Below are positions 1 through 64,000 of a stretch of DNA of 64,000 bases, piece by piece. The notes under the pieces were generated by a model. That model saw only the letters and a list, made by a program, of their open reading frames with translations. It ran no database searches and was not told the origin of the DNA. Origin of the DNA: Fimbriimonadaceae bacterium (GTDB taxonomy: Bacteria > Armatimonadota > Fimbriimonadia > Fimbriimonadales > Fimbriimonadaceae). The position numbers and the translations under genes were made by a program. The stretch lies in contig CP075365.1 in NCBI GenBank assembly GCA_019454125.1, positions 1,668,218 through 1,732,217 of the forward strand. The letters are read 5' to 3'. Every line of letters begins with the position of its first letter. Position 1 is the first letter of the stretch.

Positions 1-2
1 GA

Positions 3-329
3 GCGACGGACTATGTCGACATCCCCATGATGGCCAACGTCGCATGCAAAATGCTCCGTATGGCGATCCAGATGTTCGTCAAGAAGTCCGACGCGGACCT
101 CGAAGAAGTCAGCTGCCTGGAGGAGCAGGTCGATTCGCTCTATCGCGATATTCGTGGCCAGATCTTCGCCTACATGATCCAGAACCCGGACAAAGTCGTG
201 CCGGCGGGCTGGATGCTTTATGCGATCCATCACGTCGAGCGCATCGCGGACCACTCGCTCAACATCGCGGAGCGCGTCTCGTTCATGGTGACGGGCAAGC
301 CCGCCGCCCACCCACGGGGGATCCGGTAG
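3..329 (+). CDS. phoU: PhoU-type phosphate regulator, C-terminal part (5' end outside window)
   Basis: The frame is open from the left edge of the window to the TAG at 327-329, so only the last 108 residues are visible. They carry the PhoU helical-bundle signature: an acidic helix near residues 30-45, then H-H-V-E-R-I-A-D-H near 76-84 and N-I-A-E, the usual metal-binding-type acidic/His motif of the second PhoU repeat. PhoU proteins dampen the Pst phosphate transporter and the PhoR/PhoB response. The many exported phosphatases downstream in the window fit a phosphate-minded neighbourhood, although they are not in this operon. Family assignment is firm; the lost N-terminal half cannot be judged. 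Confidence 0.88.
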   Translation, partial: ATDYVDIPMMANVACKMLRMAIQMFVKKSDADLEEVSCLEEQVDSLYRDIRGQIFAYMIQNPDKVVPAGWMLYAIHHVERIADHSLNIAERVSFMVTGKPAAHPRGIR

Positions 330-330
330 C

Positions 331-705
331 GTGCCCCTCGTCTTGGTCGCGTTGCTCAGCATCCTCTCTCAGGAGGCGCCGCCCCAAGTCGTGAAGGTCA
401 CCGTGCGGGACGAGGTCGTCGGAACGGGGGAGGTCGCGGAACGGGGCACGGTGGCCACATGTGAGCTCGCCGTGTGGGTGGACGACCGCCTGAAGGTGGA
501 CACCGCCACAAGGCGCATGCCGTACCGGTTCAAAGTCTCGACCGAAGAGCGCGGGAATTGGCGCGGCCGGGTCGCCGGGCTGCGGGTGGGAGGTGTGCGC
601 ACCATCACCGTGCCAAAGGAACTTTTCGGCGAGGAAAAAATCAGCGTTTTTCAGGAGCCGGGCGCCGTCCGCATCCGGGTCGAACTGTTGGCTGTGACAA
701 AATAG
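331..705 (+). CDS. FKBP-like peptidyl-prolyl isomerase domain protein
   Basis: This 124-residue protein starts at GTG 331, two bases after the phoU stop, so it is probably co-transcribed with phoU. The first 15 or so residues are hydrophobic (PLVLVALLSILS), which suggests export. The rest follows the FKBP pattern: G-x-G-E-V-A near 30-36, a W near residue 77 followed by G-L-R-V-G-G-V-R-T-I-T-V-P, and a terminal strand R-I-R-V-E-L-L-A-V. Several aromatic residues of active FKBPs are missing, so it may be a folding or binding domain with weak or no isomerase activity. The fold call is moderate and the role is unknown. Confidence 0.55.
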   Translation: MPLVLVALLSILSQEAPPQVVKVTVRDEVVGTGEVAERGTVATCELAVWVDDRLKVDTATRRMPYRFKVSTEERGNWRGRVAGLRVGGVRTITVPKELFGEEKISVFQEPGAVRIRVELLAVTK

Positions 706-714
706 GCCCGCACC

Positions 715-1584
715 GTGAAGGCAGAGCTGGTCGAACTTTACAGGTTTCGGGAATTGCTCGCCGCTATGGTCGAGCGCGAACTGAAAATCCGCTACAAGAA
801 CAGCTTCTTAGGGTTCTTCTGGTCGCTCGTCAATCCTCTCGTGACCGTCATGGTCATGTGGTTGGTCTTCAAACTTTTCTTGCGCAATGGGACCGAGAAC
901 TATAGCGCCTACGTCCTGAGCGCTTACATCCCGTTCATGTTCGTCAACCTGGCGATCCTTGACTCGGCACAATCAATTATCGCGGCGCTTCCCGTCGTGA
1001 AAAAGGTCTATTTTCCGCGAGAGATCCTTCCACTTGCCAGCGTGATCGCAAACTTCATACACTTCATTCTCGCGATGACCGTCTTCTTCGGCTTTTTGCT
1101 CGCGGTTTGGGCGAGCACGGGTTTCACAACGACCCCCTTCACCTGGCGCATCACGTTCTTGCCGGTCTTGATGCTCGTGAGCCTGAGCCTGGCCACAGGC
1201 GTCGCGTTGATCGTCTCCGCACTTAACGTCTATTACGAAGACGTAAAGTATGTGATGAGCGTCTTCCTTTATCTGGCGTTCTTTTTGACGCCCATCATGT
1301 ACTTCAGCGAGAACGTTTGGTACGCGCTCAGAGACAAGGGCTCGTTCGGACAATTCGCCTTCGTGCTCTTCCACTTGAACCCGGTGGCGATGCTAGCAAC
1401 GGCTTACAAGAAGACGCTCGTGCCGCCCGGCCCGATCGACGTCGGCGGGGCGGAGGGCACCGTCGCCGCCCTTCAGTTCGATTGGGCCCTCTTCTCGGTG
1501 ACTTGCGTGGTCTCCGTGGTCTGCCTTGTCGGTGGGTATGCCTTGTTCAACCGCCTGAAATGGGGGTTTGTGGAACGCCCATGA
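715..1584 (+). CDS. ABC-2 type polysaccharide/O-antigen export permease
   Basis: A 289-residue inner-membrane protein of the Wzm/TagG type, the membrane half of an ABC exporter that moves undecaprenyl-linked glycans across the cytoplasmic membrane. The cytoplasmic N-terminus has the family motif R-E-L-K-I-R-Y-K-N-S-x-L-G-x-x-W-S-L-x-N-P near residues 21-42. About six hydrophobic segments follow, and the end is short and basic. It starts at GTG 715 and its TGA overlaps the ATG of the next gene by four bases (ATGA), so the two are translationally coupled. The neighbouring ATPase and family-2 glycosyltransferase support a surface polysaccharide role. The exact substrate cannot be read from sequence. 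Confidence 0.9.
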   Translation: MKAELVELYRFRELLAAMVERELKIRYKNSFLGFFWSLVNPLVTVMVMWLVFKLFLRNGTENYSAYVLSAYIPFMFVNLAILDSAQSIIAALPVVKKVYFPREILPLASVIANFIHFILAMTVFFGFLLAVWASTGFTTTPFTWRITFLPVLMLVSLSLATGVALIVSALNVYYEDVKYVMSVFLYLAFFLTPIMYFSENVWYALRDKGSFGQFAFVLFHLNPVAMLATAYKKTLVPPGPIDVGGAEGTVAALQFDWALFSVTCVVSVVCLVGGYALFNRLKWGFVERP

Positions 1585-2309
1585 CCCCAAGCGCCATCGA
1601 GATCGAGGGGCTGAAGAAAAGCTTCGTCTTATCCCATAGCGGAATCGGATCCCTAAAGACGGCTGCGCTCTGGTGGAAGAAACGGAAGGTGGAAAGGCTC
1701 GAGGTTCTGAAAGGCCTTACGTTCACCGTTCCTAAAGGACAATGTGTTGCAGTTGTCGGCAAGAACGGTGCGGGGAAGAGCACGCTCCTATCGCTCTTGG
1801 CGAACGTTTACCGCCCCGACCAAGGGACGATAAAGGTCCACGGCAGGATCGCTCCCCTGCTCGAGCTTGGCGCAGGGTTTCATCCAGATCTTACCGGCTT
1901 AGAAAACGTCCTGTTCAACGGCATGATCCTTGGCCTAAAGCGCAAGGAAGTGGTCGCACGTTTCGACGATATCGTAGAGTTTTCCGAGCTGAGCAGCCAT
2001 ATAGACTCGCCCGTGCGGACCTATTCTAGCGGCATGCTCGCACGGCTGGGTTTTGCCGTCGCCGTCCACGTCGACGCGGAGATCCTGATCGTGGACGAGG
2101 TGCTCGCCGTCGGAGACTACGCCTTTGAAGAAAAGTGCTACCGCTATATCGAGGGATTCAAGGCCCAGGGCGGCACCATTCTCTTTGTCTCGCACAATCC
2201 GGACAGCGTCCTGAGGGTGGCCGACCGTTGCCTCTGGCTGAAAGACGGCCAGGTCGAGATGGATGGAGAGCCCCGAGCCGTCCTTGGAGTCTACGAAAGT
2301 CAGGGCTGA
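1581..2309 (+). CDS. ABC exporter ATPase, Wzt/TagH type
   Basis: This 242-residue nucleotide-binding protein partners the permease just upstream. Walker A is G-K-N-G-A-G-K-S-T at 60-68, the signature is Y-S-S-G-M at 148-152, Walker B is I-L-I-V-D-E at 168-173, and a switch His lies in F-V-S-H-N. The long insert before Walker A (residues 15-45, W-W-K-K-R-K-V-E) is typical of polysaccharide exporters. The start is ATG 1581, overlapping the permease stop; an upstream extension of the frame runs inside the permease gene and is not used. It lacks the C-terminal carbohydrate-binding domain of the longest Wzt proteins. It ends 10 bases into the convergent glycosyltransferase gene. Confidence 0.92.
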   Translation: MTPSAIEIEGLKKSFVLSHSGIGSLKTAALWWKKRKVERLEVLKGLTFTVPKGQCVAVVGKNGAGKSTLLSLLANVYRPDQGTIKVHGRIAPLLELGAGFHPDLTGLENVLFNGMILGLKRKEVVARFDDIVEFSELSSHIDSPVRTYSSGMLARLGFAVAVHVDAEILIVDEVLAVGDYAFEEKCYRYIEGFKAQGGTILFVSHNPDSVLRVADRCLWLKDGQVEMDGEPRAVLGVYESQG

Positions 2310-3262
2310 GCGTCCCGGGGCATAGCCGGTCCCCGGAAGGGAGCGCTGAGGACCCGTGCGAAAAGCGTGACCCCCTGCCAACCCCGGCCGGGCTTCACGA
2401 GTGAGAGCGCCAGATAGCCAAAGAGCCGCATCAGCGCCCCGAAGCGATCCATCACGAAGCAGGCCGCCATCGCCGCGGGCCCATGGTGCTTCAAGAAGTA
2501 GAGCTCTTTTCCCCGGTTGTAGCGCGCCACCGACATCCACCGGTTCCCCGTGCTGGAGGCACCGAGTTCGTGTTCGAAGACCGCGTCCGGCACGTAGAGG
2601 ATGCGCCCGTGACGCCGGAGTTTTCGGCAGAGGTCGGTGTCCTCGACGTACAAGAAATAGTCTTCGTCGAAGCGCTCCAACGGCCGGAAAAGGAGGCACG
2701 CGCCTTGGACCTGCCCGACTGGACGGGGCTCGCTTGAACCTGTGGAGAGGATTGCTCTAGTCGTCCAATAGGGGGCGAGGACGGGGTTGCGAGGGAAGGC
2801 CTTCTCCAGCAGGGTCTGCTCGCAGAACACGGCCCAGAGGGTCAATTCGTTCGCACAACTGTTTTGGGGCCGTTCTGTCCCGGGGTCTACGAGCTTGCCG
2901 CCGACTGCCACGACGCCAGGCTCGGCCGCTACCTCCAGCAGCCTGGCGACGGCGCCCGGCCTGGCCAGTGCGTCCGGGTTTAGCAAGAGGGCGAAGTCCG
3001 TCGCGACCGAGTCCAGTGCCTGGTTGTTCGCGACGCCAAAGCCCGCGTTGCGGTCGTTCGCGATCAGCCGTACCCAGGGGAACTCTTGGCGCACCATTGC
3101 GACCGAGTCGTCGTGGGAGGCGTTGTCCACTACCACGACTTCGGTCACGACGCCGGCACTGTGGTCGGCCGCAAGGCTGGCGAGACAGCGCCGCAAGGCG
3201 TCAACCGTGTTGTAGCTGACGACGATGACGGTAAGGCTCGGGGCGGGCGAGGGAGTGGGCAG
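2300..3262 (-). CDS. Family 2 glycosyltransferase (rhamnosyltransferase-like)
   Basis: A GT-A fold sugar transferase. Downstream of TTG 3196 it shows V-V-V-D-N-A-S-H-D-D-S, then N-A-G-F-G-V-A-N-N-Q and L-L-N-P-D-A, the nucleotide-sugar and metal-binding motifs of the GT2 rhamnosyltransferase group. The conserved first strand T-V-I-V-V-S-Y-N lies upstream of TTG 3196 (codons at about 3230-3210), so the real start must be further out. The frame is open back to the stop at 3314-3316, but it holds no ATG, GTG or TTG there. CTG 3262 (used for the coordinates) and ATT 3307 are the only plausible initiators, unless the sequence has an error. It is convergent with the exporter and probably builds the exported glycan. 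Confidence 0.8.
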   Translation of the reverse strand: MPTPSPAPSLTVIVVSYNTVDALRRCLASLAADHSAGVVTEVVVVDNASHDDSVAMVRQEFPWVRLIANDRNAGFGVANNQALDSVATDFALLLNPDALARPGAVARLLEVAAEPGVVAVGGKLVDPGTERPQNSCANELTLWAVFCEQTLLEKAFPRNPVLAPYWTTRAILSTGSSEPRPVGQVQGACLLFRPLERFDEDYFLYVEDTDLCRKLRRHGRILYVPDAVFEHELGASSTGNRWMSVARYNRGKELYFLKHHGPAAMAACFVMDRFGALMRLFGYLALSLVKPGRGWQGVTLFARVLSAPFRGPAMPRDAQP

Positions 3263-3360
3263 TCCGCTATGAAAGACGAAGGGTGGTTCCTTGGAGTTGC
3301 CGGGAATTCCAGGTCAAACGGTACCTACAGTGAACGGACCGGTCCTAGCCGGACCTTTCC

Positions 3361-3382
3361 CTTAACATGCGCTTAACATGCG
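3361..3382. repeat. 11-bp perfect tandem duplication upstream of pseudopilin
   Basis: CTTAACATGCG occurs twice back to back, ending 9 bases before the pseudopilin start codon at 3392, in the divergent region between the glycosyltransferase and the pseudopilin gene. It may hold regulatory or -10-like elements. No clear ribosome binding site is visible between it and the start. Confidence 0.6.
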
Positions 3383-3391
3383 GGCTAAAAA

Positions 3392-4411
3392 ATGTTCGGT
3401 ATGCGTGGAACCCGTCCCGCGAGAGCCTTTACCCTTATCGAGCTCTTGGTGGTCATTGCGATCATCGCCATTCTTGCCGCCATTCTCTTCCCGGTCTTCG
3501 CCCAGGCAAAGGTCGCGGCCAAGAAGATCTCCGATCTCAGCAATACAAAGCAGCTCGGCGTTGCGCTTCAGATGTACCTGAACGACAACGACGACACGTA
3601 CATGCCGAGCAACCACCGCGAGGACAACAACGCGGGGAACGAAGTCCACTGGAGCTGGATGCTGCTTCCTTACGTGAAGAGTGAGCAGATTTTCGTGAGC
3701 CCGGCCGACTCGATCAAGGGCTGGGCCCCCGGTTGCACGGACCGCTCCACGAACAACCGGGGCTATGGCGAGCCGCCGATGCAGCTCACCGTGGACGGCT
3801 GCGCCGCCCAGGGTTACCAGGCCGGCGTCTACACCAAGCAGGTGGGCCGCATCAGCTATGTGGCGAACCAGTCGGTCATCGGTCGCAAGCGCCAGGCAAG
3901 CGACACCGCAAACGTCGTGGTCGCCTCCGCGCTCGACCGCCCGTCCGGAACGATCCTGCTCGCCCCTGCCACCGAAAAGCAGTTCTGCATGCAGGTCTCT
4001 GCCGGTGGTGAGTTCCGCACGTATCGTCCGGCGTTCGGCATCGGCCGACGCAACCAAGGCGACCTCTCTGGCACCAGCGTCCCGACCAGCCCCTCGGATC
4101 TCCCGCTTGAGGCGCTCACCATCAGCGGCAATGTGAACGGCCAGCTAGGCAAGTTCGTCGGCAAGGGAATGGTCGGCGCCATCTTCAGCTGCGAACTCCG
4201 AACGACCAATGGCGGCCCTGCCCACACGCTGCGCTATACGCACAGCGGCCGGTTCGACCAAGGCAACAACTATGTCTTCGGCGACACCAGCGCCCGCTTT
4301 GTCCCGCTCTACCGAACGTTCGACGTGAAGAACTTCCTTTGGGGCATCCGCGCCTATTCGCTGAACGGCCTCCCGGTCGTCGATCCGGTTACCAAGCTCG
4401 AACTCGAGTAG
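3392..4411 (+). CDS. Prepilin-type (type II/IV pseudopilin-like) exported protein
   Basis: A 339-residue protein. After a short basic leader it has the prepilin peptidase and methylation motif [18 protein letters not shown] (residues 10-27) and then [12 protein letters not shown]. That ending is common among the large pseudopilin families of Armatimonadota (family knowledge, and part of my taxonomic inference). The C-terminal region has [12 protein letters not shown], a variant of the H-x9-DG tail. Such proteins are processed by PilD, assembled by PilB/GspE-type ATPases (one lies at 17.5-18.8 kb), and displayed or secreted. Its own partners are not adjacent. The exact function is unknown. Confidence 0.85.
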
Positions 4412-4427
4412 ACAGTCTCGCATCCAG

Positions 4428-4464
4428 GCCCCCCCTTCCCATTCCACGGGGAAGGGGGCTTCTT
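4428..4464 (+). terminator. Intrinsic terminator after pseudopilin gene
   Basis: A GC-rich hairpin with a C-rich left arm at 4429-4440, an ACGG-side loop, and right arm GGGGAAGGGGGC at 4448-4459, followed by TTCTTC. It lies 17 bases past the pseudopilin stop and before the catalase gene. Confidence 0.75.
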
Positions 4465-4552
4465 CGTGCCTGGACCTGCCCCCAGAAGCCTCTTGATGAT
4501 TCCGCCAAGCCCCAGGCGCCCTTGAGCGGGAAGACGTTAGGGGAGGAAAGCC

Positions 4553-6667
4553 ATGAACGACCGCTTTCCACCTCCCGGACAGGATCGAGAACACGAGACG
4601 CTGACTACGAACCAAGGCTGTCCCGTCGCCAATAACCAGGACCAGCTGACTGCCGGCCCGCGCGGCGGCACGCTCATGGAGGACTTCATCTTCCGCGAGA
4701 AGATGACCCAGTTCGACCACGAGCGCATCCCGGAGCGGGTCGTCCACGCCCGCGGGTCGGCGGCGCACGGTGTGTTTCGGGTCTATGACGACTCGATGAA
4801 GGAGTTCACTCGCGCGCGCTTCCTCACCGACCCCAGCCTGGAGACCGAGACGTTCACCCGGTTCTCGACCGTGGTCGGCAGCCGAGGCTCGGCCGATACC
4901 GTACGTGACGTCCGCGGTTTCGCCACGAAGTTCTACACGGTCGAAGGCGTCTACGACCTGGTGGGCAACAACATCCCAGTGTTCTTTATCCAGGACGGCA
5001 TGAAGTTCCCGGACCTTGTGCACTCGATAAAGCCCGAGCCGCACCACGAAATGCCCCAGGCCAGCGCTGCCCACGACACCTTCTGGGACTTCATCTCGCT
5101 CACCCCAGAGGCGATGCACATGGTCATGTGGGTGCTTTCCGACCGGGCGCTCCCCACGAGCTACGCGAAGATGGAGGGCTTTGGGGTGCACACCTTCCGG
5201 CTGACCAACGCGGAGGGGCGGTCGACACTCTGCAAGATCCATTGGAAACCTACCGAAGGGCTCTCTTCTTTGGTCTGGGACGAAACACAAAAGATCGCGG
5301 GCAAGAACCCCGACTTCAATCGAAAAGACCTTTGGGAGCGCATCGAACAGGGCACCTTTCCCGAGTTCGAACTCGGCCTACAGCTCTTCACCGAAGAGGA
5401 GGCGGCGGGGTGGGACTTCGACGTGCTGGATGCCACCAAGATCGTGCCGGAAGAGCTAGTCCCGGTGCGCCGGGTCGGCAAGATGACGCTCAACCGCAAC
5501 CCCGACAACTTCTTTGCCGAGACCGAGCAGGTCGCCTTCCATCCCGGCCACCTTGTGCCGGGCATCGACTTCACGAACGACCCGCTCCTCCAGGCGCGAC
5601 TCTTCTCCTATCTCGACACCCAGCTCAACCGGTTTGGCGGCGTCAACTTTCACCAGGTGCCGATCAACCGCCCTCGATGCCCGGTCTTCAATAACAACCA
5701 GGACGGCTTCATGCGCATGGAGCAGGACAAGGGACGCGTCAACTACGAGCCTAACTCGCTGGCTGGGGGCAAGCCCCACGAAGACCGTGAGCGGGGATTC
5801 ACCAGCCACCCCGAGCCTCAAGAAGGCGTGAAAACGCGCGGCCGGCCGGAAAGCTTCGACGACCATTTCAGCCAGGCCGAACTCTTTTGGAACTCCCAGT
5901 CCGAGCCCGAAAGGGAGCACCTCGTCGAGGCGATCAAGTTCGAACTTGGCAAAGTTGAGCATATGCATATCCGCGAGCGCATGATCCAGCTTTTCTACCG
6001 CGTCTCACCCGAGATCGCCGAGCGTGCCGCCCCCCACGTCGGAGTGGAGAAAGTAGATGGCGATATCAGCTACCTGGAGGAGACGACGTCTCGGACTCCG
6101 CGAAGCAAGCTTGCGCCTATTGGTTCGTCACCAGCGCTCAGTATGGAGAGGTCGCAGCGGACGGCCAGAGGGCGAAAGGTCGCGATCCTTGTCGCCGCCG
6201 GTGTTGCCGGCAATCAAGCGAATGAGCTTAAGCAAGCGCTGAAGCAGCACGACGTGACCTGTGAGGTGGTCGCCCCAATGAGCGGAAGGGTCGAGACCTC
6301 CGACGGTTCCGAAGTGATGGCCGACCATAATTTTTCAACCGCGGCCTCGGTGCTTTTCGACGCGGTCTACGTCCCCGGCGGCACCGGTGCGCTGGAGAAG
6401 CTCAAGTCGCAGGGCGACGCTGTGCACTTCGTGAACGAGGCGTTCAAGCACTGCAAGCCGGTCGCGGCGAGCGGCGACGGGGTCGGGCTTCTGGAAGCCT
6501 CCAACATTGTCGGCGTGAGCTTCGCTGAGGGGGCCAGCCTCCTCGAGGACAAGGGCGTGCTCACGACCCGGGCCGACTCAGCCGCCGAGCTGGCGCATGC
6601 CCTCGCCAACGCGCTTGGCCAACACCGCTTCTGGCAACGGGACAGAAAGGACGAGGTGCCCGCTTGA
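4553..6667 (+). CDS. katE: Large-subunit (clade 2, HPII-type) catalase
   Basis: This 704-residue haem catalase converts hydrogen peroxide to water and oxygen in the cytoplasm. The distal catalytic His is H65 in V-V-H-A-R-G-S, the catalytic Asn is in V-G-N-N-I-P (139-140), and the proximal haem-ligand Tyr is Y353 in R-L-F-S-Y-L-D-T-Q. The C-terminal DJ-1/PfpI-like flavodoxin fold, from about residue 540 (R-K-V-A-I-L-V-A-A-G, then P-G-G-T-G-A), defines the large clade 2 enzymes. The ribosome binding site GGGGAGGAAA is strong and 6-7 bases from ATG 4553. It is monocistronic, between a terminator and a palindromic repeat. No OxyR-type site was recognised. Confidence 0.95.
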   Translation: MNDRFPPPGQDREHETLTTNQGCPVANNQDQLTAGPRGGTLMEDFIFREKMTQFDHERIPERVVHARGSAAHGVFRVYDDSMKEFTRARFLTDPSLETETFTRFSTVVGSRGSADTVRDVRGFATKFYTVEGVYDLVGNNIPVFFIQDGMKFPDLVHSIKPEPHHEMPQASAAHDTFWDFISLTPEAMHMVMWVLSDRALPTSYAKMEGFGVHTFRLTNAEGRSTLCKIHWKPTEGLSSLVWDETQKIAGKNPDFNRKDLWERIEQGTFPEFELGLQLFTEEEAAGWDFDVLDATKIVPEELVPVRRVGKMTLNRNPDNFFAETEQVAFHPGHLVPGIDFTNDPLLQARLFSYLDTQLNRFGGVNFHQVPINRPRCPVFNNNQDGFMRMEQDKGRVNYEPNSLAGGKPHEDRERGFTSHPEPQEGVKTRGRPESFDDHFSQAELFWNSQSEPEREHLVEAIKFELGKVEHMHIRERMIQLFYRVSPEIAERAAPHVGVEKVDGDISYLEETTSRTPRSKLAPIGSSPALSMERSQRTARGRKVAILVAAGVAGNQANELKQALKQHDVTCEVVAPMSGRVETSDGSEVMADHNFSTAASVLFDAVYVPGGTGALEKLKSQGDAVHFVNEAFKHCKPVAASGDGVGLLEASNIVGVSFAEGASLLEDKGVLTTRADSAAELAHALANALGQHRFWQRDRKDEVPA

Positions 6668-6748
6668 GGCTCTTTTGCGGTTCGGTTGCTTGAGTATTGG
6701 CCGGAACGGGCCGGGCGGCGTGGAAGCAAGGTGATCTCGCCCCGTTCC

Positions 6749-6794
6749 GGAGCCCCCTCTCCTACCGCGAAGGAGAGGGGGTTGGATGTGAGGT
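6749..6794 (-). repeat. Short form of the dispersed ~70-bp palindromic element
   Basis: An inverted repeat after katE, with arms CCCCCTCTCCT (6763-6773) and AGGAGAGGGGG. Its ends, TCCGGAGCCCCCTC and GAGGGGGTTGG, match the ends of the longer elements at 59650-59717 and 60302-60370. The internal portion of the long form is absent. It could also end katE transcription. Confidence 0.6.
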
Positions 6795-6941
6795 TCCCTG
6801 GCGCTTGCCGCTCGGTGAGACGTCCCGTTTCCAAGCGGTGTCCTATAACTCCAGGACGCGACCCAGACCAGTGTGGTCAAAATGGCGTCTCACTCGTCAG
6901 CCAAGCGTTTCGGCTGGGCTGCAAGGAAACACGGATACACC

Positions 6942-7418
6942 ATGACACCAAAAAACACGATCTGCCTTTGGTACGACAAGGACGCGCTTGAGGCGGCCGA
7001 GTTCTATGCCAAGACCTTCCCGGACAGCGAAGTGATCGCGGTCCACCGGGCGCCGTCCGACTTTCCCGGGGGCCAGCAGGGCGACGTCCTCACGGTGGAC
7101 TTCACCGTTTGCGGCATCCGGTGCATGGGCCTTAACGGCGGCCCCGTGTTCAAGCACTCGGAGGCGTTCTCCTTCCAGATCGCCACGGACGACCAAGAGG
7201 AGACCGACCGCTATTGGGACGCCATCCTGGGCAACGGCGGGGAAGCGAGCGAGTGCGGGTGGTGCAAAGACCGATGGGGCCTTTCCTGGCAGATCACGCC
7301 CCGCACCCTCACCGAGGCCATGGAGGCTGGCGGTGACGAAGCGAAGCGCGCTTTCGAGGCGATGATGACGATGCAGAAAATCGACGTCGCCAAGATCGAC
7401 GCCGCTCGCCGGGGATAA
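6942..7418 (+). CDS. VOC-fold protein, PhnB/3-demethylubiquinone methyltransferase-like
   Basis: A 158-residue vicinal-oxygen-chelate fold protein with the PhnB-like pattern. It opens I-C-L-W-Y-D and A-E-F-Y-A-K-T-F-P-D-S near 12-28, G-G-P-x-F-x-H-S-E-A-F-S-F near 65-77, and W-G-L-S-W-Q-I-T-P near 110-118. Members are small metal-binding enzymes or resistance-like proteins of uncertain reaction; the methyltransferase label is historical. ATG 6942 is preferred over the upstream GTG 6873 because the family begins at this residue and AAGGAA lies upstream. A DinB-like gene follows 20 bases later, and such pairs often share a transcript. Confidence 0.82.
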   Translation: MTPKNTICLWYDKDALEAAEFYAKTFPDSEVIAVHRAPSDFPGGQQGDVLTVDFTVCGIRCMGLNGGPVFKHSEAFSFQIATDDQEETDRYWDAILGNGGEASECGWCKDRWGLSWQITPRTLTEAMEAGGDEAKRAFEAMMTMQKIDVAKIDAARRG

Positions 7419-7437
7419 AAACCCTCTCGCACGGGCG

Positions 7438-7953
7438 ATGGACCTATCCCGATATACCGAACCTCTCGGCCGCACCCCCGCAATGCTGGCGGCGGCCCTA
7501 CGCGGGCAGCCTGACGAGTGGCTGGACGCGAAACACACGCCCGACGTCTTCAGTCCTCGCGAGGCCGTGGCCCACTTGCTCATCGTGGAGCGCGAATGGG
7601 GCTGGATCTTTCGGATCAAACGGGTGATGGATCCCAAATACCGGGAAGACGGCCAGGACATCCTGGAGACCGACTATGCCCAGGCGCACACGGTCGAGGA
7701 CATGCTCCGCGAATTCGAGGCGGTGCGGCGTCGGTCGCTCCAGCTGTTGCTCGAGCTCGGGCTTGCCGAAAGTGACATGGAACGGTCGGTCCATGACCCG
7801 GAGTTCGGCACGGAATCGGTGCGGAACCAGCTGGCCGGTTGGGTGGCGCACGACCTCTACCACCTAGGGCAGATCTATAAGTCGTACGCCTCGCTCTACC
7901 GGGAGGAGATCGGCCCCTACCAGCAGCACCTCAACTTGCCGGACTTCAACTAG
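7438..7953 (+). CDS. DinB-family four-helix-bundle protein
   Basis: A 171-residue cytoplasmic protein of the DinB/YfiT metalloenzyme superfamily. The three family His residues are recognisable: one in E-A-V-A-H-L-L near residue 42, and two in W-V-A-H-D-L-Y-H-L-G-Q-I near 136-147, which normally bind a divalent metal. Many members act as thiol-dependent transferases, but the substrate here is unknown. It lies 20 bases behind the VOC gene and is followed by a strong hairpin. The start is ATG 7438; no better start is seen. Confidence 0.82.
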   Translation: MDLSRYTEPLGRTPAMLAAALRGQPDEWLDAKHTPDVFSPREAVAHLLIVEREWGWIFRIKRVMDPKYREDGQDILETDYAQAHTVEDMLREFEAVRRRSLQLLLELGLAESDMERSVHDPEFGTESVRNQLAGWVAHDLYHLGQIYKSYASLYREEIGPYQQHLNLPDFN

Positions 7954-7986
7954 CGTTCCGAAGACAGGGGGGCGAGCACGGAAGGG

Positions 7987-8019
7987 GCGGGTGGCGAAGT
8001 TCCCTCGTTCGCCACCCGC
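7987..8019. terminator. Bidirectional hairpin between convergent genes
   Basis: A perfect 12-bp stem, GCGGGTGGCGAA (7987-7998) with TTCGCCACCCGC (8008-8019), between the DinB-like gene and the convergent metallophosphoesterase gene. There is no long U tract on either side, so termination is inferred from position and stem strength. Confidence 0.7.
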
Positions 8020-8036
8020 TCTCCCATGGCCCTTCC

Positions 8037-8972
8037 TCAGCCGCGAGTCTTCCAGCCGTAAGGTACGTAGCGGTTTTCGAAACTCCCGTCGTCGAACAGG
8101 TCGACGAGGGCGTAGCCGTAGGTGCACTCGTGGTAGTCGCCGCCCCACCACCCGCCAGAGACCGCCCCGTTGCAGAAGTAAGCGACGTTGTTGTAGACCA
8201 CTTGGTCGGTCAAGTGCTCATGGCCGCTGACGCAGAGCCGCACGTTCGGGTTCTTCTTGAAGAGGTCCTTGATGCGGCGAGCGTCGATGTGGACCCAGGA
8301 ACCTGGGATGACCCAGTTGCCAGACTTCTCGTTCTCCCCGTCGAAGAAGCTGCACACGGCTAGGATCGGGATGTGGCTGACGACCATCACGTTCGTTTTG
8401 GCATCCACCTTGGCCAGATCGTCCGCGAGCCACTCGAACTGCTCATCGTCGAGCTTTGCCGTGTAACCATTGCCCGCGCGGAACGTGCTGTCCAGCACCA
8501 CGAAGTGCCAGCCCGCCTGGTCAAAGCTGTAGTAGGGCTTCTCCAAACCCAAGGCGTGGCACGCCCACGCCTTGGCAAACATCGGGTGCTTCTCGTGCGC
8601 GTCCCCCAACCCCCAGGCCCAGACGTCGTGGTTGCCCACGGTGTGCCGCACCGGCAGTTCCGCGTTCGCCTTCATCACCCGCGTGAAGATGTCCCATTGC
8701 GTCTTGGTCCGCTCTTCGCTCGCGCCGAAGGCGTCCATGATGAGGTCGCCGCCTGTGACGATCAGGTTGGGCTTGTCCTTTTGCGACTGCGCGTGGGCGA
8801 GGCACGCCTCCATGCCCTCCGGCGCGCCCTTCTCGGGCTGCACGTGGATGTCGGTGAGGTGCGCGATGCGAAGCACGCGTTTACGGTCGGGCCGCGGTGC
8901 CGGCAAGCAGACGGCGGGCAACAACACTCCGGCCGCGGTCGCGGCGAACAGGTCTCTTCGGGTCAAGGCCAT
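8037..8972 (-). CDS. Tat-exported calcineurin-like metallophosphoesterase
   Basis: A 311-residue binuclear-metal phosphoesterase. The N-terminus L-T-R-R-D-L-F-A-A-T-A-A-G-V-L-L is a twin-arginine signal, so export of the folded, metal-loaded enzyme is likely. All family blocks are present in order: D-x-H (T-D-I-H, near 41), G-G-D-L near 75, G-N-H-D near 113, V-S-H near 200 and G-H-E-H near 255. The substrate is unknown; similar proteins hydrolyse phosphomonoesters or cyclic nucleotides. Upstream, TACCAT ends 7 bases before the ATG, consistent with a leaderless transcript. It is one of four exported phosphatases between 8 and 24 kb. Confidence 0.9.
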   Translation of the reverse strand: MALTRRDLFAATAAGVLLPAVCLPAPRPDRKRVLRIAHLTDIHVQPEKGAPEGMEACLAHAQSQKDKPNLIVTGGDLIMDAFGASEERTKTQWDIFTRVMKANAELPVRHTVGNHDVWAWGLGDAHEKHPMFAKAWACHALGLEKPYYSFDQAGWHFVVLDSTFRAGNGYTAKLDDEQFEWLADDLAKVDAKTNVMVVSHIPILAVCSFFDGENEKSGNWVIPGSWVHIDARRIKDLFKKNPNVRLCVSGHEHLTDQVVYNNVAYFCNGAVSGGWWGGDYHECTYGYALVDLFDDGSFENRYVPYGWKTRG

Positions 8973-8985
8973 GCCTCAGATGGTA
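8973..8985 (-). promoter_or_regulatory. Candidate -10 element for a leaderless metallophosphoesterase mRNA
   Basis: On the minus strand TACCAT (8985-8980) is followed by seven bases and then the ATG at 8972. The expected transcription start would fall on or next to the start codon, and no Shine-Dalgarno sequence is available. Confidence 0.4.
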
Positions 8986-9125
8986 CTCGGAAGAACCTGG
9001 CGAAAACACTGTTCGGCCGGATTCAAACGCTACCTTTCTGACATGCGCCAGCCGTCCCTGGGGGGCTTCGGAACGGTGGCGCGGAGGTGGCGGTGCGGAA
9101 AGCCTAGGTTTTGGCTTTCGTTGGG

Positions 9126-11798
9126 TTAGTCGTCATCGTCCTTGAGGCCTCGCTTGTTCATCCATTCCATGAAGTCGGGATCGTCCATCTTCGTCTGGGC
9201 AGGCATCCACTTCCGGTCTTTGAACCGAGGGTCGCCCGGTTTGTACGCGAGTTCGGCCTGGAAGACGCGGGGGTCCGAATCGACGTGGGAATAGCCGGTC
9301 AGGTTTGGCTCGACCGTGAACATGTCCCGCAGGTCGGTCGCCAGGGCGTCGAACATGTTGTTCGGGCCGAGGCCGAAGATCTGGTAGATCGTCTTATGGA
9401 TCGACATGATCGACGTGTGGTCCCGGCTGATGTAGCCTCGCTTGGCATAGGGGCCGAGAACGAGCACGAACGATCGGTGCCGGTCGACGTGGTCGTTGTC
9501 CCCGCCCGAGTCGTCCTGCGTCACGAAGACGGCCATGTTCTCCCATTCGGGCTGCTGACTGAGCCACTCGACCAGGCGGCCTAGCGCGAGGTCGTTGTCG
9601 GCCATGTAGCTACAGACGTAGGGGTAGCCCCACTCGGGCCGCTTGCCGTCGCCATGGTCGTTGCACAGGGTGATGTTGATGAACTGCGGCAGCGGCTTAC
9701 CCTTGGCACGGAAGTTCTTCTCGACGTCCTCTTTCAGCCACTCGACCCGGGCGATGTCGGGAATGTTCGTGTTGTAGACGGGGTACTCCCAGCAGGTGCT
9801 GTCCCAGAGCGCCTTGTTCAGCGGATGGTTGACCTGGAGGACCGAGCCGGTCTTGGGCGGGTTGCCGGGCTCGATCTGACCGGGGAACTCGAAGCCCTCG
9901 CCGTAGTTCCGGAAGCTGATGCCGCCCCGCTCAAAGTGTTCCCACATCGAGCCGTTCTCGAGGAAGTCCTCGGGGATCTGCGACCCGTCGCTGCCGATGC
10001 CCGGGAGTCGTCCCTTGGTGGCGTCGTCGGCGCGGAAGTTCCACCCGGCGTAGTACTGGCGCGTGGTCCAGAGCGAGGGATAGACGCCGATCAGCCACCG
10101 GTGCCCGTCCCCGCTCGCCTGCGGCTCCATGTAGAAGTTGTCACTGATGGCGAACTGCTCGGCGAGCCGGGTGTGGTTCGGCATGATCGGAAGGCGCTCG
10201 CCCTTGCCCTTCTCCGTGATCCACCCCTCCATGCCGAACTCGGCGTAGTCGGGCTCGCCCTTGGCGCCCTTCAGCCCGCCGAAGATGCCGTCGAACGTGT
10301 GGTTCTCTTTCGTGATGAAGACCACGTGCTTGATCTGCTTGCTCCTTTGCCCAGGTTGGGTCGGAATCGGGCTCGGGGCGTTCTCGCGGTCGGCGTCGTA
10401 CACGTTGACCAGGCCGTTGTTCTTGAGCACCTGGGCCGTCAGCTTGGGAAGGGAACTGGTGCTGGGAACCTCGGTCTCCAGTACCATGCCCGGCATGTCG
10501 GACAAGCCGTGGCGCTCGTCGCTCTCCGGTCGCGGGTGCTTGGGTCCGCGGGGCCCTCGGCCCAGCCCCTTTTGGCAGGCGACGTAGAGCTTGGTCTCGT
10601 CTGCGTTCAGTCTCAACTGCATCGGGAACCAACCGGTCGGCAGCATGCCCTTCACCTCGCCCTTCTTAGGGTCGATGACGACGACGGCGTTCAGGCCGCT
10701 GGCGCAGACGTAGAGCGTCTTGCCGGCCCGGTCCATGGCCATGCCGCTGGGGATCACGCCTCGCAGGGCGTTGACTTCGGGGATCGGAGAAAGACGGATG
10801 TTCTTCACCGTCTTCATCGAGGCCGCATCGAACACCTGGACCGTGTCGTTGTTCGCGTTGCTCACGTAGAGCAGGCCGCCCTGCAGGAGGAGCGCGTTCG
10901 GGGCGCTGCCCCCCACGGCGATCCCCCCTTCCGTGATGCCGCGGATCATCGTGCCGCACTTGGCGTGGAGCTCAAACTTGGGCGCCGTCGGCGTGGAGAC
11001 GTCGAACCGGTAGACCGATTGGGCGCCGGGGGCTCCGTCTTCGCCGAGGCCGGGGACAAAGCGGCCCTCGAACTGCACGCCCTTCGTCGCTTCCTCGCTC
11101 GGGTAGGCGAAGGCCGGCCGCGTCAGGCCCGCCTTCTCGAACTCGGGGTCGTTCGTCGTCGGGATCTTGCTGTAGTCGAAGAGCCCGATGTTGGCGACGA
11201 ACAGCTTCTTCCCGTCGCCCGAGAGGGCCAAGGCGTACGGCTGTCTTCCCCCGTCCACCTGCGAAACGATCTTGCCGCTGGTGGAGTCGAGCGTGAGGAC
11301 TTCCTGTCGCGCCACGTCCAGGGCGAAAACGTACCGGCCGTCCCGAGAGTAGGCCATGTCCACGATGTACCGCCCGTAGGTGCCCGCGTTGACGTCCCAC
11401 TCGGATTTCACCGACCAGTCCGCGGTCGAGAGGACCGCGACCTTGCCCGCGTCGCCTCGGCTGGCCAAAAGAACTGTCCCGTCAGGCGAGAACACGCCGG
11501 CGGGGGCCAGCTCCTTCAGGGCGACGGCCCGCCTCTGGGGCTTGGGCTCGTCGACCCGGTAGACCGAGAGTTCGTTCTCAGCAAACGCCACGAGGGTCTT
11601 GCCGTCGCGCGAGAGGAGCGTCTGCCAGACGTCCGGGCCCGTATAGAGCCGCCTTCCGCTCGGGGTGAGAAGACGTCCGTTGGGCAAGATGGTCGTGCCT
11701 CCCGGCACGACTTTGGCGTACTCCTTGTCCGCAGGAGCACGGAAGACGAATGGAACGTCAGCCGCCTGACAAGCGAGGAGCATGAGAGTCGCAAGCAT
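9126..11798 (-). CDS. YncE-type beta-propeller fused to phosphoesterase (acid phosphatase/phospholipase C-like)
   Basis: An 890-residue exported protein. Residues 1-12 form a hydrophobic signal ending L-L-A-C, a possible lipobox. Residues 50-420 are YVTN-like propeller blades with repeated S-x-D-G-K-x-L/V-x-V-A motifs. From about 500 (K-H-V-V-F-I-T-K-E-N-H-T-F-D) comes a phosphoesterase-family catalytic domain, with F-V-T-Q-D-D-S-G-G-D-N-D-H-V-D-x-H-R near residue 765 as metal-ligand motif. Related fusions are annotated as bifunctional YncE/alkaline phosphatase proteins. The acidic tail D-D-D-D is unusual. It is transcribed alone. The reaction is inferred from family; the propeller may bind substrate or the cell surface. 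Confidence 0.85.
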   Translation of the reverse strand: MLATLMLLACQAADVPFVFRAPADKEYAKVVPGGTTILPNGRLLTPSGRRLYTGPDVWQTLLSRDGKTLVAFAENELSVYRVDEPKPQRRAVALKELAPAGVFSPDGTVLLASRGDAGKVAVLSTADWSVKSEWDVNAGTYGRYIVDMAYSRDGRYVFALDVARQEVLTLDSTSGKIVSQVDGGRQPYALALSGDGKKLFVANIGLFDYSKIPTTNDPEFEKAGLTRPAFAYPSEEATKGVQFEGRFVPGLGEDGAPGAQSVYRFDVSTPTAPKFELHAKCGTMIRGITEGGIAVGGSAPNALLLQGGLLYVSNANNDTVQVFDAASMKTVKNIRLSPIPEVNALRGVIPSGMAMDRAGKTLYVCASGLNAVVVIDPKKGEVKGMLPTGWFPMQLRLNADETKLYVACQKGLGRGPRGPKHPRPESDERHGLSDMPGMVLETEVPSTSSLPKLTAQVLKNNGLVNVYDADRENAPSPIPTQPGQRSKQIKHVVFITKENHTFDGIFGGLKGAKGEPDYAEFGMEGWITEKGKGERLPIMPNHTRLAEQFAISDNFYMEPQASGDGHRWLIGVYPSLWTTRQYYAGWNFRADDATKGRLPGIGSDGSQIPEDFLENGSMWEHFERGGISFRNYGEGFEFPGQIEPGNPPKTGSVLQVNHPLNKALWDSTCWEYPVYNTNIPDIARVEWLKEDVEKNFRAKGKPLPQFINITLCNDHGDGKRPEWGYPYVCSYMADNDLALGRLVEWLSQQPEWENMAVFVTQDDSGGDNDHVDRHRSFVLVLGPYAKRGYISRDHTSIMSIHKTIYQIFGLGPNNMFDALATDLRDMFTVEPNLTGYSHVDSDPRVFQAELAYKPGDPRFKDRKWMPAQTKMDDPDFMEWMNKRGLKDDDD

Positions 11799-11967
11799 GA
11801 ACCCGTGAAGTGTACGGGCCTCCTGTTAAATTCGCGTTAACAAGCGATGTCACGCCTCCACCCCGGACAGAGCCCCGGTTCGGCCCCAGAGGAGCCGCGC
11901 CGGGCATCGGCCCGACCAGGCTGACTCGGTACCCGTCGCGACAAGAAAACCTCCGCGGTTTGCGGCC

Positions 11968-12450
11968 ATGATTGGGGGTCGTTCCATGGTGCCTGCCCCT
12001 CAAAAGCCTTCGCCGGAGAAGCGGCGCACGCGGGTCTTGCTCGTGTCCGTGGCGCTCTTCCTTGCGTCCTGCGCCCTGCCGTGCCTGCATTGGCAGAACG
12101 GAGACTCGATGTTCGGATGGGAGGTGCTGCTGCTGGGGTGGATGGGCGTCCTCTACGGCCAATTAGCCTGGTTCGCGAACCCGCTTTATGCGCTGGCCAT
12201 GCTCTGCTCTGTCTTGTCCCGCGGCCGTTGGGTGACCCTGCTTTCCCTGGGCTGTGTCTTTGTCGGGCTCTTGACGGTCACGCTCTTCTTCACCGAGTTG
12301 CCCGCGGACGAAGCGAACGTAAACAAGCTTCGCCTCCAGTCGCTCGGCCCCGCCGCCTGGCTCTGGATGGGATCCTTCCTCACCCTTGTTTACGCCAACG
12401 GCCGACGCGACCCCATCCGCGGCACCTTCCAGGGCATAGGACAGGCTTAG
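11968..12450 (+). CDS. Small integral membrane protein of unknown function
   Basis: A 160-residue protein with a basic N-terminus (P-S-P-E-K-R-R-T-R) followed by about four hydrophobic segments (roughly 22-38, 52-78, 90-108 and 130-145). I recognise no family. ATG 11968 or ATG 11986 could be the start; the second gives a better N-terminus before the basic patch. It is divergent from the YncE-phosphoesterase gene and convergent with the next one, with a clean hairpin between. Nothing in the context indicates a role. Confidence 0.6.
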   Translation: MIGGRSMVPAPQKPSPEKRRTRVLLVSVALFLASCALPCLHWQNGDSMFGWEVLLLGWMGVLYGQLAWFANPLYALAMLCSVLSRGRWVTLLSLGCVFVGLLTVTLFFTELPADEANVNKLRLQSLGPAAWLWMGSFLTLVYANGRRDPIRGTFQGIGQA

Positions 12451-12477
12451 GATAGGCAGAGGCGGTTTTTGCCCGGT

Positions 12478-12506
12478 GAGCGGCCCGCACCAGGTACGGG
12501 CCGCTC
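12478..12506. terminator. Hairpin between convergent genes
   Basis: Perfect 10-bp stem GAGCGGCCCG (12478-12487) with CGGGCCGCTC (12497-12506) and a 9-base loop, midway between the membrane-protein stop and the stop of the convergent secreted-protein gene. It probably serves both. Confidence 0.75.
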
Positions 12507-12517
12507 GTCGGGTCGCG

Positions 12518-14305
12518 TCAGTATCCTACGACTTCGAAGTGGGAGTACGTCGTCGTGATGCCGGGGAAGAGCAGGGGGCCAGTCCGCGTACTGCGCAAGC
12601 GCATCGAGAACCGTCCCTCGCCGTCCAGGAAGTTCGTCGCGTCCACGCCGAAGATCTGGATGAACCTGTCGCTCGTCGTGAGGTTCGCCGTTCCGACCGT
12701 GACGTACTGGTTTTGGTTACGGTCTAGGATCTCGACCGTCAGGTTCGCCGTGACTTGGTCCACGCGGGCGACACAACGGATGTCGAGCCGGCGTTCGGGA
12801 ATCGCAGTCGCCCGGCAGTCAAGCTGGAAAAGGCTCGTGTACGTCGTGCGCGACTGTTGCGGGCCGCCGGTCTTGATCGTGAGGTCGAGGTCGGCCGAGT
12901 CCTCGGGCGACCACACTCCGTAATCGAGGACGGAGCCAAGCACCCCGACGCCGTTCTCTATGAGGACGGGCTGCACGTTCTCGACGACCGAGACCATGCG
13001 CTGTCCGGGAATGTCGAACCTAATGGTCGGCCCGACGAAGCTCGGCGGGATCGGCGTCCAGTCGTCTGCCACGAAGTCGTAGAACATAGGCGTGATGCGA
13101 CCCGGATTGCCGATGAACTCCAGTTCGTAAGTGAGCAGTCCGGTGGTCATGTTCGTGACCCCTGCGTCCCGGAAATCGAAGATTCCGCTGCAGAAGCGCC
13201 CAAACGGAGCGGGTTTCGGTGGTTCGAAGATGTCGAGCTGGAACGTTTCGACCTCGACGAGGTCACCGGGTTCTGCGATGACTTTTGCCGTGAGCATGGA
13301 GATCTGAGGGTCGAACGTATAGACAAAAGCCATTCCAGCGTCGTACTGGGCCACGGGCTCGTAAATCGGCGGGTCGATGCCAAAGTCGACCGGGGGATCC
13401 GTGCGGTAACGCAGTCCGACACACGCGCCGGTGTTCCGAATCAGGTCGTTGAGAAAGGCGTAGGCGGTGCCGGCAGGCAGGGAGTTGATGAAAGCGCTGA
13501 CGTTGGCGTCTTCGACCTTCGTGCTGTTCGGCGGCATGAACCCTCGCTCCTTCGCCTCTTTCTTGAGCTTTCGCAACGCGGCCGCCCTTTGCTGCGGGGT
13601 GCCTTTGGTGAACTCCCAATCAATGTAACCCGCCAGTTTGCGAGGGAAGTCCTCGACCGTCCCCACACCCGGGACACCCCCGAAACTCTGGCCGACTGAC
13701 TTCTTTGGTCCGCCCGGCCCGTCCGGGTCGGTGCCGCCGTTGCAGACGTAAAGCGTGACTTTGATGTTCGCACCCGGGCGGGGGGTCAGTTCATAGCCGC
13801 CGCTCGGGTTCTTGGGCGGCTTGTTGTTTTGGAAGCCTGCGCCCGTGCCGCCTTGCTGCCCCTGGGGCCGGACGCCGTCGAAGGTGCGGCCGCCGTCAAG
13901 GTGGACTCCTCCACCTTGAGTGCCGTTCCTGCCACCGCCGTGCTTCATCACGACGAAGCAACCGTTAGGGGCCACGGCCATCCACGCCATGTTCGTGGTG
14001 GTCCGGTTGACATCGTAAGCCTCCTTCGTGCCGTCGAGGCTGCGGTAGCCGATCACACGGCCCTGCCCGTCCTTGATCACGGAACCGATCTTTTGGTTCT
14101 GGCTGTTCGTGATATCGCCGTTGGGTTGGATAGTCCCCGGCTTGCCGTCCGGCTCGAGCAAGCCGAGGTCTTGCCAGATGTAGTTCTTAGCGAACTGGTT
14201 GGCCTGGTCGCGGTCGTCGTTGAAGACGTAGACCTTGTCAGGTGCCGCAAACGCGGCTGACAGCAGGAACTGCAGAAGCATCAGGATGACGATGGGCCGT
14301 TTCAT
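12518..14305 (-). CDS. Large secreted protein of unknown function
   Basis: A 595-residue protein with a clear Sec signal peptide (M-K-R-P-I-V-I-L-M-L-L-Q-F-L-L-S-A-A-F-A-A, cleavage near residue 21). Residues 110-200 are rich in Gly, Asn and Pro. Residues 225-270 form a basic, probably helical stretch (A-A-L-R-K-L-K-K-E-A-K-E-R). The C-terminal half, from about 330, looks all-beta with alternating hydrophobic residues, as in surface or adhesion domains. I recognise no named domain. It stands alone between a convergent hairpin and the phoX terminator. The function is not assigned. Confidence 0.7.
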   Translation of the reverse strand: MKRPIVILMLLQFLLSAAFAAPDKVYVFNDDRDQANQFAKNYIWQDLGLLEPDGKPGTIQPNGDITNSQNQKIGSVIKDGQGRVIGYRSLDGTKEAYDVNRTTTNMAWMAVAPNGCFVVMKHGGGRNGTQGGGVHLDGGRTFDGVRPQGQQGGTGAGFQNNKPPKNPSGGYELTPRPGANIKVTLYVCNGGTDPDGPGGPKKSVGQSFGGVPGVGTVEDFPRKLAGYIDWEFTKGTPQQRAAALRKLKKEAKERGFMPPNSTKVEDANVSAFINSLPAGTAYAFLNDLIRNTGACVGLRYRTDPPVDFGIDPPIYEPVAQYDAGMAFVYTFDPQISMLTAKVIAEPGDLVEVETFQLDIFEPPKPAPFGRFCSGIFDFRDAGVTNMTTGLLTYELEFIGNPGRITPMFYDFVADDWTPIPPSFVGPTIRFDIPGQRMVSVVENVQPVLIENGVGVLGSVLDYGVWSPEDSADLDLTIKTGGPQQSRTTYTSLFQLDCRATAIPERRLDIRCVARVDQVTANLTVEILDRNQNQYVTVGTANLTTSDRFIQIFGVDATNFLDGEGRFSMRLRSTRTGPLLFPGITTTYSHFEVVGY

Positions 14306-14439
14306 GGTTCTGTCTCTCTATGCAATCCGTGAGTTCGAAACCCCTGCCAGACGACCGCGTTGTAGTCGGTCGTCTCCCATACCGATTCCTCACCAGTACA
14401 GGGGGCAATTGTAGCAGACATTCTACGAAAATTCTCACT

Positions 14440-14485
14440 ATTTTCAGAAGAAAGATTAAACCAAGCCTGACCCCACACGTCAGGC
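14440..14485 (-). terminator. Intrinsic terminator of phoX
   Basis: Minus-strand hairpin with 7-bp stem GCCTGAC/GTCAGGC (14465-14485), followed by the T-rich stretch TTGGTTTAATCTTTCTT, 64 bases past the phoX stop. Confidence 0.75.
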
Positions 14486-14548
14486 CAGGGGGTGAGAGCA
14501 CGGCTTCCGGGCGGTCGAAGATCGCGTGCAACTGGGGCCCGGCACCCG

Positions 14549-16471
14549 CTACGATCCGATCACGCCGCCCGACTCTGACTGGACCGCGATCACGGATGGG
14601 CGCGGGACGCCGGTGCCGTCCGGCCACTTCGTCGAGGGGTCCGAAAAGCTCGAGCCTTCTCCGGGGTGCTGGATCGCCAGGAACGCGGTCGTGCCGTCCG
14701 GGGTGAACTCGGGGCCGCAGACCTCGCTGCCCACCACGCTCGCCATGAACTGCCGCAGCTTGCCCCGCTCGGGCCCCTCGGTCGGCACGGCGAAGAACCC
14801 GTCGCGGAACTTCAGCGCAGACTCCATCCCGTCCGTCGCGATCCAAAGGTTGCCCCGAGGGTCGAAGCAGATGTTGTCCGGGCAGGAGATCGGGCTCAGG
14901 CCCTCCTTCGGGTAGCCCGCGAAAAACGTCCGGTCGTCCGCCGGGTCGCCGCACACCATGAAGAGCTCCCAAGCGAACGTCGTGGCCGCATGGTCGCCAT
15001 CGGCCTCGACGAGCTCGATGATGTGACCGTGCCGGTTGCCTTCGACCGGGTTCGCGGCGTCCGTGCCGGGCTTGCCCTCCTTCGCCCGGTCCACGTTGTT
15101 CGTACAGACGACGTAGACCTTCTCGTTGACCGGGTTCACCTCGATGTCCTCGGGCCGGTCCATCTTGGTGGCCCCGACCAGGTCGGCGGCGATCCGTGCG
15201 TCGATCACCACGTCGGCCTGGCTGTCGAACCCGTTCTCGGCCGTCAGCGGCCCTTTTCCGTGGACCAAGGGCAGCCACACGCCGGTGCCGTCCTCGTCGA
15301 ACCGGGCGACGTAGAGCACGCCCTCGTCCAGCAGGCTGCGTTTCGCCTCTCGGTCGCTCCGGTCATAGGGCTTGTCGCAGACGAACTTGTAGACGTACTC
15401 GAACCGTGCGTCGTCCCCACTGTACATGACCACGCGGTCGTTCTTGGTGACGTGCGAGGTCGCGGCCTCGTGGCGGAACCGGCCCAAGGCCGTCCGTTTG
15501 ACGGGCGTCCAATCCGGGTCGTAGGGGTCGATCTCGACGATCCAACCGAAGGTATAGGCCTCGTTCGGCTCCTTGCGACAGTCCAGCCGGTCGATGTGCC
15601 TTTCCCAGGCGTAGGACGATTCAGCCTTCCCAAGCCCATACCGCTCAGCGCTGCGGCGGTCCTTCTCGCTCGTGTAGCTCGTGGCGTGGCCGAACTGGCC
15701 TTGGAAGTTCTCCTCGCCGCTCAGCACCGTGCCCCAGGGCGTCTTGCCAGCCGCGCAATTTTGCATCGTGCCCCGGCACCAGCGCCCGTCTGGGTGGGCG
15801 CTCGTCCGCATCCGCGGGTCGGCTTTGGCCGGGCCGCTCACCCGCATGGGCGACGTGGCCGTGTAGCGCGCGTTGTAAGGACTGTCCACCACGGTGGCCC
15901 ACCGTCCGTCCTTCCGCTCGACCTCGACGACCGAAAACCCCATCGCTTCCATGCAGGCCGCCGCCATCTCCGCGGTGACCTCCTTCTCGTTCTGAATCGG
16001 GAACATCAGTTCCGGGTTGGCGTACTCGTGGTTCACGCCCAGCAGGCCGCGGTCCGAGTTTTCAGATCCGTAGGGAAGCGGCAGGAACCCGACGAAGTCG
16101 CAGTTGTAGCCGAAGCACCGCGCTTGGGTGGCGGCGTCCATCTTGCCCGGCTCGGGCTCAGCCTGGCCAGGGAACATGGGGTCGCCCCAGCGCAGGAGCG
16201 GCTGCCAGCGGTATCCCGGCGACAGGACCACGCCTGGAGCCGTGCTCGGGCCGATCGGCTTGAAGTCCAGCCCCGTCGGGCTCTTAATCACCGGGTGCGG
16301 CAGGCTGAAGGCAGAGGCGCCGCTCAGCGTCAAGAACGTCCCGAGCGCGCCCTTCAGCACGTCCCGCCGTCGCAAGCGCCGCTCGACGATCTCGGCGAAG
16401 GGAAGTCCCGACCCTCCGGTGGACCGCACGATCGGGTCGTCGTCGTAATGGCGCTGCGTTGAATCGGACAT
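14549..16471 (-). CDS. phoX: PhoX-type alkaline phosphatase, Tat-exported
   Basis: A 640-residue protein of the PhoX (DUF839) family, periplasmic calcium- and iron-dependent alkaline phosphatases that release phosphate from organic esters. The long N-terminus ends in R-L-R-R-R-D-V-L-K-G-A-L-G-T-F-L (residues 32-47), a twin-arginine signal as in known PhoX. Family signatures include G-V-N-H-E-Y (near 147), S-G-E-E-N (near 250), W-I-V-E-I-D-P-Y and R-P-E-D-I-E-V-N-P, and the Cys-containing G-S-E-V-C-G-P-E-F-T-P-D-G near 590. Full family length. It is monocistronic with its own terminator. PhoB control would be expected in other bacteria, but no pho box was identified. Confidence 0.92.
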   Translation of the reverse strand: MSDSTQRHYDDDPIVRSTGGSGLPFAEIVERRLRRRDVLKGALGTFLTLSGASAFSLPHPVIKSPTGLDFKPIGPSTAPGVVLSPGYRWQPLLRWGDPMFPGQAEPEPGKMDAATQARCFGYNCDFVGFLPLPYGSENSDRGLLGVNHEYANPELMFPIQNEKEVTAEMAAACMEAMGFSVVEVERKDGRWATVVDSPYNARYTATSPMRVSGPAKADPRMRTSAHPDGRWCRGTMQNCAAGKTPWGTVLSGEENFQGQFGHATSYTSEKDRRSAERYGLGKAESSYAWERHIDRLDCRKEPNEAYTFGWIVEIDPYDPDWTPVKRTALGRFRHEAATSHVTKNDRVVMYSGDDARFEYVYKFVCDKPYDRSDREAKRSLLDEGVLYVARFDEDGTGVWLPLVHGKGPLTAENGFDSQADVVIDARIAADLVGATKMDRPEDIEVNPVNEKVYVVCTNNVDRAKEGKPGTDAANPVEGNRHGHIIELVEADGDHAATTFAWELFMVCGDPADDRTFFAGYPKEGLSPISCPDNICFDPRGNLWIATDGMESALKFRDGFFAVPTEGPERGKLRQFMASVVGSEVCGPEFTPDGTTAFLAIQHPGEGSSFSDPSTKWPDGTGVPRPSVIAVQSESGGVIGS

Positions 16472-16688
16472 CCGTCAAGGATGCCCTCATCATTGTTAAA
16501 ATTGCGATAAGGCCGGGTCCCCCAGCCCGGCTAAAGCCCCCGCACTCCAGGCTAACTCATGCTACGTGGCCTGACCCGGGATGAAGGCCAGACAACTGAT
16601 CGCAGGACTGTCCCTCCGGAAACCGGCTCGCGTGGCCGGTTCTTCAAAGCTCCTTCGGTCACTCACCGTCGTGGCTGAGTGTAAACCA

Positions 16689-16809
16689 GGGTGGCCTGGC
16701 CTGGTTGCTCCGGCGACAGGCCAGGATCCGCAGACTCCTGGCAGCTCGGCTGTTGGCCACGCTCCCTGGCCCCCGGCCTGTCCACCGGGCCAGACCGCGC
16801 CACCCGCCA
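16689..16809 (+). repeat. 121-bp direct repeat, copy 1
   Basis: Matches 16989-17109 without gaps, starting at GGGTGGCCTGG and including the shared block GCTCCGGCGACAGG, then CCTGGCCCCCGGCCTG. The copies have several substitutions but identical spacing, exactly 300 bases apart. Confidence 0.8.
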
Positions 16810-16827
16810 CGTGCAAACCACTGCGTT

Positions 16828-16867
16828 GGCACGGCTGTGGCACGGCTGTGGCACGGCTACGGCACGG
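16828..16867 (+). repeat. 11-bp tandem repeat
   Basis: GGCACGGCTGT occurs twice in tandem (16828-16849), followed by GGCACGGCTAC and a partial GGCACGG. It lies between the two 121-bp repeat copies. Confidence 0.8.
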
Positions 16868-16940
16868 ACCGGGCCCTGCCAGAGTCGCGGCTGGGCCGGG
16901 GGGACTGCGGGCCATGCACCTCCCCTTGCTGGTTCTCGGT

Positions 16941-16968
16941 CGCCTCGACACGCGACGTGCCTAGGCAT
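16941..16968 (-). repeat. Degenerate REP-like palindrome
   Basis: GCCTCGACACG...CGTGCCTAGGCATT resembles the minus orientation of the REP palindromes at 17496-17529, 47579-47602 and 47951-47980, with mismatches in the stem. Confidence 0.45.
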
Positions 16969-16988
16969 TCAAATGCTCCCCGGAGTGA

Positions 16989-17109
16989 GGGTGGCCTGGT
17001 CTGGTCGCTCCGGCGACAGGTGAGGGTGCGCAGGCTCTTGCCCATACGGCCGGTGGTCCCGCGACCTGGCCCCCGGCCTGCCCTCCGGGGCAGACCGGGC
17101 CACTCGCCG
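16989..17109 (+). repeat. 121-bp direct repeat, copy 2
   Basis: Second copy of the 16689-16809 repeat. It ends just before the stop codon of the DUF1905 gene on the minus strand at 17113, so it may carry that gene's terminator: GCCCGGTCTGCCCC and the facing GGGGCAGACCGGGC form strong secondary structure. Confidence 0.8.
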
Positions 17110-17112
17110 GGC

Positions 17113-17418
17113 CTATTCCCCCGGGGGGCCAGTTAAGCCGATCTCGACTTCGAGCTCGACCTCATGCCCTTCGTCGAGCCCTTTCGGCTTGCGGACGCTT
17201 GCCCGGATCGGGACAAGGTAGAGCCCGTCCTTTGGCATGAGCGAAGTCGACCACTCGGTCTCGTCGATCCGAACCCGAACCGGAATGCACCCCCAGCCAT
17301 AGCTGGCGAGCTTTTCGACCGCCTTGATCTCTGCGGACAGGTCGTCCGGCACAACGACAAAGTAGTGCGGCGCGGGCCCCCTCCAATAGATGATCTTTCC
17401 TTTGAAGCCGATCGTCAT
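17113..17418 (-). CDS. DUF1905-domain protein
   Basis: A 101-residue protein matching the DUF1905 beta-barrel domain throughout. It opens F-K-G-K-I-I-Y-W-R-G-P-A-P-H-Y-F-V-V-V-P, followed by Y-G-W-G-C-I-P-V-R-V-R-I near 40-51, S-L-M-P-K-D-G-L-Y-L-V-P-I near 60-72, and R-A-S-V-R-K near the end. The domain is widespread and small, and its biochemical role is not established. It starts at ATG 17418. It lies downstream of gspE on the same strand, separated by a REP palindrome, so it probably has its own promoter. Confidence 0.8.
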   Translation of the reverse strand: MTIGFKGKIIYWRGPAPHYFVVVPDDLSAEIKAVEKLASYGWGCIPVRVRIDETEWSTSLMPKDGLYLVPIRASVRKPKGLDEGHEVELEVEIGLTGPPGE

Positions 17419-17495
17419 GCGAACGTGAATGATGCCTCAGACATCAGGCATGGAACTCGCTCCGATCCCTATCTACTGCCTTCCAAAGGCGACTT

Positions 17496-17529
17496 CATGC
17501 CTCGGCACGCCCCGTGCCGCGGCTACTCC
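17496..17529 (+). repeat. REP-like palindrome overlapping the gspE stop codon
   Basis: ATGCCTCGGCACGCCCCGTG followed by CCGCGGCTACT: an inverted repeat of C-T-C-G-G-C-A-C-G type, nearly identical to the palindromes flanking the transposase remnant at 47.6-47.95 kb. It spans the TAG of gspE (17523-17525), so it contributes the last codons or the terminator of that gene. Confidence 0.75.
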
Positions 17530-18788
17530 AGTGCCTGCGTATACACGGCCTTCACGACCTCGTCCGGCGTCGTCACGCCTGCGAGCACCTTCTGCTTCCC
17601 GTCCTCGAGCATGGTGCGGAAGCCTTGCTTGCGCACCGTCTCCATGAACTCCGCGTAGCCGGCGTTGCGGGCCACGGCTTCTTTCACCTCGCGGTTGGCG
17701 ACCATGAGTTCGAAGACTCCGACTCGGCCTTTAAAGCCGGTGCCGCGGCAGTTCTCGCAGCCGGCGCCTTTAAGCAGCCGTGCCCCGGCCATGTCGGAGG
17801 GGCCGATTCCGATGGCGGTGAGCTCCTCCTTCGAGTAGGGGTGGGGGGCGCTGCACTTGGGGCAGTTCGTGCGGACGAGGCGCTGGGCCATGATCGCCAC
17901 GAGCACGCCCGCGATGAGGTACGGCTCGGCGTTCATGTCCACCATGCGCCCGACCGACTCGATCGCGTTGTTGGTGTGCAGGGTGCTGAGCACCAAGTGG
18001 CCGGTGAGGCCGGCCTGGATGCCGATGGCGAGCGACTCGGGGTCGCGCATCTCGCCGACCATCATGACGTCCGGGTCCTGGCGCAGGAACGAGCGCATCA
18101 CCCGCGGGAAGCCGACCTTCTCGGTCACCTGCACCTGGGCGATGTTGTGGTCGAACTCGTACTCGACGGGGTCTTCGACCGTGACGATATTGCGCTTGCG
18201 GCTGTCGAGCTGGTTGAGGCTGGCGTAGAGGGTGGACGTCTTGCCGCTGCCGGTAGGGCCGGTGACGAGGATAAGGCCGTAGGGGACTTGGATCACCTGG
18301 CGCCATTTCGCCTCGACGTCCGGCGGCATGCCGAGCGCGGAGAGCTCGACCTTCATCGACTGCGGGTCGAGGAGGCGCATGACGAACTTCTCGCCGTTGA
18401 GGCAGGGCACGCAGCTGGCGCGGGCACTGAGGCGGCGGCCGTCGTTCTCCATGTCGATGCGGCCGTCCTGGGGCTCGCGGGTCTCGTCGATGCGCATGCC
18501 GGCGGCGAGCTTGAGGCGGGCGAGCACGTTGGCGGCCTGCTCAGGGGGCAGGAAGCCGGTCTCGGTGAGCACGCCGTCCTGGCGGAAGCGGATCTTGAGC
18601 TGGTCGCGCTCGGGCTGCAGGTGGATGTCGCTGGTCTTGCTCTCCAGCGCCTGCATCATGATGTTGTCGACGATGCCGACGGCGAGCGACATCTCGTTCC
18701 CGCCCATCTCGCGCGTCTGGCCCGACTCGCGGAGGATGAGGCGGAACTTCTTAGCCGCCCCCCAGTTCCCTTGCTCTTGCACGCTCAT
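17523..18788 (-). CDS. GspE/PilB-type secretion or pilus assembly ATPase
   Basis: This 421-residue hexameric ATPase powers type II secretion or type IV pilus extension. Visible features are S-D-I-H-L-Q-P in the N2 domain (53-59), Walker A G-P-T-G-S-G-K-T-S-T (177-186), the Asp box E-D-P-V-E-Y (205-210), Walker B G-E-M-R-D (245-249), the His box L-S-T-L-H-T-N (268-274), and four zinc-binding Cys (309, 312, 344, 347). The long N1 domain of classical GspE/PilB is missing and replaced by about 35 residues, so it may use a different platform contact. The start is ATG 18788. No platform or prepilin peptidase gene is near. A decayed partial copy lies at 21.5-21.7 kb. Confidence 0.92.
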   Translation of the reverse strand: MSVQEQGNWGAAKKFRLILRESGQTREMGGNEMSLAVGIVDNIMMQALESKTSDIHLQPERDQLKIRFRQDGVLTETGFLPPEQAANVLARLKLAAGMRIDETREPQDGRIDMENDGRRLSARASCVPCLNGEKFVMRLLDPQSMKVELSALGMPPDVEAKWRQVIQVPYGLILVTGPTGSGKTSTLYASLNQLDSRKRNIVTVEDPVEYEFDHNIAQVQVTEKVGFPRVMRSFLRQDPDVMMVGEMRDPESLAIGIQAGLTGHLVLSTLHTNNAIESVGRMVDMNAEPYLIAGVLVAIMAQRLVRTNCPKCSAPHPYSKEELTAIGIGPSDMAGARLLKGAGCENCRGTGFKGRVGVFELMVANREVKEAVARNAGYAEFMETVRKQGFRTMLEDGKQKVLAGVTTPDEVVKAVYTQALE

Positions 18789-18807
18789 CTGTGTGTGATG
18801 TTAGCAG

Positions 18808-18869
18808 TTGGCGGTTGGCGGTTGGCGATTGGCGGTTGGGGTTGGTTCGGGTTGGATCGGGTTGGTTCG
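18808..18869 (+). repeat. Short tandem repeats upstream of gspE
   Basis: Four copies of a 7-mer TTGGCGG/TTGGCGA (18808-18835) merge into three 10-mers of GGGTTGGTTC type (18838-18869). They occupy the region between the divergent gspE and the secreted protein gene, where promoters of both should lie. Slippage here could change expression. Confidence 0.75.
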
Positions 18870-18935
18870 ACCTGTGGCAAAAATCTTTCATCGCAGGCTT
18901 GACTTTAGACCCACTGTCACGGTAAAAGCCTGGGC

Positions 18936-20935
18936 ATGATCGCTCTGTTCGCTGCCGTTCTGATGTTGGCGCCCCCCCCCCCCCAGCGTATCTTGAGTCT
19001 GTGCAGCTAGCGCAGGACTTTGTGATCGGTTCGACTCAGACGGTCGGCACAGTGGTGATGAGCCAGAACGTGGGCTCGGCCACGGTCGTCCAATTGGAGA
19101 CGACAGACGGTTCAGTCACGACGCCGCCGACTGTGACGGTGCCGAATGGCCAGAAGACCGCTACCTTCACGGTGACTGTCGATAACCCAGGCGGCCCGGT
19201 CGTGGCCCAGGTCATCGCCCACACCCCGGGTTACAGCCAAAGGGCGAAGATGGCCGCAGTCTCTGCGCAAGGAGACCTTGCCATCACGGCATTGGAGGCG
19301 CGGTCTGGAAAGGGGGGAGTGTGGCTAGGCTGGACAGGATTCCCTGAAGACGTCTACGGCAAGACGCTACCCGGCTACAAGATACTGAGGAAGCAAGGCA
19401 CGGGCCAGTTCTTACAAGTGGGCAAGGTGACCGACACCGCCCAGTTCGTGGACACGACTGCCGCCGAGAACACTGCGTACACTTACAAGGTCGAGCTACG
19501 CAATGCGGGAGGGACGCTCCTCGCGGCCTCTCCAGAAAGGACCGTCACGAAGACAGGGGGCGGTGCCACGATCAACTGGCCCCCAACCGGCGGTACGACC
19601 TGGAGCGGCACGAAGACCGTGCTCCTCGCCAACCCGGACCCGAGCCAAGAGCATTACGACGTTTACGTCAACGACCGCCTCTACGGAACGGCGTCCGCCA
19701 CCGAGTCGAACGGCGGCTCCTCACAGACTATCCGCCTCGACCTCGACACCACGCAACTGGCCAATAGCGTCGATATGAGCGGAGGCGAGCTCAATCGGCT
19801 CCTCGTCGGCGGTGGGACGTACAAGATCGTGCTGTCGTCGACCGACGAGCAGACGGCCCTGCACTCCAGCCCGCCGCTCTACTTTAACGTGTCGAACGAA
19901 CTGTCCTCAGTCTCGAACGACGGCGTATGTCAGACGGGCGGCAGCGAGTACGGCGCGATCCAGGGCACGTTCCGAGAGGCGGGAACGACGACGATCCAAC
20001 TTCAGAGTCAAGCCGGGCAGACGCTTAGGACATGGACGTTCGACGACCGCCGCTTCGCGATAGTCTGGGACGGCAAGGATAGCCAAAACAATGCGGTCGG
20101 GGATGGAAGCTATAAGTGGAGAATAGAGGGCACTGGCGGTGGAGGCACCTTCTTCTACCGCATTGTCAAGGTCGGGCAAAGTCCCCAATTCCTTTCCATC
20201 ATCAACTATCCAGCCAACGAACCGCTAAGGAGTGAAGGGATAGCTTATGCCTCCCGAGTCGCCGCGTACCTTCAACAAATGAGTCAGACGACGACCAGCT
20301 TTAGCTGGCTAGTATACACCTTGTCTGAGAATGAAACAGTTAGCCGAACCATGGTTCAAAAGATATGCAAATGGATTCGATTTAGCTGCGACTTCTTTCA
20401 CCTCGATGGTCACGGTTACCGAGCAACCGAAGGGCAAACAGAAAGCACGGCCAAGATCGGAGCCAACGTATACGTACGTAATTTTGGATCGGCTGTGAAA
20501 GGCTGGAGCTTTATTACAGTTCCATATTGGACTCAGGGCCGCCAGTACAGGTTTGCGTGGTTGGACACCTGCCACTCTGGAGGATGCAACAAGAGTGGTG
20601 TGCCGGCTGATCCCTGGCAGACCTTTATGACTCGACAGCCGCACGACCGATGGGCAGATGCTTTCAACATTGACCGAGAGATTTTCGAGGGTGCCTTCCT
20701 CGGGTTTAACGGACAAGTGTCATTCAATGGACCAAGCGGGCCCGCGAAGTCCTACCGTGATTGGCGAGACTTTTTCTGGCAGGCGCTTGCAAATGGCTTG
20801 ACGTTCCGAGAAGCTCTAACCCGTGCGGATCAGCGACTGGTTGGTAATGCGCCTCAACCTAATCCTCGGTCAATCTGGGTTTACCAGCAGAGCCAGTTCC
20901 CCAAACGAGTCACAAGTGGGGAGTATAAGTGGTGA
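18936..20935 (+). CDS. Secreted caspase-like protein with Ig-like domains; reading frame broken at a 13-C run
   Basis: ATG 18936 starts a good signal peptide (I-A-L-F-A-A-V-L-M-L-A-P-P) that enters 13 consecutive C at 18972-18984 and then hits a stop at 19008. With 11 or 14 C it would join the long frame ending at 20935. The mature part has a Calx-beta/big-type domain (to about 19250), an fibronectin III-like domain (19260-19550) and an FlgD-like Ig domain (19960-20160). The C-terminal part has D-G-H-G-Y (His codon 20411) and W-L-D-T-C-H-S-G-G (Cys codon 20570), the His/Cys dyad of caspase/C25-like peptidases. The peptidase call is inferred from these motifs. From about 20.17 kb the base composition is clearly lower in GC. 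Confidence 0.65.
18972..18984 (+). repeat. Homopolymer run of 13 C at the signal-peptide junction
   Basis: Thirteen consecutive C. The upstream signal-peptide frame and the downstream 640-residue frame differ by one base across this run. It is either a phase-variable switch or an assembly/sequencing miscount. Confidence 0.85.
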
Positions 20936-21459
20936 GGGGCTTAGTAGTCACTTGTTGCTTTCTGATCCTTTGTGCGGGATGCACTGGCAGCGTTCAGCAC
21001 GAAGGAGACAAGAGCCCTGCTGCGCCGCGCTTGATCGCTAACGATGACGTAAGATCACTTGCCACAAAGATTGCCCTTCAAAAGCCAGATCAATGCACGA
21101 TTCATTTCACAGTTGGGCTGGGAAGAAATTGGGAGGAGGGCTTTGCTGAGCGCACAGATACGGGTTCCGATGTGTCAGGCATTCGCCACATAATACAAGA
21201 TCGGATTGTGATCGAAGCAGTACTGGTCGCCCTGGGCAAGAGCGCAAGGACTATCAAAGTCGCACAGTCTCCGCTAGCTAATTATACAAAAGAGCCTCAC
21301 GACCGACTCGTCTTTAGCCGCTTAAAAGAAGAGATCGCAACTGTCCCATTTCAAGTCGAACAACTAAGAGATCATTGGGGCGCAGATTTAGCTAACCTCA
21401 TCGAACCATTGTACAATCGAGAAACGAAGGCGTCCCAATCGAAAGAAGGTCCTAAGTGA
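20932..21459 (+). CDS. Putative small lipoprotein paired with the caspase-like protein
   Basis: A 175-residue protein starting at GTG 20932, whose first bases overlap the TGA of the caspase-like gene (GTGA), so translation is coupled; GTG 20929 is an alternative. The N-terminus L-V-V-T-C-C-F-L-I-L-C-A-G-C-T-G is a lipoprotein-type signal, though the residue at -3 of the lipobox is Cys. The rest (T-V-G-L-G-R-N-W-E-E-G, then long helices) matches no family I know. Its G+C is far below that of the flanks, as in the end of the preceding gene, which suggests joint acquisition. A role as inhibitor, substrate or anchor of the peptidase-like partner is speculation. Confidence 0.65.
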   Translation: MRGLVVTCCFLILCAGCTGSVQHEGDKSPAAPRLIANDDVRSLATKIALQKPDQCTIHFTVGLGRNWEEGFAERTDTGSDVSGIRHIIQDRIVIEAVLVALGKSARTIKVAQSPLANYTKEPHDRLVFSRLKEEIATVPFQVEQLRDHWGADLANLIEPLYNRETKASQSKEGPK

Positions 21460-21492
21460 TTGCGCACCCGCCGTGCTCTAGACACTGATTGC

Positions 21493-21717
21493 GGGTAGCT
21501 CGACCTTCATCGACGGGGGGGCGAGCAGTCGCATGACGAACTTCTCGCCGTTCAGGCAGGGCACGCAGCTGGCGCGGGCGGGGGATCTCCACCCCCTGGC
21601 CCCCTATTCAGATGGCAGGGACATCCATCCGAGGAGGAAGAAGGCCGTCTCCATGTCGATGCGGCCGTCCTGGGGCTCGCGGGTCTCGTCGATCCGCATG
21701 CCCGCGGCGAGCTTGTC
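21493..21717 (-). pseudogene. Decayed fragment of a gspE/pilB gene carrying inserted repeats
   Basis: 21496-21580 and 21642-21714 match the intact gspE segments around 18343-18425 and 18437-18512 with few mismatches and in the same orientation; the minus strand still reads K-L-A-A-G-M-R-I-D-E-T-R-E-P-Q-D-G-R-I-D-M-E. The two blocks are separated by a 61-base insert (21581-21641), and the fragment stops where a palindromic element begins at 21715. Neither end of the gene is present and the frame is broken, so it is a relic of a duplicated or paralogous copy. Confidence 0.85.
21581..21641 (+). repeat. Insert in the gspE relic, diverged relative of the palindromic element
   Basis: It begins GATCTCCACCCCCTGGCCCC and ends CATCCATCCGAGGAGG, following the order of motifs in the long elements (CTCCACCCC, CAG, CATCC, GAGGAGG) but with many changes. 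It replaces about 11 bases of the gspE sequence. Confidence 0.5.
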
Positions 21718-21782
21718 TCCACCCCCAACTCCCTCGTCATTTCGACCGGCACGAGCCATCCGGCGCGAAATGAGGAAGGGGT
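21715..21782 (+). repeat. Dispersed ~70-bp palindromic element, long form
   Basis: It starts TCTCCACCCCCAACTCCCTC, contains the shared core CACGAGCCATCC, and ends GAAATGAGGAAGGGG. It aligns end to end with 60302-60370 and with the reverse complement of 59650-59717. It truncates the gspE relic. Confidence 0.8.
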
Positions 21783-21808
21783 CGAGGAGCCGGCCTGGAT
21801 TGAGGCCG

Positions 21809-22318
21809 TCAGGCAAGGGGCTTTGAGAGCACGAGGCTCGCGTAGTTGACGCCTGGACGCCAGTCGTGCTGGCCGATCACCGCGTACCCCCAGGATTCGT
21901 AAAGCTTGACGAGCCCGGGGGCGTCCTCGCTCGTGTCCAGCGCCATGGCCCGGTAACCGTGCTCGCGAGCTTCGGCTTCTGCAAGCTCGACGAGCCGCCG
22001 TCCCAAACCCTGGCCCCGAAAGCTGGGCAAGACGCCGAGCATGCCGAAATAGGCCACTGCCGGATCTCGGTAGTGGGCGACATCGTGGTAAGGCCGCGGT
22101 TCGTACCACGTGACGGTGCCCACCCACTCTCCGCCCGAGCCGGCCAGCCAGCACCGCCCGCCCTGCAGGCGTCGCCGGGTCGTCGCGTCCGTCTGGTGGG
22201 TCGCCGTGAACCGAAGGCCTTGCTCCAGAAGGCTCGCATAGCAAGCGTGGAGCAGGCGGGTCAGCCGCGCGACGTCGTCAGTCCCGAGTTCAAAACGCCG
22301 GAATTCGACCTCAGGCAC
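21809..22318 (-). CDS. GNAT-family N-acetyltransferase
   Basis: A 169-residue acyl-CoA-dependent acetyltransferase. The acetyl-CoA pyrophosphate loop is R-G-Q-G-L-G-R-R-L-V near residue 101, preceded by F-G-M-L-G-V-L-P-S-F. The last strand and helix have A-L-D-T-S-E-D-A-P-G-L-V-K-L-Y-E-S-W-G-Y. The substrate is unknown. GTG 22318 is preferred: TATACT ends seven bases before it, giving a leaderless-type start, and the residues before it look unstructured. An alternative start at 22363 adds 15 residues. It lies downstream of the PafA-like gene on the same strand, with a 65-base gap. Confidence 0.85.
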   Translation of the reverse strand: MPEVEFRRFELGTDDVARLTRLLHACYASLLEQGLRFTATHQTDATTRRRLQGGRCWLAGSGGEWVGTVTWYEPRPYHDVAHYRDPAVAYFGMLGVLPSFRGQGLGRRLVELAEAEAREHGYRAMALDTSEDAPGLVKLYESWGYAVIGQHDWRPGVNYASLVLSKPLA

Positions 22319-22330
22319 GAGGCGAGTATA
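22319..22330 (-). promoter_or_regulatory. Candidate -10 element for a leaderless GNAT mRNA
   Basis: TATACT on the minus strand (22330-22325) followed by six bases and GTG 22318. No Shine-Dalgarno is visible. The -35 region is not recognisable. Confidence 0.4.
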
Positions 22331-22383
22331 CAAAGTGGGAGCGCTCCCCCTTGCGGGCGACAAAGGGGAGCGAAGCGATATGG

Positions 22384-24063
22384 TCAGCGAGCGAGCGCCG
22401 GCGCCAGGGGTACGCCCGTGCAGCCAGACGGGTACTCGATGCCGAGCAACAGACTCAGCGTCGGCGCGAGGGCCGTGGTGTAGACGCGGTCGTAGTGCCA
22501 GCCCCGCTTGATGCCCTTGCCGGACAGCACGAGGGGCACGTGGGTGTCATAGACCCAGGGGGAGCCGTGGCCCGTGCCCGTCCCCCCGCCGAAGTAGGTG
22601 CCGACGGCCTCAAAGACCAGAACATCGCCGCTTAGCGGGGCAAAGAACGAGTTGTGGGCGAGTTCGGCAAGGCGCGTCCAGGGAGTCTCGCCGCTCTGAA
22701 TCTGGTGCCGCGTGAAGGCCGCGGCCACACCAGGCGCGGCGAGGGCCGCGTCGCGCGCCACCTTCTCGACCTCGATCGGATCCAGCCCCTTCTGCTGCAT
22801 GAGGCCGCGGTTCAGGTAGAGGTTCGGCAGCGCGCCCAACGCCCAGTTGCCTTCGCCGTAACGGGCGGTTAGGGCCTTGGCGACCGCGTCCACCACAGGC
22901 TTTTCGGGCTGTCGCTCGCTGCTGGTGATGTTGAAGTGCTCGTGGGCCTCTTCGGGGATCGGCACGACGCCGTGGTCGGCCGTGACCGCGATGACGACGT
23001 TCTTCAAGCCCCCGCGGACGTGGCCGTTCAAGAAGTTGAACATCCGGCTGAGCATCCGGTCCGTACGGACGCTGACGTCCGCCACTTCCGGGCTGTTAGG
23101 GCCGTAGCGGTGGCCGACATAGTCGTTCGTCGAGAGGTTGATGACGAGGATGTCGGTGGTCTCCGCCCTGCCCAGGAGGGTCTCGTTCAGGGCGCGCTCG
23201 ACAGTCTCCGCGATGTAATCGTTACCGAAGCCGCTGGTCGTGAACTCGGAGTAATAGGCGCGGTCCGGCTTGGTGCCGAGCTCGTGGCGGAAGACGCCCT
23301 CCGCCGCGGGTTTCTCGGCCGGGGCCTTGCGGGAGAATCGGTAGCTCTCGGCCGGCAGCAGGGGAACCCAGGCCTTGCCCAGTTGCCTGTCGATGACCCG
23401 CTCCTCGTTCATCTTGGCCGCCCAAGAGGGAAGCTTCTTGTCCGGGCAATAGAAGGTGCTGCTCGTCCAGTTGCCGGAGGCCGAGTCGAACCAGACGACC
23501 TGGTCGGCGGCGTGGCCCGCCATGAGGATCGAGGCGCGGTCCTTGAAGGCGATGCCGACCACGCGGGACTTGCCGTTCGTGGCCATCTTGAGCTCGTCGC
23601 CCACGGTCGTCACCTTTAGGTTGCGGGGGCTCATCGGCTTGCCTCCGGCGACCGCCTGGACGCTGGGGTCTTGGACGCAATAAGTCTCGTGAGTCTTCGA
23701 GAGGTCGGACCAGTCGATGGTGGCGGGGTCGTACCAGTCGTTGCCGACGATGCCGTTGCTGCCTGGCCCTGTCCCGGTCATCAGCGTGGCGTGGCCGGGG
23801 CCGGTAGCGGTCGGGACGTGGTTGTGGTGGGCGTCCGCGAAAACGGCGCCATTCTCCATCAGGTATCGGAAGCCGCCGACTTTGTTGCCGGTTCGGGCGG
23901 GAAGGTAGAGGGGCGCGAAGCGGGTCAGATAGTCCGCGCGGAACTGGTCGATGCTGACTACCACGACTAAGCGGGGCGGGTCGATTCCGATCGAGGTTTG
24001 GGCGGTGGCGGCCCCCGCAAGGAGGGCTCCAGCCAGGAGCAATGTCGGGCGCATTACGCCCAT
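22384..24063 (-). CDS. PafA-like exported alkaline phosphatase/phosphodiesterase superfamily enzyme
   Basis: A 559-residue enzyme of the alkaline phosphatase superfamily with a Sec signal peptide (L-L-L-A-G-A-L-L-A-G-A-A-T-A-Q). The first metal Asp is in V-V-S-I-D-Q-F-R-A-D, the Thr nucleophile in P-T-A-T-G-P-G-H-A-T (near 87), and later metal ligands in S-T-N-D-Y-V-G-H (near 305), T-A-D-H-G (near 356) and D-T-H-V-P. A Thr nucleophile with these blocks matches PafA-type phosphate-insensitive phosphatases, which release phosphate from many monoesters. ATG 24063 or ATG 24054 may be used. The gene is divergent from tuf. Confidence 0.88.
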   Translation of the reverse strand: MGVMRPTLLLAGALLAGAATAQTSIGIDPPRLVVVVSIDQFRADYLTRFAPLYLPARTGNKVGGFRYLMENGAVFADAHHNHVPTATGPGHATLMTGTGPGSNGIVGNDWYDPATIDWSDLSKTHETYCVQDPSVQAVAGGKPMSPRNLKVTTVGDELKMATNGKSRVVGIAFKDRASILMAGHAADQVVWFDSASGNWTSSTFYCPDKKLPSWAAKMNEERVIDRQLGKAWVPLLPAESYRFSRKAPAEKPAAEGVFRHELGTKPDRAYYSEFTTSGFGNDYIAETVERALNETLLGRAETTDILVINLSTNDYVGHRYGPNSPEVADVSVRTDRMLSRMFNFLNGHVRGGLKNVVIAVTADHGVVPIPEEAHEHFNITSSERQPEKPVVDAVAKALTARYGEGNWALGALPNLYLNRGLMQQKGLDPIEVEKVARDAALAAPGVAAAFTRHQIQSGETPWTRLAELAHNSFFAPLSGDVLVFEAVGTYFGGGTGTGHGSPWVYDTHVPLVLSGKGIKRGWHYDRVYTTALAPTLSLLLGIEYPSGCTGVPLAPALAR

Positions 24064-24274
24064 ATTGATACCGTGCTGAACAATCAGCGGTCCGTGGTGC
24101 CGCTCACAAGGCCCAGAAATAGGGCTAATGATGCAAGGGGTAGCCCATGGGCCCGGGCTCGCCCCCGGATATGTGAGGTATCGTTTCGGGGCTCGGGAGC
24201 GTGCATGCCCGCAGTCTTCATTGAAGCTGCGACTTGGCGCACGGTCTCACCTGAACCCGCTTAGAGTAACAGAC

Positions 24275-25483
24275 ATGGCACGAGCGAAATTCGAAAGGAC
24301 GAAGCCGCACGTCAACATTGGCACGATCGGCCACGTCGACCACGGCAAGACGACCCTGACCGCCGCTATCACCGGCGTCCTGAGTGAAAAGGGCCTTGCC
24401 CAAAAGCGCGGCTACGACGAAATCGACTCGGCGCCTGAGGAGAAGGCCCGCGGCATCACGATTAACATCAGCCACCAGGAGTACGAGACCGACAGCCGGC
24501 ACTACGCCCACGTCGACTGTCCTGGCCACGCGGACTTCATCAAGAACATGATCACGGGCGCCGCCCAGATGGACGGCGCGATCTTGGTCGTCGCCGGCAC
24601 TGACGGCCCGATGCAGCAGACCCGCGAGCACATCCTGCTCGCCCGCCAGGTCGGCGTGCCGTACATCGTGGTCTACATCAACAAGGTCGACCAGGTGGAC
24701 GACGAGGAGCTCATCGAGCTCGTCGAGATGGAAGTCCGCGAGCTTCTCAGCGCCTACGGTTTCGACGGTGACAACACGCCGATCATCAAGGGCTCGGCCC
24801 GCAAGGCCCTCGACCAGGTCGAGGCCGGGTCGGTCGACTTCAATGAGAAGTACGTCAAGTCGATCATGGACCTGATGGACGCGGTGGACAGCTACATCCC
24901 GACGCCGGAGCGCGAGAACGACAAGCCGTTCCTGATGGCGGTCGAAGACGTCTTCACGATCACCGGCCGCGGTACCGTCGCCACGGGCCGCGTCGAGCGC
25001 GGCACCCTGAACGTCAACACCGAAGTCGAGATCGTCGGCATCCGCGACACGCGGAAGACCGTTTGTACCGGCATCGAGATGTTCCGAAAGCTGCTGGACA
25101 CCGCCACCGCCGGTGACAACTGCGGCCTCCTCCTTCGCGGTATCGACCGCAAGGACATCGAGCGCGGCATGGTCATCTGCAAGCCCGGCTCCATCAAGCC
25201 GCACACCAAGTTCGACGCCGAGGTCTACGTCCTCTCGAAGGAAGAAGGCGGCCGGCACACCCCGTTCACCACGGGCTACCGACCCCAGTTCTACTTCCGC
25301 ACGACGGACGTCACCGGGACGCTCAACCTGCCGGAAGGCGTGGCCATGGTCATGCCGGGCGAGAACATCACGATGACCGTCGAGCTGATCGCCCCGATCG
25401 CGATGGAGCAGGGCTCCAAGTTCGCGATCCGCGAAGGTGGCCGCACCGTCGGCGCCGGCGCGATCGCCAAGGTCTACGAGTAA
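24275..25483 (+). CDS. tuf: Elongation factor Tu
   Basis: A 402-residue GTPase that delivers aminoacyl-tRNA to the ribosome. The start at ATG 24275 gives the canonical [20 protein letters not shown]; an in-frame upstream extension is not conserved. Visible are G1 G-H-V-D-H-G-K-T (19-26), the switch I R-G-I-T-I, G3 D-C-P-G-H, G4 N-K-V-D and three full domains ending [10 protein letters not shown]. fusA, rpsG and rpsL, which usually precede it, are absent, so the str operon is split here. A hairpin follows, and a pseudopilin remnant separates it from rpsJ. Confidence 0.97.
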
Positions 25484-25496
25484 TCGCAAACGTTCA

Positions 25497-25522
25497 AGAG
25501 GGCGAGCCGTGGCTCGCCCTCT
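25497..25522 (+). terminator. Hairpin terminator after tuf
   Basis: 12-bp inverted repeat AGAGGGCGAGCC (25497-25508) with GGCTCGCCCTCT (25511-25522), 13 bases past the tuf stop. The T tract is weak, so efficiency is uncertain. Confidence 0.7.
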
Positions 25523-25531
25523 GCGCGTTAG

Positions 25532-25903
25532 GCTCAAGGTTGCAATCTTCTCAAGAGGACTAATGCGGCTAAGTGGAAGGCGATGATCACTAGTGTGGTT
25601 CCGATCGATAGTGTTCTGTTCTGTCCACTTGACCCGTTCGCCAGGGACAGGTCGACCGTGGGATTCGGTAACCACCTTGTGACAAGTTACATACACTTCC
25701 CAACCTTAGGCCCTGGCCAGAGCACACCTGTTTCACTCCCATCCACCAGTGATCACTCGTCCACCATACTCATGGCCGATGACGCTTCTGGTCGGCGGCA
25801 GCGTCCTGATGGCGTTTACGATTCGCTCGGCCCTCACAACGGCCTTGCGCACGCCGTCTATTTTGACGGCAGAATGGGATCGTTCAAACCTTGGGCCAGT
25901 TAG
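25532..25903 (+). pseudogene. Headless pseudopilin (H-X9-DG family) remnant between tuf and rpsJ
   Basis: The open frame from 25532 (first ATG 25583) ends at 25903. It encodes F-C-P-L-D-P near the start, I-L-M-A-D-D-A-S in the middle, and H-N-G-L-A-H-A-V-Y-F-D-G, an exact H-X9-D-G motif, near the end. These are the middle and C-terminal hallmarks of the pseudopilin family of the 3392-4411 gene. The prepilin leader and hydrophobic helix are absent upstream, where the tuf terminator now sits. It is probably a truncated gene; if translated from ATG 25583 it would be a 106-residue cytoplasmic protein. No ribosome binding site is evident. Confidence 0.6.
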
Positions 25904-25925
25904 ATCCAGCTCGCAGGCTTGAGAG

Positions 25926-25934
25926 TGGTATAAC
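25926..25934 (+). promoter_or_regulatory. Candidate extended -10 promoter for rpsJ
   Basis: TGGTATAAC: a TGn extension and TATAAC hexamer, 70 bases before the rpsJ start and after the tuf terminator and pseudopilin remnant. No good -35 is seen. It would give rpsJ its own transcript. Confidence 0.5.
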
Positions 25935-26003
25935 ACATTCGGCCGGGAGGTGGAGCCATGCTGGGCAAGCGGGCTGAAATTTCCGGCGGAGAAACAAAAG
26001 ACC

Positions 26004-26318
26004 ATGAGTGGAATGCCCGTCGTTCGTATCCGCATCCGCGCCTACGACCATCGTATCCTCGACCAGAGCGCTGCGAAGATCACCGACACCGCCAAGCGCA
26101 CCGGCGCCCGCGTCGCCGGCCCCGTGCCGCTCCCGACCCGGCTTCGCCGCTTCTGCGTCATCCGCGGCCCGCACATCGACAAGGAGTCGATGGAGCACTT
26201 CGAGCTGCGCACCCACAACCGCCTGATCGACATCCACGAGCCGACCAACAAGACGATCGACGCCCTCATGCGGCTCGACCTCTCGAGCGGCGTGGATATC
26301 GAGATCAAGACGGTCTGA
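26004..26318 (+). CDS. rpsJ: Ribosomal protein S10 (NusE)
   Basis: A 104-residue 30S protein that also serves in antitermination complexes as NusE. The sequence matches S10 along its length: [15 protein letters not shown], then G-P-V-P-L-P-T-R near 40 and R-T-H-N-R-L-I-D-I near 70. ATG 26004 or ATG 26013 could be the start; the second begins at the usual position and has GAGTGGA upstream. S10 normally leads directly into rplC in the S10 operon. Here 1.3 kb with unrelated small genes and a fresh promoter lies between them. Confidence 0.96.
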
Positions 26319-26413
26319 ACCCGAGCCCGCAAGACGGGTCCATCTCAGCGGCATCCCTTGCCCCACGAAAACCAGTAAAAGTACGGTGTCAATTGGGGGG
26401 GTAACGTCTCGGC

Positions 26414-26629
26414 GTGAGGGATTTTGTGAAGGCTTATTGGGCTGGTAAAACTGGCGTCTTGCCTGCTGCAACCCTACTATTAGTCGGTAGCATGGGGATT
26501 GCGCTGTCCTTCCAACCAGTGCCGCCGGTTCACAGCGCCCGGGACGGATGTGCGGCGCGAAATGAAACGCCCGAGCGACTCCGGAAAAGCCTTGCGAATC
26601 CCTTCAGGCAAAGAGGAGACCATAAGTGA
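26414..26629 (+). CDS. Small single-span membrane protein, unknown
   Basis: A 71-residue reading frame from GTG 26414. It has one hydrophobic segment (residues 15-32, L-P-A-A-T-L-L-L-V-G-S-M-G-I-A-L-S-F) and a charged tail. Its TGA overlaps the GTG of the following pseudopilin-like gene by four bases (GTGA), which is the main argument that it is translated. I know no relatives. It could instead be the degraded head of the next gene. Confidence 0.4.
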   Translation: MRDFVKAYWAGKTGVLPAATLLLVGSMGIALSFQPVPPVHSARDGCAARNETPERLRKSLANPFRQRGDHK

Positions 26630-27174
26630 CTTTTATCGCATTGATCAATCGCACGGCAGCGGCCATGGCAGTTGTCGGCGTCGCATTCGTGGCGACGGCC
26701 GCCTTTCGATCGCCCCAGCAAAAGGATCCGAAGGAGGCGTTTGAAAAGCTGCGTCGAATCGGGGTGGCACTGCAGCTCTATCGGGCCGAGTACGGCTCTA
26801 AGCCCATTGGGGAAAGGTCCTGCTTTGCGGACGCGGGGCTCCCAGCAAACATCGTCACGCTTACGGAGCCTGGCCACAGTTGGACCTTGCCAATGTCGGA
26901 TTTCCAGTTGAGTTACAGCCGTTACGGCGACAGCAGTAACCAGCCAGAATTCGTGGCGCTGTACTGGCCTCAGGAGTTCTATAGCGAACTGGGTGACATC
27001 AGCAGGTATTACGCTCAAAGGGGCGACAAGCTACCTATACTCGTCGATGAGGACTTCAATCGGAAACTGCCAGAGGGGGTCTTCGTTCGCAAGAGCCCCG
27101 CTCTGCGGCTAGACGGTTCGGTGGGTTGGATCGAGTACGACGTGCGAGATTTGCCCACGCGCCTGGAGAAGTAA
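26626..27174 (+). CDS. Pseudopilin-like exported protein inside the ribosomal protein cluster
   Basis: A 182-residue protein starting at GTG 26626. The N-terminal hydrophobic stretch A-A-A-M-A-V-V-G-V-A-F-V-A-T-A-A-F could be a signal anchor. It is followed by A-F-E-K-L-R-R-I-G-V-A-L-Q-L-Y-R-A-E-Y-G, matching the region after the prepilin helix in pseudopilins (compare [12 protein letters not shown] in the 3392 gene). Later it has L-P-I-L-V-D-E-D-F-N and L-R-L-D-G-S-V-G-W-I, a DG-type tail. The F-T-L-I-E motif is missing, so processing by prepilin peptidase is unlikely. It sits between rpsJ and rplC, an odd place for such a gene. Confidence 0.65.
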   Translation: MTFIALINRTAAAMAVVGVAFVATAAFRSPQQKDPKEAFEKLRRIGVALQLYRAEYGSKPIGERSCFADAGLPANIVTLTEPGHSWTLPMSDFQLSYSRYGDSSNQPEFVALYWPQEFYSELGDISRYYAQRGDKLPILVDEDFNRKLPEGVFVRKSPALRLDGSVGWIEYDVRDLPTRLEK

Positions 27175-27176
27175 GT

Positions 27177-27220
27177 GAGCAAGGCTGCCACGGCTCAGTT
27201 GCTTGCGCTGAGCCTTGCTC
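27177..27220 (+). terminator. Hairpin after the pseudopilin-like gene
   Basis: GAGCAAGG (27177-27184) pairs with CCTTGCTC (27213-27220), and inside it GGCTCAG pairs with CTGAGCC. No T run follows, so it may be a Rho-dependent end or a processing site. Confidence 0.5.
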
Positions 27221-27442
27221 TGGAACGTCTCAGCAAAACTTAGCTTGCCAATCTGCGACGTCAGGGCAATTACCAGCACTGACGTCATCGGCATGAAGTC
27301 AACGAGGGCCACGCCCGTTTACGATCAACGCCAGTAACAGTGGCCCCGTTGACCAAAGACCCCCCGCCACGACCGTGGGAGACCAGTTCGAACCTTTGCA
27401 GATCGGATCGGCGGGGAAGTGGTGAAGACAGGCCCAGGCCCG

Positions 27443-27472
27443 TTGCAATCTGCCGCCAAGCCGTGTGATAAT
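27443..27472 (+). promoter_or_regulatory. Candidate promoter of the rplC ribosomal operon
   Basis: TTGCAA (27443-27448), an 18-base spacer, then TGTGATAAT with the hexamer GATAAT at 27467-27472 and an upstream TGn extension. It is the best sigma-70-like match in this region and would give a leader of about 170 bases. Confidence 0.6.
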
Positions 27473-27650
27473 CCGCAGGCTCGGAACAGAGCGACGGCGG
27501 CTTTTTGGCCCCGCCTGACGGAGGCCCTGGCAAAGACCAGGGGGACGCCGGCAAAACAGGCGAGACGGCCCGCAAAGCTGACTTGAAGTTCGATTTCGGT
27601 AATTCCAGGGTGCCCGTGGCTGACATGCCAGAGGGCGGCCAGGAGGGCGC

Positions 27651-28280
27651 ATGCTGACAGGCATTCTAGGCATCAAAGTGGGGATGACCCACATATACGA
27701 CGAGAACGGACGGTCGATCCCCGTGACGGTGGTGCAGGCCGGGCCCGTCTATGTCACGCAGGTCAAGACTCCCGACAAGGACGGCTACAGCGCGGTCCAG
27801 GTCGGTTATGGCGACCAGAGCGACAAGCACCTCACGTTCCCCAAGTTCGGCCATCTCAAAAAGGCGGGCCTTACCAAGAACGTCCGGCACATGAAAGAGT
27901 TCCGCGTCAACGACACGGGCAGCTTCGCGCCGGGCCAGGAGATCAAGGTGGACATCTTCGCCGAGGGCGAGGACGTCAGCGTGACCGGGGTCAGCAAGGG
28001 GCGGGGCTTTCAGGGCGGCGTCAAGCGCTACGGCTTCAAGGGCCAGCACATGACGCACGGCTACATGACCCACCGACGACCGCTTTCGAACGGTGCGACC
28101 GGCCCGCAGAGGGTCTTTAAAGGCAGCCGCCGGCCGGGGCACATGGGCGACGCCCAGCGCACCCAAAAGGGCTTGAAGGTGGTGAAGGTGGACGCCGAGC
28201 GCGACCTGCTGCTGATCAGCGGCAGCGTCCCCGGTGCCAACGGAAGCCTTGTGACGGTCAACAAGGAGGGCAAGGCGTGA
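27651..28280 (+). CDS. rplC: Ribosomal protein L3
   Basis: 209 residues, close to the standard length. It opens L-T-G-I-L-G-I-K-V-G-M-T-H-I-Y-D and carries the conserved G-V-S-K-G-R-G-F-Q-G-G-V-K-R-Y-G-F and the S-R-R-P-G-H-M-G loop that reaches the peptidyl transferase centre, including the Gln methylated in other bacteria. A strong ribosome binding site precedes ATG 27651. It is first in a run of overlapping or closely spaced ribosomal genes on this strand; its stop overlaps the start of rplD by four bases. Confidence 0.97.
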   Translation: MLTGILGIKVGMTHIYDENGRSIPVTVVQAGPVYVTQVKTPDKDGYSAVQVGYGDQSDKHLTFPKFGHLKKAGLTKNVRHMKEFRVNDTGSFAPGQEIKVDIFAEGEDVSVTGVSKGRGFQGGVKRYGFKGQHMTHGYMTHRRPLSNGATGPQRVFKGSRRPGHMGDAQRTQKGLKVVKVDAERDLLLISGSVPGANGSLVTVNKEGKA

Positions 28281-28903
28281 GCAAGTTTCTCGACACCCTG
28301 AAGGGCCTCGGCGTGAGCGGCAACCTGCTGCACCGCGTCGTGGTCGCGGAGGAGGCGAACGCGCGCCAGGGCACCCAAAGCGCCCAGACCCGCGCCGAAG
28401 TCGCCGGCGGCGGCAAGAAGCCGTACAAGCAGAAGAAGACGGGCAACGCCCGCCAGGGCTCCATCCGCGCCCCGCACTATGCGCACGGCTCCATGGCCCT
28501 GGCCGTCAAGCCGCGCAACTACGACAAGAAGGTCAACAAGAAGGAGCGCCGCCTGGCCCTCATGGTCGCTTTCGCGGCCAAGGCACAGGCGGACAGCCTG
28601 GTCGTGGTCGACAAGATCGCTTTTGAGAACCCGAAGACCAAGGACGCCATCGCGCTGCTGGCCAAGCACAAGCTCGGCAAGACGAAGCGGGTGCTGATCC
28701 TGATGGCCGAGCACGACGAGGCGACCTATCGAAGCTTCCGCAACCTGGAGGGCGTCGAAGTCCGCACGGTCAACGGCCGGGACGGTAAGGGCGAGGGCTT
28801 CTCGACGCGCGACGTCGTGGTCGCCCACAAGATCCTGATCGACAAGGCCGGCCTCGACAAGCTTGAGCAGACCTACATCTCCAAAGAGGAGGCGAGCAAG
28901 TGA
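28277..28903 (+). CDS. rplD: Ribosomal protein L4
   Basis: 208 residues from GTG 28277, overlapping the rplC stop (GTGA). Conserved features are A-R-Q-G-T-Q-S-A-Q-T-R-A-E-V-A-G-G-G-K-K, then R-Q-G-S-I-R-A-P near 60-67, the loop lining the exit tunnel, and a C-terminal D-V-V-V-A-H-K-I-L-I-D. Compared with Escherichia coli L4 the first 15 to 20 residues are missing, so the conserved part starts almost at the initiator. In enterobacteria L4 also represses its own operon; whether it acts on the leader upstream of rplC here is unknown. Confidence 0.96.
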   Translation: MSKFLDTLKGLGVSGNLLHRVVVAEEANARQGTQSAQTRAEVAGGGKKPYKQKKTGNARQGSIRAPHYAHGSMALAVKPRNYDKKVNKKERRLALMVAFAAKAQADSLVVVDKIAFENPKTKDAIALLAKHKLGKTKRVLILMAEHDEATYRSFRNLEGVEVRTVNGRDGKGEGFSTRDVVVAHKILIDKAGLDKLEQTYISKEEASK

Positions 28904-29247
28904 AAGACCCGCACGAAATCATCGTCCGGCCGCACATCACGGAGAAGTCCGTGAACCTGAGCTACGGTGACGAGAAGATCACCGACGACAACCTGCTCCA
29001 GCGGCAGTACACGTTCATCGTCGCGCCGAGCGCGAACAAGATCGAGATCAAGCGTGCGCTCGAATCGATCTACAACGCGGGCAAGCGGGCCAAGGACGAC
29101 CTTATCCAGGTCGAAAAAGTCCGCACCATCACCGTCCGGGGCAAGATGCGCCGCGTGGGCTCGCGCGCCAAAGGGAAGAAGGCCGATTTTAAGAAAGCCA
29201 TTGTCACGCTTGGCAAAGGCCAACGGTTGGAGGATTACGGAGTCTAA
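28900..29247 (+). CDS. rplW: Ribosomal protein L23
   Basis: 115 residues from GTG 28900, overlapping the rplD stop by four bases. It opens D-P-H-E-I-I-V-R-P-H-I-T-E-K-S-V, the family signature, and has Y-T-F-I-V-A-P-S-A-N-K-I-E-I-K-R-A-L-E near 37-55 and R-G-K-M-R-R-V-G-S-R-A-K-G. L23 lines the exit of the peptide tunnel and is the docking site for trigger factor and SRP. An acidic insertion near residues 17-30 makes it slightly longer than the common 95-100 residues. Confidence 0.95.
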   Translation: MKDPHEIIVRPHITEKSVNLSYGDEKITDDNLLQRQYTFIVAPSANKIEIKRALESIYNAGKRAKDDLIQVEKVRTITVRGKMRRVGSRAKGKKADFKKAIVTLGKGQRLEDYGV

Positions 29248-29250
29248 GCC

Positions 29251-30093
29251 ATGCCAATGCGACGAATGAAACCGACCTCGCCGGGGCGGCGACACATGAT
29301 CGCCTCCACGTACGAGGAGGTCACGAAAGGTAAGCCAGAGAAGTCGCTGACGGCTTCGCTCCGCAAGAAGGGCGGCCGGAACCACACCGGGCGCATCACG
29401 ATGAAGAACCGTGGCGGCGGCAACAAGCGGCGCTATAGGATCATCGACTTTAAGCGGAACAAGGACGGCGTCATGGCGACGGTCGCGGCGATCGAGTACG
29501 ACCCGAACCGCACCTGCCGCCTAGCCCTGCTCGAGTACGAGGACGGCGAAAAGCGCTATATCCTGGCCCCGCGCAACCTCTCGGTGGGCACCAAGATCAG
29601 CAGCGGCGAAGGGAGCGACATTCTCCCGGGCAACTGCCTTGCCCTGAAGAACATCCCGCTCGGCACGCTCGTCCACAACATCGAGCTGCAACCCGGTCGG
29701 GGCGGCCAGATGGTCCGCTCTGCGGGCGGCGCCGCGCAGGTGATGGCGAAGGAAGGGAGCTATGTCACGCTCCGCCTTCCCAGCGGGGAGATGCGCATGG
29801 TGCACGCGACCTGCCGCGCCACGGTCGGCGAGGTGGGCAACGCGGAGCACGAGAACGAACAGTTCGGCAAGGCCGGCAAGAAGCGGGGCATGGGGCGCAA
29901 GCCGCACGTCCGCGGCGTCGTGATGAGCCCGCGCGACCACCCCCACGGTGGCGGCGAGGCGAAATCCCCGATCGGACGCCGCAAGGGGCCGGTCGATCGC
30001 TGGGGCAACAAGGCGCTTGGACGCCGGACCCGCCATAACAAGCGGACCGACTCGTTCATCGTCCGCCGACGGCACGAGGCCAAGAAGAGGTAA
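29251..30093 (+). CDS. rplB: Ribosomal protein L2
   Basis: 280 residues, standard length, three bases after rplW. It shows K-P-T-S-P-G-R-R near the start, [22 protein letters not shown] near 45-65, and the C-terminal [15 protein letters not shown]. That last motif includes the conserved His near the peptidyl transferase centre that is essential for subunit association. Nothing is unusual. The next gene starts ten bases later. Confidence 0.97.
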
Positions 30094-30102
30094 GGCTGAA
30101 GA

Positions 30103-30390
30103 ATGGCAAGAAGTCTTAAGAAGGGCTACTTCATCGACGACCACCTGGCCAAGAAGATCGAGGCCATGAACGCCGCCGGTGAGAAGAAGATCATCAAGAC
30201 GTGGAGCCGTCGCTCGACGGTCACGCCGGACATGATCGGCCACACTATCGGAGTCCACGACGGGCGCAAGCACGTGCCCGTCTTCGTGACGGAGAACATG
30301 ATCGGCCACAAGCTGGGCGAGTTCGCGCCGACGCGCACTTACCGCGGCCACGACGGGTCTATCCCAGAACGGGGGATGAAGCTTCGCTAA
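30103..30390 (+). CDS. rpsS: Ribosomal protein S19
   Basis: 95 residues. It carries [14 protein letters not shown] at the N-terminus, [15 protein letters not shown] near 31-45, [12 protein letters not shown] and the terminal [12 protein letters not shown]. It binds 16S rRNA in the head of the 30S subunit with S13. After it comes an 86-base gap before rplV, the longest gap between rplC and rplP in this run. Confidence 0.97.
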
Positions 30391-30476
30391 GTCCCAAGGG
30401 GGAGTAAGCGAAAGGGTATCGTTAGGGGCCTTGCGCGCAGGGTGGAACCGGTGGAAAAGCCGGGGAAAGCCCGCCC

Positions 30477-31082
30477 ATGGTCGATAAGGACGCAATGGAA
30501 GTCAGAGCAGTCGCAAAATACGTCCGGGTGCAACCTAGAAAGGTGCGCATCGTCGCGGACGAGGTCAGGGGCAAGTCCGCCCAGCAAATGGTGGACGTGT
30601 TGCGCTTCCACCCCAGCAAGGGCGCTTTCTACCTGTGCAAGGTCATCAAGAGCGCGATGGCGAACGCGGTGGAGAACCACGGCGCCTATCCGGAGGGTCT
30701 GCGCATCCAGACCATCATGGTCGACGAGGGCCCGCACATGAAGCGGATCCAAGCCCGGGCCATGGGCCGCGCGAACCGCATCTTGAAGAAGACCAGCCAC
30801 ATCACCGTGGTCGTCGAGGATTTCGAGCCTGGCGCAAAGCCGAAGCCGCACGGCACCAAGGCCAAGTCCCGGCCCAAGTTCGTCGCCCCGAAGAAGGGCA
30901 AGGCGGCCAAGGCTGAGGAGGCCGCGGCCGTCGAACCGGAAGAGGTGGCCGAAGCCGCTCCCGTCGCCGCGGCGGAGCCTGAAGAGGCGACTCCGGTGAC
31001 TGTGGCCGAAGCGCCCGAGAGCGAAGGCGGCTCGACCCCCGAGGAAGAAGCCACCGAGACCAAGGAGGGCGAGAACAGCTAA
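30477..31082 (+). CDS. rplV: Ribosomal protein L22 with long acidic C-terminal tail
   Basis: 201 residues, against about 110-115 for typical L22. Residues 1-118 are the normal protein (V-R-V-Q-P-R-K-V-R-I-V-A-D-E-V-R-G near 16-31, and P-x-M-K-R-I-Q-A-R-A-M-G-R-A near 87-100 with the tunnel hairpin). The remaining 80 or so residues start with a Lys-rich linker and become Ala/Glu/Pro-rich. They are low-complexity and probably disordered, and would extend into solvent. ATG 30477 or ATG 30495 could be used. The stop TAA shares one base with the ATG of rpsC. Confidence 0.95.
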   Translation: MVDKDAMEVRAVAKYVRVQPRKVRIVADEVRGKSAQQMVDVLRFHPSKGAFYLCKVIKSAMANAVENHGAYPEGLRIQTIMVDEGPHMKRIQARAMGRANRILKKTSHITVVVEDFEPGAKPKPHGTKAKSRPKFVAPKKGKAAKAEEAAAVEPEEVAEAAPVAAAEPEEATPVTVAEAPESEGGSTPEEEATETKEGENS

Positions 31083-31936
31083 TGGGCCAAAAAATCCACC
31101 CCGTCGGTTTCCGGCTTGGCGTGATCCGAGGCCACGATAGCCACTGGATCTACCCGAAGAAGCATTACCGCGAGGCGCTCGCCAGCGACCAGCGCATCCG
31201 TGCCTACCTTCGCGAGAAGATCGGCAAGGGGCTGATCAGCCGCGTCGAGATCGAACGCGCCGCGAACCGCGTCAAGGTGACGATCTTCACGAGCCGACCG
31301 GGCGCCGTCATCGGCCGGGGCGGCAAGGGCATCGACGAGATCAGCAACGAACTGAACCGGCGGATGCGTAGCGAGGACCCGACCTCCCAAGTCCAGGTGA
31401 ACGTAACGGAAGTCCGACAGCCTGAGCTGGACGCCCAGCTGGTGGCCGAGAACATCGCGATCCAGATGGAGCGCCGCATCAGCCACCGAAGGGCCATGCG
31501 CCAGTCGATGACCCGCGCCCAGCGCATGAACGCGCGAGGGATGAAGGTCATCGTCAGCGGTCGCCTCAACGGCGCGGAGATCGCCCGCATCGAGCAGGAG
31601 AAGATCGGCAAGGTGCCGCTCCACACGCTCCGCGCGGACATCGACTACGGCTATGCCGTGGCGAACACGGTCGCCGGCTCGGTGGGCATTCGAGTTTGGA
31701 TCTATAAGGGAGAAGTGTTGCCGGAAAGGCAGCTGATGGCCGCGATCGCTGCGGAAGCCGCCAGCGAACAACCGCGCCGACGGCGAGACCGGGGCGACCG
31801 GGGGGACCGCGGGGGATACCGTGGCGACCGTGCGCCGAGAGGCGACCGGCCCGACTATCGGGGTGACCGAGGACCGCGGCCGCCGCGGGCCGAAGAGCAG
31901 CCGAGCACGGAGGTGAAAAGCGATGTTGATGCCTAA
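31082..31936 (+). CDS. rpsC: Ribosomal protein S3 with Arg/Asp/Gly-rich tail
   Basis: 284 residues, longer than the usual 210-240. The core has [12 protein letters not shown] at the N-terminus, a type II KH domain with V-I-G-R-G-G-K-G-I near 77-85, and the C-terminal S3 domain with [10 protein letters not shown] near 160. From about residue 225 the tail is repeats of R-G-D/G-D-R type ([14 protein letters not shown]), an RGG-like RNA-binding composition. S3 helps form the mRNA entry helicase. It overlaps rplP by 14 or 8 bases depending on the rplP start. Confidence 0.96.
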
Positions 31937-32453
31937 GCGGACGAAGTACCGCAAACAAATGAGGGGCCGCATGCGCGGCCGCGCCAAAGGTGGCACCGAG
32001 ATCAGTTTCGGCACCTACGGCCTGGTCGCCATGGAGCCGGGCTGGATCACCGCGCGACAGATCGAGGCGAGCCGTATCGCGATGACGCGACACGTGCGCC
32101 GCGTCGGCCAGGTCTGGATCCGCATCTTCCCGGACAAGCCGTTCACGAAGAAGCCGTTGGAGCAGCGCATGGGCAAAGGTAAGGCCGGCGTCGAGGGCTG
32201 GGTGGCCGTCGTCAAGCCGGGCCGCGTCATGTTCGAGATGAACGGCGTCCCGCCGGAGGTCGCGAAAGCGGCCATGCGGCTCGCCCAGTACAAACTGCCC
32301 ATCAAGACGAAGTTCATGATCAAAGAAGGGTTCGTCTACGTGCCGCCGACGAAGGCTGCCATTGCGGCCAGCCGGGCCGGCGAACGGGACGAAGCCATGA
32401 CCGCTGATCAGGCGCCCGAAACGGTGGAGACCGTGGAAGAGGGCCAGTCCTGA
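31923..32453 (+). CDS. rplP: Ribosomal protein L16 with C-terminal extension
   Basis: 176 residues, about 35 more than typical. It opens [17 protein letters not shown] (from ATG 31929, the likely start; ATG 31923 adds two residues) and has the conserved [14 protein letters not shown] near 37-50 and K-M-R-x-[12 protein letters not shown] near 78-92. The extra C-terminus, from about residue 150 ([10 protein letters not shown]), is acidic and low in complexity, like that of L22. L16 helps position the A-site tRNA. Confidence 0.96.
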
Positions 32454-32485
32454 GCGGCACGGAAAGAGAACGAGGAGACGAATCG

Positions 32486-32695
32486 ATGAAAGCGATCAAA
32501 GCGACCGACCTGCGCAGCAAGACTGTGCCGGAGCTTGAGGAAATGTTGAGGGCCGAGCGGGCCGCCATATTCAAGGCGCGGCGCGACCTCGTGTTCCGGC
32601 AGACGACCGACGTCGCGAGCTTGAAGACGCGACGGCACAACATCGCTCGAATCCTCACTCTCATCAATGAGAAGAAACGAGGCGGAGAAGCGTGA
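32486..32695 (+). CDS. rpmC: Ribosomal protein L29
   Basis: 69 residues, standard size and two-helix fold: [17 protein letters not shown] near 5-21 and the conserved [15 protein letters not shown] near 49-63. It sits beside L23 at the tunnel exit. Ribosome binding site GAGGAGACGA lies just upstream of ATG 32486, and its stop overlaps the start of rpsQ by four bases. Confidence 0.95.
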
Positions 32696-32970
32696 GCAAG
32701 GAAGTCCAACCGGATAGCGGCGAAAGGAACTCGCGAAAGGTAAGAAGGGGCGTCGTGGCCTCCAACAAGATGACCAAGACTGTGGTCGTCCGGTTGGAGA
32801 GGACAGGCGAGCACCCCCTCTATGGCAAGACAGTGCGCGATAGCCAGCGGGTGAAGGCGCACGACGAATTCGGTTGCGACGTCGGCGACACGGTCGAGAT
32901 CATGGAGACTCGGCCCTTGAGCCGGGACAAGCGCTGGAGAGTGTCGAGGATTATCGAAAAGGTGAAGTGA
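32692..32970 (+). CDS. rpsQ: Ribosomal protein S17
   Basis: 92 residues from GTG 32692, overlapping rpmC (GTGA). The OB-fold core is recognisable: [16 protein letters not shown] near 19-34, H-P-L-Y-G-K-T-V near 41-48, and [18 protein letters not shown] near 65-82. The first 17 residues are a polar extension. It binds the 5' domain of 16S rRNA. Confidence 0.95.
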
Positions 32971-33025
32971 CGCCCCTCGGCCAAACGGCCAGGGACGACC
33001 ACGGACAGTTTTCAAGGAGCGAATT

Positions 33026-33397
33026 ATGGTTCAGCAGTTTACGAGGCTAAGAGTCGCCGACAACAGCGGCGCGCGGGAGGTCATGTGCATCCGCGTGCTT
33101 AAAGGGTCGCAGCCAAAATACGGCGGGGTCGGCGACGTCATCGTAGCCAGCGTTAAGAGCGCGACGCCGAACATGCCCGTCAAAAAGGGCGATGTCATCA
33201 AGGCCGTCGTCGTTCGGACGAAGAAACCGATCCGTCGACAGGACGGTTCGACCCTGCGGTTCGACGACAACGCCTGCGTCGTGATCAACCCCGCGAACAA
33301 CGAACCCCGCGGCACGCGAATCTTCGGCCCCGTGGCCCGCGAACTGCGCGACGTGAACTTCATGAAGATCGTCTCGCTTGCACCGGAGGTGCTGTAA
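33026..33397 (+). CDS. rplN: Ribosomal protein L14
   Basis: 123 residues, exactly the usual size. It opens [22 protein letters not shown], with conserved A-V-V-V-R-T-K-K near 63-70, [11 protein letters not shown] near 79-89 and [13 protein letters not shown] near 95-107. It forms an intersubunit bridge. Ribosome binding site AAGGAG is well spaced from ATG 33026. Confidence 0.97.
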
Positions 33398-33399
33398 GA

Positions 33400-33813
33400 A
33401 TGCCGACTAAAGCCGAATTGAAAGCGAAAGGGAAAAAGGTCAAACTCAAGGTCAGGACGGGCGACAAAGTCGTCATCATTGCCGGAAAGGACAAGGGCCA
33501 GGTCGGCTTCGTCGCCGCCATCTCCCCGGAGAAACTGAAGGCCATCGTGCTGCAGGAGAACGAAGAGAACCCCGAGCAGCCGAACCCCCTCAACGCCGCC
33601 ACCAAGCACTTTAAGGCCAAGTACCAGGGCCAGAAATCAGCCCGGATCCGCATTCCGGTGCCGATCCATATCAGCAACCTGATGGTGATCGACCCCGCCA
33701 CCAACGAGCCGAGCCGGATCGGCCGCCGCACGGAGGAAGGGAAGATCGTCCGCTATGCGAAGAAGAGCGGTAAGACCATCGTCGACACGCCGAACATGAG
33801 CCAACGCGACTAA
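33400..33813 (+). CDS. rplX: Ribosomal protein L24
   Basis: 137 residues, somewhat longer than the common 100-110. The KOW motif is [18 protein letters not shown] near 22-39. [11 protein letters not shown] near 88-98 and P-S-R-I-G-R-R near 104-110 are characteristic. The extra length is an insert between the KOW strand and the I-H-I-S-N block. L24 starts 50S assembly by binding the 5' end of 23S rRNA. Confidence 0.94.
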
Positions 33814-33824
33814 CGGAGACCACA

Positions 33825-34412
33825 ATGGCGAGGAAAGATAAGGAACAGAAAGTGAGCGGGCCGCAGGGGCCCTTGCCTCCGGCACGGTTGCGAAAGGTCT
33901 ACCGTGAGCAGGTCGTGCCCAAGCTCATGGAGCAGTTTAAGTATAGCACCGTGATGCAGGTGCCGCGCCTCGTCAAGGTCACCGTCAACATGGGGACCGG
34001 CTCCGAGGAGAAGGAGCTCGACAACTCGTTGCGCGACATGCAGGTCATCACGGGCCAAAAGCCGGTGCCCACCATCGCGCGAAAGTCGATCTCGAACTTC
34101 AAGCTCCGCGAGGGCATGAAGATCGGGTGCCGGGTCACGCTCCGCGGCGACCGCATGTACTACTTCTTCGACAAGCTGTGCACCGTCGCCCTCCCGAGGA
34201 TCCGCGACTTCCAGGGCCTTTCTCCGAAGTCGTTCGACGGCCGTGGCAACTATTCGCTCGGATTAAAGGAGCAGCTCGTCTTCCCGGAGATCGACTACGA
34301 TTCGTTCGACAAGATCCGAGGGATGGACATCACCGTCGTCACCACCGCCAGGACGGACGAAGAAGGCCGTGCCCTGCTGAAGATGCTGGGCATGCCGCTT
34401 CGCGAGAAGTAA
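33825..34412 (+). CDS. rplE: Ribosomal protein L5
   Basis: 195 residues; typical L5 is about 180 and the extra part is a polar N-terminal extension. The core is clear: [13 protein letters not shown] near 26-38, [11 protein letters not shown] near 46-56, and [20 protein letters not shown] near 126-145. It binds 5S rRNA. It is the last ribosomal gene here: rpsN, rpsH, rplF, rplR and the rest of the spc cluster do not follow. Confidence 0.96.
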
Positions 34413-34451
34413 GGCGACTGGCGGGACTTCCCGCCTCCACCGAGGCCGCTC

Positions 34452-34471
34452 GCCCTCCCCTATGGGAGGGC
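34452..34471 (+). terminator. Terminator of the ribosomal operon
   Basis: GCCCTCCC (34452-34459) pairs with GGGAGGGC (34464-34471) across a four-base loop, followed by TTCTGTGCTAAAATTCTC. It lies 39 bases past the rplE stop. Confidence 0.75.
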
Positions 34472-34491
34472 TTCTGTGCTAAAATTCTCGG

Positions 34492-34497
34492 TTATAG
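34492..34497 (+). promoter_or_regulatory. Candidate -10 box for nusA
   Basis: TTATAG lies between the rplE terminator and the nusA leader hairpin. The -35 region overlaps the terminator and is poor. It is placed so that the transcript would start just before the leader terminator. Confidence 0.4.
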
Positions 34498-34510
34498 TCA
34501 GATCGGAGCC

Positions 34511-34542
34511 ACGAGGCTGGCCGAGTGGCGAGCCTCGTTTTT
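34511..34542 (+). terminator. Intrinsic terminator in the nusA leader (attenuator candidate)
   Basis: ACGAGGCT (34511-34518) pairs perfectly with AGCCTCGT (34531-34538), with a 12-base loop containing GGCC, and four further Ts follow (34539-34542). It ends 12 bases before ATG 34555 and lies downstream of the candidate promoter. A terminator this close to the start of nusA, a factor that acts at intrinsic terminators, suggests feedback control. Confidence 0.8.
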
Positions 34543-34554
34543 CGTGGCAGGTCG

Positions 34555-35637
34555 ATGGGAACGATGGATATCCTACAGGAACTGAAGCAGATCGCGACAG
34601 AGCGAGAGATCCCGGTCGAGGAACTCAAATATGAACTCGAGCAGGCTCTAGCGGTCGCTTACAAGCGCTTCCGAAACTCTTCGGGAGAAGCTGTCGTTCG
34701 CCTCGACCCTTCCAAGAAATCGGGCGCCGTGGTGGAAAAGGAGGTCGTCGGCGAGGTCCTCGACCCCGCTGTCCAAATCGGCCTGGAATCCGCAAAGCGC
34801 TACAACCCAAACACCCAGATCGGGGACTTTGTCGACATCGAAATCGACACCAACACCTTCGGTCGCATCGCCGCGCAGACCTTCAAGCAGGTCTTGACCC
34901 AGAAGCTGCGCGAAGCGGAGCTGAGGCGAGTCCACGAGCAGTTCAGCGAAGAATTGGGCGAGGTCGTCAACGGCCTCGTCACCCGCCGCGAAGAGGGCAG
35001 CGTGATGATCCAGGTCGGCCGCCACGAAGTCGAACTGCCAAAGCGGGAACAGGTCGGGACAGACGACTATCGGCCCAACGAGCGCATCAAGGTCTACGTC
35101 CTGAAGATCGACGACACGTACCGGGGGTTCCGGGTGATCGTCAGTCGTTCGCACCCGAACCTGCTGAGGAAGCTGGTCGAACTCGAGGTGCCGGAGATCG
35201 CCGAAGGCCTCGTCGAGATCAAGAGTGTGGCGCGCGAACCAGGTCAACGGGCCAAGATCGCCGTCCTCTCGCACGATGAGCGCATCGACGCGGTCGGCTC
35301 CTGCGTCGGCCAGCGGGGTAGCCGGATCCAATCGATCATGGACGAGCTTCGGCCTGAGAAGATCGACGTCGTTCCGTGGAGCGAAGACCCGCGCCAGTTC
35401 ATCATCAATGCGCTGAGCCCAGCGAAGGTCAACACCTTGCGCTTGAACGAAGAGGAGCGGAGCGCGTACGTCATCGTGCCGGACACGCAACTTTCGCTGG
35501 CGATCGGCCGGGGCGGGCAGAACGTGCGGTTGGCGGCACGTCTTACAGAATGGAAGATCGATATTCGAAGCGAGGGCCAGGCAGCCCAGGAAGCGAAGGA
35601 GCAGCTGGGGACGAAGACAGAGGCGGCGGAAGCCTGA
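34555..35637 (+). CDS. nusA: Transcription termination/antitermination factor NusA
   Basis: 360 residues. The N-terminal RNA polymerase-binding domain begins D-I-L-Q-E-L-K-Q-I-A-T-E-R-E-I-P. The S1 domain is at about 125-200 (G-L-V-T-R-R-E-E-G-S-V-M-I-Q-V-G), followed by two KH domains with V-G-S-C-V-G-Q-R-G-S-R-I near 245 and L-A-I-G-R-G-G-Q-N-V-R-L near 318. The enterobacterial C-terminal acidic repeats are absent, as in most phyla. ATG 34555 (or 34564) is chosen because GTG 34525 lies inside the leader terminator. Genes rnpM and infB follow in the classic order; rimP, usually first, is absent. Confidence 0.95.
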   Translation: MGTMDILQELKQIATEREIPVEELKYELEQALAVAYKRFRNSSGEAVVRLDPSKKSGAVVEKEVVGEVLDPAVQIGLESAKRYNPNTQIGDFVDIEIDTNTFGRIAAQTFKQVLTQKLREAELRRVHEQFSEELGEVVNGLVTRREEGSVMIQVGRHEVELPKREQVGTDDYRPNERIKVYVLKIDDTYRGFRVIVSRSHPNLLRKLVELEVPEIAEGLVEIKSVAREPGQRAKIAVLSHDERIDAVGSCVGQRGSRIQSIMDELRPEKIDVVPWSEDPRQFIINALSPAKVNTLRLNEEERSAYVIVPDTQLSLAIGRGGQNVRLAARLTEWKIDIRSEGQAAQEAKEQLGTKTEAAEA

Positions 35638-35891
35638 GAGCACCGGTCCGCACCTGCGTCGTTTGCCGGGCCAAGCGGCCCCAATCCAGCTTGGTGCGGG
35701 TGCGCCAGGGCTGGGACGGCTTGGCCGTCGGGCTGGCCCAGGGCCGCGGGCGCAGCGCCTACTGTTGCTTCGCGGCGGAATGTCGCCGGCAACTCGGTGA
35801 AAAGGGGCGGCTCGAACGCGCTCTTCGAAGACAAATCCCGGGCGCAGAGAAAGCGAGAGTCTTGACAGAGGTTACGAATTGGCAGAATTAA
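35634..35891 (+). CDS. rnpM: YlxR/RnpM family RNA-binding protein
   Basis: About 85 residues. It has the family pattern R-T-C-V-V-C-R-A-K-R-P-Q-S-S-L-V-R-V, then G-R-G-R-S-A-Y-C-C near 41-49 and L-E-R-A-L-R near 63-68. In Bacillus the homologue modulates RNase P. It is always found between nusA and infB, as here. No ATG, GTG or TTG lies near the conserved start. CTG 35634, overlapping the nusA TGA as CTGA with GGCGGAAG upstream, gives the natural length. ATG 35550 would add a 28-residue head overlapping nusA. Confidence 0.8.
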   Translation: MRAPVRTCVVCRAKRPQSSLVRVRQGWDGLAVGLAQGRGRSAYCCFAAECRRQLGEKGRLERALRRQIPGAEKARVLTEVTNWQN

Positions 35892-35902
35892 AGGAAGCAG
35901 GT

Positions 35903-37831
35903 ATGAGCATCGCGATCCAGGAGTTTGCAAAGAAGCACGGTCTGACTGAAAAGCAGGTCACCGGCGCGCTGGACGAACTCGGCATCGCACACGGCAACGG
36001 CACTTTTGAAGCCGATGCGGACGAAGTCGAGCTCATTCTGGAGCAGGCTAAGACGCTCGAAGGAGAGGCCGACGGCAACACCCTCATCCTGCCTCCAAAC
36101 CGCACCCCGCGCGACCTCGCCGTCGCCATGGGCAAACCGGACAAGGACGTTCTGAAGACGCTCATGACGAAGGTGAAGGTCATGGCGACCCTGACCACGG
36201 CGCTCCAGCCTGCCGTCGCCGAGCGCCTGGCGAAGGAATACGGCTTTAACGTCCGGTGGGAAGAGCCAAAGCCGGAGCCGAAGAAAGGCGCTAAGCCGAC
36301 GAAGCCCGGCGCGAAGACGGGCGAGGCCGTCCTGCGCCCGCCGGTGGTCACGATCCTGGGCCACGTCGACCACGGCAAGACGTCGTTGCTGGACTACATC
36401 CGCAAGACCAACGTCGTCGCCAAAGAGCACGGCGGGATTACCCAGCACATCGGCGCTTACCAGGTCAGGCTGCCAGAAGGACTGATCACCTTCTTGGATA
36501 CCCCGGGCCACGCGGCTTTCACCGCGATGCGCGCCAGAGGAGCCCAGGTGACGGACATCGCGATCCTCGTGGTGGCCGCGGACGACGGCATCATGCCGCA
36601 GACGATCGAGGCGATCAGCCACGTGAAGAACGCGGACGTGCCGATCATCGTCGCGGTCAACAAAGTCGACAAGCCGGAGGCCAACCCCGACCGCGTCCTG
36701 CAACAGCTCACCCAGTACGAACTCATCCCGGAGAGCTTTGGCGGTGAAGTCATCACCGTGCCCGTCTCGGCGGTTACGGGACAAGGGGTCCCCGAGCTTC
36801 TTGAAATGATCCTGCTCCAAGCCGAGGTGATGGAGCTCAAGGCCAATCCTCGCGGCGACCTGGAAGGGGTCGTTATCGAAGCGAAGCTCGACAAGGGGCG
36901 CGGCCCAGTCGCTACGGTGCTCATCGAGGAAGGCACGCTCAAGATCGGTGACGTCGTGACCGTCGGCAACACCTGGGGCAAGATCAAGGCGATGAACGAC
37001 TGGAAGGGGGAGCGCCTCAAGGAAGCGGGCCCCTCCACTCCGGTCGAGATCCTCGGCCTCTCCGAGGTGCCCCATGCCGGTGACCGGCTCGATAGCGCGA
37101 AGGACGAGAGGGCGGGCCGGGACATGAGCGAGACCCGGCTGCTGGACGTCCGCAACAAGGCGATGACCACCGGCAAGCGGAAAGTCAGCCTCAAGGACAT
37201 CCGCAAGTTGGGCGAAGAAGACGACATCAAGGACCTGAACCTGATCGTGAAGGCCGACGTCCAAGGCTCGGTCGAAGCGGTCAAGGGCTTGCTGGACAAG
37301 ATTGAGAACGAGGAGGTGAACGTCAGCGTCATCCATACCGGGGTCGGTAGCGTCACCGAGTCCGATATCCTCCTCGCCAGCGCGGCCAACGCGATCGTGG
37401 TCGGTTTCAACGTCAAGCCGGAAGGGCAGGCGAAAGCCGAGGCCGAGCGGCAGAAGGTCGAAATCCGGACCTACAACATCATCTATGAGCTGATCGAGGA
37501 CATCGAGAACGCCGTCAAGGGCATGCTCGAGCCCAAGTTCGAGGAGCAGTACATGGGCACGATTGAAATCCGGGTGGCGTTCAAGCTCTCGAAGGCGGGC
37601 AAGGTCGCCGGCTCCCACTGCACTGACGGCAAGGTCACGCGCAACGCGAGCGTGCGGGTGCGCCGAGCGAACGAGGTCGTATACCAGGGCAAGCTCGCTT
37701 CTTTGCGCAACGTCAAGGAAGACGTGCGCGAGATCATTGCGGGGCAGGACTGCGGCATGAAGTTCGACGGCTGGGAAGACTTCAAGGAAGGCGACGTCGT
37801 CGAAGCCTACGAGCTCGTGCAAGTGAACTAG
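35903..37831 (+). CDS. infB: Translation initiation factor IF-2
   Basis: A 642-residue GTPase that positions initiator tRNA. The N-terminal region is short: one IF2-N-like domain (residues 1-60), then a second near 62-120 (R-T-P-R-D-L-A-V-A-M-G). The G domain has G1 G-H-V-D-H-G-K-T (153-160), G2 G-G-I-T-Q-H-I-G-A-Y, G3 D-T-P-G-H and G4 N-K-V-D, then domains II, III and C. ATG 35903 has AAGGAAGC upstream and is preferred over TTG 35879, which overlaps rnpM. rbfA and truB, frequent followers, are absent. Confidence 0.96.
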   Translation: MSIAIQEFAKKHGLTEKQVTGALDELGIAHGNGTFEADADEVELILEQAKTLEGEADGNTLILPPNRTPRDLAVAMGKPDKDVLKTLMTKVKVMATLTTALQPAVAERLAKEYGFNVRWEEPKPEPKKGAKPTKPGAKTGEAVLRPPVVTILGHVDHGKTSLLDYIRKTNVVAKEHGGITQHIGAYQVRLPEGLITFLDTPGHAAFTAMRARGAQVTDIAILVVAADDGIMPQTIEAISHVKNADVPIIVAVNKVDKPEANPDRVLQQLTQYELIPESFGGEVITVPVSAVTGQGVPELLEMILLQAEVMELKANPRGDLEGVVIEAKLDKGRGPVATVLIEEGTLKIGDVVTVGNTWGKIKAMNDWKGERLKEAGPSTPVEILGLSEVPHAGDRLDSAKDERAGRDMSETRLLDVRNKAMTTGKRKVSLKDIRKLGEEDDIKDLNLIVKADVQGSVEAVKGLLDKIENEEVNVSVIHTGVGSVTESDILLASAANAIVVGFNVKPEGQAKAEAERQKVEIRTYNIIYELIEDIENAVKGMLEPKFEEQYMGTIEIRVAFKLSKAGKVAGSHCTDGKVTRNASVRVRRANEVVYQGKLASLRNVKEDVREIIAGQDCGMKFDGWEDFKEGDVVEAYELVQVN

Positions 37832-37855
37832 GCGGGCTCGCCCGGGAGGAGAGGA

Positions 37856-38899
37856 TTGGCCACGCCTGGGTTTCGGATCGGAAATGTCCGCGTCGACCCT
37901 CCCCTGGTGCTTGCCCCCATGGAGGACGTCACGGCCCTCCCCATGCGCCTCATCGCAAAGCGGGTCGCGGCGCCCGGGCTGATGTTCAGCGAGTTCGTCA
38001 GCGCCATGGCCATCCATTACGGCGCGAAGAAGACGCTGAAGAAACTTCGCGTCCATGAGGAGGAACGGCCCCTCGGAATCCAAATCTTCGGCGCGGAACC
38101 CGACGTGATGGCCGAGACGGCCCGGCTCTGCGAGGAGGCGGGGGCGGACCTCATCGACATCAACATGGGTTGTTGGGTGCCGAAGGTGTGCCGGACAGGC
38201 TCCGGCGCCGCGCTCCTCAAGGATCCCGACGCGGCCGAAGCCATCGTCCGCGCCGTCGTCCGAGCGGTCGCCGTTCCCGTGACCGTAAAGGTGCGCGCAG
38301 GCTGGGATTATTCGCTCTTCGCCGCGCCCGAGCTTGCCAAGCGGTTTGTGGGCGTGGGCGCCCAGATGATCACGCTCCACGCGCGTTTCGCGAAGCAGGG
38401 CTTCGAGGGCGAGGCGGACTGGAGCCTGGTGCGCGAACTGCGGAAGGCGGTCGAGGTGCCGCTGCTGGGCAACGGCGATGTCAAGACGGCCGATGACGCC
38501 CGACGGATGGTCGAAGAGACCGGGTGCGACGGGGTCATGGTCGGCCGGGCCGCCATTAGCAACCCGTGGCGGCTCCGCTCGATCCGTTGCGGCCTGACCG
38601 GCGAGCCCGCGCCCCCCGAGCCGGGCCTCTCGGAACGAGTCGCGACAGCGCTGGACCACGCCAAACTGATGGTCCAGTACGAGCATGAAGCCGACGAACA
38701 GACCAGCGCGAAGACCAGCGAGGCGGACGTGGAGCTTCGCGCGATCCGCGCCCTGCGCGGCCAACTCCCCCTCTACATCAAAGGCGCACCTGGGGCGAGC
38801 GATGTCCGTGGTCGCCTCAGTACGGTCTCGAGTGTCGCCGAGCTTGAGGACATCCTAACCGGCTTCTTGCAGAGAGCGTCGGCCGCCTCCGCCGTTTAG
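37856..38899 (+). CDS. dus: tRNA-dihydrouridine synthase (DusB-like)
   Basis: A 347-residue FMN enzyme that reduces uridines in tRNA D-loops. It has the TIM-barrel start L-A-P-M-E-D-V-T near 17-24, the catalytic Cys in D-I-N-M-G-C (near residue 104), V-K-V-R-A-G-W near 145, T-L-H-A-R near 178, and the FMN phosphate-binding G-N-G-D-V and D-G-V-M-V-G-R-A-A near 210 and 228. The residue after the catalytic Cys is Trp where Pro is usual. It starts at TTG 37856 after the good ribosome binding site AGGAGAGG, 24 bases behind infB. Confidence 0.92.
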   Translation: MATPGFRIGNVRVDPPLVLAPMEDVTALPMRLIAKRVAAPGLMFSEFVSAMAIHYGAKKTLKKLRVHEEERPLGIQIFGAEPDVMAETARLCEEAGADLIDINMGCWVPKVCRTGSGAALLKDPDAAEAIVRAVVRAVAVPVTVKVRAGWDYSLFAAPELAKRFVGVGAQMITLHARFAKQGFEGEADWSLVRELRKAVEVPLLGNGDVKTADDARRMVEETGCDGVMVGRAAISNPWRLRSIRCGLTGEPAPPEPGLSERVATALDHAKLMVQYEHEADEQTSAKTSEADVELRAIRALRGQLPLYIKGAPGASDVRGRLSTVSSVAELEDILTGFLQRASAASAV

Positions 38900-38912
38900 A
38901 AGGGCAAGAGGC

Positions 38913-40184
38913 ATGCTGGAATACACCGCGTACACCCTCTTCCACCTCGTGCTCAGCCCGGTGCTCGCCCTGCGGGGCCTCGCGCGCGCGCGGCGTCGCG
39001 GCTACGGGCGCTTGATGCGGGAGCGGCTCTTTGGGGGCGGGAAACCGCCTCACAAGGCGGACTGGACCGCGGTCTACGCGGGCTACATGGGGGAAGCCCG
39101 TCTTGGCGAGCGGATCGCCAGAGAATTGGCCGCGGAGCTAGGTCTCGACACCGTGCTCCTGGTTGCGACCGACGAGGCGGCAAAGACCAGGGACGGGGTG
39201 CTCGTACGAGGCGCCCCGTTTAACAGCCCTTTCTCAGTCCTCCTCTTCCTGGCGCGCTGGGGGCCTAGAGAGCTCATAGCGGTCGGCTCGGTGGACGCTT
39301 GGCACGTGAAGGCGCTGGCCCGGCTTACGGGGACTTCGGTCTTCGTGGTCGATGGGGACCTGACGGGCGAGGAGGCCGCGCGGCAAAGCGGCCGTTTCGG
39401 CCACAGGCACCAGTTCGCCCTGCCGAACGGCTACACGGTCTCCAGCGCCGCGGGCAAGGACCTCTTGGCGAGCCTCGGGGCGGATCCCGCCACGATCTTG
39501 GTCGAGACGCCGCTGAGCCTCAACGTCAGCCCGCCTAAGGCGGCCTTGCCGTGGCACGCCGTTCTCGGTAGCGACGCGGGAGATCTTGTCATCGTGGCGG
39601 GGTGCACCCACCCGGAGGACGAGGGTCCCGTGCTCACGGCCTTCGAAGCAGTCCGCCAGGTCATTCCAGATGCGCGGTTGATTCTCGCCCCTCGGCGGGT
39701 CGAACGCGCACCCGAGGTCGCGGCTAAGGTGAAAGCCGCGGCGATCCCGTGCGTCCTGCGCACGGAAGGCATATCCGCTCCGCCCGGTGCGGTCTTGGTG
39801 CTGGACACCATCGGTGAGCTACGCGACGCCTACTCAGGCGCCACAGTGGCCTTCATAGGCGGCACGTTCGGCGCATCCCGAGGGGGGCACTCGCCCAGCG
39901 AGGCAGTCGCCTGGGGAGTCCCCCTCACCCTGGGCTGCCACTTCGAACAGCACCGGTCCGCCTACGAGTTCCTTCGGGAAGCGGGTACCGCTACCTTCTG
40001 CCCTGACGCGGAGCACCTCGCTAATGCCTGGAAAGAGGCCTATGAAAACCCTGCCGTGAAAGAACGGGCCGAAGCACTAGCCCGGCGGCTGGCTGAAGAG
40101 GGGGAAGGCCAGATTGCCCGCCTTTACCGCAAGCTGACCGGTTTACGTCCCTCTGGGGCCAAGGCTCGGCCTTCGGGCCAGTAG
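38913..40184 (+). CDS. waaA: Kdo transferase-like glycosyltransferase (lipid A core, GT30)
   Basis: A 423-residue protein resembling 3-deoxy-D-manno-octulosonic acid transferase. It has a single N-terminal membrane anchor, and Y-A-G-Y-M-G-E-A-R where the catalytic Glu of the S-V-G-E motif lies (near residue 58). The CMP-Kdo-binding half has A-P-R-R-V-E-R-A-P-E-V (near 262) and F-I-G-G-T-F-G-A-S-R-G-G-H-S-P-S-E-A-V-A-W-G (near 313-334). Several positions differ from canonical WaaA (M-G-E for V-G-E, no T-E-I-W), so it is a divergent member. It implies LPS or a Kdo-like outer-membrane glycolipid. lpxK is not adjacent. Confidence 0.82.
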   Translation: MLEYTAYTLFHLVLSPVLALRGLARARRRGYGRLMRERLFGGGKPPHKADWTAVYAGYMGEARLGERIARELAAELGLDTVLLVATDEAAKTRDGVLVRGAPFNSPFSVLLFLARWGPRELIAVGSVDAWHVKALARLTGTSVFVVDGDLTGEEAARQSGRFGHRHQFALPNGYTVSSAAGKDLLASLGADPATILVETPLSLNVSPPKAALPWHAVLGSDAGDLVIVAGCTHPEDEGPVLTAFEAVRQVIPDARLILAPRRVERAPEVAAKVKAAAIPCVLRTEGISAPPGAVLVLDTIGELRDAYSGATVAFIGGTFGASRGGHSPSEAVAWGVPLTLGCHFEQHRSAYEFLREAGTATFCPDAEHLANAWKEAYENPAVKERAEALARRLAEEGEGQIARLYRKLTGLRPSGAKARPSGQ

Positions 40185-40205
40185 AATCGTCTCTGGACAC
40201 CAACG

Positions 40206-41126
40206 ATGCTGTTCCGCACCTTGATCCTGCGCGCCTCAGCCCTGCCGTTCGTCAAGGCGTTCATGACTCGGTCGCCGCTGGTCCGGCCGGTCGTCCGAAG
40301 GTTCATCGCGGGCGAGACGGTCGAGCAAGCCATCCAAGTTGGCGACGGGCTCGCGGCCTCGTGCTTTAACGTGTCCTTGGACCTGCTCGGCGAGAACGTG
40401 GCGTCCGTCACGGAGGCGGAGCGGGAGCGCGACGCCTATGTGGACCTCGTCCGCCGCATCGGGCAAAGCCCGCACGTCGAGAAGATCAACGTTTCGATCA
40501 AGCTGACCGCGCTGGGCCTCGACCAAGGAGATGAGATCGCCGAGAAACACTATCGCGAGATCGTCGCCGAGGCGGCGAAGTTCGGCATGTTCGTCCGTGC
40601 AGACATGGAAGCGAGCGCCTATACCGAGCGGACGGTGGCCATGGTGGCGCGGGTCTTCGCCGACCTCAAGAACACGGGGACGGTTCTGCAAAGCATGCTG
40701 CACCGCACCCTGGACGACGCCCGCACGATGATCGCCCTCGGCGCGCGTGTCCGCATCGTCAAGGGCGCCTACCTAGAGCCGGCCACGGTCGCCTATCAGG
40801 ACAAGGCCACAGTCGACGCGAAGTACGTCGAGGTGGCGAAGATGCTGCTTTCGGAGGGCAACTACCCGGCTATCGCGACCCACGACGAGCGGATCATTGG
40901 CGAGCTCAAGGCGTTCGTGCGAGAGAAGGGGATCGACCCTGCGAAGTTCGAGTGGCAAATGCTCTACGGCATCCGGCGCGACCTGCAGGACCGCCTTAGG
41001 GAAGAGGGTTACAACGTCCGGGTCTATGTCCCGTTCGGCTCGGCTTGGTACCCCTACTTTTCGCGCAGGCTGGCCGAGCGCCCTGCAAACCTGGCCTTCA
41101 TCGCGAAGAGCCTGGTCCGCCGCTAG
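40206..41126 (+). CDS. Proline dehydrogenase (monofunctional, FAD)
   Basis: 306 residues. It oxidises proline to pyrroline-5-carboxylate and passes electrons to the quinone pool. Conserved parts are S-L-D-L-L-G-E near 57-63, K-x-S/I-K-L-T near 99-104, R-A-D-M-E near 133-137, I-V-K-G-A-Y-L-E-P near 186-194, A-T-H-D-E near 222-226, F-E-W-Q-M-L-Y-G-I-R near 244-253, and the terminal F-G-x-x-W-Y-P-Y-F-x-R-R-L-A-E-R-P-A-N. It lacks the P5C dehydrogenase half of PutA. It starts 21 bases after waaA, but a TAGAAT motif lies in between, so it may have its own promoter. Confidence 0.93.
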   Translation: MLFRTLILRASALPFVKAFMTRSPLVRPVVRRFIAGETVEQAIQVGDGLAASCFNVSLDLLGENVASVTEAERERDAYVDLVRRIGQSPHVEKINVSIKLTALGLDQGDEIAEKHYREIVAEAAKFGMFVRADMEASAYTERTVAMVARVFADLKNTGTVLQSMLHRTLDDARTMIALGARVRIVKGAYLEPATVAYQDKATVDAKYVEVAKMLLSEGNYPAIATHDERIIGELKAFVREKGIDPAKFEWQMLYGIRRDLQDRLREEGYNVRVYVPFGSAWYPYFSRRLAERPANLAFIAKSLVRR

Positions 41127-42985
41127 GGGCGGTAACGGACAAGGAAGAGCTGGCTGCCCTCGTAGACGACCTCGCCGTAAGGTCGCAAGTCGGCCAGCGG
41201 TAGCGTCTCTCCCGCGAACTTCTGGTTCTCGAACGCGACCGGGTTTGGGGCGACGATGAAGTCCGGTTTGATCTCGCGAAGGATCGCCTTGCGGTCGGCG
41301 TCGGAGGTCGTCGAAAGAAAGAGGAGGGTGGCGAGCGTGCGGCGGCGGCCGTAGTCGGGCGTCTCGCTCCAGTGCCCAGCGAATGTGTAGGCGCCGGTCA
41401 TGCCCGAGATGATCGAGTTGAGATCGGCGAGGATCGGCGTGTCAAAGTCGGCGGGGCCCACGGGGTTGGGAATGCCAGGCATTGCGACCACCACCTTGCG
41501 GCCCGGGGCGCGGTCGATCTCCTCCAGGACCCGCACCGCGTCCTGTGAGTAGTAGACCGAATGAACGGTCGTGCTGCTCACGTCCTTGCGGATGAAGACG
41601 ATCTCGCGCTGGAACCACAGGATCGAGACCGCGCAGGTCATCACTAGCGCAAGGGCGGCGACCAGGTTGCGGGTGGAGCGGTCGCGGTGGGTGAGGATTT
41701 GGGGCAGGCTGAGGGAGGCCAAGATCGCCCACGGGACGACCAGCCCCATCGAGAGCTTGCGCTCAAAGAGGGCGGGGAAGTAAATGGCGACGAGGCCCAG
41801 GATTGCCCAAGACCAAATGAGGTTCCAGCCCGCGTCGGCTTTGGCCAGAAGAGCCAGCAACCCGAGCGCCACGATAAACACCGCGATCCACGGCCCCAAA
41901 GTCAGGAAGTAGCCCTGGCCGGGGTCGTGGGGGCGGGCGAGGACGTAGAGCGCCAGTAAGAGCCCGCTGAGGCCGAGCGTCGCGAAGGGCTTCCGCTCCC
42001 CCCCGCACTTATAGAGCGCCACCAGGGCTAGGAAGACCGGGGGCAGGATGCCAAACAGGACTTGCTGGAAATTCGCCGAATAGGTCGGCGTGGCCGCCCT
42101 CATTTGAAAGACAGGGTCGTGTTGCAGGACGTAAAGGAACCAGAGGGCGGAAGGCAGCGCCCCGAGTCCGATCACCAGGACGCGCCCCACCCAGGGCCAG
42201 GTCGCCTGCTTCGAGACCAGCTGGGTCACGAGGAAGCCGACGAGCACGATCGCGATGAGGAGCACATCGTAGCTGTGGATGTTCATCAGCACGCCATAGG
42301 CGAGGGCTCCGCCCAGCACGCCTTTCCAGGAATCGCGGGCGGAAAGGACGGCGTTGAAGACCGTGACCATCAGGCAAAGGCTCGCCATGAAGAGCCCGTT
42401 CGTGAGCGCGGAAGGGAACACGAACGCCTCCGGTTGCCAAACGTCGATCGGAGCACGGCCCGAGACCAGCGTCGCCACCGTCCTCGACCCGTTGACCGCC
42501 GCCTGGCCGAACCGCTCCCAGAAGAGAAACCCGAGGCCGCCGCCAAAGCTCGCGAAAATGAGGCCGAACTTCGCTTCGAAGACCCGCATGTTCAGTCGGA
42601 TCAAAAGCCGCGACAGCAGGTACACAAACCCGAACGTGAAGACGGCCCGGGAAATCGCCATCGCCGCGGGAATGCCGACCAGCTTCGCGACCAATCCCAG
42701 CGCGAAGAAGTAAACGTGCACGGTCAACCCCGGTTGCGGGTCGATGGCAAACCGATTGTCCATGAGGAACCGGCCCTCCATGGCCTGGCGCATCCATGCG
42801 GCATAGACCATGTGGTCGTCCAGGTTCGTCTGGATTCCGAAATAAAGCGAGCCCGTAGGCGCGCTCAGCCAACCGATCAGGGCCGGCAACAGGGCCAGGA
42901 ACGTGACGGCTAGGCCGAGGCGGACGGCAAACCGGGTGATCTCCTCGATCCGGTCTTCTTGTTCTGCGCTGACGTCACGATCCAC
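41123..42985 (-). CDS. Polytopic membrane protein, GT-C glycosyltransferase-like
   Basis: 620 residues with roughly 12 hydrophobic segments between residues 25 and 450, then a soluble C-terminal domain of about 170 residues. The first periplasmic loop has N-L-D-D-H-M-V-Y-A-A-W (near 53-63), similar in position to the acidic catalytic motif of polyprenol-dependent GT-C enzymes. I know no closer family, so a transfer reaction is only a suggestion. It is the last gene of a five-gene minus-strand operon, 12 bases after the TPR-like gene, and overlaps the end of the proline dehydrogenase gene by four bases. Confidence 0.65.
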   Translation of the reverse strand: MDRDVSAEQEDRIEEITRFAVRLGLAVTFLALLPALIGWLSAPTGSLYFGIQTNLDDHMVYAAWMRQAMEGRFLMDNRFAIDPQPGLTVHVYFFALGLVAKLVGIPAAMAISRAVFTFGFVYLLSRLLIRLNMRVFEAKFGLIFASFGGGLGFLFWERFGQAAVNGSRTVATLVSGRAPIDVWQPEAFVFPSALTNGLFMASLCLMVTVFNAVLSARDSWKGVLGGALAYGVLMNIHSYDVLLIAIVLVGFLVTQLVSKQATWPWVGRVLVIGLGALPSALWFLYVLQHDPVFQMRAATPTYSANFQQVLFGILPPVFLALVALYKCGGERKPFATLGLSGLLLALYVLARPHDPGQGYFLTLGPWIAVFIVALGLLALLAKADAGWNLIWSWAILGLVAIYFPALFERKLSMGLVVPWAILASLSLPQILTHRDRSTRNLVAALALVMTCAVSILWFQREIVFIRKDVSSTTVHSVYYSQDAVRVLEEIDRAPGRKVVVAMPGIPNPVGPADFDTPILADLNSIISGMTGAYTFAGHWSETPDYGRRRTLATLLFLSTTSDADRKAILREIKPDFIVAPNPVAFENQKFAGETLPLADLRPYGEVVYEGSQLFLVRYRP

Positions 42986-42997
42986 CGGGCGCGGATT

Positions 42998-43384
42998 CTA
43001 CTTGGGGATGGGCCGGTTCATGCTGCGATAGATGTCTTCGATGAGCTTCTTGTTCTCGAGTGCGTGCTTGTTCTTCGGGTCGACGGTCAAGACCTCTCGG
43101 TAAAGCCGCAGGGCCTTGGGATACTTGTCCTTCGGCGTCAGAGACTTCGCGACCAGGACGGCGTCGCCATAGTCGTTCGTGGCGGAGACGTAGGCTTTCC
43201 GGGCGGCGGCGTCGTCCTTTCGCTTCCCGTAGGCCGCTTTGGCCGCCGTGTACTTTTTGTCGAGCGCTTCGAGCTTCTTCTTATCGGCCTGGATGCTGGC
43301 TGCTTGGGCGTTCGGCTGCGGCTGCTGGCCGAAAGCAGGCACGGCGAGCAGCACGAGGGCCAGGAGCGGGAAAACGCGTTTCAT
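42998..43384 (-). CDS. Small exported TPR-like protein
   Basis: 128 residues with a Sec signal peptide (R-V-F-P-L-L-A-L-V-L-L-A-V-P-A-F-G-Q, cleavage near 20). The mature protein is helical and highly charged (A-D-K-K-K-L-E-A-L-D-K-K-Y-T-A-A-K-A-A-Y). It ends in one tetratricopeptide-like repeat, Y-P-K-A-L-R-L-Y-R-E-V-L-T-V-D-P-K-N-K-H-A-L-E. It starts inside the stop of the DUF4350 gene (ATGA overlap). It is probably a periplasmic scaffold for the membrane proteins of the operon. Confidence 0.75.
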   Translation of the reverse strand: MKRVFPLLALVLLAVPAFGQQPQPNAQAASIQADKKKLEALDKKYTAAKAAYGKRKDDAAARKAYVSATNDYGDAVLVAKSLTPKDKYPKALRLYREVLTVDPKNKHALENKKLIEDIYRSMNRPIPK

Positions 43385-44538
43385 CGTGCCATTCTATCCC
43401 CTTCTGCCCGACGCCTTTCCCGCAAGGAAGTGCGCGTCCAGGTGCGCGACCGCTCGGTCAGCTCGCCGGCGACTTTTACCGCCGCCTCTCGGGAGAAGCC
43501 TTCCTCGTAGAGCGCCGCCTGGAGCAAGCGCCGATCCTCCCAAGGGAGCGACTGCAGGATGCGCTGCTCCGAAGTGCCGGGCGGCACCCCCAAGAGCTTC
43601 CGCGCCTCGTCCAAAGTGTTCTGCCCGAGGACGCGTACGGCCAAGTCCTGCTTCTTGGAAAGGCGCATCGTCTCGGAGACGGCGTCGATCATGTCGCGGC
43701 TGCCACGTTGGTGGGTGGTCTCAGGGTCTGGCCGGCCAAAGCGCGCGCCGAGGCTGAAGACGACCACGCCTAGCAGCAGGATCAATTGCCATTGGGCGGC
43801 GACTGCCCACGAGCCGAGCGCTCCCAGAAAGCCTTCGCGGTCGATGTTCCCGAAGGAAGCCTCAGTGAAGACGACGCGCCCACCAGGGCGGCCCACCCGG
43901 GAAACGAGGTCCGCGATGTACTCGGCATTGTCCTCTCGCCCAAGAAACCTGTTGGTGGCCGCGATGCCGTTTTCCACCTGGATTGCCACGCCCGTGCCCT
44001 CGAGGTAGCCGCTGGCCAGGGGTTCGCCCGCGGTCCAAAGGACGTAGGGTTCGGACTCGCCGACTTCTAGCGAAGACGTGCCTTCGACCTCGACGGTCGA
44101 CAGCGCCCTGGGTTCGGGATCGTTGAGGAGGGCGGCTTCCACCGTCCGGGCCTTGGTGGAGGCGTCCGCAAAGTCGCCTGGCAGGACGAGATGGATCACG
44201 GAGCCGCCCTCCGAAAGGAAGGCGTGCAAGTTCTTGTTGAACGGCGGTTCCTGAAAGGGAATCGGTTCTTGGTCGAAGATGCCGAGGAGCTTCTGCGGGA
44301 TCGTGACCGCGATCGCCACGTCCTGCGGACGGAGGCGGGGACGCTCGCGCCGGTCGATCACGACGTCGTAGCCTTGCTGCCGGAGAAGCTCGGCCAAGCC
44401 GGCGAGGCCGCTGGGGCCGCTGTTCGTGGCGCTTGGGTTCGTCCTCCGCTCCTGCCGGGCCACGCTCAGCACGAAGTACGACGCGGCCAGCAGTCCGACC
44501 AAGACCAAGGCGACGCGCAGGTAGGAGTTGCCCCTCAT
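43381..44538 (-). CDS. DUF4350-domain membrane protein
   Basis: 385 residues: an N-terminal membrane segment (L-R-V-A-L-V-L-V-G-L-L-A-A-S-Y-F-V), then a DUF4350-type domain with S-G-L-A-G-L-A-E-L-L-R-Q-Q-G-Y-D-V near 44-60 and F-L-S-E-G-G-S-V-I-H-L near 108. A second membrane span is near 258-275 (W-Q-L-I-L-L-L-G-V-V-V-F), followed by a long basic cytoplasmic tail. The fold resembles a GATase/Rossmann domain facing the periplasm. DUF4350 genes usually travel with DUF4129, MoxR and DUF58 genes; here only DUF4129 is present, upstream with a four-base overlap. Confidence 0.78.
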   Translation of the reverse strand: MRGNSYLRVALVLVGLLAASYFVLSVARQERRTNPSATNSGPSGLAGLAELLRQQGYDVVIDRRERPRLRPQDVAIAVTIPQKLLGIFDQEPIPFQEPPFNKNLHAFLSEGGSVIHLVLPGDFADASTKARTVEAALLNDPEPRALSTVEVEGTSSLEVGESEPYVLWTAGEPLASGYLEGTGVAIQVENGIAATNRFLGREDNAEYIADLVSRVGRPGGRVVFTEASFGNIDREGFLGALGSWAVAAQWQLILLLGVVVFSLGARFGRPDPETTHQRGSRDMIDAVSETMRLSKKQDLAVRVLGQNTLDEARKLLGVPPGTSEQRILQSLPWEDRRLLQAALYEEGFSREAAVKVAGELTERSRTWTRTSLRERRRAEGDRMAR

Positions 44539-45452
44539 CGCGGTGCCACCTCCTTCGTGGCGTCCTTCAAGAAGACGTAGAACTCCCGCATCCGGTCAAG
44601 GTCCGGCTGCCCCTCCAGCATGTTGCCGTACCAGACTTCCTCAAAGTGCCGGGTCGGCGGGAGGAAGTCGATCGACTCCGGTTTGAGGGCGCTGTCGTGG
44701 ATCCGGCGAAGGTGCTCCCGGTTGGTCTCGGTGCGGATGAAGCGGGCGATGCCCGCCTCGTCGATCCGCATCAAGCAGGCGAGGTAAAGGCAGCGAACGG
44801 CGTCGCGGTAGCGGCCCTCCGCCTCTAGCTGCCCGGCCCGAAGCAGCCATTCGTCGGAAGAGCGGTCGGGCTCGTCTTCGTCCAGGACGCCGCCGCCCCG
44901 TACCTTGCGTTGCCACTGCCACCGAAAGGCCCGCACGAACAAGAACACGAGGAGGCCGAACCCGACCGCGACCAATCCCCAGATAAGGGGCGCGAGGCCG
45001 GGGAAGGCAAACCCAGGCACGCCGGCCGCGGCGGTTGGACGGAAACGTCCCAACAACTCCCTCAGCCAAGCGGTGAGCCGGTCCCCCGCATTGGTCGCAA
45101 GGGAGCGGTTCTCGGCGATCCCGGGATCCTTGTAACGGGGCGAAGAGAGGATATCTTTCGCGGTCTGCCCCGCCTTGTCGTTGGGCGACTTTCGGGCGGA
45201 AAGCCGCTCGCGGAGCTCGATCTGGTTGGCGAGGTTCTCCCGGTTAAGCGGCACGTCGGAATCGCTCGAGAGGGCGATCTCAATCTCTTCCGCGACGTTG
45301 AGGTCTTCGGCGATCTCCTTCGGCAGGGAGTTTGCCACCCGGGCGAGTTCTTCGCCCGTTTTCGTCGCGCGGACCTTGCTCGCCCAGTCGGTGTGCTGGG
45401 CGAAGGCGAGCGCGGCCAGGAGGCTAACGGCCGCGAGCGCCTTGCTTCGCAA
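44535..45452 (-). CDS. DUF4129-domain membrane protein
   Basis: 305 residues: a Sec signal (A-L-A-A-V-S-L-L-A-A-L-A-F-A-Q), a periplasmic helical region, and one transmembrane span near 157-175 (L-I-W-G-L-V-A-V-G-F-G-L-L-V-F-L-F-V). The cytoplasmic DUF4129 domain has E-A-E-G-R-Y-R-D-A-V-R-C-L-Y-L-A-C-L near 210-227 and a Trp-containing end, E-E-V-W-Y-G. DUF4129 proteins occur with transglutaminase and MoxR/DUF58 systems of unknown cell-envelope function. It overlaps the upstream membrane-protein gene by 29 bases. Confidence 0.8.
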   Translation of the reverse strand: MRSKALAAVSLLAALAFAQHTDWASKVRATKTGEELARVANSLPKEIAEDLNVAEEIEIALSSDSDVPLNRENLANQIELRERLSARKSPNDKAGQTAKDILSSPRYKDPGIAENRSLATNAGDRLTAWLRELLGRFRPTAAAGVPGFAFPGLAPLIWGLVAVGFGLLVFLFVRAFRWQWQRKVRGGGVLDEDEPDRSSDEWLLRAGQLEAEGRYRDAVRCLYLACLMRIDEAGIARFIRTETNREHLRRIHDSALKPESIDFLPPTRHFEEVWYGNMLEGQPDLDRMREFYVFLKDATKEVAPR

Positions 45453-46452
45453 GGATGTCCTCCGTCAAGAGCCGAATGTCGTAGGCTTCGAGCCTGACCC
45501 GACGGTCGAAGTAGAGAAGCGTCACGACGCTCGTCCAGATGGGGGTCAGGAACCAGAGCGTGACGTAAGTCGGCAGCGCCTGGACGACGCCGGAGAGCAG
45601 CTCGCCCAGGCCGAACGGGCTGAACGTCCGCTCGATCAAGCTCTGGAGCCCGAACGCGCCCAGAATGAACTCCATCGAGCCCCCAAGGCCGAAGCCGACC
45701 AAGAGCAGCACGGTGATCGCGCCGACCACCGGCCCATAAGCGTTGGACTGGCCGCGGGCGGTCCGCATCAGCTTCCTTGCCCGTCGGAGCGAAGCCAGCG
45801 GCTTGGCCGATTCGAGCAGGCACACGACGGGTGCCACGGCGAAGACGCAAAGGCCGACCGGGATGAGGATCCATGCGACGGTCGCGAGGCTCAGCCAACT
45901 CAGGGCGGTCACCGCGTCGGTCGCGACATTGTGCGCGCCTGTCCGCTCCGCATAGGCGCCGGCTAAGATGCCGATCCCAGAAAGGACGGCGACCCCGCAA
46001 GAGGCGGCGATGACCAGCAGGATCGTCTGGGCCGTCCGCAAGGCGGCCCCACCGCCGACTGGCGGAGGATCTGTCAGGTCTCCTCGCACGAGCGGCGCAA
46101 GCTTCGAAACGGTGGCCGCCATCGAACTGCCCAGTCCGAGGGCGAGGAGGGGAAGGGCTACGCCAAGCGCGGTGCCCATCGTGACCATGATCTCGGTCGC
46201 CTCGATTCGGAGGTCGCCCCCGGCCCGGGTCGTGAAGAGCCCGTTCAGGACGAACGTGTTGTAGAACGTCAAGCCGGCCAGGCAGAGGATCATGGGCACG
46301 GCCGTCGCCTTGAGCACGGGGCGCGCGACCTTTTGATAAAGGCTCAGGGCCGTGTCCACCAACTCGGTCGCGGCGTAGGCGCGGACGAGGGAGCGCCGCT
46401 CAAGCGCACCCATCCTTTTCGCGTACGATTCGAGCGGCGTCGCCCGCGCCAT
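45424..46452 (-). CDS. Polytopic membrane protein heading the DUF4129/DUF4350 operon
   Basis: 342 residues with a cytoplasmic N-terminus and about six to seven hydrophobic segments (for example 52-70, 90-112, 145-170, 195-235 and 245-320). It resembles the broad class of GlpQ-type or DUF-named multi-span domains in size and topology, but I can assign no family. It is the first gene of the five-gene operon running to 41123. Positions in related operons are often held by DUF975-like or RDD-like membrane proteins, so a structural role in the same complex is plausible. Confidence 0.65.
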   Translation of the reverse strand: MARATPLESYAKRMGALERRSLVRAYAATELVDTALSLYQKVARPVLKATAVPMILCLAGLTFYNTFVLNGLFTTRAGGDLRIEATEIMVTMGTALGVALPLLALGLGSSMAATVSKLAPLVRGDLTDPPPVGGGAALRTAQTILLVIAASCGVAVLSGIGILAGAYAERTGAHNVATDAVTALSWLSLATVAWILIPVGLCVFAVAPVVCLLESAKPLASLRRARKLMRTARGQSNAYGPVVGAITVLLLVGFGLGGSMEFILGAFGLQSLIERTFSPFGLGELLSGVVQALPTYVTLWFLTPIWTSVVTLLYFDRRVRLEAYDIRLLTEDILAKQGARGR

Positions 46453-46605
46453 TTCGCAACTATACGCGGTTTAGGGCCGGACGGTCACTGGCCCGACCGC
46501 CCTCGGCATAGGGCCGATAGCCGGCTTCGGCCGGGGGACTTTCGACGCAAGCCGGGAATCGTTGGCGGGCTGGAGCGTCTTGGCCCCATAGAGGAACCGC
46601 GCAGG

Positions 46606-47331
46606 ATGACCGCACTATTCGCCGCAATTGCCACCGCCGCCTTGGGGCAAAGCAGCCCGACGATCGAGTCCTACATCAACACAAACTTCAAGGACGTCTC
46701 CTTCGTCGCCCAAGTCCAGAACGCCAAGCAAGCCGAGTTGCGCAAGATCAACAAGGACTTTGCCGATTCCTATCGGTTCAAATCCAGCCAGGTTTGGATG
46801 AAGGAGCCGCTGATGCTACGCATGGAAGGGAAGGTCGAGGACACCTCGATCTTCTTCATCGTGAACGGCACGAAGCGCCTCGTGCGGGTGCCGCGGGCTA
46901 ACATCAACCAGAAGGAAGACCTCAGCCGGAGCCCGGGCAAGCGGCAGACCCCGCTTGACTTCGGCCTGCTCACCCCCTCGCTCTTCAAGGACTTCTTCCA
47001 GTCGAAGTTCGTCCGGTCGGAGACTCGCGGGGATTTCGCAGGCTGCCAGGTGTTCGACCTCACCTACATCCCGCGACTCGACGACACCAGCCGCCACCGG
47101 GTCTGGGTGGACTCGCAGATGAAGTTTGTGCGTAAGCGCGAGTGGTACAGCCAAAACGGCGGCAAGCTTCTCGCCATCTTCACGTACGACAAGCCGCAGC
47201 AAGTCAGCGGGGTCTACGTCCCCACCCGCGTGACGGTCATGAACTCAGAAGGCAAGGTCGGCGGCTCGACGACCTATGGCAGTTTGAAGGTCAATACCGG
47301 CCTCCCGAACTCCCTGTTCGAAATCAAGTAA
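46606..47331 (+). CDS. LolA-like outer-membrane lipoprotein sorting protein
   Basis: 241 residues with a short signal (L-F-A-A-I-A-T-A-A-L-G-Q). The mature part has the LolA/LppX open-barrel pattern: Y-R-F-K-S-S-Q-V-W-M-K-E-P-L-M-L-R-M-E near 47-65, T-R-L/K-R-L-V-R-V-P, L-T-Y-I-P-R near 153, and H-R-V-W-V-D near 164-169, which in relatives follows the lipid-binding strands. It is probably periplasmic, carrying a lipid or lipoprotein. ATG 46606 has GAGGAA upstream. A second LolA-like protein is at 51943. The region just downstream is palindrome-rich. Confidence 0.75.
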   Translation: MTALFAAIATAALGQSSPTIESYINTNFKDVSFVAQVQNAKQAELRKINKDFADSYRFKSSQVWMKEPLMLRMEGKVEDTSIFFIVNGTKRLVRVPRANINQKEDLSRSPGKRQTPLDFGLLTPSLFKDFFQSKFVRSETRGDFAGCQVFDLTYIPRLDDTSRHRVWVDSQMKFVRKREWYSQNGGKLLAIFTYDKPQQVSGVYVPTRVTVMNSEGKVGGSTTYGSLKVNTGLPNSLFEIK

Positions 47332-47332
47332 G

Positions 47333-47430
47333 GGCATGGCCGGGGTGGTGTCTTCTGCACCCCGGTTCCTGCGGAACCTTCACGCCGCATAGCAGTGCGT
47401 GGCCGGGGTGGTGTCCTTAGGCACTCTGGC
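47333..47430 (+). repeat. Imperfect tandem pair of GGCCGGGGTGGTGTC units
   Basis: GTGGCCGGGGTGGTGTCCT-type segments begin at about 47337 and 47400, 63 bases apart, just after the LolA-like gene. Each is followed by a complementary G-C-A-C-C/GGCCAC arm, so they can fold into hairpins and may end transcription. Confidence 0.6.
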
Positions 47431-47462
47431 CACGCAGCCGGCATTTACCCGGTCTCCCCGAC

Positions 47463-47537
47463 GGTTCCCCGAGGGTTCCCCCCGGGTTCCCCACGGCACC
47501 GGTGCCGTGGGGAACCCTCGGGGAACCCGGGGGGAGT
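47463..47537. repeat. Large palindrome with a perfect 34-bp core
   Basis: 47484-47500 (GGGTTCCCCACGGCACC) is the exact reverse complement of 47501-47517, with no spacer. Both outer arms repeat modules of GGTTCCCC and GGGGAACC separated by G/C runs (47463-47483 and 47518-47537), so the structure can extend or slip. It would extrude as a cruciform or form a very stable RNA hairpin. Confidence 0.85.
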
Positions 47538-47578
47538 GCGGGGGCAGTTGGCTGGGCCGTGGATTTAATGTTTAATGT

Positions 47579-47602
47579 CTCGGCACGCTCCGTGCCGAGG
47601 CT
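47579..47602 (+). repeat. REP-like palindrome, left flank of transposase remnant
   Basis: CTCGGCACG CTC CGTGCCGAG: a perfect 9-bp stem with a three-base loop. It is preceded by ATGT and followed by GCTATTCT, as in the copy at 17496-17529 and, inverted, at 47951-47980. Confidence 0.8.
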
Positions 47603-47655
47603 ATTCTCGACCGTGCGATCCCTTCGACGTGGTAGAGCCTGGCCGAGGACCAGCG

Positions 47656-47950
47656 CTACTCCTCTCCCCGGGCGCAGAGCCCAGCCCTGACCGGGTTGTC
47701 GTGGACGTGCCTCACCTTCTGGTCAAACACCGCCCTTTCCTCGCACCAGGTGCAGGTGATTCGACAGACGACGAAGGCGTAGAGCGGCGTGCCGTACCTC
47801 TGGCGGTCGGCGAGAAGGGACGCCGCCCCCAGTTCCTTCAGCCTTGGCCTCGCGAACACGGGCGCGAAGTCAAGTGCGGTAGCGGCCAGGAACGCCACCG
47901 GCCGCCTGCGCCCAGTTCGTCCGGTGCCGCTTGCGCAGGGCAGGAGTCTA
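47656..47950 (-). pseudogene. Decayed REP-associated tyrosine transposase (RAYT, Y1/IS200-like)
   Basis: On the minus strand the frame reads G-R-R-R-P-V-A-F-L and P-L-Y-A-F-V-V (47907-47770). Then a frameshift occurs: the shifted frame at 47761-47744 gives N-H-L-H-L-V, the His-hydrophobic-His metal motif of Y1 transposases. In the first frame it resumes with V-F-D-Q-K-V-R-H-V-H-D-N-P-V-R-A-G-L (47720-47674), the characteristic RAYT C-terminus. The central part with the catalytic Tyr is missing. It is flanked by inverted REP palindromes at 47579 and 47951, the normal arrangement of a RAYT and its elements. It is non-functional. Confidence 0.75.
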
Positions 47951-47980
47951 GCCTCAGCACGGGGCGTGCCGAGGCATGAG
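47951..47980 (-). repeat. REP-like palindrome, right flank of transposase remnant
   Basis: GCCTCAGCACGGGGCGTGCC followed by GAGGCATGAG: the inverse orientation of the left-flank REP, with one mismatch in the stem. Confidence 0.78.
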
Positions 47981-48151
47981 AAGTTTGTGTCAAGACATCC
48001 TGAGGATGCCACCCGCGGGAAAGGCCGTTTCCAGGTTCGGCGAGGGGGCTCTTTGGGGACGTCCCGGGCTTGTCACGGTTTCGTAACGGTCGCAGGTGGA
48101 TCATGCGCTTGTCGATGGCGCACTGGCTCCGGAGACGCATCGAGGAATCGC

Positions 48152-48760
48152 ATGAACCTTAACACTTGCTTCCGTTCTCTTCGGGCTGCGATGGCCGTTG
48201 CCCTCGCTTGCTCGGCCGGTTCGGCTCTTGCCGTCACCTGGTATTCGCAGCCCTGGACCCCGCCGCGCGCCTCGACCCTTTCGGTCGTCGCCAACATCGG
48301 CGGGGTGCCTTTTCCCACCAAGGCTTACGACGACTTCGTCATCGCCGCGCCCCAAATCCTCCGCAAGGTCGAGTTCTGGGGGACGCTGCCCGTCGGTTCC
48401 GTGGTCCGCTTCGAGCTCTCGTTCTATCAGAACCTGAACTGCAAGGTCGGCGCCCGGACCTACACGACCGCGATCTATCCGCAGAAGACCCCGGTTGGCA
48501 TGGACTGCCAGGGGCGCACCGTCTACCACTTCCTCGCCAATACGTCGCCTGTCGTGGTCCCGGCGGGCAAGTGGTACGTCTCGATCGCCGAGGACGACTC
48601 GACGAGTTCGATCGTCGGTCTCGCCCAGTTCGGGTGGTCCGGACGCAGGCCGTTGACAGGCTGTCCCGCTTGGCTCGAAAAGCCGGGCCCAGCTTTCGAC
48701 TACGTGAAGGACGCCTGCGACGGCAACCGGAACGACTTGGCCTTCCTGTTCGGCAACTAA
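48152..48760 (+). CDS. Secreted protein of unknown function
   Basis: 202 residues. The signal peptide is clear (L-R-A-A-M-A-V-A-L-A-C-S-A-G-S-A-L-A, cleavage near 27), then V-T-W-Y-S-Q-P-W-T-P-P. The mature protein looks like a beta-sandwich, with F-P-T-K-A-Y-D-D-F-V-I-A, V-V-R-F-E-L-S-F-Y and W-Y-V-S-I-A-E-D-D, and four Cys that could form two disulphides. This resembles the general layout of PEP-CTERM-type surface proteins, but no sorting motif is present. ATG 48152 follows GAGGAATCGC. It is monocistronic with a strong terminator. Confidence 0.75.
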   Translation: MNLNTCFRSLRAAMAVALACSAGSALAVTWYSQPWTPPRASTLSVVANIGGVPFPTKAYDDFVIAAPQILRKVEFWGTLPVGSVVRFELSFYQNLNCKVGARTYTTAIYPQKTPVGMDCQGRTVYHFLANTSPVVVPAGKWYVSIAEDDSTSSIVGLAQFGWSGRRPLTGCPAWLEKPGPAFDYVKDACDGNRNDLAFLFGN

Positions 48761-48806
48761 ACAGACTTACCTCCCGGGGGGGCTTTCCCCACCCCCTCTT
48801 CGTCCG

Positions 48807-48830
48807 GCCCCCCGAAAGGGGGGCTCTTTT
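48807..48830 (+). terminator. Intrinsic terminator after the secreted protein gene
   Basis: GCCCCCC (48807-48813), GAAA tetraloop, GGGGGGC (48818-48824), then TCTTTTG. It lies between this gene and the convergent hrcA gene. Confidence 0.88.
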
Positions 48831-48858
48831 GTTGGGGCAGACCCGCCATGCGGCGTCG

Positions 48859-49872
48859 TTACTTCAAGAGCCGGGTGAGGGTCTCGGAGACCGCCCGTGC
48901 GGTGAAATCGAGCAGGGCGCTGGTGCGGTCGTAGGGCAGCCGGGTGGGGCCGATCACGGCGAGGGTGCCCGCCTCGTCCTCGCCCACGAAGAACGTCTTC
49001 CGGATCACGGAGAGGCCGTGCATAGATTCGATCGGGTTCTCGCGCCCGATCGTGACGCCCTCGCCGATCGCGGCCGAGTAAAGGGTCTCCTCGTCCTCCA
49101 AGCTATCGAGCAAAGCGGCCATTGACTCCATGTCGCGCTGGAACTCGGGCTGGGCGATCACGTACTGCTGGCCGTCTGCGACCAGCTGGCCCCGCATGAT
49201 CTCGCGTGCCGTCGTGCGAAGGAGGGCGAAGGCGTTGCGCATCAGGACAGAGAGGACCGGGTCTTCGACCGAGGGCGTCTTCGCCCGCGAGACCGTCCGC
49301 AGGCTCGAGCCCTCGACCAACGCCCCGAGCGCCGCGTTCGCTTTGCCGAGATGCTCGAGGGTCGTGCCGGGCGGGCAATCGAGGATGCGGGTCTCGACGT
49401 GGCCGTTCTGCAGCACGAAGACGAGCAAGGCGCGGTCCGGGCCGATGGCGGTGACGAGCACGTTCCGCACGGTCACCTCTCCGTTGCGGATCGTGGCCGC
49501 GATGCTGAGGAGCCGGGTGAGCCGGCTGAGCGCCTTCGTGGTCTCCCGGAGAAGCTCGTTGAGGGTGTCGTCCTCGGAGGTCGCGTCCCCAATGCGGCGC
49601 TGCTCCGACGCTTGGAGCACGACCGGGATCAGCAGGTGGTCGACATAGTAGCGATAGCCCAAGTCGCTGGGGATACGCCCGGCACTGGTGTGAGGCTGCT
49701 CAAGATAGCCGAGCTCCGTGATCTCGGCCATCTCGTTGCGCACGGTCGCGCTCCTGACCCCGAGCTCGTACTGGCGGACGATCTGCTCGCTGCTGACCGG
49801 CTCCGCGCCTTCGACGTATTCGACGACGACCGCCCGCAGAACCTGGCGCTTCCGGGGGCTCAGATCGCTCAC
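48859..49872 (-). CDS. hrcA: Heat-inducible transcription repressor HrcA
   Basis: 337 residues. HrcA represses chaperone operons by binding CIRCE elements and is itself stabilised by GroEL. The winged-helix N-terminus reads L-S-P-R-K-R-Q-V-L-R-A-V-V-x-E-Y-V-E-G-A-E-P-V-S-S near 4-28, then R-S-A-T-V-R-N-E-M-A-E-I-T-E-L-G-Y-L near 39-56 and H-T-S-A-G-R-I-P-S near 60-68. The GAF-like and C-terminal domains follow, ending A-V-I-G-P-T-R-L-P-Y. GTG 49872 is the family start; the upstream extension is not conserved. No CIRCE inverted repeat lies upstream, and grpE/dnaK/dnaJ do not follow. Confidence 0.93.
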   Translation of the reverse strand: MSDLSPRKRQVLRAVVVEYVEGAEPVSSEQIVRQYELGVRSATVRNEMAEITELGYLEQPHTSAGRIPSDLGYRYYVDHLLIPVVLQASEQRRIGDATSEDDTLNELLRETTKALSRLTRLLSIAATIRNGEVTVRNVLVTAIGPDRALLVFVLQNGHVETRILDCPPGTTLEHLGKANAALGALVEGSSLRTVSRAKTPSVEDPVLSVLMRNAFALLRTTAREIMRGQLVADGQQYVIAQPEFQRDMESMAALLDSLEDEETLYSAAIGEGVTIGRENPIESMHGLSVIRKTFFVGEDEAGTLAVIGPTRLPYDRTSALLDFTARAVSETLTRLLK

Positions 49873-49885
49873 AGGCTCTATTTTA
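49873..49885 (-). promoter_or_regulatory. Candidate -10 element for a leaderless hrcA mRNA
   Basis: TAAAAT (minus strand 49885-49880) followed by seven bases and GTG 49872. There is no strong Shine-Dalgarno. Confidence 0.4.
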
Positions 49886-49918
49886 CTTTGGCCCGGGTTT
49901 GGTATCGTGCCGCAACCT

Positions 49919-50695
49919 ATGGTCGCATGCGCCATCCTCGCCGCTTTGCTGGGCGCCAGCCCAAAGCCGGTGGTCTGCCTGGACCCAGGGCATCCGAGCG
50001 AGGTGGGCCGCGGGGCATCGGGAAAGCGGGTGACTGAGTTGGAAGTCGCCTGGAAGGTGGCGCTAAAGCTGCGACCGCTTCTGGAGAAGGGCGGGTACAC
50101 GGTGGTGCTTACGAAGAGCAGCCAAGGGCAGAAAATGACGAACAGGCGGCGGGCCCAGATCGCGAACGAAGCGAAGGCCGACCTCATGCTGCGGCTCCAT
50201 CTCGACGCAGCAAAGGAGTCCGGGCTCGCGACCTTCTACCCGGCCCGGGAAGGGAGGGCGCAGGGCGTCACGGGGCCCTCGAAGGCGGTACGGGAAGCCT
50301 CCAAGCGCCTAGCCCCGGTCTTTCACAAGGCAGTCATGGAAAGTCTCAAGGGCAAGCTGAAAGACAGGGGGGTGCGGGACGAAGGGCAAACGACCGTCGG
50401 GGGGAAGCAGGGCGCCCTGACCGGCTCGATCTTTAGCAAGGTGCCCGTCTTGCTGGTCGAGATGGCCGTCATCACGAACCCCAATGACGAGAAGTTTGTG
50501 GCGACGAACGCCGGGCAGAACGCGCTTGCGGAAGCACTCAAGGCAGGCGTGGACGCGGCGCTCGCAAAAGTGCGGGCAGGTTCGAAAGAACCGGGATCCA
50601 GCGGAAGAAAGGGGACGGCCCGTTTCGAGCATCTCGGTACAATCGCGGATGGCGATGACCGGTCAGAGGACGCTTTCGGCGTATCCAACGATTAA
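49919..50695 (+). CDS. N-acetylmuramoyl-L-alanine amidase (Amidase_3)
   Basis: 258 residues with a short signal (M-V-A-C-A-I-L-A-A-L-L-G-A-S). This zinc amidase cleaves the bond between MurNAc and the stem peptide. Zinc ligands are visible: His in V-C-L-D-P-G-H-P near 20-26, Glu in V-T-E-L-E near 39-43 and His in L-R-L-H-L-D-A near 92-98; the catalytic Glu is in P-V-L-L-V-E-M-A-V-I-T-N near 176-187. It lacks AMIN or SPOR targeting domains. It is divergent from hrcA by 46 bases and overlaps the start of the WecG-type gene. Confidence 0.88.
   Translation: MVACAILAALLGASPKPVVCLDPGHPSEVGRGASGKRVTELEVAWKVALKLRPLLEKGGYTVVLTKSSQGQKMTNRRRAQIANEAKADLMLRLHLDAAKESGLATFYPAREGRAQGVTGPSKAVREASKRLAPVFHKAVMESLKGKLKDRGVRDEGQTTVGGKQGALTGSIFSKVPVLLVEMAVITNPNDEKFVATNAGQNALAEALKAGVDAALAKVRAGSKEPGSSGRKGTARFEHLGTIADGDDRSEDAFGVSND
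50638..50648 (+). promoter_or_regulatory. Candidate -10 element close to the wecG-like start
   Basis: TACAAT (50638-50643) ends five bases before ATG 50649 and eleven before ATG 50655, inside the end of the amidase gene. It is another case of a -10-like box too close to the start to leave a leader. Confidence 0.35.
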
Positions 50696-51401
50696 CGTCT
50701 TGGGAGTCCCCATTTCCACCCTGGACATGGATGGGACGCTGGACGCGGTGGAGTCGCTTATCGCGAGCAAGACCGCGCACCAGTTGGTGACCGCTGACGC
50801 GGCTGGCTTGGTCCAGGCCCTGGAAGACGCCGAGCTTGCCCGGATCTACCGCTCCTCCGCCATCGCGACCCCGGACAGCCAAGGCGTCGTCTGGGCGATG
50901 AAGCGGGCGGGGGCGAACGTCCAGCGGGTGAGCGGCGTCGACTTGCTCGACCGTATTTGCGCGTTGAGCGCGGACAAGGGCTACAGGGTCTTCTTCCTCG
51001 GTGCCGAACCGGGTGTGGCCCAATTGGCGGCCGAGCGGCTGATGCTGCGGCACCCCGGTTGCAACGTGGTGGGGACCCATCACGGCTTTTTCCCGGCGGA
51101 AGACGACAGCCTCGTCGCCCAAGAGGTCGCCCGGGCGAAGCCGGACGTGCTCTTCGTCGCGATGGGCATCCCGCGCCAGGAGAAGTTCATCGCGAGGACG
51201 CTGGGCGCCACGGGCGCCAAGGTCTCGGTCGGAGTCGGCGGCTCTCTGGACGTCTTCAGCGGCCGGGTCAAGCGGGCCCCGCGCCTCATCCAGGCGGTAA
51301 AGGCCGAGTGGGTTTGGCGGCTCCTCTTGAACCCGAAGAAGCTGGACAAGGTCCGGCTCTTGCCGCGCTTCGCGCTCGAAGTGCTCAGGTCGTCGCGGTG
51401 A
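50649..51401 (+). CDS. WecG/TagA/CpsF family glycosyltransferase
   Basis: 250 residues, GT26 family. These enzymes transfer ManNAc-type sugars to lipid-linked intermediates of surface polymers. Blocks in order: N-V-L-G-V-P-I-S-T-L-D near 15-25, T-A-D-A-A-G-L-V-Q-A near 46-55, R-V-S-G-V-D-L-L near 92-99, Y-R-V-F-F-L-G-A-E-P-G-V near 112-123, and F-V-A-M-G-I-P-R-Q-E-K-F-I near 172-184. ATG 50649 and ATG 50655 are both possible and lie inside the amidase gene. The stop overlaps the next gene by four bases. Confidence 0.9.
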   Translation: MAMTGQRTLSAYPTINVLGVPISTLDMDGTLDAVESLIASKTAHQLVTADAAGLVQALEDAELARIYRSSAIATPDSQGVVWAMKRAGANVQRVSGVDLLDRICALSADKGYRVFFLGAEPGVAQLAAERLMLRHPGCNVVGTHHGFFPAEDDSLVAQEVARAKPDVLFVAMGIPRQEKFIARTLGATGAKVSVGVGGSLDVFSGRVKRAPRLIQAVKAEWVWRLLLNPKKLDKVRLLPRFALEVLRSSR

Positions 51402-51946
51402 GGATTTACACCCGGACGGGCGACAAGGGCGAAACGGGGTTGATCGGCGGGGCGCGCGTCGGCAAAGACGACGTCGTGATCGAAGCCCTGGGCGACCTCG
51501 ATGAGCTCAACGCCGCGATCGGCATTGTCCGGTCACTTGGCGTCAGTGCCGAGCTCGACCACCTCCTCGCCCGGGTCCAGAGCGCCCTCTTTGACTGCGG
51601 GGCAGAGGTCGCCGCCGAACCGGGGAGCCGCTTCGCCAGGCCCGCGCCGGTCCAAGGGCTGACCGCCTCATTGGAAGGCTCGATCGACTCGCAAGAGAAC
51701 GCCTTAGCCCCGCTTCGCAACTTCCTTCTGCCGGGGGGAGCCGGGCCAGCCGCCCACCTCCACCTTGCCCGGGCCGTGTGCCGTCGGGCCGAGCGCCATT
51801 TGGTGGCGTTAAACCGCCATCGGCCGGTCCGGCCAGAACTCATCGCCTTTGTCAACCGTCTTTCTGACTGGATGTTCCTTGCCGCGCGAACCGAAAACGC
51901 CCGATTAGGCACGCAAGAGTCCGTGTGGCGGGGAGGGTCGGAATGA
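51398..51946 (+). CDS. Cob(I)alamin adenosyltransferase, PduO type
   Basis: 182 residues. It makes adenosylcobalamin from ATP and reduced cobalamin. The ATP site is T-R-T-G-D-K-G-E-T-G-L (5-15), followed by G-D-L-D-E-L-N-A-A-I-G near 33-43. Later come A-R-A-V-C-R-R-A-E-R near 124-133 and N-R-L-S-D-W-M-F-L-A-A-R near 154-165, all family landmarks. GTG 51398 overlaps the wecG-like stop (GTGA), and its own stop overlaps the next gene (ATGA). It shows the cell uses B12, although no B12-dependent enzyme or riboswitch is in the window. Confidence 0.93.
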   Translation: MRIYTRTGDKGETGLIGGARVGKDDVVIEALGDLDELNAAIGIVRSLGVSAELDHLLARVQSALFDCGAEVAAEPGSRFARPAPVQGLTASLEGSIDSQENALAPLRNFLLPGGAGPAAHLHLARAVCRRAERHLVALNRHRPVRPELIAFVNRLSDWMFLAARTENARLGTQESVWRGGSE

Positions 51947-52650
51947 CCCCCCTTTTCGTGCTTCTGGCCGCTTGCCAGAACGATCCGCCGACGGCCAGCG
52001 AGCTCATCAGTCGGATGATCGCCCACTATTACGAAGCCAAGACGATCTCCGGCACGATCGACACCACGATCCAGATCGGGGTGGAGAAGGCCACGATCAC
52101 GTCCGTGCTGGTCTTGGAGCGCCCGACGAGGCTCTTTATCGGGCAGACCACCTCGGTCGCGCCGAAGGCCAGGTTCCTGTTGACCTCCGACGGCAAAGAG
52201 TTCAGCTACAACAGACCCGTCCAGACCTCCCAAGACGTGGTCGGCTCCGGGGCCCGGCTGATCGAGCCGGTGACCGAGGAGACGACGCTCGGCGACATCT
52301 ATCGCGCAGCCGGCCTGAGCCTGGCCGAGCGCTCTGTCCCGATCGACCTGGCCATCGCCGACGTCCGCGACCTGCGCCTCTTTAAGGAGCAGCTCGTCAC
52401 GCTCGGCGAACCGGTCGAGGTTCCGGGCACGGAACCCAAGCAATACCGGATCGAAGGGGACTGGCGGCTCACCGCGCTTGAGCCGGTCACCGCCCAGTAC
52501 CGCATCACGTGCAATGAGAAGGGCGACCTTCTTGAGTACGAACTTGCCCAAGGCGCAGAACAAGCGGGGGCGGTCGTCCGTAGAATCTGGAAGGTGGACT
52601 TTAAAGTCGACGAACCGGTCGAGAAGAAGGCGTTCACCGTGGTCCGGTAG
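51943..52650 (+). CDS. LolA-like lipoprotein
   Basis: 235 residues starting at ATG 51943 within the stop of the adenosyltransferase gene. The N-terminus T-P-L-F-V-L-L-A-A-C-Q-N has a proper lipobox (L-A-A-C), so it is lipid-anchored. The rest follows the LolA/DUF2092 pattern: helix S-E-L-I-S-R-M-I-A-H-Y-Y-E-A-K-T-I-S-G near 22-40, L-E-R-P-T-R-L near 60, T-S-D-G-K-E-F near 82, and E-P-K-Q-Y-R-I-E-G near 162. It may carry lipid at the membrane, or be a lipoprotein with that fold only. It precedes feoA by 24 bases. Confidence 0.75.
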   Translation: MTPLFVLLAACQNDPPTASELISRMIAHYYEAKTISGTIDTTIQIGVEKATITSVLVLERPTRLFIGQTTSVAPKARFLLTSDGKEFSYNRPVQTSQDVVGSGARLIEPVTEETTLGDIYRAAGLSLAERSVPIDLAIADVRDLRLFKEQLVTLGEPVEVPGTEPKQYRIEGDWRLTALEPVTAQYRITCNEKGDLLEYELAQGAEQAGAVVRRIWKVDFKVDEPVEKKAFTVVR

Positions 52651-52674
52651 GAGGGATCCTACGCCGTTTGTGGT

Positions 52675-52941
52675 ATGAAGGAGGTGGACGTGGAAAAGCC
52701 GAAGGGTTGTAAGTCAGATAGCTTCAAGCCTTGCGCTGGCATGCGGTGCCGCATTGTCGGCGTCGATATCCTCGCGTGCGGCGCGTGCCGCCTCATGGAG
52801 ATGGGCCTGACCCCGGGCACCGAGTTCACCGTCCTTAAGATTGCGCCGCTCGGCGACCCCTTTGAGATCGACTTGCGAGGCGGCCGCGTGTGCCTGCGAA
52901 GGCGCGAAGCGGAGTGCCTGACCGTCGAACCGGTGGTATAG
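52675..52941 (+). CDS. feoA: Ferrous iron transport protein A
   Basis: 88 residues with an SH3-like FeoA fold: C-R-I-V-G-V-D near 25-31, R-L-M-E-M-G-L-T-P-G-T-E-F near 39-51, D-P-F-E-I-D-L-R-G near 61-69 and C-L-R-R-R-E-A near 73-79. It assists FeoB in Fe(II) uptake. An N-terminal extension with C-K-S and a total of six Cys is unusual and could bind metal. ATG 52675 is used; GTG 52690 is possible. No Fur box was recognised. Confidence 0.9.
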   Translation: MKEVDVEKPKGCKSDSFKPCAGMRCRIVGVDILACGACRLMEMGLTPGTEFTVLKIAPLGDPFEIDLRGGRVCLRRREAECLTVEPVV

Positions 52942-52945
52942 CCCT

Positions 52946-55099
52946 TTGCCCAAGCCGGTCGCCTCTGTACGAAGGGCCGCGGTCGTCGCCCTGGTCGGCA
53001 ACCCGAATTCCGGCAAGACCAGCGTCTTCAACGCCCTCACGGGCTCCCGCCAAAAGGTCGGCAACTATGCGGGCGTGACGGTCGAGAAGGTGACCGGCCG
53101 GTTCGAGGCGGACGGCGTGCCGATCGATCTCCTGGACGTCCCGGGCATGTACAGCATGCGTCCGGTCTCCACCGACGAGACCGTGGCGGCCGACGTCATA
53201 GCCGACGACGACAAGATCGAAGCCCTCGTCTGCGTCGTCGACGCCTCCAACCTCGAGCGCAACCTGTTCTTCTTCAGCCAGCTTCTCGGGGCGGGCCAAC
53301 CGACCGTCGTGGCTCTAACCATGACCGACGTCCTCGCCCAAGAAGGGGCCGAGATCAACGTGGGCCGGCTTTCCGAGATCCTCGGCGTGGAAGTGGTCCC
53401 GGTGGTCTCGCACAAAGGCAAGGGGCTCGCCGAACTCCGTTCTGCGGTCGTCCGGAGCCTGGAGGCGCAGCGCCGTCCAGACGTCGACTTGGGCTTTCCG
53501 AACGTGGTCCGCGAACCGGTCTTCCGGCTCCACGAGCGGCTCGCCATGGCCGGCATCGACGCCACCAAGAGCCAGGTGCGTGAAGCCCTGCTGGACGAGA
53601 ACGCGGCGCTCAACCGCCGTCTGGCGAACCTACCCGAGTTCGTCGAGGCCTTTGTCGAGGCCCGTCGGGAGGCGCTAGGCGCATCGGGCGACGGGCGGAC
53701 CCTAGACGCCCAGACCCGCTACGCTTGGGCAGGGAGGGTGACCCGCGAAGTCCTGATCACGAGCGTCCAAGCCACCCGCCGCGTCAGCGACCGCATCGAC
53801 GCCGTCCTCACCCACCGCATCTTCGGGCCGCTTGTCTTTTTCGCCCTGATGTACCTGGTGTTCCAGAGCATTTACACCTTGGCAAAGCCTTTGATGGACT
53901 TGATCGAGGCGGGAACGTCGGCTGTCTCTAGCGCGGTCTCCCCGGCCCTGGCCTTCAACCCGATCCTGCAATCGCTGGTCGTCGACGGGGTGCTGACCGG
54001 GATCGGGGCGGCGCTCGTCTTCCTTCCCCAGATCTGCATCCTTTTCTTCTTTATCGCGTTGCTGGAAGGCACGGGCTACCTCGCGCGGGCTGCCTTCCTC
54101 ATGGACCGCATGCTCGGTTGGGCTGGGTTGAACGGGCGGGCGTTCATCCCGCTCCTCTCCTCGTTTGCCTGCGCGGTGCCGGGCATCATGGGGGCGCGGG
54201 TGATGCCCGACGAGCGGTCACGGCTGGCCACCGTCCTCGTGGCCCCGTTGATGTCGTGCTCCGCCCGGTTGCCGGTCTACGTGCTCATGATCGGAGCCTT
54301 CGTCGAGCCAAAGTTCGGCCCTATCGCGGCGGGTTTGACACTCTTCGGCATGCACTTCCTCGGGCTCTTGATCGCGGTGCCGACGGTGTGGGTGCTGAAC
54401 CGTTTCGCTTTCCGGGCCCGTCGCATCCCGTTCGTGCTCGAGCTGCCCCGGTACCAGTGGCCGCGTGGCCGCGACGTGCTCCTCACCGTCTCCTCCCGGG
54501 CGAAGGTCTTCCTCACCACGGCCGGCACGGTGATCTTGGCGCTCTCTGTCGTCATCTGGGCTCTGACCTATTTCCCAAGGTCGGCCGAGGCGGAGGCCCG
54601 CTACGAAGCGGAGTACGCGAACGAAAGCGCGAGCTTCCGCTCAGAGGTCTTGGTCGAGAACTATGTCGCCCAACACCAGATCCGGGATAGCTATCTGGGA
54701 CAGTTCGGCCGCTTCGTCGAGCCCGTCTTCCGGCCCGCCGGGTTCGATTGGCGCCTTACGACGGCGGTGTTGGCCGCTTTTCCGGCCCGAGAGGTCGTGG
54801 TCTCCGCCATGGGGATCATCTTCGACCTAGGCGGGGAAGTGGACGAGACGAGCCGCAGCCTGCCGGAGGCGCTGAGCAAGGCGACATGGCCCGACGGAAG
54901 GCCCTTGCTGACCCTTCCCACCGCCATCGCGCTTATGGTCTTCTTCGCGCTCTGCGCCCAGTGCATGGCGACCCTCGCCGCGATCCGGCGGGAGACCAAC
55001 TCCTGGAAGTGGGCTGCCTTCTCGTTCGGATATATGACGGTGCTGGCATACGTCTTCGCCGTGCTGGTCTACCAGGTGGGAACCCGCATCACAGGATAG
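52946..55099 (+). CDS. feoB: Ferrous iron transporter FeoB
   Basis: 717 residues: an N-terminal G protein coupled to a polytopic permease for Fe(II). G1 is G-N-P-N-S-G-K-T (18-25), G2 is around A-G-V-T-V-E-K (42-48), and G3 is D-V-P-G-M-Y-S-M (64-71). At G4, where FeoB normally has N-x-x-D, it reads T-M-T-D (125-128). Membrane Gate motifs follow: G-T-G-Y-L-A-R-A-A-F-L-M-D-R near 373-386, P-L-L-S-S-F-A-C-A-V-P-G-I-M near 400-413 and a second gate near 640. It starts at TTG 52946, four bases after feoA. A convergent hairpin ends it. Confidence 0.94.
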   Translation: MPKPVASVRRAAVVALVGNPNSGKTSVFNALTGSRQKVGNYAGVTVEKVTGRFEADGVPIDLLDVPGMYSMRPVSTDETVAADVIADDDKIEALVCVVDASNLERNLFFFSQLLGAGQPTVVALTMTDVLAQEGAEINVGRLSEILGVEVVPVVSHKGKGLAELRSAVVRSLEAQRRPDVDLGFPNVVREPVFRLHERLAMAGIDATKSQVREALLDENAALNRRLANLPEFVEAFVEARREALGASGDGRTLDAQTRYAWAGRVTREVLITSVQATRRVSDRIDAVLTHRIFGPLVFFALMYLVFQSIYTLAKPLMDLIEAGTSAVSSAVSPALAFNPILQSLVVDGVLTGIGAALVFLPQICILFFFIALLEGTGYLARAAFLMDRMLGWAGLNGRAFIPLLSSFACAVPGIMGARVMPDERSRLATVLVAPLMSCSARLPVYVLMIGAFVEPKFGPIAAGLTLFGMHFLGLLIAVPTVWVLNRFAFRARRIPFVLELPRYQWPRGRDVLLTVSSRAKVFLTTAGTVILALSVVIWALTYFPRSAEAEARYEAEYANESASFRSEVLVENYVAQHQIRDSYLGQFGRFVEPVFRPAGFDWRLTTAVLAAFPAREVVVSAMGIIFDLGGEVDETSRSLPEALSKATWPDGRPLLTLPTAIALMVFFALCAQCMATLAAIRRETNSWKWAAFSFGYMTVLAYVFAVLVYQVGTRITG

Positions 55100-55101
55100 C
55101 T

Positions 55102-55130
55102 GCAAGGAGGCCGGGCCGCGGCCCCCTTGC
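55102..55130. terminator. Hairpin between feoB and the convergent protease gene
   Basis: GCAAGGAGGCC (55102-55112) pairs with GGCCCCCTTGC (55120-55130) with one mismatch. It serves both convergent genes; no T run is present. Confidence 0.7.
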
Positions 55131-55139
55131 GTATGGCTC

Positions 55140-57065
55140 CTAGCGACGAAGCTGCAGGCGGAGGCTGTCCACGAGCAACCGGGCGTTACCGGGCTGGTTC
55201 GGCACCACGATCCGGGCGTAGACGGACCCTTCGGGGTCGATGTACTTCGCGATGTCCGGGACGGAGACCAGGGTGGTGGTGTCGGTCGTCGGCACGGGCA
55301 CGGTCGATACGGTGTCCCAGCTCCCATAGGGATAGGAGTTCGAAGACCAGTCGTAGAGCCGCACCGACTCATTGCCACTCGCGCCCGTATAGCGCCGCCG
55401 GACGCGGAGCTGCATGCCCGAGTTGGCGGGCACCTTGCGGAAGACCACCTGCAAGTCCAGGTTCGCCCCGTTCGTGGTCGCGGTCAAGACCTGGGCGTCG
55501 TCGTTCAAGGTGGAGAAGAAGTCGCCCGTCGCTGATCCGCCGGGCGTGCTGAACTCGATTGCGGGGAAGGCGAGACGCGGCACGACCGGGGGCTGGACGG
55601 TCGCCAGCAGGGTCTGGCCGTCCCAGACCTGGACCGGGGCGTTGACCTTCACGTCGTGCCGGTAGTCGACCCAGTCGCGGTCGCGATTGACGAGAAAAGC
55701 CTCGACCGCCCCTTGCGTCACGCGAAGGTTGGCGACGCCATTGAAGCCCCGGCCATAGATCCGGGCGATGGAATAGCGGGCGGGCAAGATCGACGAGGTC
55801 GAAAGCGAAATGCCGAAGTTCGTGATGTAGCGGACACGGACGCTCTTCGGGGGCGCCGGCGCCCCGAGAATGGCCCGCATGGCAGCCTCAGCGTCGACGA
55901 GACCATAGTTCGCATACTCGCCGAACGGAGCCTGGTTGAGGGTCGTGGCCGTGTCCTCGATCGCTTCGCGGACTTGGCGCGCGGTGGCGTTCGGGTTCGC
56001 GCTGAAGAGCAGTGTGGCGAGGCCGGCCACGTGGGGGCAGGCACCGCTCGTGCCGCCGAACCAGCCGTAACCGCCGTCGTTGTGGGTCGTCGTGAGGTCC
56101 TCGCCCGGGGCGGAGACGTCGACCCAGGTGCCGAAGTTCGAGAACCCAGACTTGTTGACCGACTGGTTCACGGCCGCGACGCTGACGACGTTCTCATAGC
56201 CGGCCGGGTATTGAGGGACGGCCGAGGCTTCATTGCCTGCGGCCGCCACCGGGAGCACGCCTCGCGAGACCGCGTAGTCCATGGCGTCCTTTTCTGCGGC
56301 GGAGACGCGGTCAGACCAGTAGCTCATGGAGAAGACCCTCGCCCCGTTGTCGGCCGCATAGATGTACGAAGGGATCAAGTAGCTGTCGAAGAGGTATCCG
56401 TCTTCGTTCGTGGCCTTGATCATCATGACCCTGCCCAAGGGGGCGACCCCGCTGACCCCGAGGTTGTTGTCCTGCGTGGCCGCGACGATGCCGGAACACG
56501 GCGTCCCGTGGCCGTAGTTATCGGCCAGGTTCTTCGTATCGTTGACGAAGTTCCAACCGTGGACGTCGTCGATCTTGCCGTTGCCGTCATCGTCGATCCC
56601 GTTGTTGGGGATCTCGCCAGGGTTGGTCCAGAGGTTGTTGGCCAGGTCCGGGTGGGTCTCCAAAATGCCAGTGTCGATCACGGCTACGGTGACGGGAGTG
56701 GTGCCGCGGGAGACGTCCCACGCCCGCTCGACCTTCAGCGTGCGAAAGTGCCACTGTTGCTGCCAGAGGGGGTCGTTCGGAGTATAGGCAAGGCGGGCGG
56801 CACGGTCGAACTCGACTCGCTTGACCCCGGCCACGCCGAGCATCGTCTGACGGGCCTTGTTGAGATCGCCGGGGAGCTCGACCACGCTCCAACCGATCTG
56901 GGGGACATTCGTGACCACGCGACCCGCGACGCGGGCGGCAGCGGCCGAGGCGACAGGGGCGCTCGCCTTGACCAACAGCCGGTGGGGGTGTTGATTTAAA
57001 ACAGGCTGTTGTGCGAGTGCAGGCAAAAAGCCAAGAGTAAACATGGTCAAGCCTGATGATAACAT
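55140..57065 (-). CDS. Secreted subtilisin-like serine protease (S8)
   Basis: 641 residues: a signal peptide (L-T-M-F-T-L-G-F-L-P-A-L-A-Q, to about 19) and an I9-type propeptide region to about 95. The S8 catalytic domain has D131 in V-I-D-T-G, H186 in G-H-G-T-P, oxyanion N278 in A-A-G-N-E and S340 in G-G-T-S-G-A-C-P-H-V-A-G. The usual G-T-S-M-A is G-T-S-G-A here. A D-D-D-G-N-G-K-I-D-D loop (158-167) looks like a calcium site. About 230 C-terminal residues form beta-rich domains. ATG 57065 or ATG 57044 is the start; an upstream in-frame extension overlaps the neighbouring gene. Confidence 0.9.
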   Translation of the reverse strand: MLSSGLTMFTLGFLPALAQQPVLNQHPHRLLVKASAPVASAAAARVAGRVVTNVPQIGWSVVELPGDLNKARQTMLGVAGVKRVEFDRAARLAYTPNDPLWQQQWHFRTLKVERAWDVSRGTTPVTVAVIDTGILETHPDLANNLWTNPGEIPNNGIDDDGNGKIDDVHGWNFVNDTKNLADNYGHGTPCSGIVAATQDNNLGVSGVAPLGRVMMIKATNEDGYLFDSYLIPSYIYAADNGARVFSMSYWSDRVSAAEKDAMDYAVSRGVLPVAAAGNEASAVPQYPAGYENVVSVAAVNQSVNKSGFSNFGTWVDVSAPGEDLTTTHNDGGYGWFGGTSGACPHVAGLATLLFSANPNATARQVREAIEDTATTLNQAPFGEYANYGLVDAEAAMRAILGAPAPPKSVRVRYITNFGISLSTSSILPARYSIARIYGRGFNGVANLRVTQGAVEAFLVNRDRDWVDYRHDVKVNAPVQVWDGQTLLATVQPPVVPRLAFPAIEFSTPGGSATGDFFSTLNDDAQVLTATTNGANLDLQVVFRKVPANSGMQLRVRRRYTGASGNESVRLYDWSSNSYPYGSWDTVSTVPVPTTDTTTLVSVPDIAKYIDPEGSVYARIVVPNQPGNARLLVDSLRLQLRR

Positions 57066-57088
57066 GGCGTTGGCCCACACGCCCTGGT

Positions 57089-57116
57089 TTAGGTACCGGA
57101 AATCGGCTGTACCTAA
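57089..57116. repeat. Inverted repeat between the small membrane gene and the protease gene
   Basis: TTAGGTAC (57089-57096) and GTACCTAA (57109-57116) are perfect 8-bp inverted arms spaced by 12. They overlap the stop of the 57113-57565 gene and lie 24 bases before the protease ATG. They could be an operator or a weak terminator. Confidence 0.55.
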
Positions 57117-57565
57117 TCGTTCGAGCGAAGCAGGGCTCCGCCCGCCAAAGCGAGGGCAAGGACGGCATAGGTCGCGTAGAGCGACCGCCTGCAAATCCGG
57201 TGTTCGAAGCCGGGGCTGAGCCTCGGCGGCACGAGGTGGAAGTCCGTGACATAGGCGATCCCGGTCACGGCGGCGCTGACCGCCGTTTTCTCCGCCGCGG
57301 ACGGTTTCCCTCCACGGGCGCGGAACCAGAGCTCGGCCAGGCCCGCCCAACCGAACAGGGCAAAGGCGTTCAGCACCAGCCCAGTTACGAAATACTTGGG
57401 CTCCGGCTCATCGACCGTCAGCGCCTCGTCGCCGAAGGCAATGTGGCTGACCGCGTTGATCGGGGCAGCCGCGCTACGGTTCTCGGCCTTGCCGAACGCG
57501 AGGAGTGCGACGGTCGTGGCGACCGCGGCGGGCAGGCCCATGAGTGCCGTATTGCGCAGGAACAT
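57113..57565 (-). CDS. Small polytopic membrane protein, unknown
   Basis: 150 residues with three to four hydrophobic segments: near 8-24, 58-80, 95-107 and 130-146. It has conserved-looking D-F-H-L-V-P-P-R-L-S-P-G-F-E-H-R in a loop near 109-124, with two His and several charges. The pattern is that of several small uncharacterised membrane families, none of which I can name with confidence. It is upstream of and co-oriented with the protease gene. Confidence 0.65.
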   Translation of the reverse strand: MFLRNTALMGLPAAVATTVALLAFGKAENRSAAAPINAVSHIAFGDEALTVDEPEPKYFVTGLVLNAFALFGWAGLAELWFRARGGKPSAAEKTAVSAAVTGIAYVTDFHLVPPRLSPGFEHRICRRSLYATYAVLALALAGGALLRSND

Positions 57566-57633
57566 CTTCTTACCGTACGAAGACGCCGGGAAGGGATCGG
57601 CAGGCTAGGCCCGCCGATCGCCGTGGGCAATCG

Positions 57634-58629
57634 CTACCGCCCCGCCCTTGCCTTCAAGTCACAGAACCATTCTTCGGTCCAGATCGCCCGAGTGGCCATG
57701 TTCACGCAGACCGCCTCCAGCACGGCCGGGTCGTAAAGCGCGTTCGGCATGAACATGCGGAAGGCCAACTTGCCGTCGTGCTCGCACCAGGAGCCAAGGC
57801 TATGGCAGCGCTTGTACTCGGTCTTCTCGTGCGTGTTCAGGTCGATCACGAGGTGCCCGATGGCGGCCGTGTTCAAGGGCATGGGGACAGTCAGGGTGCA
57901 ATGGAGCCCGTTGCCCAGTTTTGGATGGGGCTCGTCAGTGCGGACCTCCAAGTGCATGGTGCCCTCGCTGCAACTCCAGTCAAAGTCGGCGGCCAGCCGG
58001 CTGTGTTCGTCAGAGTCCAAGTGCCGAGCCTCCCGCTCCATGATCCAGCCTGCCCGCTTCCAGCCTTCGTCCCCGATCCAGCGGCTGGGGCCGTCACCCG
58101 AAGGGTGGAAGAAAGAGACCGCCCGGTCGACCATGGGGTCGTGGTCGCTCCGAATGCCCGACTTGGGATGCTCGCTGCAGGCCCGCGTCGCGTGGAACCG
58201 CTGGCTCAGCCGCTGCACCATGTCGTAAGCTTCGGTGGCCTGCATCGCGACTGCCGCCGCGAACGTCTTCTTCAGCCAGTCCGAGTCCTCGTCGGTGGCG
58301 TAGACGCAACAAAAGAGGCGGATGGTGTCCGCTTTCTCATCGTAGACCGGCCCGCTGAACGTGCAGTGGTCCATTTCATGCTCGAGCGCCTCGGCCAATT
58401 GCTGCAGGTGGCCGCGGCCCTTGAGCATGTCTGTCTCCGCGGTGATGCGGTAGACACATTGGGAGTGGCGGAAGACGCCCATGTCCGTGCTTACTCGGGT
58501 GGCGAGGTCGCTCGGCCACCAGGTGAAGCCGTCGATCGAATCCGCGACGTATTGGTCATCGACGTGCAGCACGTCGTGGGCCAGCTTCACGAAGCTTTCG
58601 CCCAACGATCCCGCGTTCCTCCAGGGCAA
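57634..58629 (-). CDS. Protein of unknown function, likely cytoplasmic
   Basis: 331 residues, no signal or membrane segment. It starts at TTG 58629 with an excellent AGGAGG nine bases upstream. Composition is unusual: many His, Cys, Trp and Met, with C-V-Y-R-I-T-A-E-T-D near 58-67, H-E-M-D-H-C-T-F-S near 83-91, F-C-C-V-Y-A-T-D-E-D near 107-116, and S-L-G-S-W-C-E-H-D-G-K-L near 281-292. The alternating strands and helices suggest two similar halves, in the manner of secretion-chaperone or YbjN-like folds, but I assign no function. Its upstream region contains a TATAAC-type promoter motif. Confidence 0.7.
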   Translation of the reverse strand: MPWRNAGSLGESFVKLAHDVLHVDDQYVADSIDGFTWWPSDLATRVSTDMGVFRHSQCVYRITAETDMLKGRGHLQQLAEALEHEMDHCTFSGPVYDEKADTIRLFCCVYATDEDSDWLKKTFAAAVAMQATEAYDMVQRLSQRFHATRACSEHPKSGIRSDHDPMVDRAVSFFHPSGDGPSRWIGDEGWKRAGWIMEREARHLDSDEHSRLAADFDWSCSEGTMHLEVRTDEPHPKLGNGLHCTLTVPMPLNTAAIGHLVIDLNTHEKTEYKRCHSLGSWCEHDGKLAFRMFMPNALYDPAVLEAVCVNMATRAIWTEEWFCDLKARAGR

Positions 58630-58744
58630 TCTGTTTACCTCCTCTTCATTATCACGGATTAGGAAGTGTTATAGTTGCGTGCTTCGTCGCTGGCACCCAG
58701 CCCTGAGACGAAAAGCAGGTGCCCTAGAGGGGAAGACTCTTGTC

Positions 58745-58775
58745 GAGCCCCTCCCTTTTCTGCGGCGAGGGGCTC
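58745..58775 (-). terminator. Hairpin terminator of ahcY
   Basis: Minus-strand GAGCCCCTC (58775-58767) pairs with GAGGGGCTC (58753-58745), a perfect 9-bp stem, six bases after the ahcY stop. The T tract is weak. Confidence 0.7.
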
Positions 58776-58780
58776 CTGAA

Positions 58781-60247
<1,467 letters not shown>

Positions 60248-60301
60248 CGTTTCTGTGTCTCAATTTTCGGTCGGCTTCGGCCAAACCACGCGGCGGGCGG
60301 G

Positions 60302-60370
60302 TCTCCACCCCCAACCCCCTCCTCAGTTTCCAGCGCACGAGCCATCCTTGAAATCCGAGGAGGGGGCTCC
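60302..60370 (+). repeat. Dispersed ~70-bp palindromic element, long form, in the ahcY leader
   Basis: TCTCCACCCCCAACCCCCTC at the left, core CACGAGCCATCC, right arm GAGGAGGGGGCTCC. It lies between the riboswitch terminator and the ahcY start codon, in opposite orientation to the copy within ahcY. The two copies are about 580 bases apart. Confidence 0.88.
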
Positions 60371-60384
60371 GGACCCCTTTGACG

Positions 60385-60421
60385 AAAAAGGCGCCCGTGA
60401 GCGGTTTGCCTCACGAGCGCC
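60385..60421 (-). terminator. Riboswitch-controlled intrinsic terminator
   Basis: On the minus strand GGCGCTCGTGAG (60421-60410) pairs with CTCACGGGCGCC (60401-60390) with one mismatch, followed by five U (60389-60385). Its 5' arm contains the 3' strand of the riboswitch pseudoknot, so the two folds are mutually exclusive. Confidence 0.88.
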
Positions 60422-60490
60422 GTTCTGCTTTCGGCCCGTCGGGCCGGACGCCGAGCCTGGTCTCATTTCGAGATCGCAGCGCCCCTCGGT
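60410..60490 (-). ncRNA. S-adenosylhomocysteine (SAH) riboswitch
   Basis: The minus-strand RNA reads CCGAGGGGCGCTGCGA, then a short hairpin, then CCAGGCTCGG, a variable hairpin with CGGCCC/GGGCCG, and finally ACGGCGCTC. This is the SAH riboswitch layout: P1 from CCGAG (60489-60485) with CTCGG (60455-60451), the conserved GCGCTGC and CCAGGC core, and a pseudoknot between GGCGC (about 60484-60479) and GCGCT (about 60420-60416). It lies in the leader of ahcY, the gene it normally controls. Ligand binding would use the pseudoknot strand and prevent the terminator, turning ahcY on when SAH builds up. Seen by eye; not covariance-scored. Confidence 0.9.
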
Positions 60491-60501
60491 GTCCCCAATC
60501 A

Positions 60502-60507
60502 ATTATA
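60502..60507 (-). promoter_or_regulatory. -10 box of the ahcY transcript
   Basis: A perfect TATAAT on the minus strand, 12 bases before the riboswitch P1, which sets transcription start just upstream of the aptamer. TTGAGA lies 20 bases upstream, a rather long spacer. Confidence 0.7.
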
Positions 60508-60640
60508 CGGCACAGATTGGCGGGTCCTCTCAAGGACCTGTCTGAGCCTGCCAAGTCATGGCCACTTTTCGAGGAAGCCAACTTTTTGTTGACTCTGCAA
60601 GGTACAAGGGAGAAGGCCCGGCAGGGTCTCCAGACTGACC

Positions 60641-61261
60641 ATGTTCAACCAAATACTAGGGCGGGTTCTCGCCATAACCGTGCTCAGCGTCGTAGCAGTT
60701 CCTTCCGTGTTGGCCCAGGCGGATTCGCGAGGCTCGATGCTCGTTTACCCCGTGATCTTCGATGAAACCGGCACAGACGGATCTCGAGCAAAAGCGCAGG
60801 ACGCCTTGACAGAGATCTTCAAGAAGGGCGGATTCAAGGTGGTCGACGACTCCAAGGCCGGTTCCGTTTGGAAGGCCAAGGGCTTCCGTACGCCCACCAT
60901 CACTCGGCCGCCGACCGTCCAACAGCTCGTCGCCCTTGGTAAGACGGTCGGCGTGCGGTACGTTTGCACGACCTCGGTCACCTTCCACACGCGCTCTATT
61001 TGGGTGAACCTTGGCCCCAAGACGATCTCAACGTGTAACATGACGGTGACGATCGTCGATGCGAAGGCTGGCAAAGTAGCCTACGAAGCCGAGGGCGAGG
61101 CACGCAGCGACGAGAAGTCTGACAAGCTGAAAGTGGCCGGAGCTCTCTTGCTGACTCCGCTCGTCACCGCGGTGAGCGGTGGGCCAAAGACGCCGCAAGA
61201 ATCCAGGGCAGCTCAAATCGCAGCCGCCCACGCGCTAGAAAAGTTCGTCGTCGTCCAATAA
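60641..61261 (+). CDS. Exported protein, LpoB/CsgG-like fold candidate
   Basis: 206 residues with a Sec signal (G-R-V-L-A-I-T-V-L-S-V-V-A-V-P-S-V-L-A-Q, cleavage near 26). The mature domain alternates strands and helices: M-L-V-Y-P-V-I-F-D, A-L-T-E-I-F-K-K-G-G-F-K-V-V-D, V-Q-Q-L-V-A-L-G-K-T-V-G-V-R-Y-V and M-T-V-T-I-V-D-A-K-A-G-K-V-A-Y-E-A-E-G. That order is typical of the CsgG/TolB-N/LpoB-like anticodon-binding-type fold of periplasmic proteins. It lacks a lipobox. The function is unknown. It is divergent from ahcY and ends at a strong hairpin. Confidence 0.7.
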   Translation: MFNQILGRVLAITVLSVVAVPSVLAQADSRGSMLVYPVIFDETGTDGSRAKAQDALTEIFKKGGFKVVDDSKAGSVWKAKGFRTPTITRPPTVQQLVALGKTVGVRYVCTTSVTFHTRSIWVNLGPKTISTCNMTVTIVDAKAGKVAYEAEGEARSDEKSDKLKVAGALLLTPLVTAVSGGPKTPQESRAAQIAAAHALEKFVVVQ

Positions 61262-61268
61262 CCAGGAT

Positions 61269-61299
61269 GCGCCCTCCCTCATGGATCCGGGGAGGGCGC
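61269..61299. terminator. Hairpin between convergent genes
   Basis: GCGCCCTCCC (61269-61278) pairs with GGGAGGGCGC (61290-61299), a perfect 10-bp stem located seven bases past the exported protein gene and before the convergent thioredoxin-like gene. Confidence 0.78.
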
Positions 61300-61366
61300 G
61301 GCACCACACGGGAGGAGCAAGGGCGCCCTCACCGCTTTGCGTGCACAAAGAAGGGAAATCGCGCGG

Positions 61367-61927
61367 TTACGACTTAATTGTCTTGGCGACGGCTTCCAGC
61401 TCAGCTTTGAGCGTGGCACGCTCCCCCGCGGTCATCTTCGGGGCGGCCCTTTCGAGCATGGTCATGAACCAGGCGATCTCTTCAGGCGTGGCAGGATAGC
61501 CGATGTTGCCTACCGGCTTGTCATCGACGACGCGCCTGGAATCCACCAAGACTTTGCCTTCGGCGGTGAGGAACGCCGTATAAGGAATGCCCTCTTCGGC
61601 GCCGTTGAGCTTCTTGAGCCACATGTCGCCCCCCGGGTTCTCGAGGTCCTTCTTGTCGTCGCTTTCGAGCACATCGAGCCAGAGCGTGACGAAGTGCTTG
61701 TCCCAAATCTCGTGCACCTTCGGCATCGCCAGCCATGCTTCCATGCGCTTGCACCATCCGCACCACGAGGCGTGGAAGCCAAGGAAGACCGTCTTGCCCT
61801 CGGCCCTGGCCTGCGCTCGGGCGAGCGAAACGGCCGTTTCAGCGGGCATCGGCTTGGGTGATTGCGCGAAGGCGCCGACAGACGCCAAAGCGAAGAGGAC
61901 GACGGCTAAGCGGGCATGAGTTCGCAT
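61367..61927 (-). CDS. Exported thioredoxin-like protein
   Basis: 186 residues with a Sec signal (A-V-V-L-F-A-L-A-S-V-G-A-F-A-Q, cleavage near 22). It has a thioredoxin fold of the DUF255/thioredoxin_7 type: F-L-G-F-H-A-S-W-C-G-W-C-K-R-M-E with the redox C56-x-x-C59, then F-V-T-L-W-L-D-V near 79-86 and the cis-Pro region G-I-P-Y-T-A-F-L near 112-119. The last 35 residues form a helical tail. A periplasmic thiol oxidoreductase role is likely. It lies just downstream of a multihaem cytochrome c, whose haem attachment needs reduced Cys, which gives a plausible partner. Confidence 0.85.
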   Translation of the reverse strand: MRTHARLAVVLFALASVGAFAQSPKPMPAETAVSLARAQARAEGKTVFLGFHASWCGWCKRMEAWLAMPKVHEIWDKHFVTLWLDVLESDDKKDLENPGGDMWLKKLNGAEEGIPYTAFLTAEGKVLVDSRRVVDDKPVGNIGYPATPEEIAWFMTMLERAAPKMTAGERATLKAELEAVAKTIKS

Positions 61928-61978
61928 CCTGTTAGGATAGACGTTTCACGCCCCAAAACGCGTGCGGCCAGGGCCGCG

Positions 61979-63475
61979 TCACTCTTTCGCGGGCCCGGGT
62001 TCTTCAGGCGTGTAGCCGTGGCAGTCTTTGCAGGGTGTGGTCTTCCACTCGTCGCCGATGTCGACCGGGTGCTGGAACTCCACGCCTTTCATGTTGCCCT
62101 TGTTGTCGTGCGCGACAAAGGTGTGACAAGTATTGCAGTCGTTACTAATGACCCTGCCCGTGTCACTCTTCAGACGCCCGTTGTGGCAACGGAAGCAGCC
62201 GTTACCCCGTAAGTGGTCAAGGTTGTTCCGGTGCGACCGCCAGTCCGTGTTCATCGCGGGGAAGTAGTTGTTCCGATAGATCTTTTGGAGTTCGGCTATC
62301 GCTTTGTCGAGCTTCGCCCCGTCTTTTGCCATAAACTCGGCATAGTTCTCCTTGTAGTACGCCTTAAGCGTCTCCAAGATCTTGCTAAGCCCTTCTTCCT
62401 TCGTCGCGTACTTTGCGTCAAGCGCTTCGACGCCTTTCATCTTAATTTCGGGAACGGCCCTGTCGATGGTGCCGGCGCTGATTGCCAGGTTCACAGACTC
62501 GTCGGACGGGTGGAAAATGTGGGTCGGCCGGTTGTGGCAGTCGATACAGTCCACTTTGCGCGACACACCCTTCGCCACGTCGTTCGGGCCGAACTTTACG
62601 GTCTTGTCCCAATACTTCGTGACCTTGCCATCCTTATCGACCATTTCGACATAAGGAATCTCCTGTCGCTCAAAGTCGCTGGCGATGTAGCTCACGGTGC
62701 TGTTCAAGTACATGTGGGCATGGATGCCTTGTGCTTCCGGCCCTTCGCCACCGCCGATCTTAACGAGCATGCCGACCTGGGCGTGTGTGTTATCGGGATC
62801 AGAAAGGTAGTAGTCATGCATCCGCAACTTTTGCGAAAAGAAGTGCTTGGGCCAGTGGCACTTTTCGCAGGTTTCTTGAGCCGGGCGGAGGTTCGCGATG
62901 GGCGTTTTTATCGGCCGCTCGTATTTGTTAAAGATCGTTGAATAGACCTGGTAAGTCCCGGAAAGTTTTGACTTGACGTACCAATCGACGCCCTCGCCGA
63001 TGTGGCACCCGGCGCACGAGACACGGGCGTGGGGCGAGTTCTGATAGGCCACGTGCTCCGGCTCCATGAGCGAGTGGCACGTGGTGCCGCAGAACTCCAC
63101 CGACTCGGTGTACTCATACCCCTTATAACTCCCGAAACCCGAGATCGCCATAAGGAGCAGGCCGCCTACCGCAATCGAGGTGGCTGTGGCGCGGCCCCGC
63201 GGCTGGTTAAGGTCTAAGACCGGCAAGGTAGCCGTGGCGAGCCCCTTCTTCTGACGCCGTCTCTCAATGATGAGCCCGATGGCCGCCACACCAAGGCCGA
63301 GGAACATCAAGCCCGGCAGCGCGATGTAGGTGACCAACCCGCTATACGCGTTTGCAAACCCTCCAAAAATGTCGAACGCGATGAGGATAAGCGCGAGGAT
63401 GAACATGACCGTGGCGAAGGTCATCCCGAACATCGTTATCGCGTTGTTGAAAATGGAAGGTAAGCGCCTTTTCAT
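61979..63475 (-). CDS. Membrane-anchored multihaem cytochrome c (NapC/NirT-like)
   Basis: 498 residues. Three hydrophobic segments (about 12-38, 46-70 and 98-116) precede a periplasmic domain with seven haem-binding motifs: C-G-T-T-C-H (C129-H134, a CX3CH), C-A-G-C-H (154-158), C-E-K-C-H, C-I-D-C-H, C-F-R-C-H, C-N-T-C-H and C-K-D-C-H. The first two with S-L-M-E-P and H-A-R-V-S follow the NapC/NrfH quinol-dehydrogenase pattern; the rest looks like an added electron-transfer domain. It probably takes electrons from quinol or the upstream cytochrome b and passes them to a periplasmic or extracellular acceptor, which is not identified. Confidence 0.92.
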   Translation of the reverse strand: MKRRLPSIFNNAITMFGMTFATVMFILALILIAFDIFGGFANAYSGLVTYIALPGLMFLGLGVAAIGLIIERRRQKKGLATATLPVLDLNQPRGRATATSIAVGGLLLMAISGFGSYKGYEYTESVEFCGTTCHSLMEPEHVAYQNSPHARVSCAGCHIGEGVDWYVKSKLSGTYQVYSTIFNKYERPIKTPIANLRPAQETCEKCHWPKHFFSQKLRMHDYYLSDPDNTHAQVGMLVKIGGGEGPEAQGIHAHMYLNSTVSYIASDFERQEIPYVEMVDKDGKVTKYWDKTVKFGPNDVAKGVSRKVDCIDCHNRPTHIFHPSDESVNLAISAGTIDRAVPEIKMKGVEALDAKYATKEEGLSKILETLKAYYKENYAEFMAKDGAKLDKAIAELQKIYRNNYFPAMNTDWRSHRNNLDHLRGNGCFRCHNGRLKSDTGRVISNDCNTCHTFVAHDNKGNMKGVEFQHPVDIGDEWKTTPCKDCHGYTPEEPGPAKE

Positions 63476-63555
63476 AATCCAGCCCCTATCCGCGTTTCAC
63501 GCGGTTTCTTTGTTGGTAGTATAGCTTGATGGAACATAGTGGTTGCAGCGTAATC

Positions 63556-64000
63556 TCAGGAAAGATCGGGCTCAGGCGTTTCCGTCGGAGGTTCCTTTGA
63601 GCCTTGCTCGACGTCATTCCCACCTTTTTGATCAGCTTCTTGTTCAGCTTCTGGCGGGGTGCCCGGGGGTTCGGGCTCGACCATCGCAGTCCCCTGACTT
63701 TGGGGACCCTCGGCCGCTAGGATCCTTTCCAGCTCAAGGGGGTGCTCGGCCCGCATCTCTTCCTCGGTGAGAGTGCCCTTAAGCCATACCGGATTCATGG
63801 GGAAGTGGTGCGGATTGAAGTGAGTGTTGTAGAGGTGCCAAGTCACGATCGTGAGCAAGGAAAGCACCGGTTCATAAGAGTGCGCGATGTACGCGATGGG
63901 TATGCCCGTATCCGGGAAGAACTGGCTGAAGTAGACCGGGTACCAAAGAATTAAACCCGTAACGATCATGATGGGCGTTCCCCACCCGACCGCTAGGTAT
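63556..64000 (-). CDS. Di-haem cytochrome b subunit, C-terminal part (5' end outside window)
   Basis: The frame is open to the right edge, so only the last 147 residues are seen. They begin Y-L-A-V-G-W-G-T-P-I-M-I-V-T-G-L-I-L-W-Y-P-V-Y-F, contain A-H-S-Y-E and W-H-L-Y-N-T-H-F-N-P as haem-ligand His positions, and have two membrane helices. They end with a soluble tail rich in Glu and Pro. The pattern resembles cytochrome b561/formate dehydrogenase gamma-like subunits that accompany multihaem cytochromes. It lies 80 bases upstream of the cytochrome c gene on the same strand and is probably co-transcribed. The acidic tail is unusual. Confidence 0.85.
   Translation of the reverse strand, partial: YLAVGWGTPIMIVTGLILWYPVYFSQFFPDTGIPIAYIAHSYEPVLSLLTIVTWHLYNTHFNPHHFPMNPVWLKGTLTEEEMRAEHPLELERILAAEGPQSQGTAMVEPEPPGTPPEAEQEADQKGGNDVEQGSKEPPTETPEPDLS

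Follow-up and report, generated by a model that had tools for sequence, protein, structure and literature searches.

A 13-C run in the leader of a caspase-like gene as a candidate phase-variation tract in a Fimbriimonadaceae bacterium

Is a run of 13 C that parts a signal-peptide-like leader from the long frame of a caspase-like protein an on/off switch, or an accident of sequencing or of gene decay? The gene lies in the genome of a Fimbriimonadaceae bacterium (Armatimonadota), assembled as one contig of 2,652,248 bases with 63.8% GC. The window, namely the whole stretch of 64,000 nucleotides that was analysed, spans contig positions G000:C1:1668218-1732217, and its coordinates are used for the caspase-like locus (Table 1). 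Judged from the sequences, the C13 run is quite likely to be a contingency (phase-variation) tract, one of a set of C/G tracts placed in leaders in this genome and in that of a congener.

The C13 tract and the gene behind it

The run consists of exactly 13 C, as the first-pass annotation had claimed, and no other homopolymer of at least 8 occurs in the window. The frame that opens at the ATG at 18936 reads MIALFAAVLMLAPPPPQRILSLCS and ends at a TAG (19008-19010), so that the predicted product at 13 C is a 24-residue peptide only. Open from 18926, behind the nearest upstream stop at 18923-18925, the long frame extends to the TGA at 20933-20935 and has no ATG, GTG or TTG ahead of a GTG at 19001; therefore, the leader is out of phase with the body of 649 codons, and the break between signal peptide and main frame that had been reported is confirmed. 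When tract lengths from 6 to 17 were simulated, leader and body were joined only at 8, 11, 14 and 17 C (3n+2), and the earlier statement that 11 or 14 C would restore the frame is arithmetically correct. At the simulated lengths, unit insertions or deletions in the tract would switch translation of a downstream frame that is intact, with neither an internal stop nor a second frameshift.

Table 1. Positions of the features of the caspase-like locus (window coordinates), and leader tracts of the genome (contig coordinates) and of the congener
Feature	Position	Strand	Evidence
PilT/T2SSE-type ATPase, divergent upstream neighbour, intact	17523..18788	-	PF00437, E 7e-116; 93% identical in congener
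Hydrophobic leader MIALFAAVLMLA, signal-peptide-like, no Lys/Arg	18936..18971	+	Sequence; hydrophobicity 3.02 over 10 residues
Short 24-codon frame, off state at 13 C	18936..19010	+	Sequence, simulated lengths
C13 homopolymer, proposed slippage switch	18972..18984	+	Sequence; frames joined at 8, 11, 14 or 17 C; passes mechanical test
Caspase-like protein body, 649 codons + stop, out of phase with leader	18986..20935	+	N-terminal domain matches relatives; C-terminal part matches distant homologues
FlgD-Ig-like domain	19940..20140	+	PF13860, 26.2 bits (just under the cut-off of 27); FlgD structures matched by profile, E 1.3e-6
Candidate catalytic dyad, His of GHG (20411-20413) to Cys of DxC (20570-20572)	20411..20572	+	Invariant in four homologues
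Overlapping downstream frame, lipobox-like start (LCAGC), possible operon partner	20929..21459	+	Open reading frame
Decayed pilT-like gene copy (5' part), far side of cassette	21491..21715	-	88-91% nucleotide identity; 81% protein identity, two stops
Leader tract G12, MKTTLTRSLFALSLFA-Gly-AAFAQ	G000:C1 275657		Passes mechanical test
Leader tracts G9, MHKTKTLCVLLSILT-Gly-VQAQS	G000:C1 664507 and 758538		Pass mechanical test
Sixth leader tract, G9, just ahead of hydrophobic core	G000:C1 1414834		Classed by eye
Leader tract G10, MTWAALNAVAGLTAMLA-Gly	G000:C1 1937958	-	Passes mechanical test
Congener leader tract G11, off, MKHTKTTLRLALAALAVC-Gly-EALAQ	L226		
Congener leader tract C11, off, MTRIT-Pro-RLILCAIVVVALVAPVLAQ	L239		
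Congener leader tract G13, on, MKSTRALIVCATALL-GGGG-VRAQ	L242		

From about residue 3 on, the body has matches at up to 33-44% identity in relatives, where the matching domains belong to large proteins, and its last part has distant protein matches only (best E 4e-20 among 291 genomes of the phylum). The protein is named caspase-like because this C-terminal part keeps the GHG and DxC motifs, which, as in clan CD (caspase-like) peptidases, are invariant across the four homologues compared here; it differs from these peptidases in that the catalytic part has no match in Pfam or the PDB. A Pfam search of the body lists only FlgD_ig at E values up to 1, and no curated C14 or clan CD model, for which reason the label C14 is not used. 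The earlier name thus stands on conserved motifs, but no Pfam match lies behind it. A single-sequence structure model of the C-terminal part is of low confidence (mean pLDDT 38.8), and a search of plasmids for the caspase-like part gave no match.

The leader had been described as a perfect export signal, which is too strong, because it contains neither Lys nor Arg and the Pro codons that follow it in the frame of ATG 18936 would fall around the cleavage region, where no clear cleavage site is seen; a hydrophobic leader and a plausible signal are what stand. The features bearing on secretion are this leader and the Ig-like domains, yet the leader is devoid of Lys and Arg; export of the body through the joined leader would be plausible. 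No match to the leader flanks was found in viral contigs, and no sigma-70 consensus promoter was found.

The caspase-like gene and the frame that overlaps its end, which has no family match, form a two-gene cassette flanked by the intact pilT-like gene and its decayed 5' copy, an arrangement that suggests insertion with duplication. In the second half of the cassette the GC content drops to 50-54%. Given this lowered GC and its place between the pilT-like gene and the decayed copy, the cassette was probably acquired.

Long C/G runs in leaders of the genome and its congener

The contig was surveyed in 20-kb stretches and every C/G run was tested. Up to a length of 5-6, each added base lowers the run count about fourfold; a dip at 7 is followed by a flat tail. 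The C13 run is the longest internal one; extrapolation of the run-length decay predicts 0.002-0.07 runs of at least 13 genome-wide, and one is observed internally. It also exceeds the threshold of at least 9 used for phase-variable G/C tracts in Neisseria (PMC5953494). Runs of C13, C18 and C31 also occur in degenerate repeats at the contig ends (G000:C1:365-414 and 2652204-2652234), which are probably the low-quality ends of a linear assembly, and they were left out of the counts as unreliable. The 16 internal runs of at least 9 compare with 3-18 by extrapolation, depending on the decay ratio; because of this dependence the raw count was dropped as an argument, and it is therefore the position of the runs that counts.

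Position was assessed with a mechanical leader test, which asks for an ATG no more than 75 nt ahead of the run, a joined N-terminus that is hydrophobic, and a frame of 900 nt or longer that starts near the run. The test was passed by 109 of 11,926 runs of length 4, 27 of 2,935 of length 5, none of 672 of length 6-8, and five of the 16 of at least 9. Compared with the 136 passes among 15,533 runs of 4-8, the five of 16 give a Fisher p of 2.3e-7 (8e-6 once one member of a duplicate pair is dropped), values that are descriptive, since the pattern had already been noticed on the same genome when the test was drawn up. Two further long runs lie at gene starts, one upstream of a small secreted protein (1432591) and the other, in frame, at the N-terminus of an Nramp transporter (878879), and the rest fall in intergenic repeats or gene interiors. 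Among shorter runs, paired C8 runs (G000:C1:102612, 241102, 414595 and 1821688) occur in a dispersed GC-rich, NPPLSFGGTIIPQNR-like repeat, which is found in frame inside several genes.

The genes at 664507 and 758538 are identical over 1,089 bases, tract included, beyond which they diverge; a recent duplication or a gene conversion would fit this. Each leader has a pair of ATGs that differ in frame: with the tract at G9, a start at the ATG whose AGGA is better spaced leaves the gene off, and a start at the other (MTPCTKRRLCASFSVFLLGGGVQAQ) leaves it on. These paralogues (G000:C1:664319-665407 and the 758538 copy on the minus strand) lie 94 kb apart and differ in their C-termini, and recombination-based antigenic variation beside the tract is possible.

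The design recurs in a second species, where both off and on copies occur. In the congener (G001, 20 contigs), 22 C/G runs of at least 9 were counted, three of them in leaders; a fourth candidate, L241, was dropped, having no clear start codon upstream. An alignment scan of the collection returned a single match, the congener locus JALHNM010000001.1 (Fimbriimonadaceae bacterium Bin_61_3), which is identical to L226, its 11 G included; in all likelihood the two are one assembly, so no independent support comes from it. Seven of the nine leader-tract proteins (275657, 664507, 758538, 1414834, L226, L239 and L242) belong to one divergent family linked by BLAST at 22-71% identity, with no match in Pfam, NCBIfam or the PDB, so that the leaders have kept their tracts although the proteins share little identity. 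No tract is present in a close paralogue of 1414834 (84.6% identity). In all nine genes the downstream frame is intact, and the tracts measure 9-13 with mixed phases; off copies are in the majority, in a proportion not clearly different from random phase. Behind tract-bearing genes of the family lies a second gene for a secreted protein, without a tract, at G000:C1:275671/277062 and 1414844/1416387 and at L246:2476/3988, apparently a recurrent two-gene module.

Across 85 genomes of the bacterial family, C/G runs of at least 9 number from 0 to 39 per genome; G025, G027, G012, G023 and G169 carry 21-39 each, and some relatives none. In a comparison that is rough because reversal gives the control another base order, a start-plus-G-run pattern gave 15 hits against 6 in the control, four of the 15 in this genus, and a start-plus-C-run pattern 8 against 9. 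A family-wide leader design is unsupported by these figures, and as the evidence stands, this genus is the only one in which the design is clear.

Proposed slipped-strand switching and its alternatives

The pattern favours slipped-strand phase variation over a chance run or a general assembly error. The proposed model is that slipped-strand mispairing during replication would make the C run gain or lose C, that at lengths of 3n+2 the leader would be translated into the body to give an extracytoplasmic caspase-like protein, and that at other lengths, among them the 13 C of the assembly, translation would stop after a short peptide. The benefit would lie in mixed populations with varied secreted or surface proteins. 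Slippage in living cells, its reversibility, export and this benefit are what we infer. Loss of mismatch repair as the cause is ruled out by the presence of MutS and MutL in the genome; for the same reason slippage need not be fast, and a high rate is not to be assumed.

The first-pass proposal of a candidate phase-variable switch is strengthened by the concentration of long runs in leaders and by their recurrence in the sister species, once in the on state, and the word candidate is kept with regard to length variation itself. By its sequence context, the C13 gene is probably one of several genes switched by slipping repeats. On balance, the genus would seem to have a multi-locus phasome, in which leader poly-G/C tracts switch the divergent secreted-protein family, the caspase-like protein and others.

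The first alternative is an error in the consensus, by which the tract, in truth fixed at 11 or 14 C in a gene that is simply on, was miscounted. Long-read consensus has difficulty with long homopolymers, C13 is the longest in the interior, and the runs at the contig ends are dubious, yet this explanation is unlikely. Were homopolymer indels common, broken frames should be more frequent at runs of 6-8 inside genes than at runs of 4. No such increase is seen over lengths 4 to 8 (apparent breaks against in-frame cases: 155/3,728 at 4, 29/842 at 5, 6/187 at 6, 1/20 at 7 and 0/2 at 8); the numbers at 7-8 are small, and the count at 13 is not certified by this result. The sequencing error that the first-pass annotation had raised is weakened by this flat course, a miscount at C13 alone being the form in which it may still hold; such a miscount would put this copy in another phase, but the tract would be present all the same. 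A consensus error also leaves unexplained both the placement of long runs in leaders and the matching design in a separately assembled congener, and it does not conflict with a real switch of which only the length was reported wrongly.

It could also be argued that the gene is dead, a one-off slip having produced a stable frameshift followed by decay, with no reversible switching. The gene is indeed off as assembled and sits in an acquired, lower-GC cassette beside a decayed pilT copy, but the uninterrupted body, a tract long enough to revert and the equally intact state of the other leader-tract genes make this very unlikely. Least probable of all is slippage of RNA polymerase or the ribosome at the C run, which long homopolymers can promote and with which the sequence is compatible: it would yield a fixed fraction of full-length protein from unchanged DNA, and needs no change in DNA length, yet the members of the set differ in length with mixed phases.

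Known systems and meaning for the lineage

Slipped-strand switching, the reading preferred for C13, is a mechanism already well known. Its closest working model would be gonococcal pilC, which is turned on and off by frameshifts in G tracts in the signal-peptide region (PMC5354566). As proposed here, frameshifts in a homopolymer within the signal-peptide coding region of pilC1/pilC2 of Neisseria gonorrhoeae switch a secreted protein (PMC5354566); the likeness is in the switch only, since protein and organism are unrelated, the tract is of C here and of G there, and switching has been shown experimentally in pilC, whereas for the caspase-like gene it is proposed. No Pfam or NCBIfam match pointed to homology with PilC/PilY1.

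With respect to number, the 16 internal C/G runs counted here come close to the PhasomeIt survey of Neisseria, which, with a G/C threshold of 9, gives each N. meningitidis or N. gonorrhoeae genome about 15-18 poly-G tracts (PMC5953494). The present set differs in that only about half of the runs lie at gene starts, in environmental Armatimonadota and with one genome per species. In the literature searched, which left most subscription journals outside, no multi-locus set in Armatimonadota was found, nor was phase variation mentioned together with Armatimonadota or Armatimonadetes. The leader-tract set belongs to an uncultured lineage known from metagenomes, so that it is testable with existing reads, and it would suggest that non-immune pressures, such as phages, predators or biofilm neighbours, can select switches of this kind.
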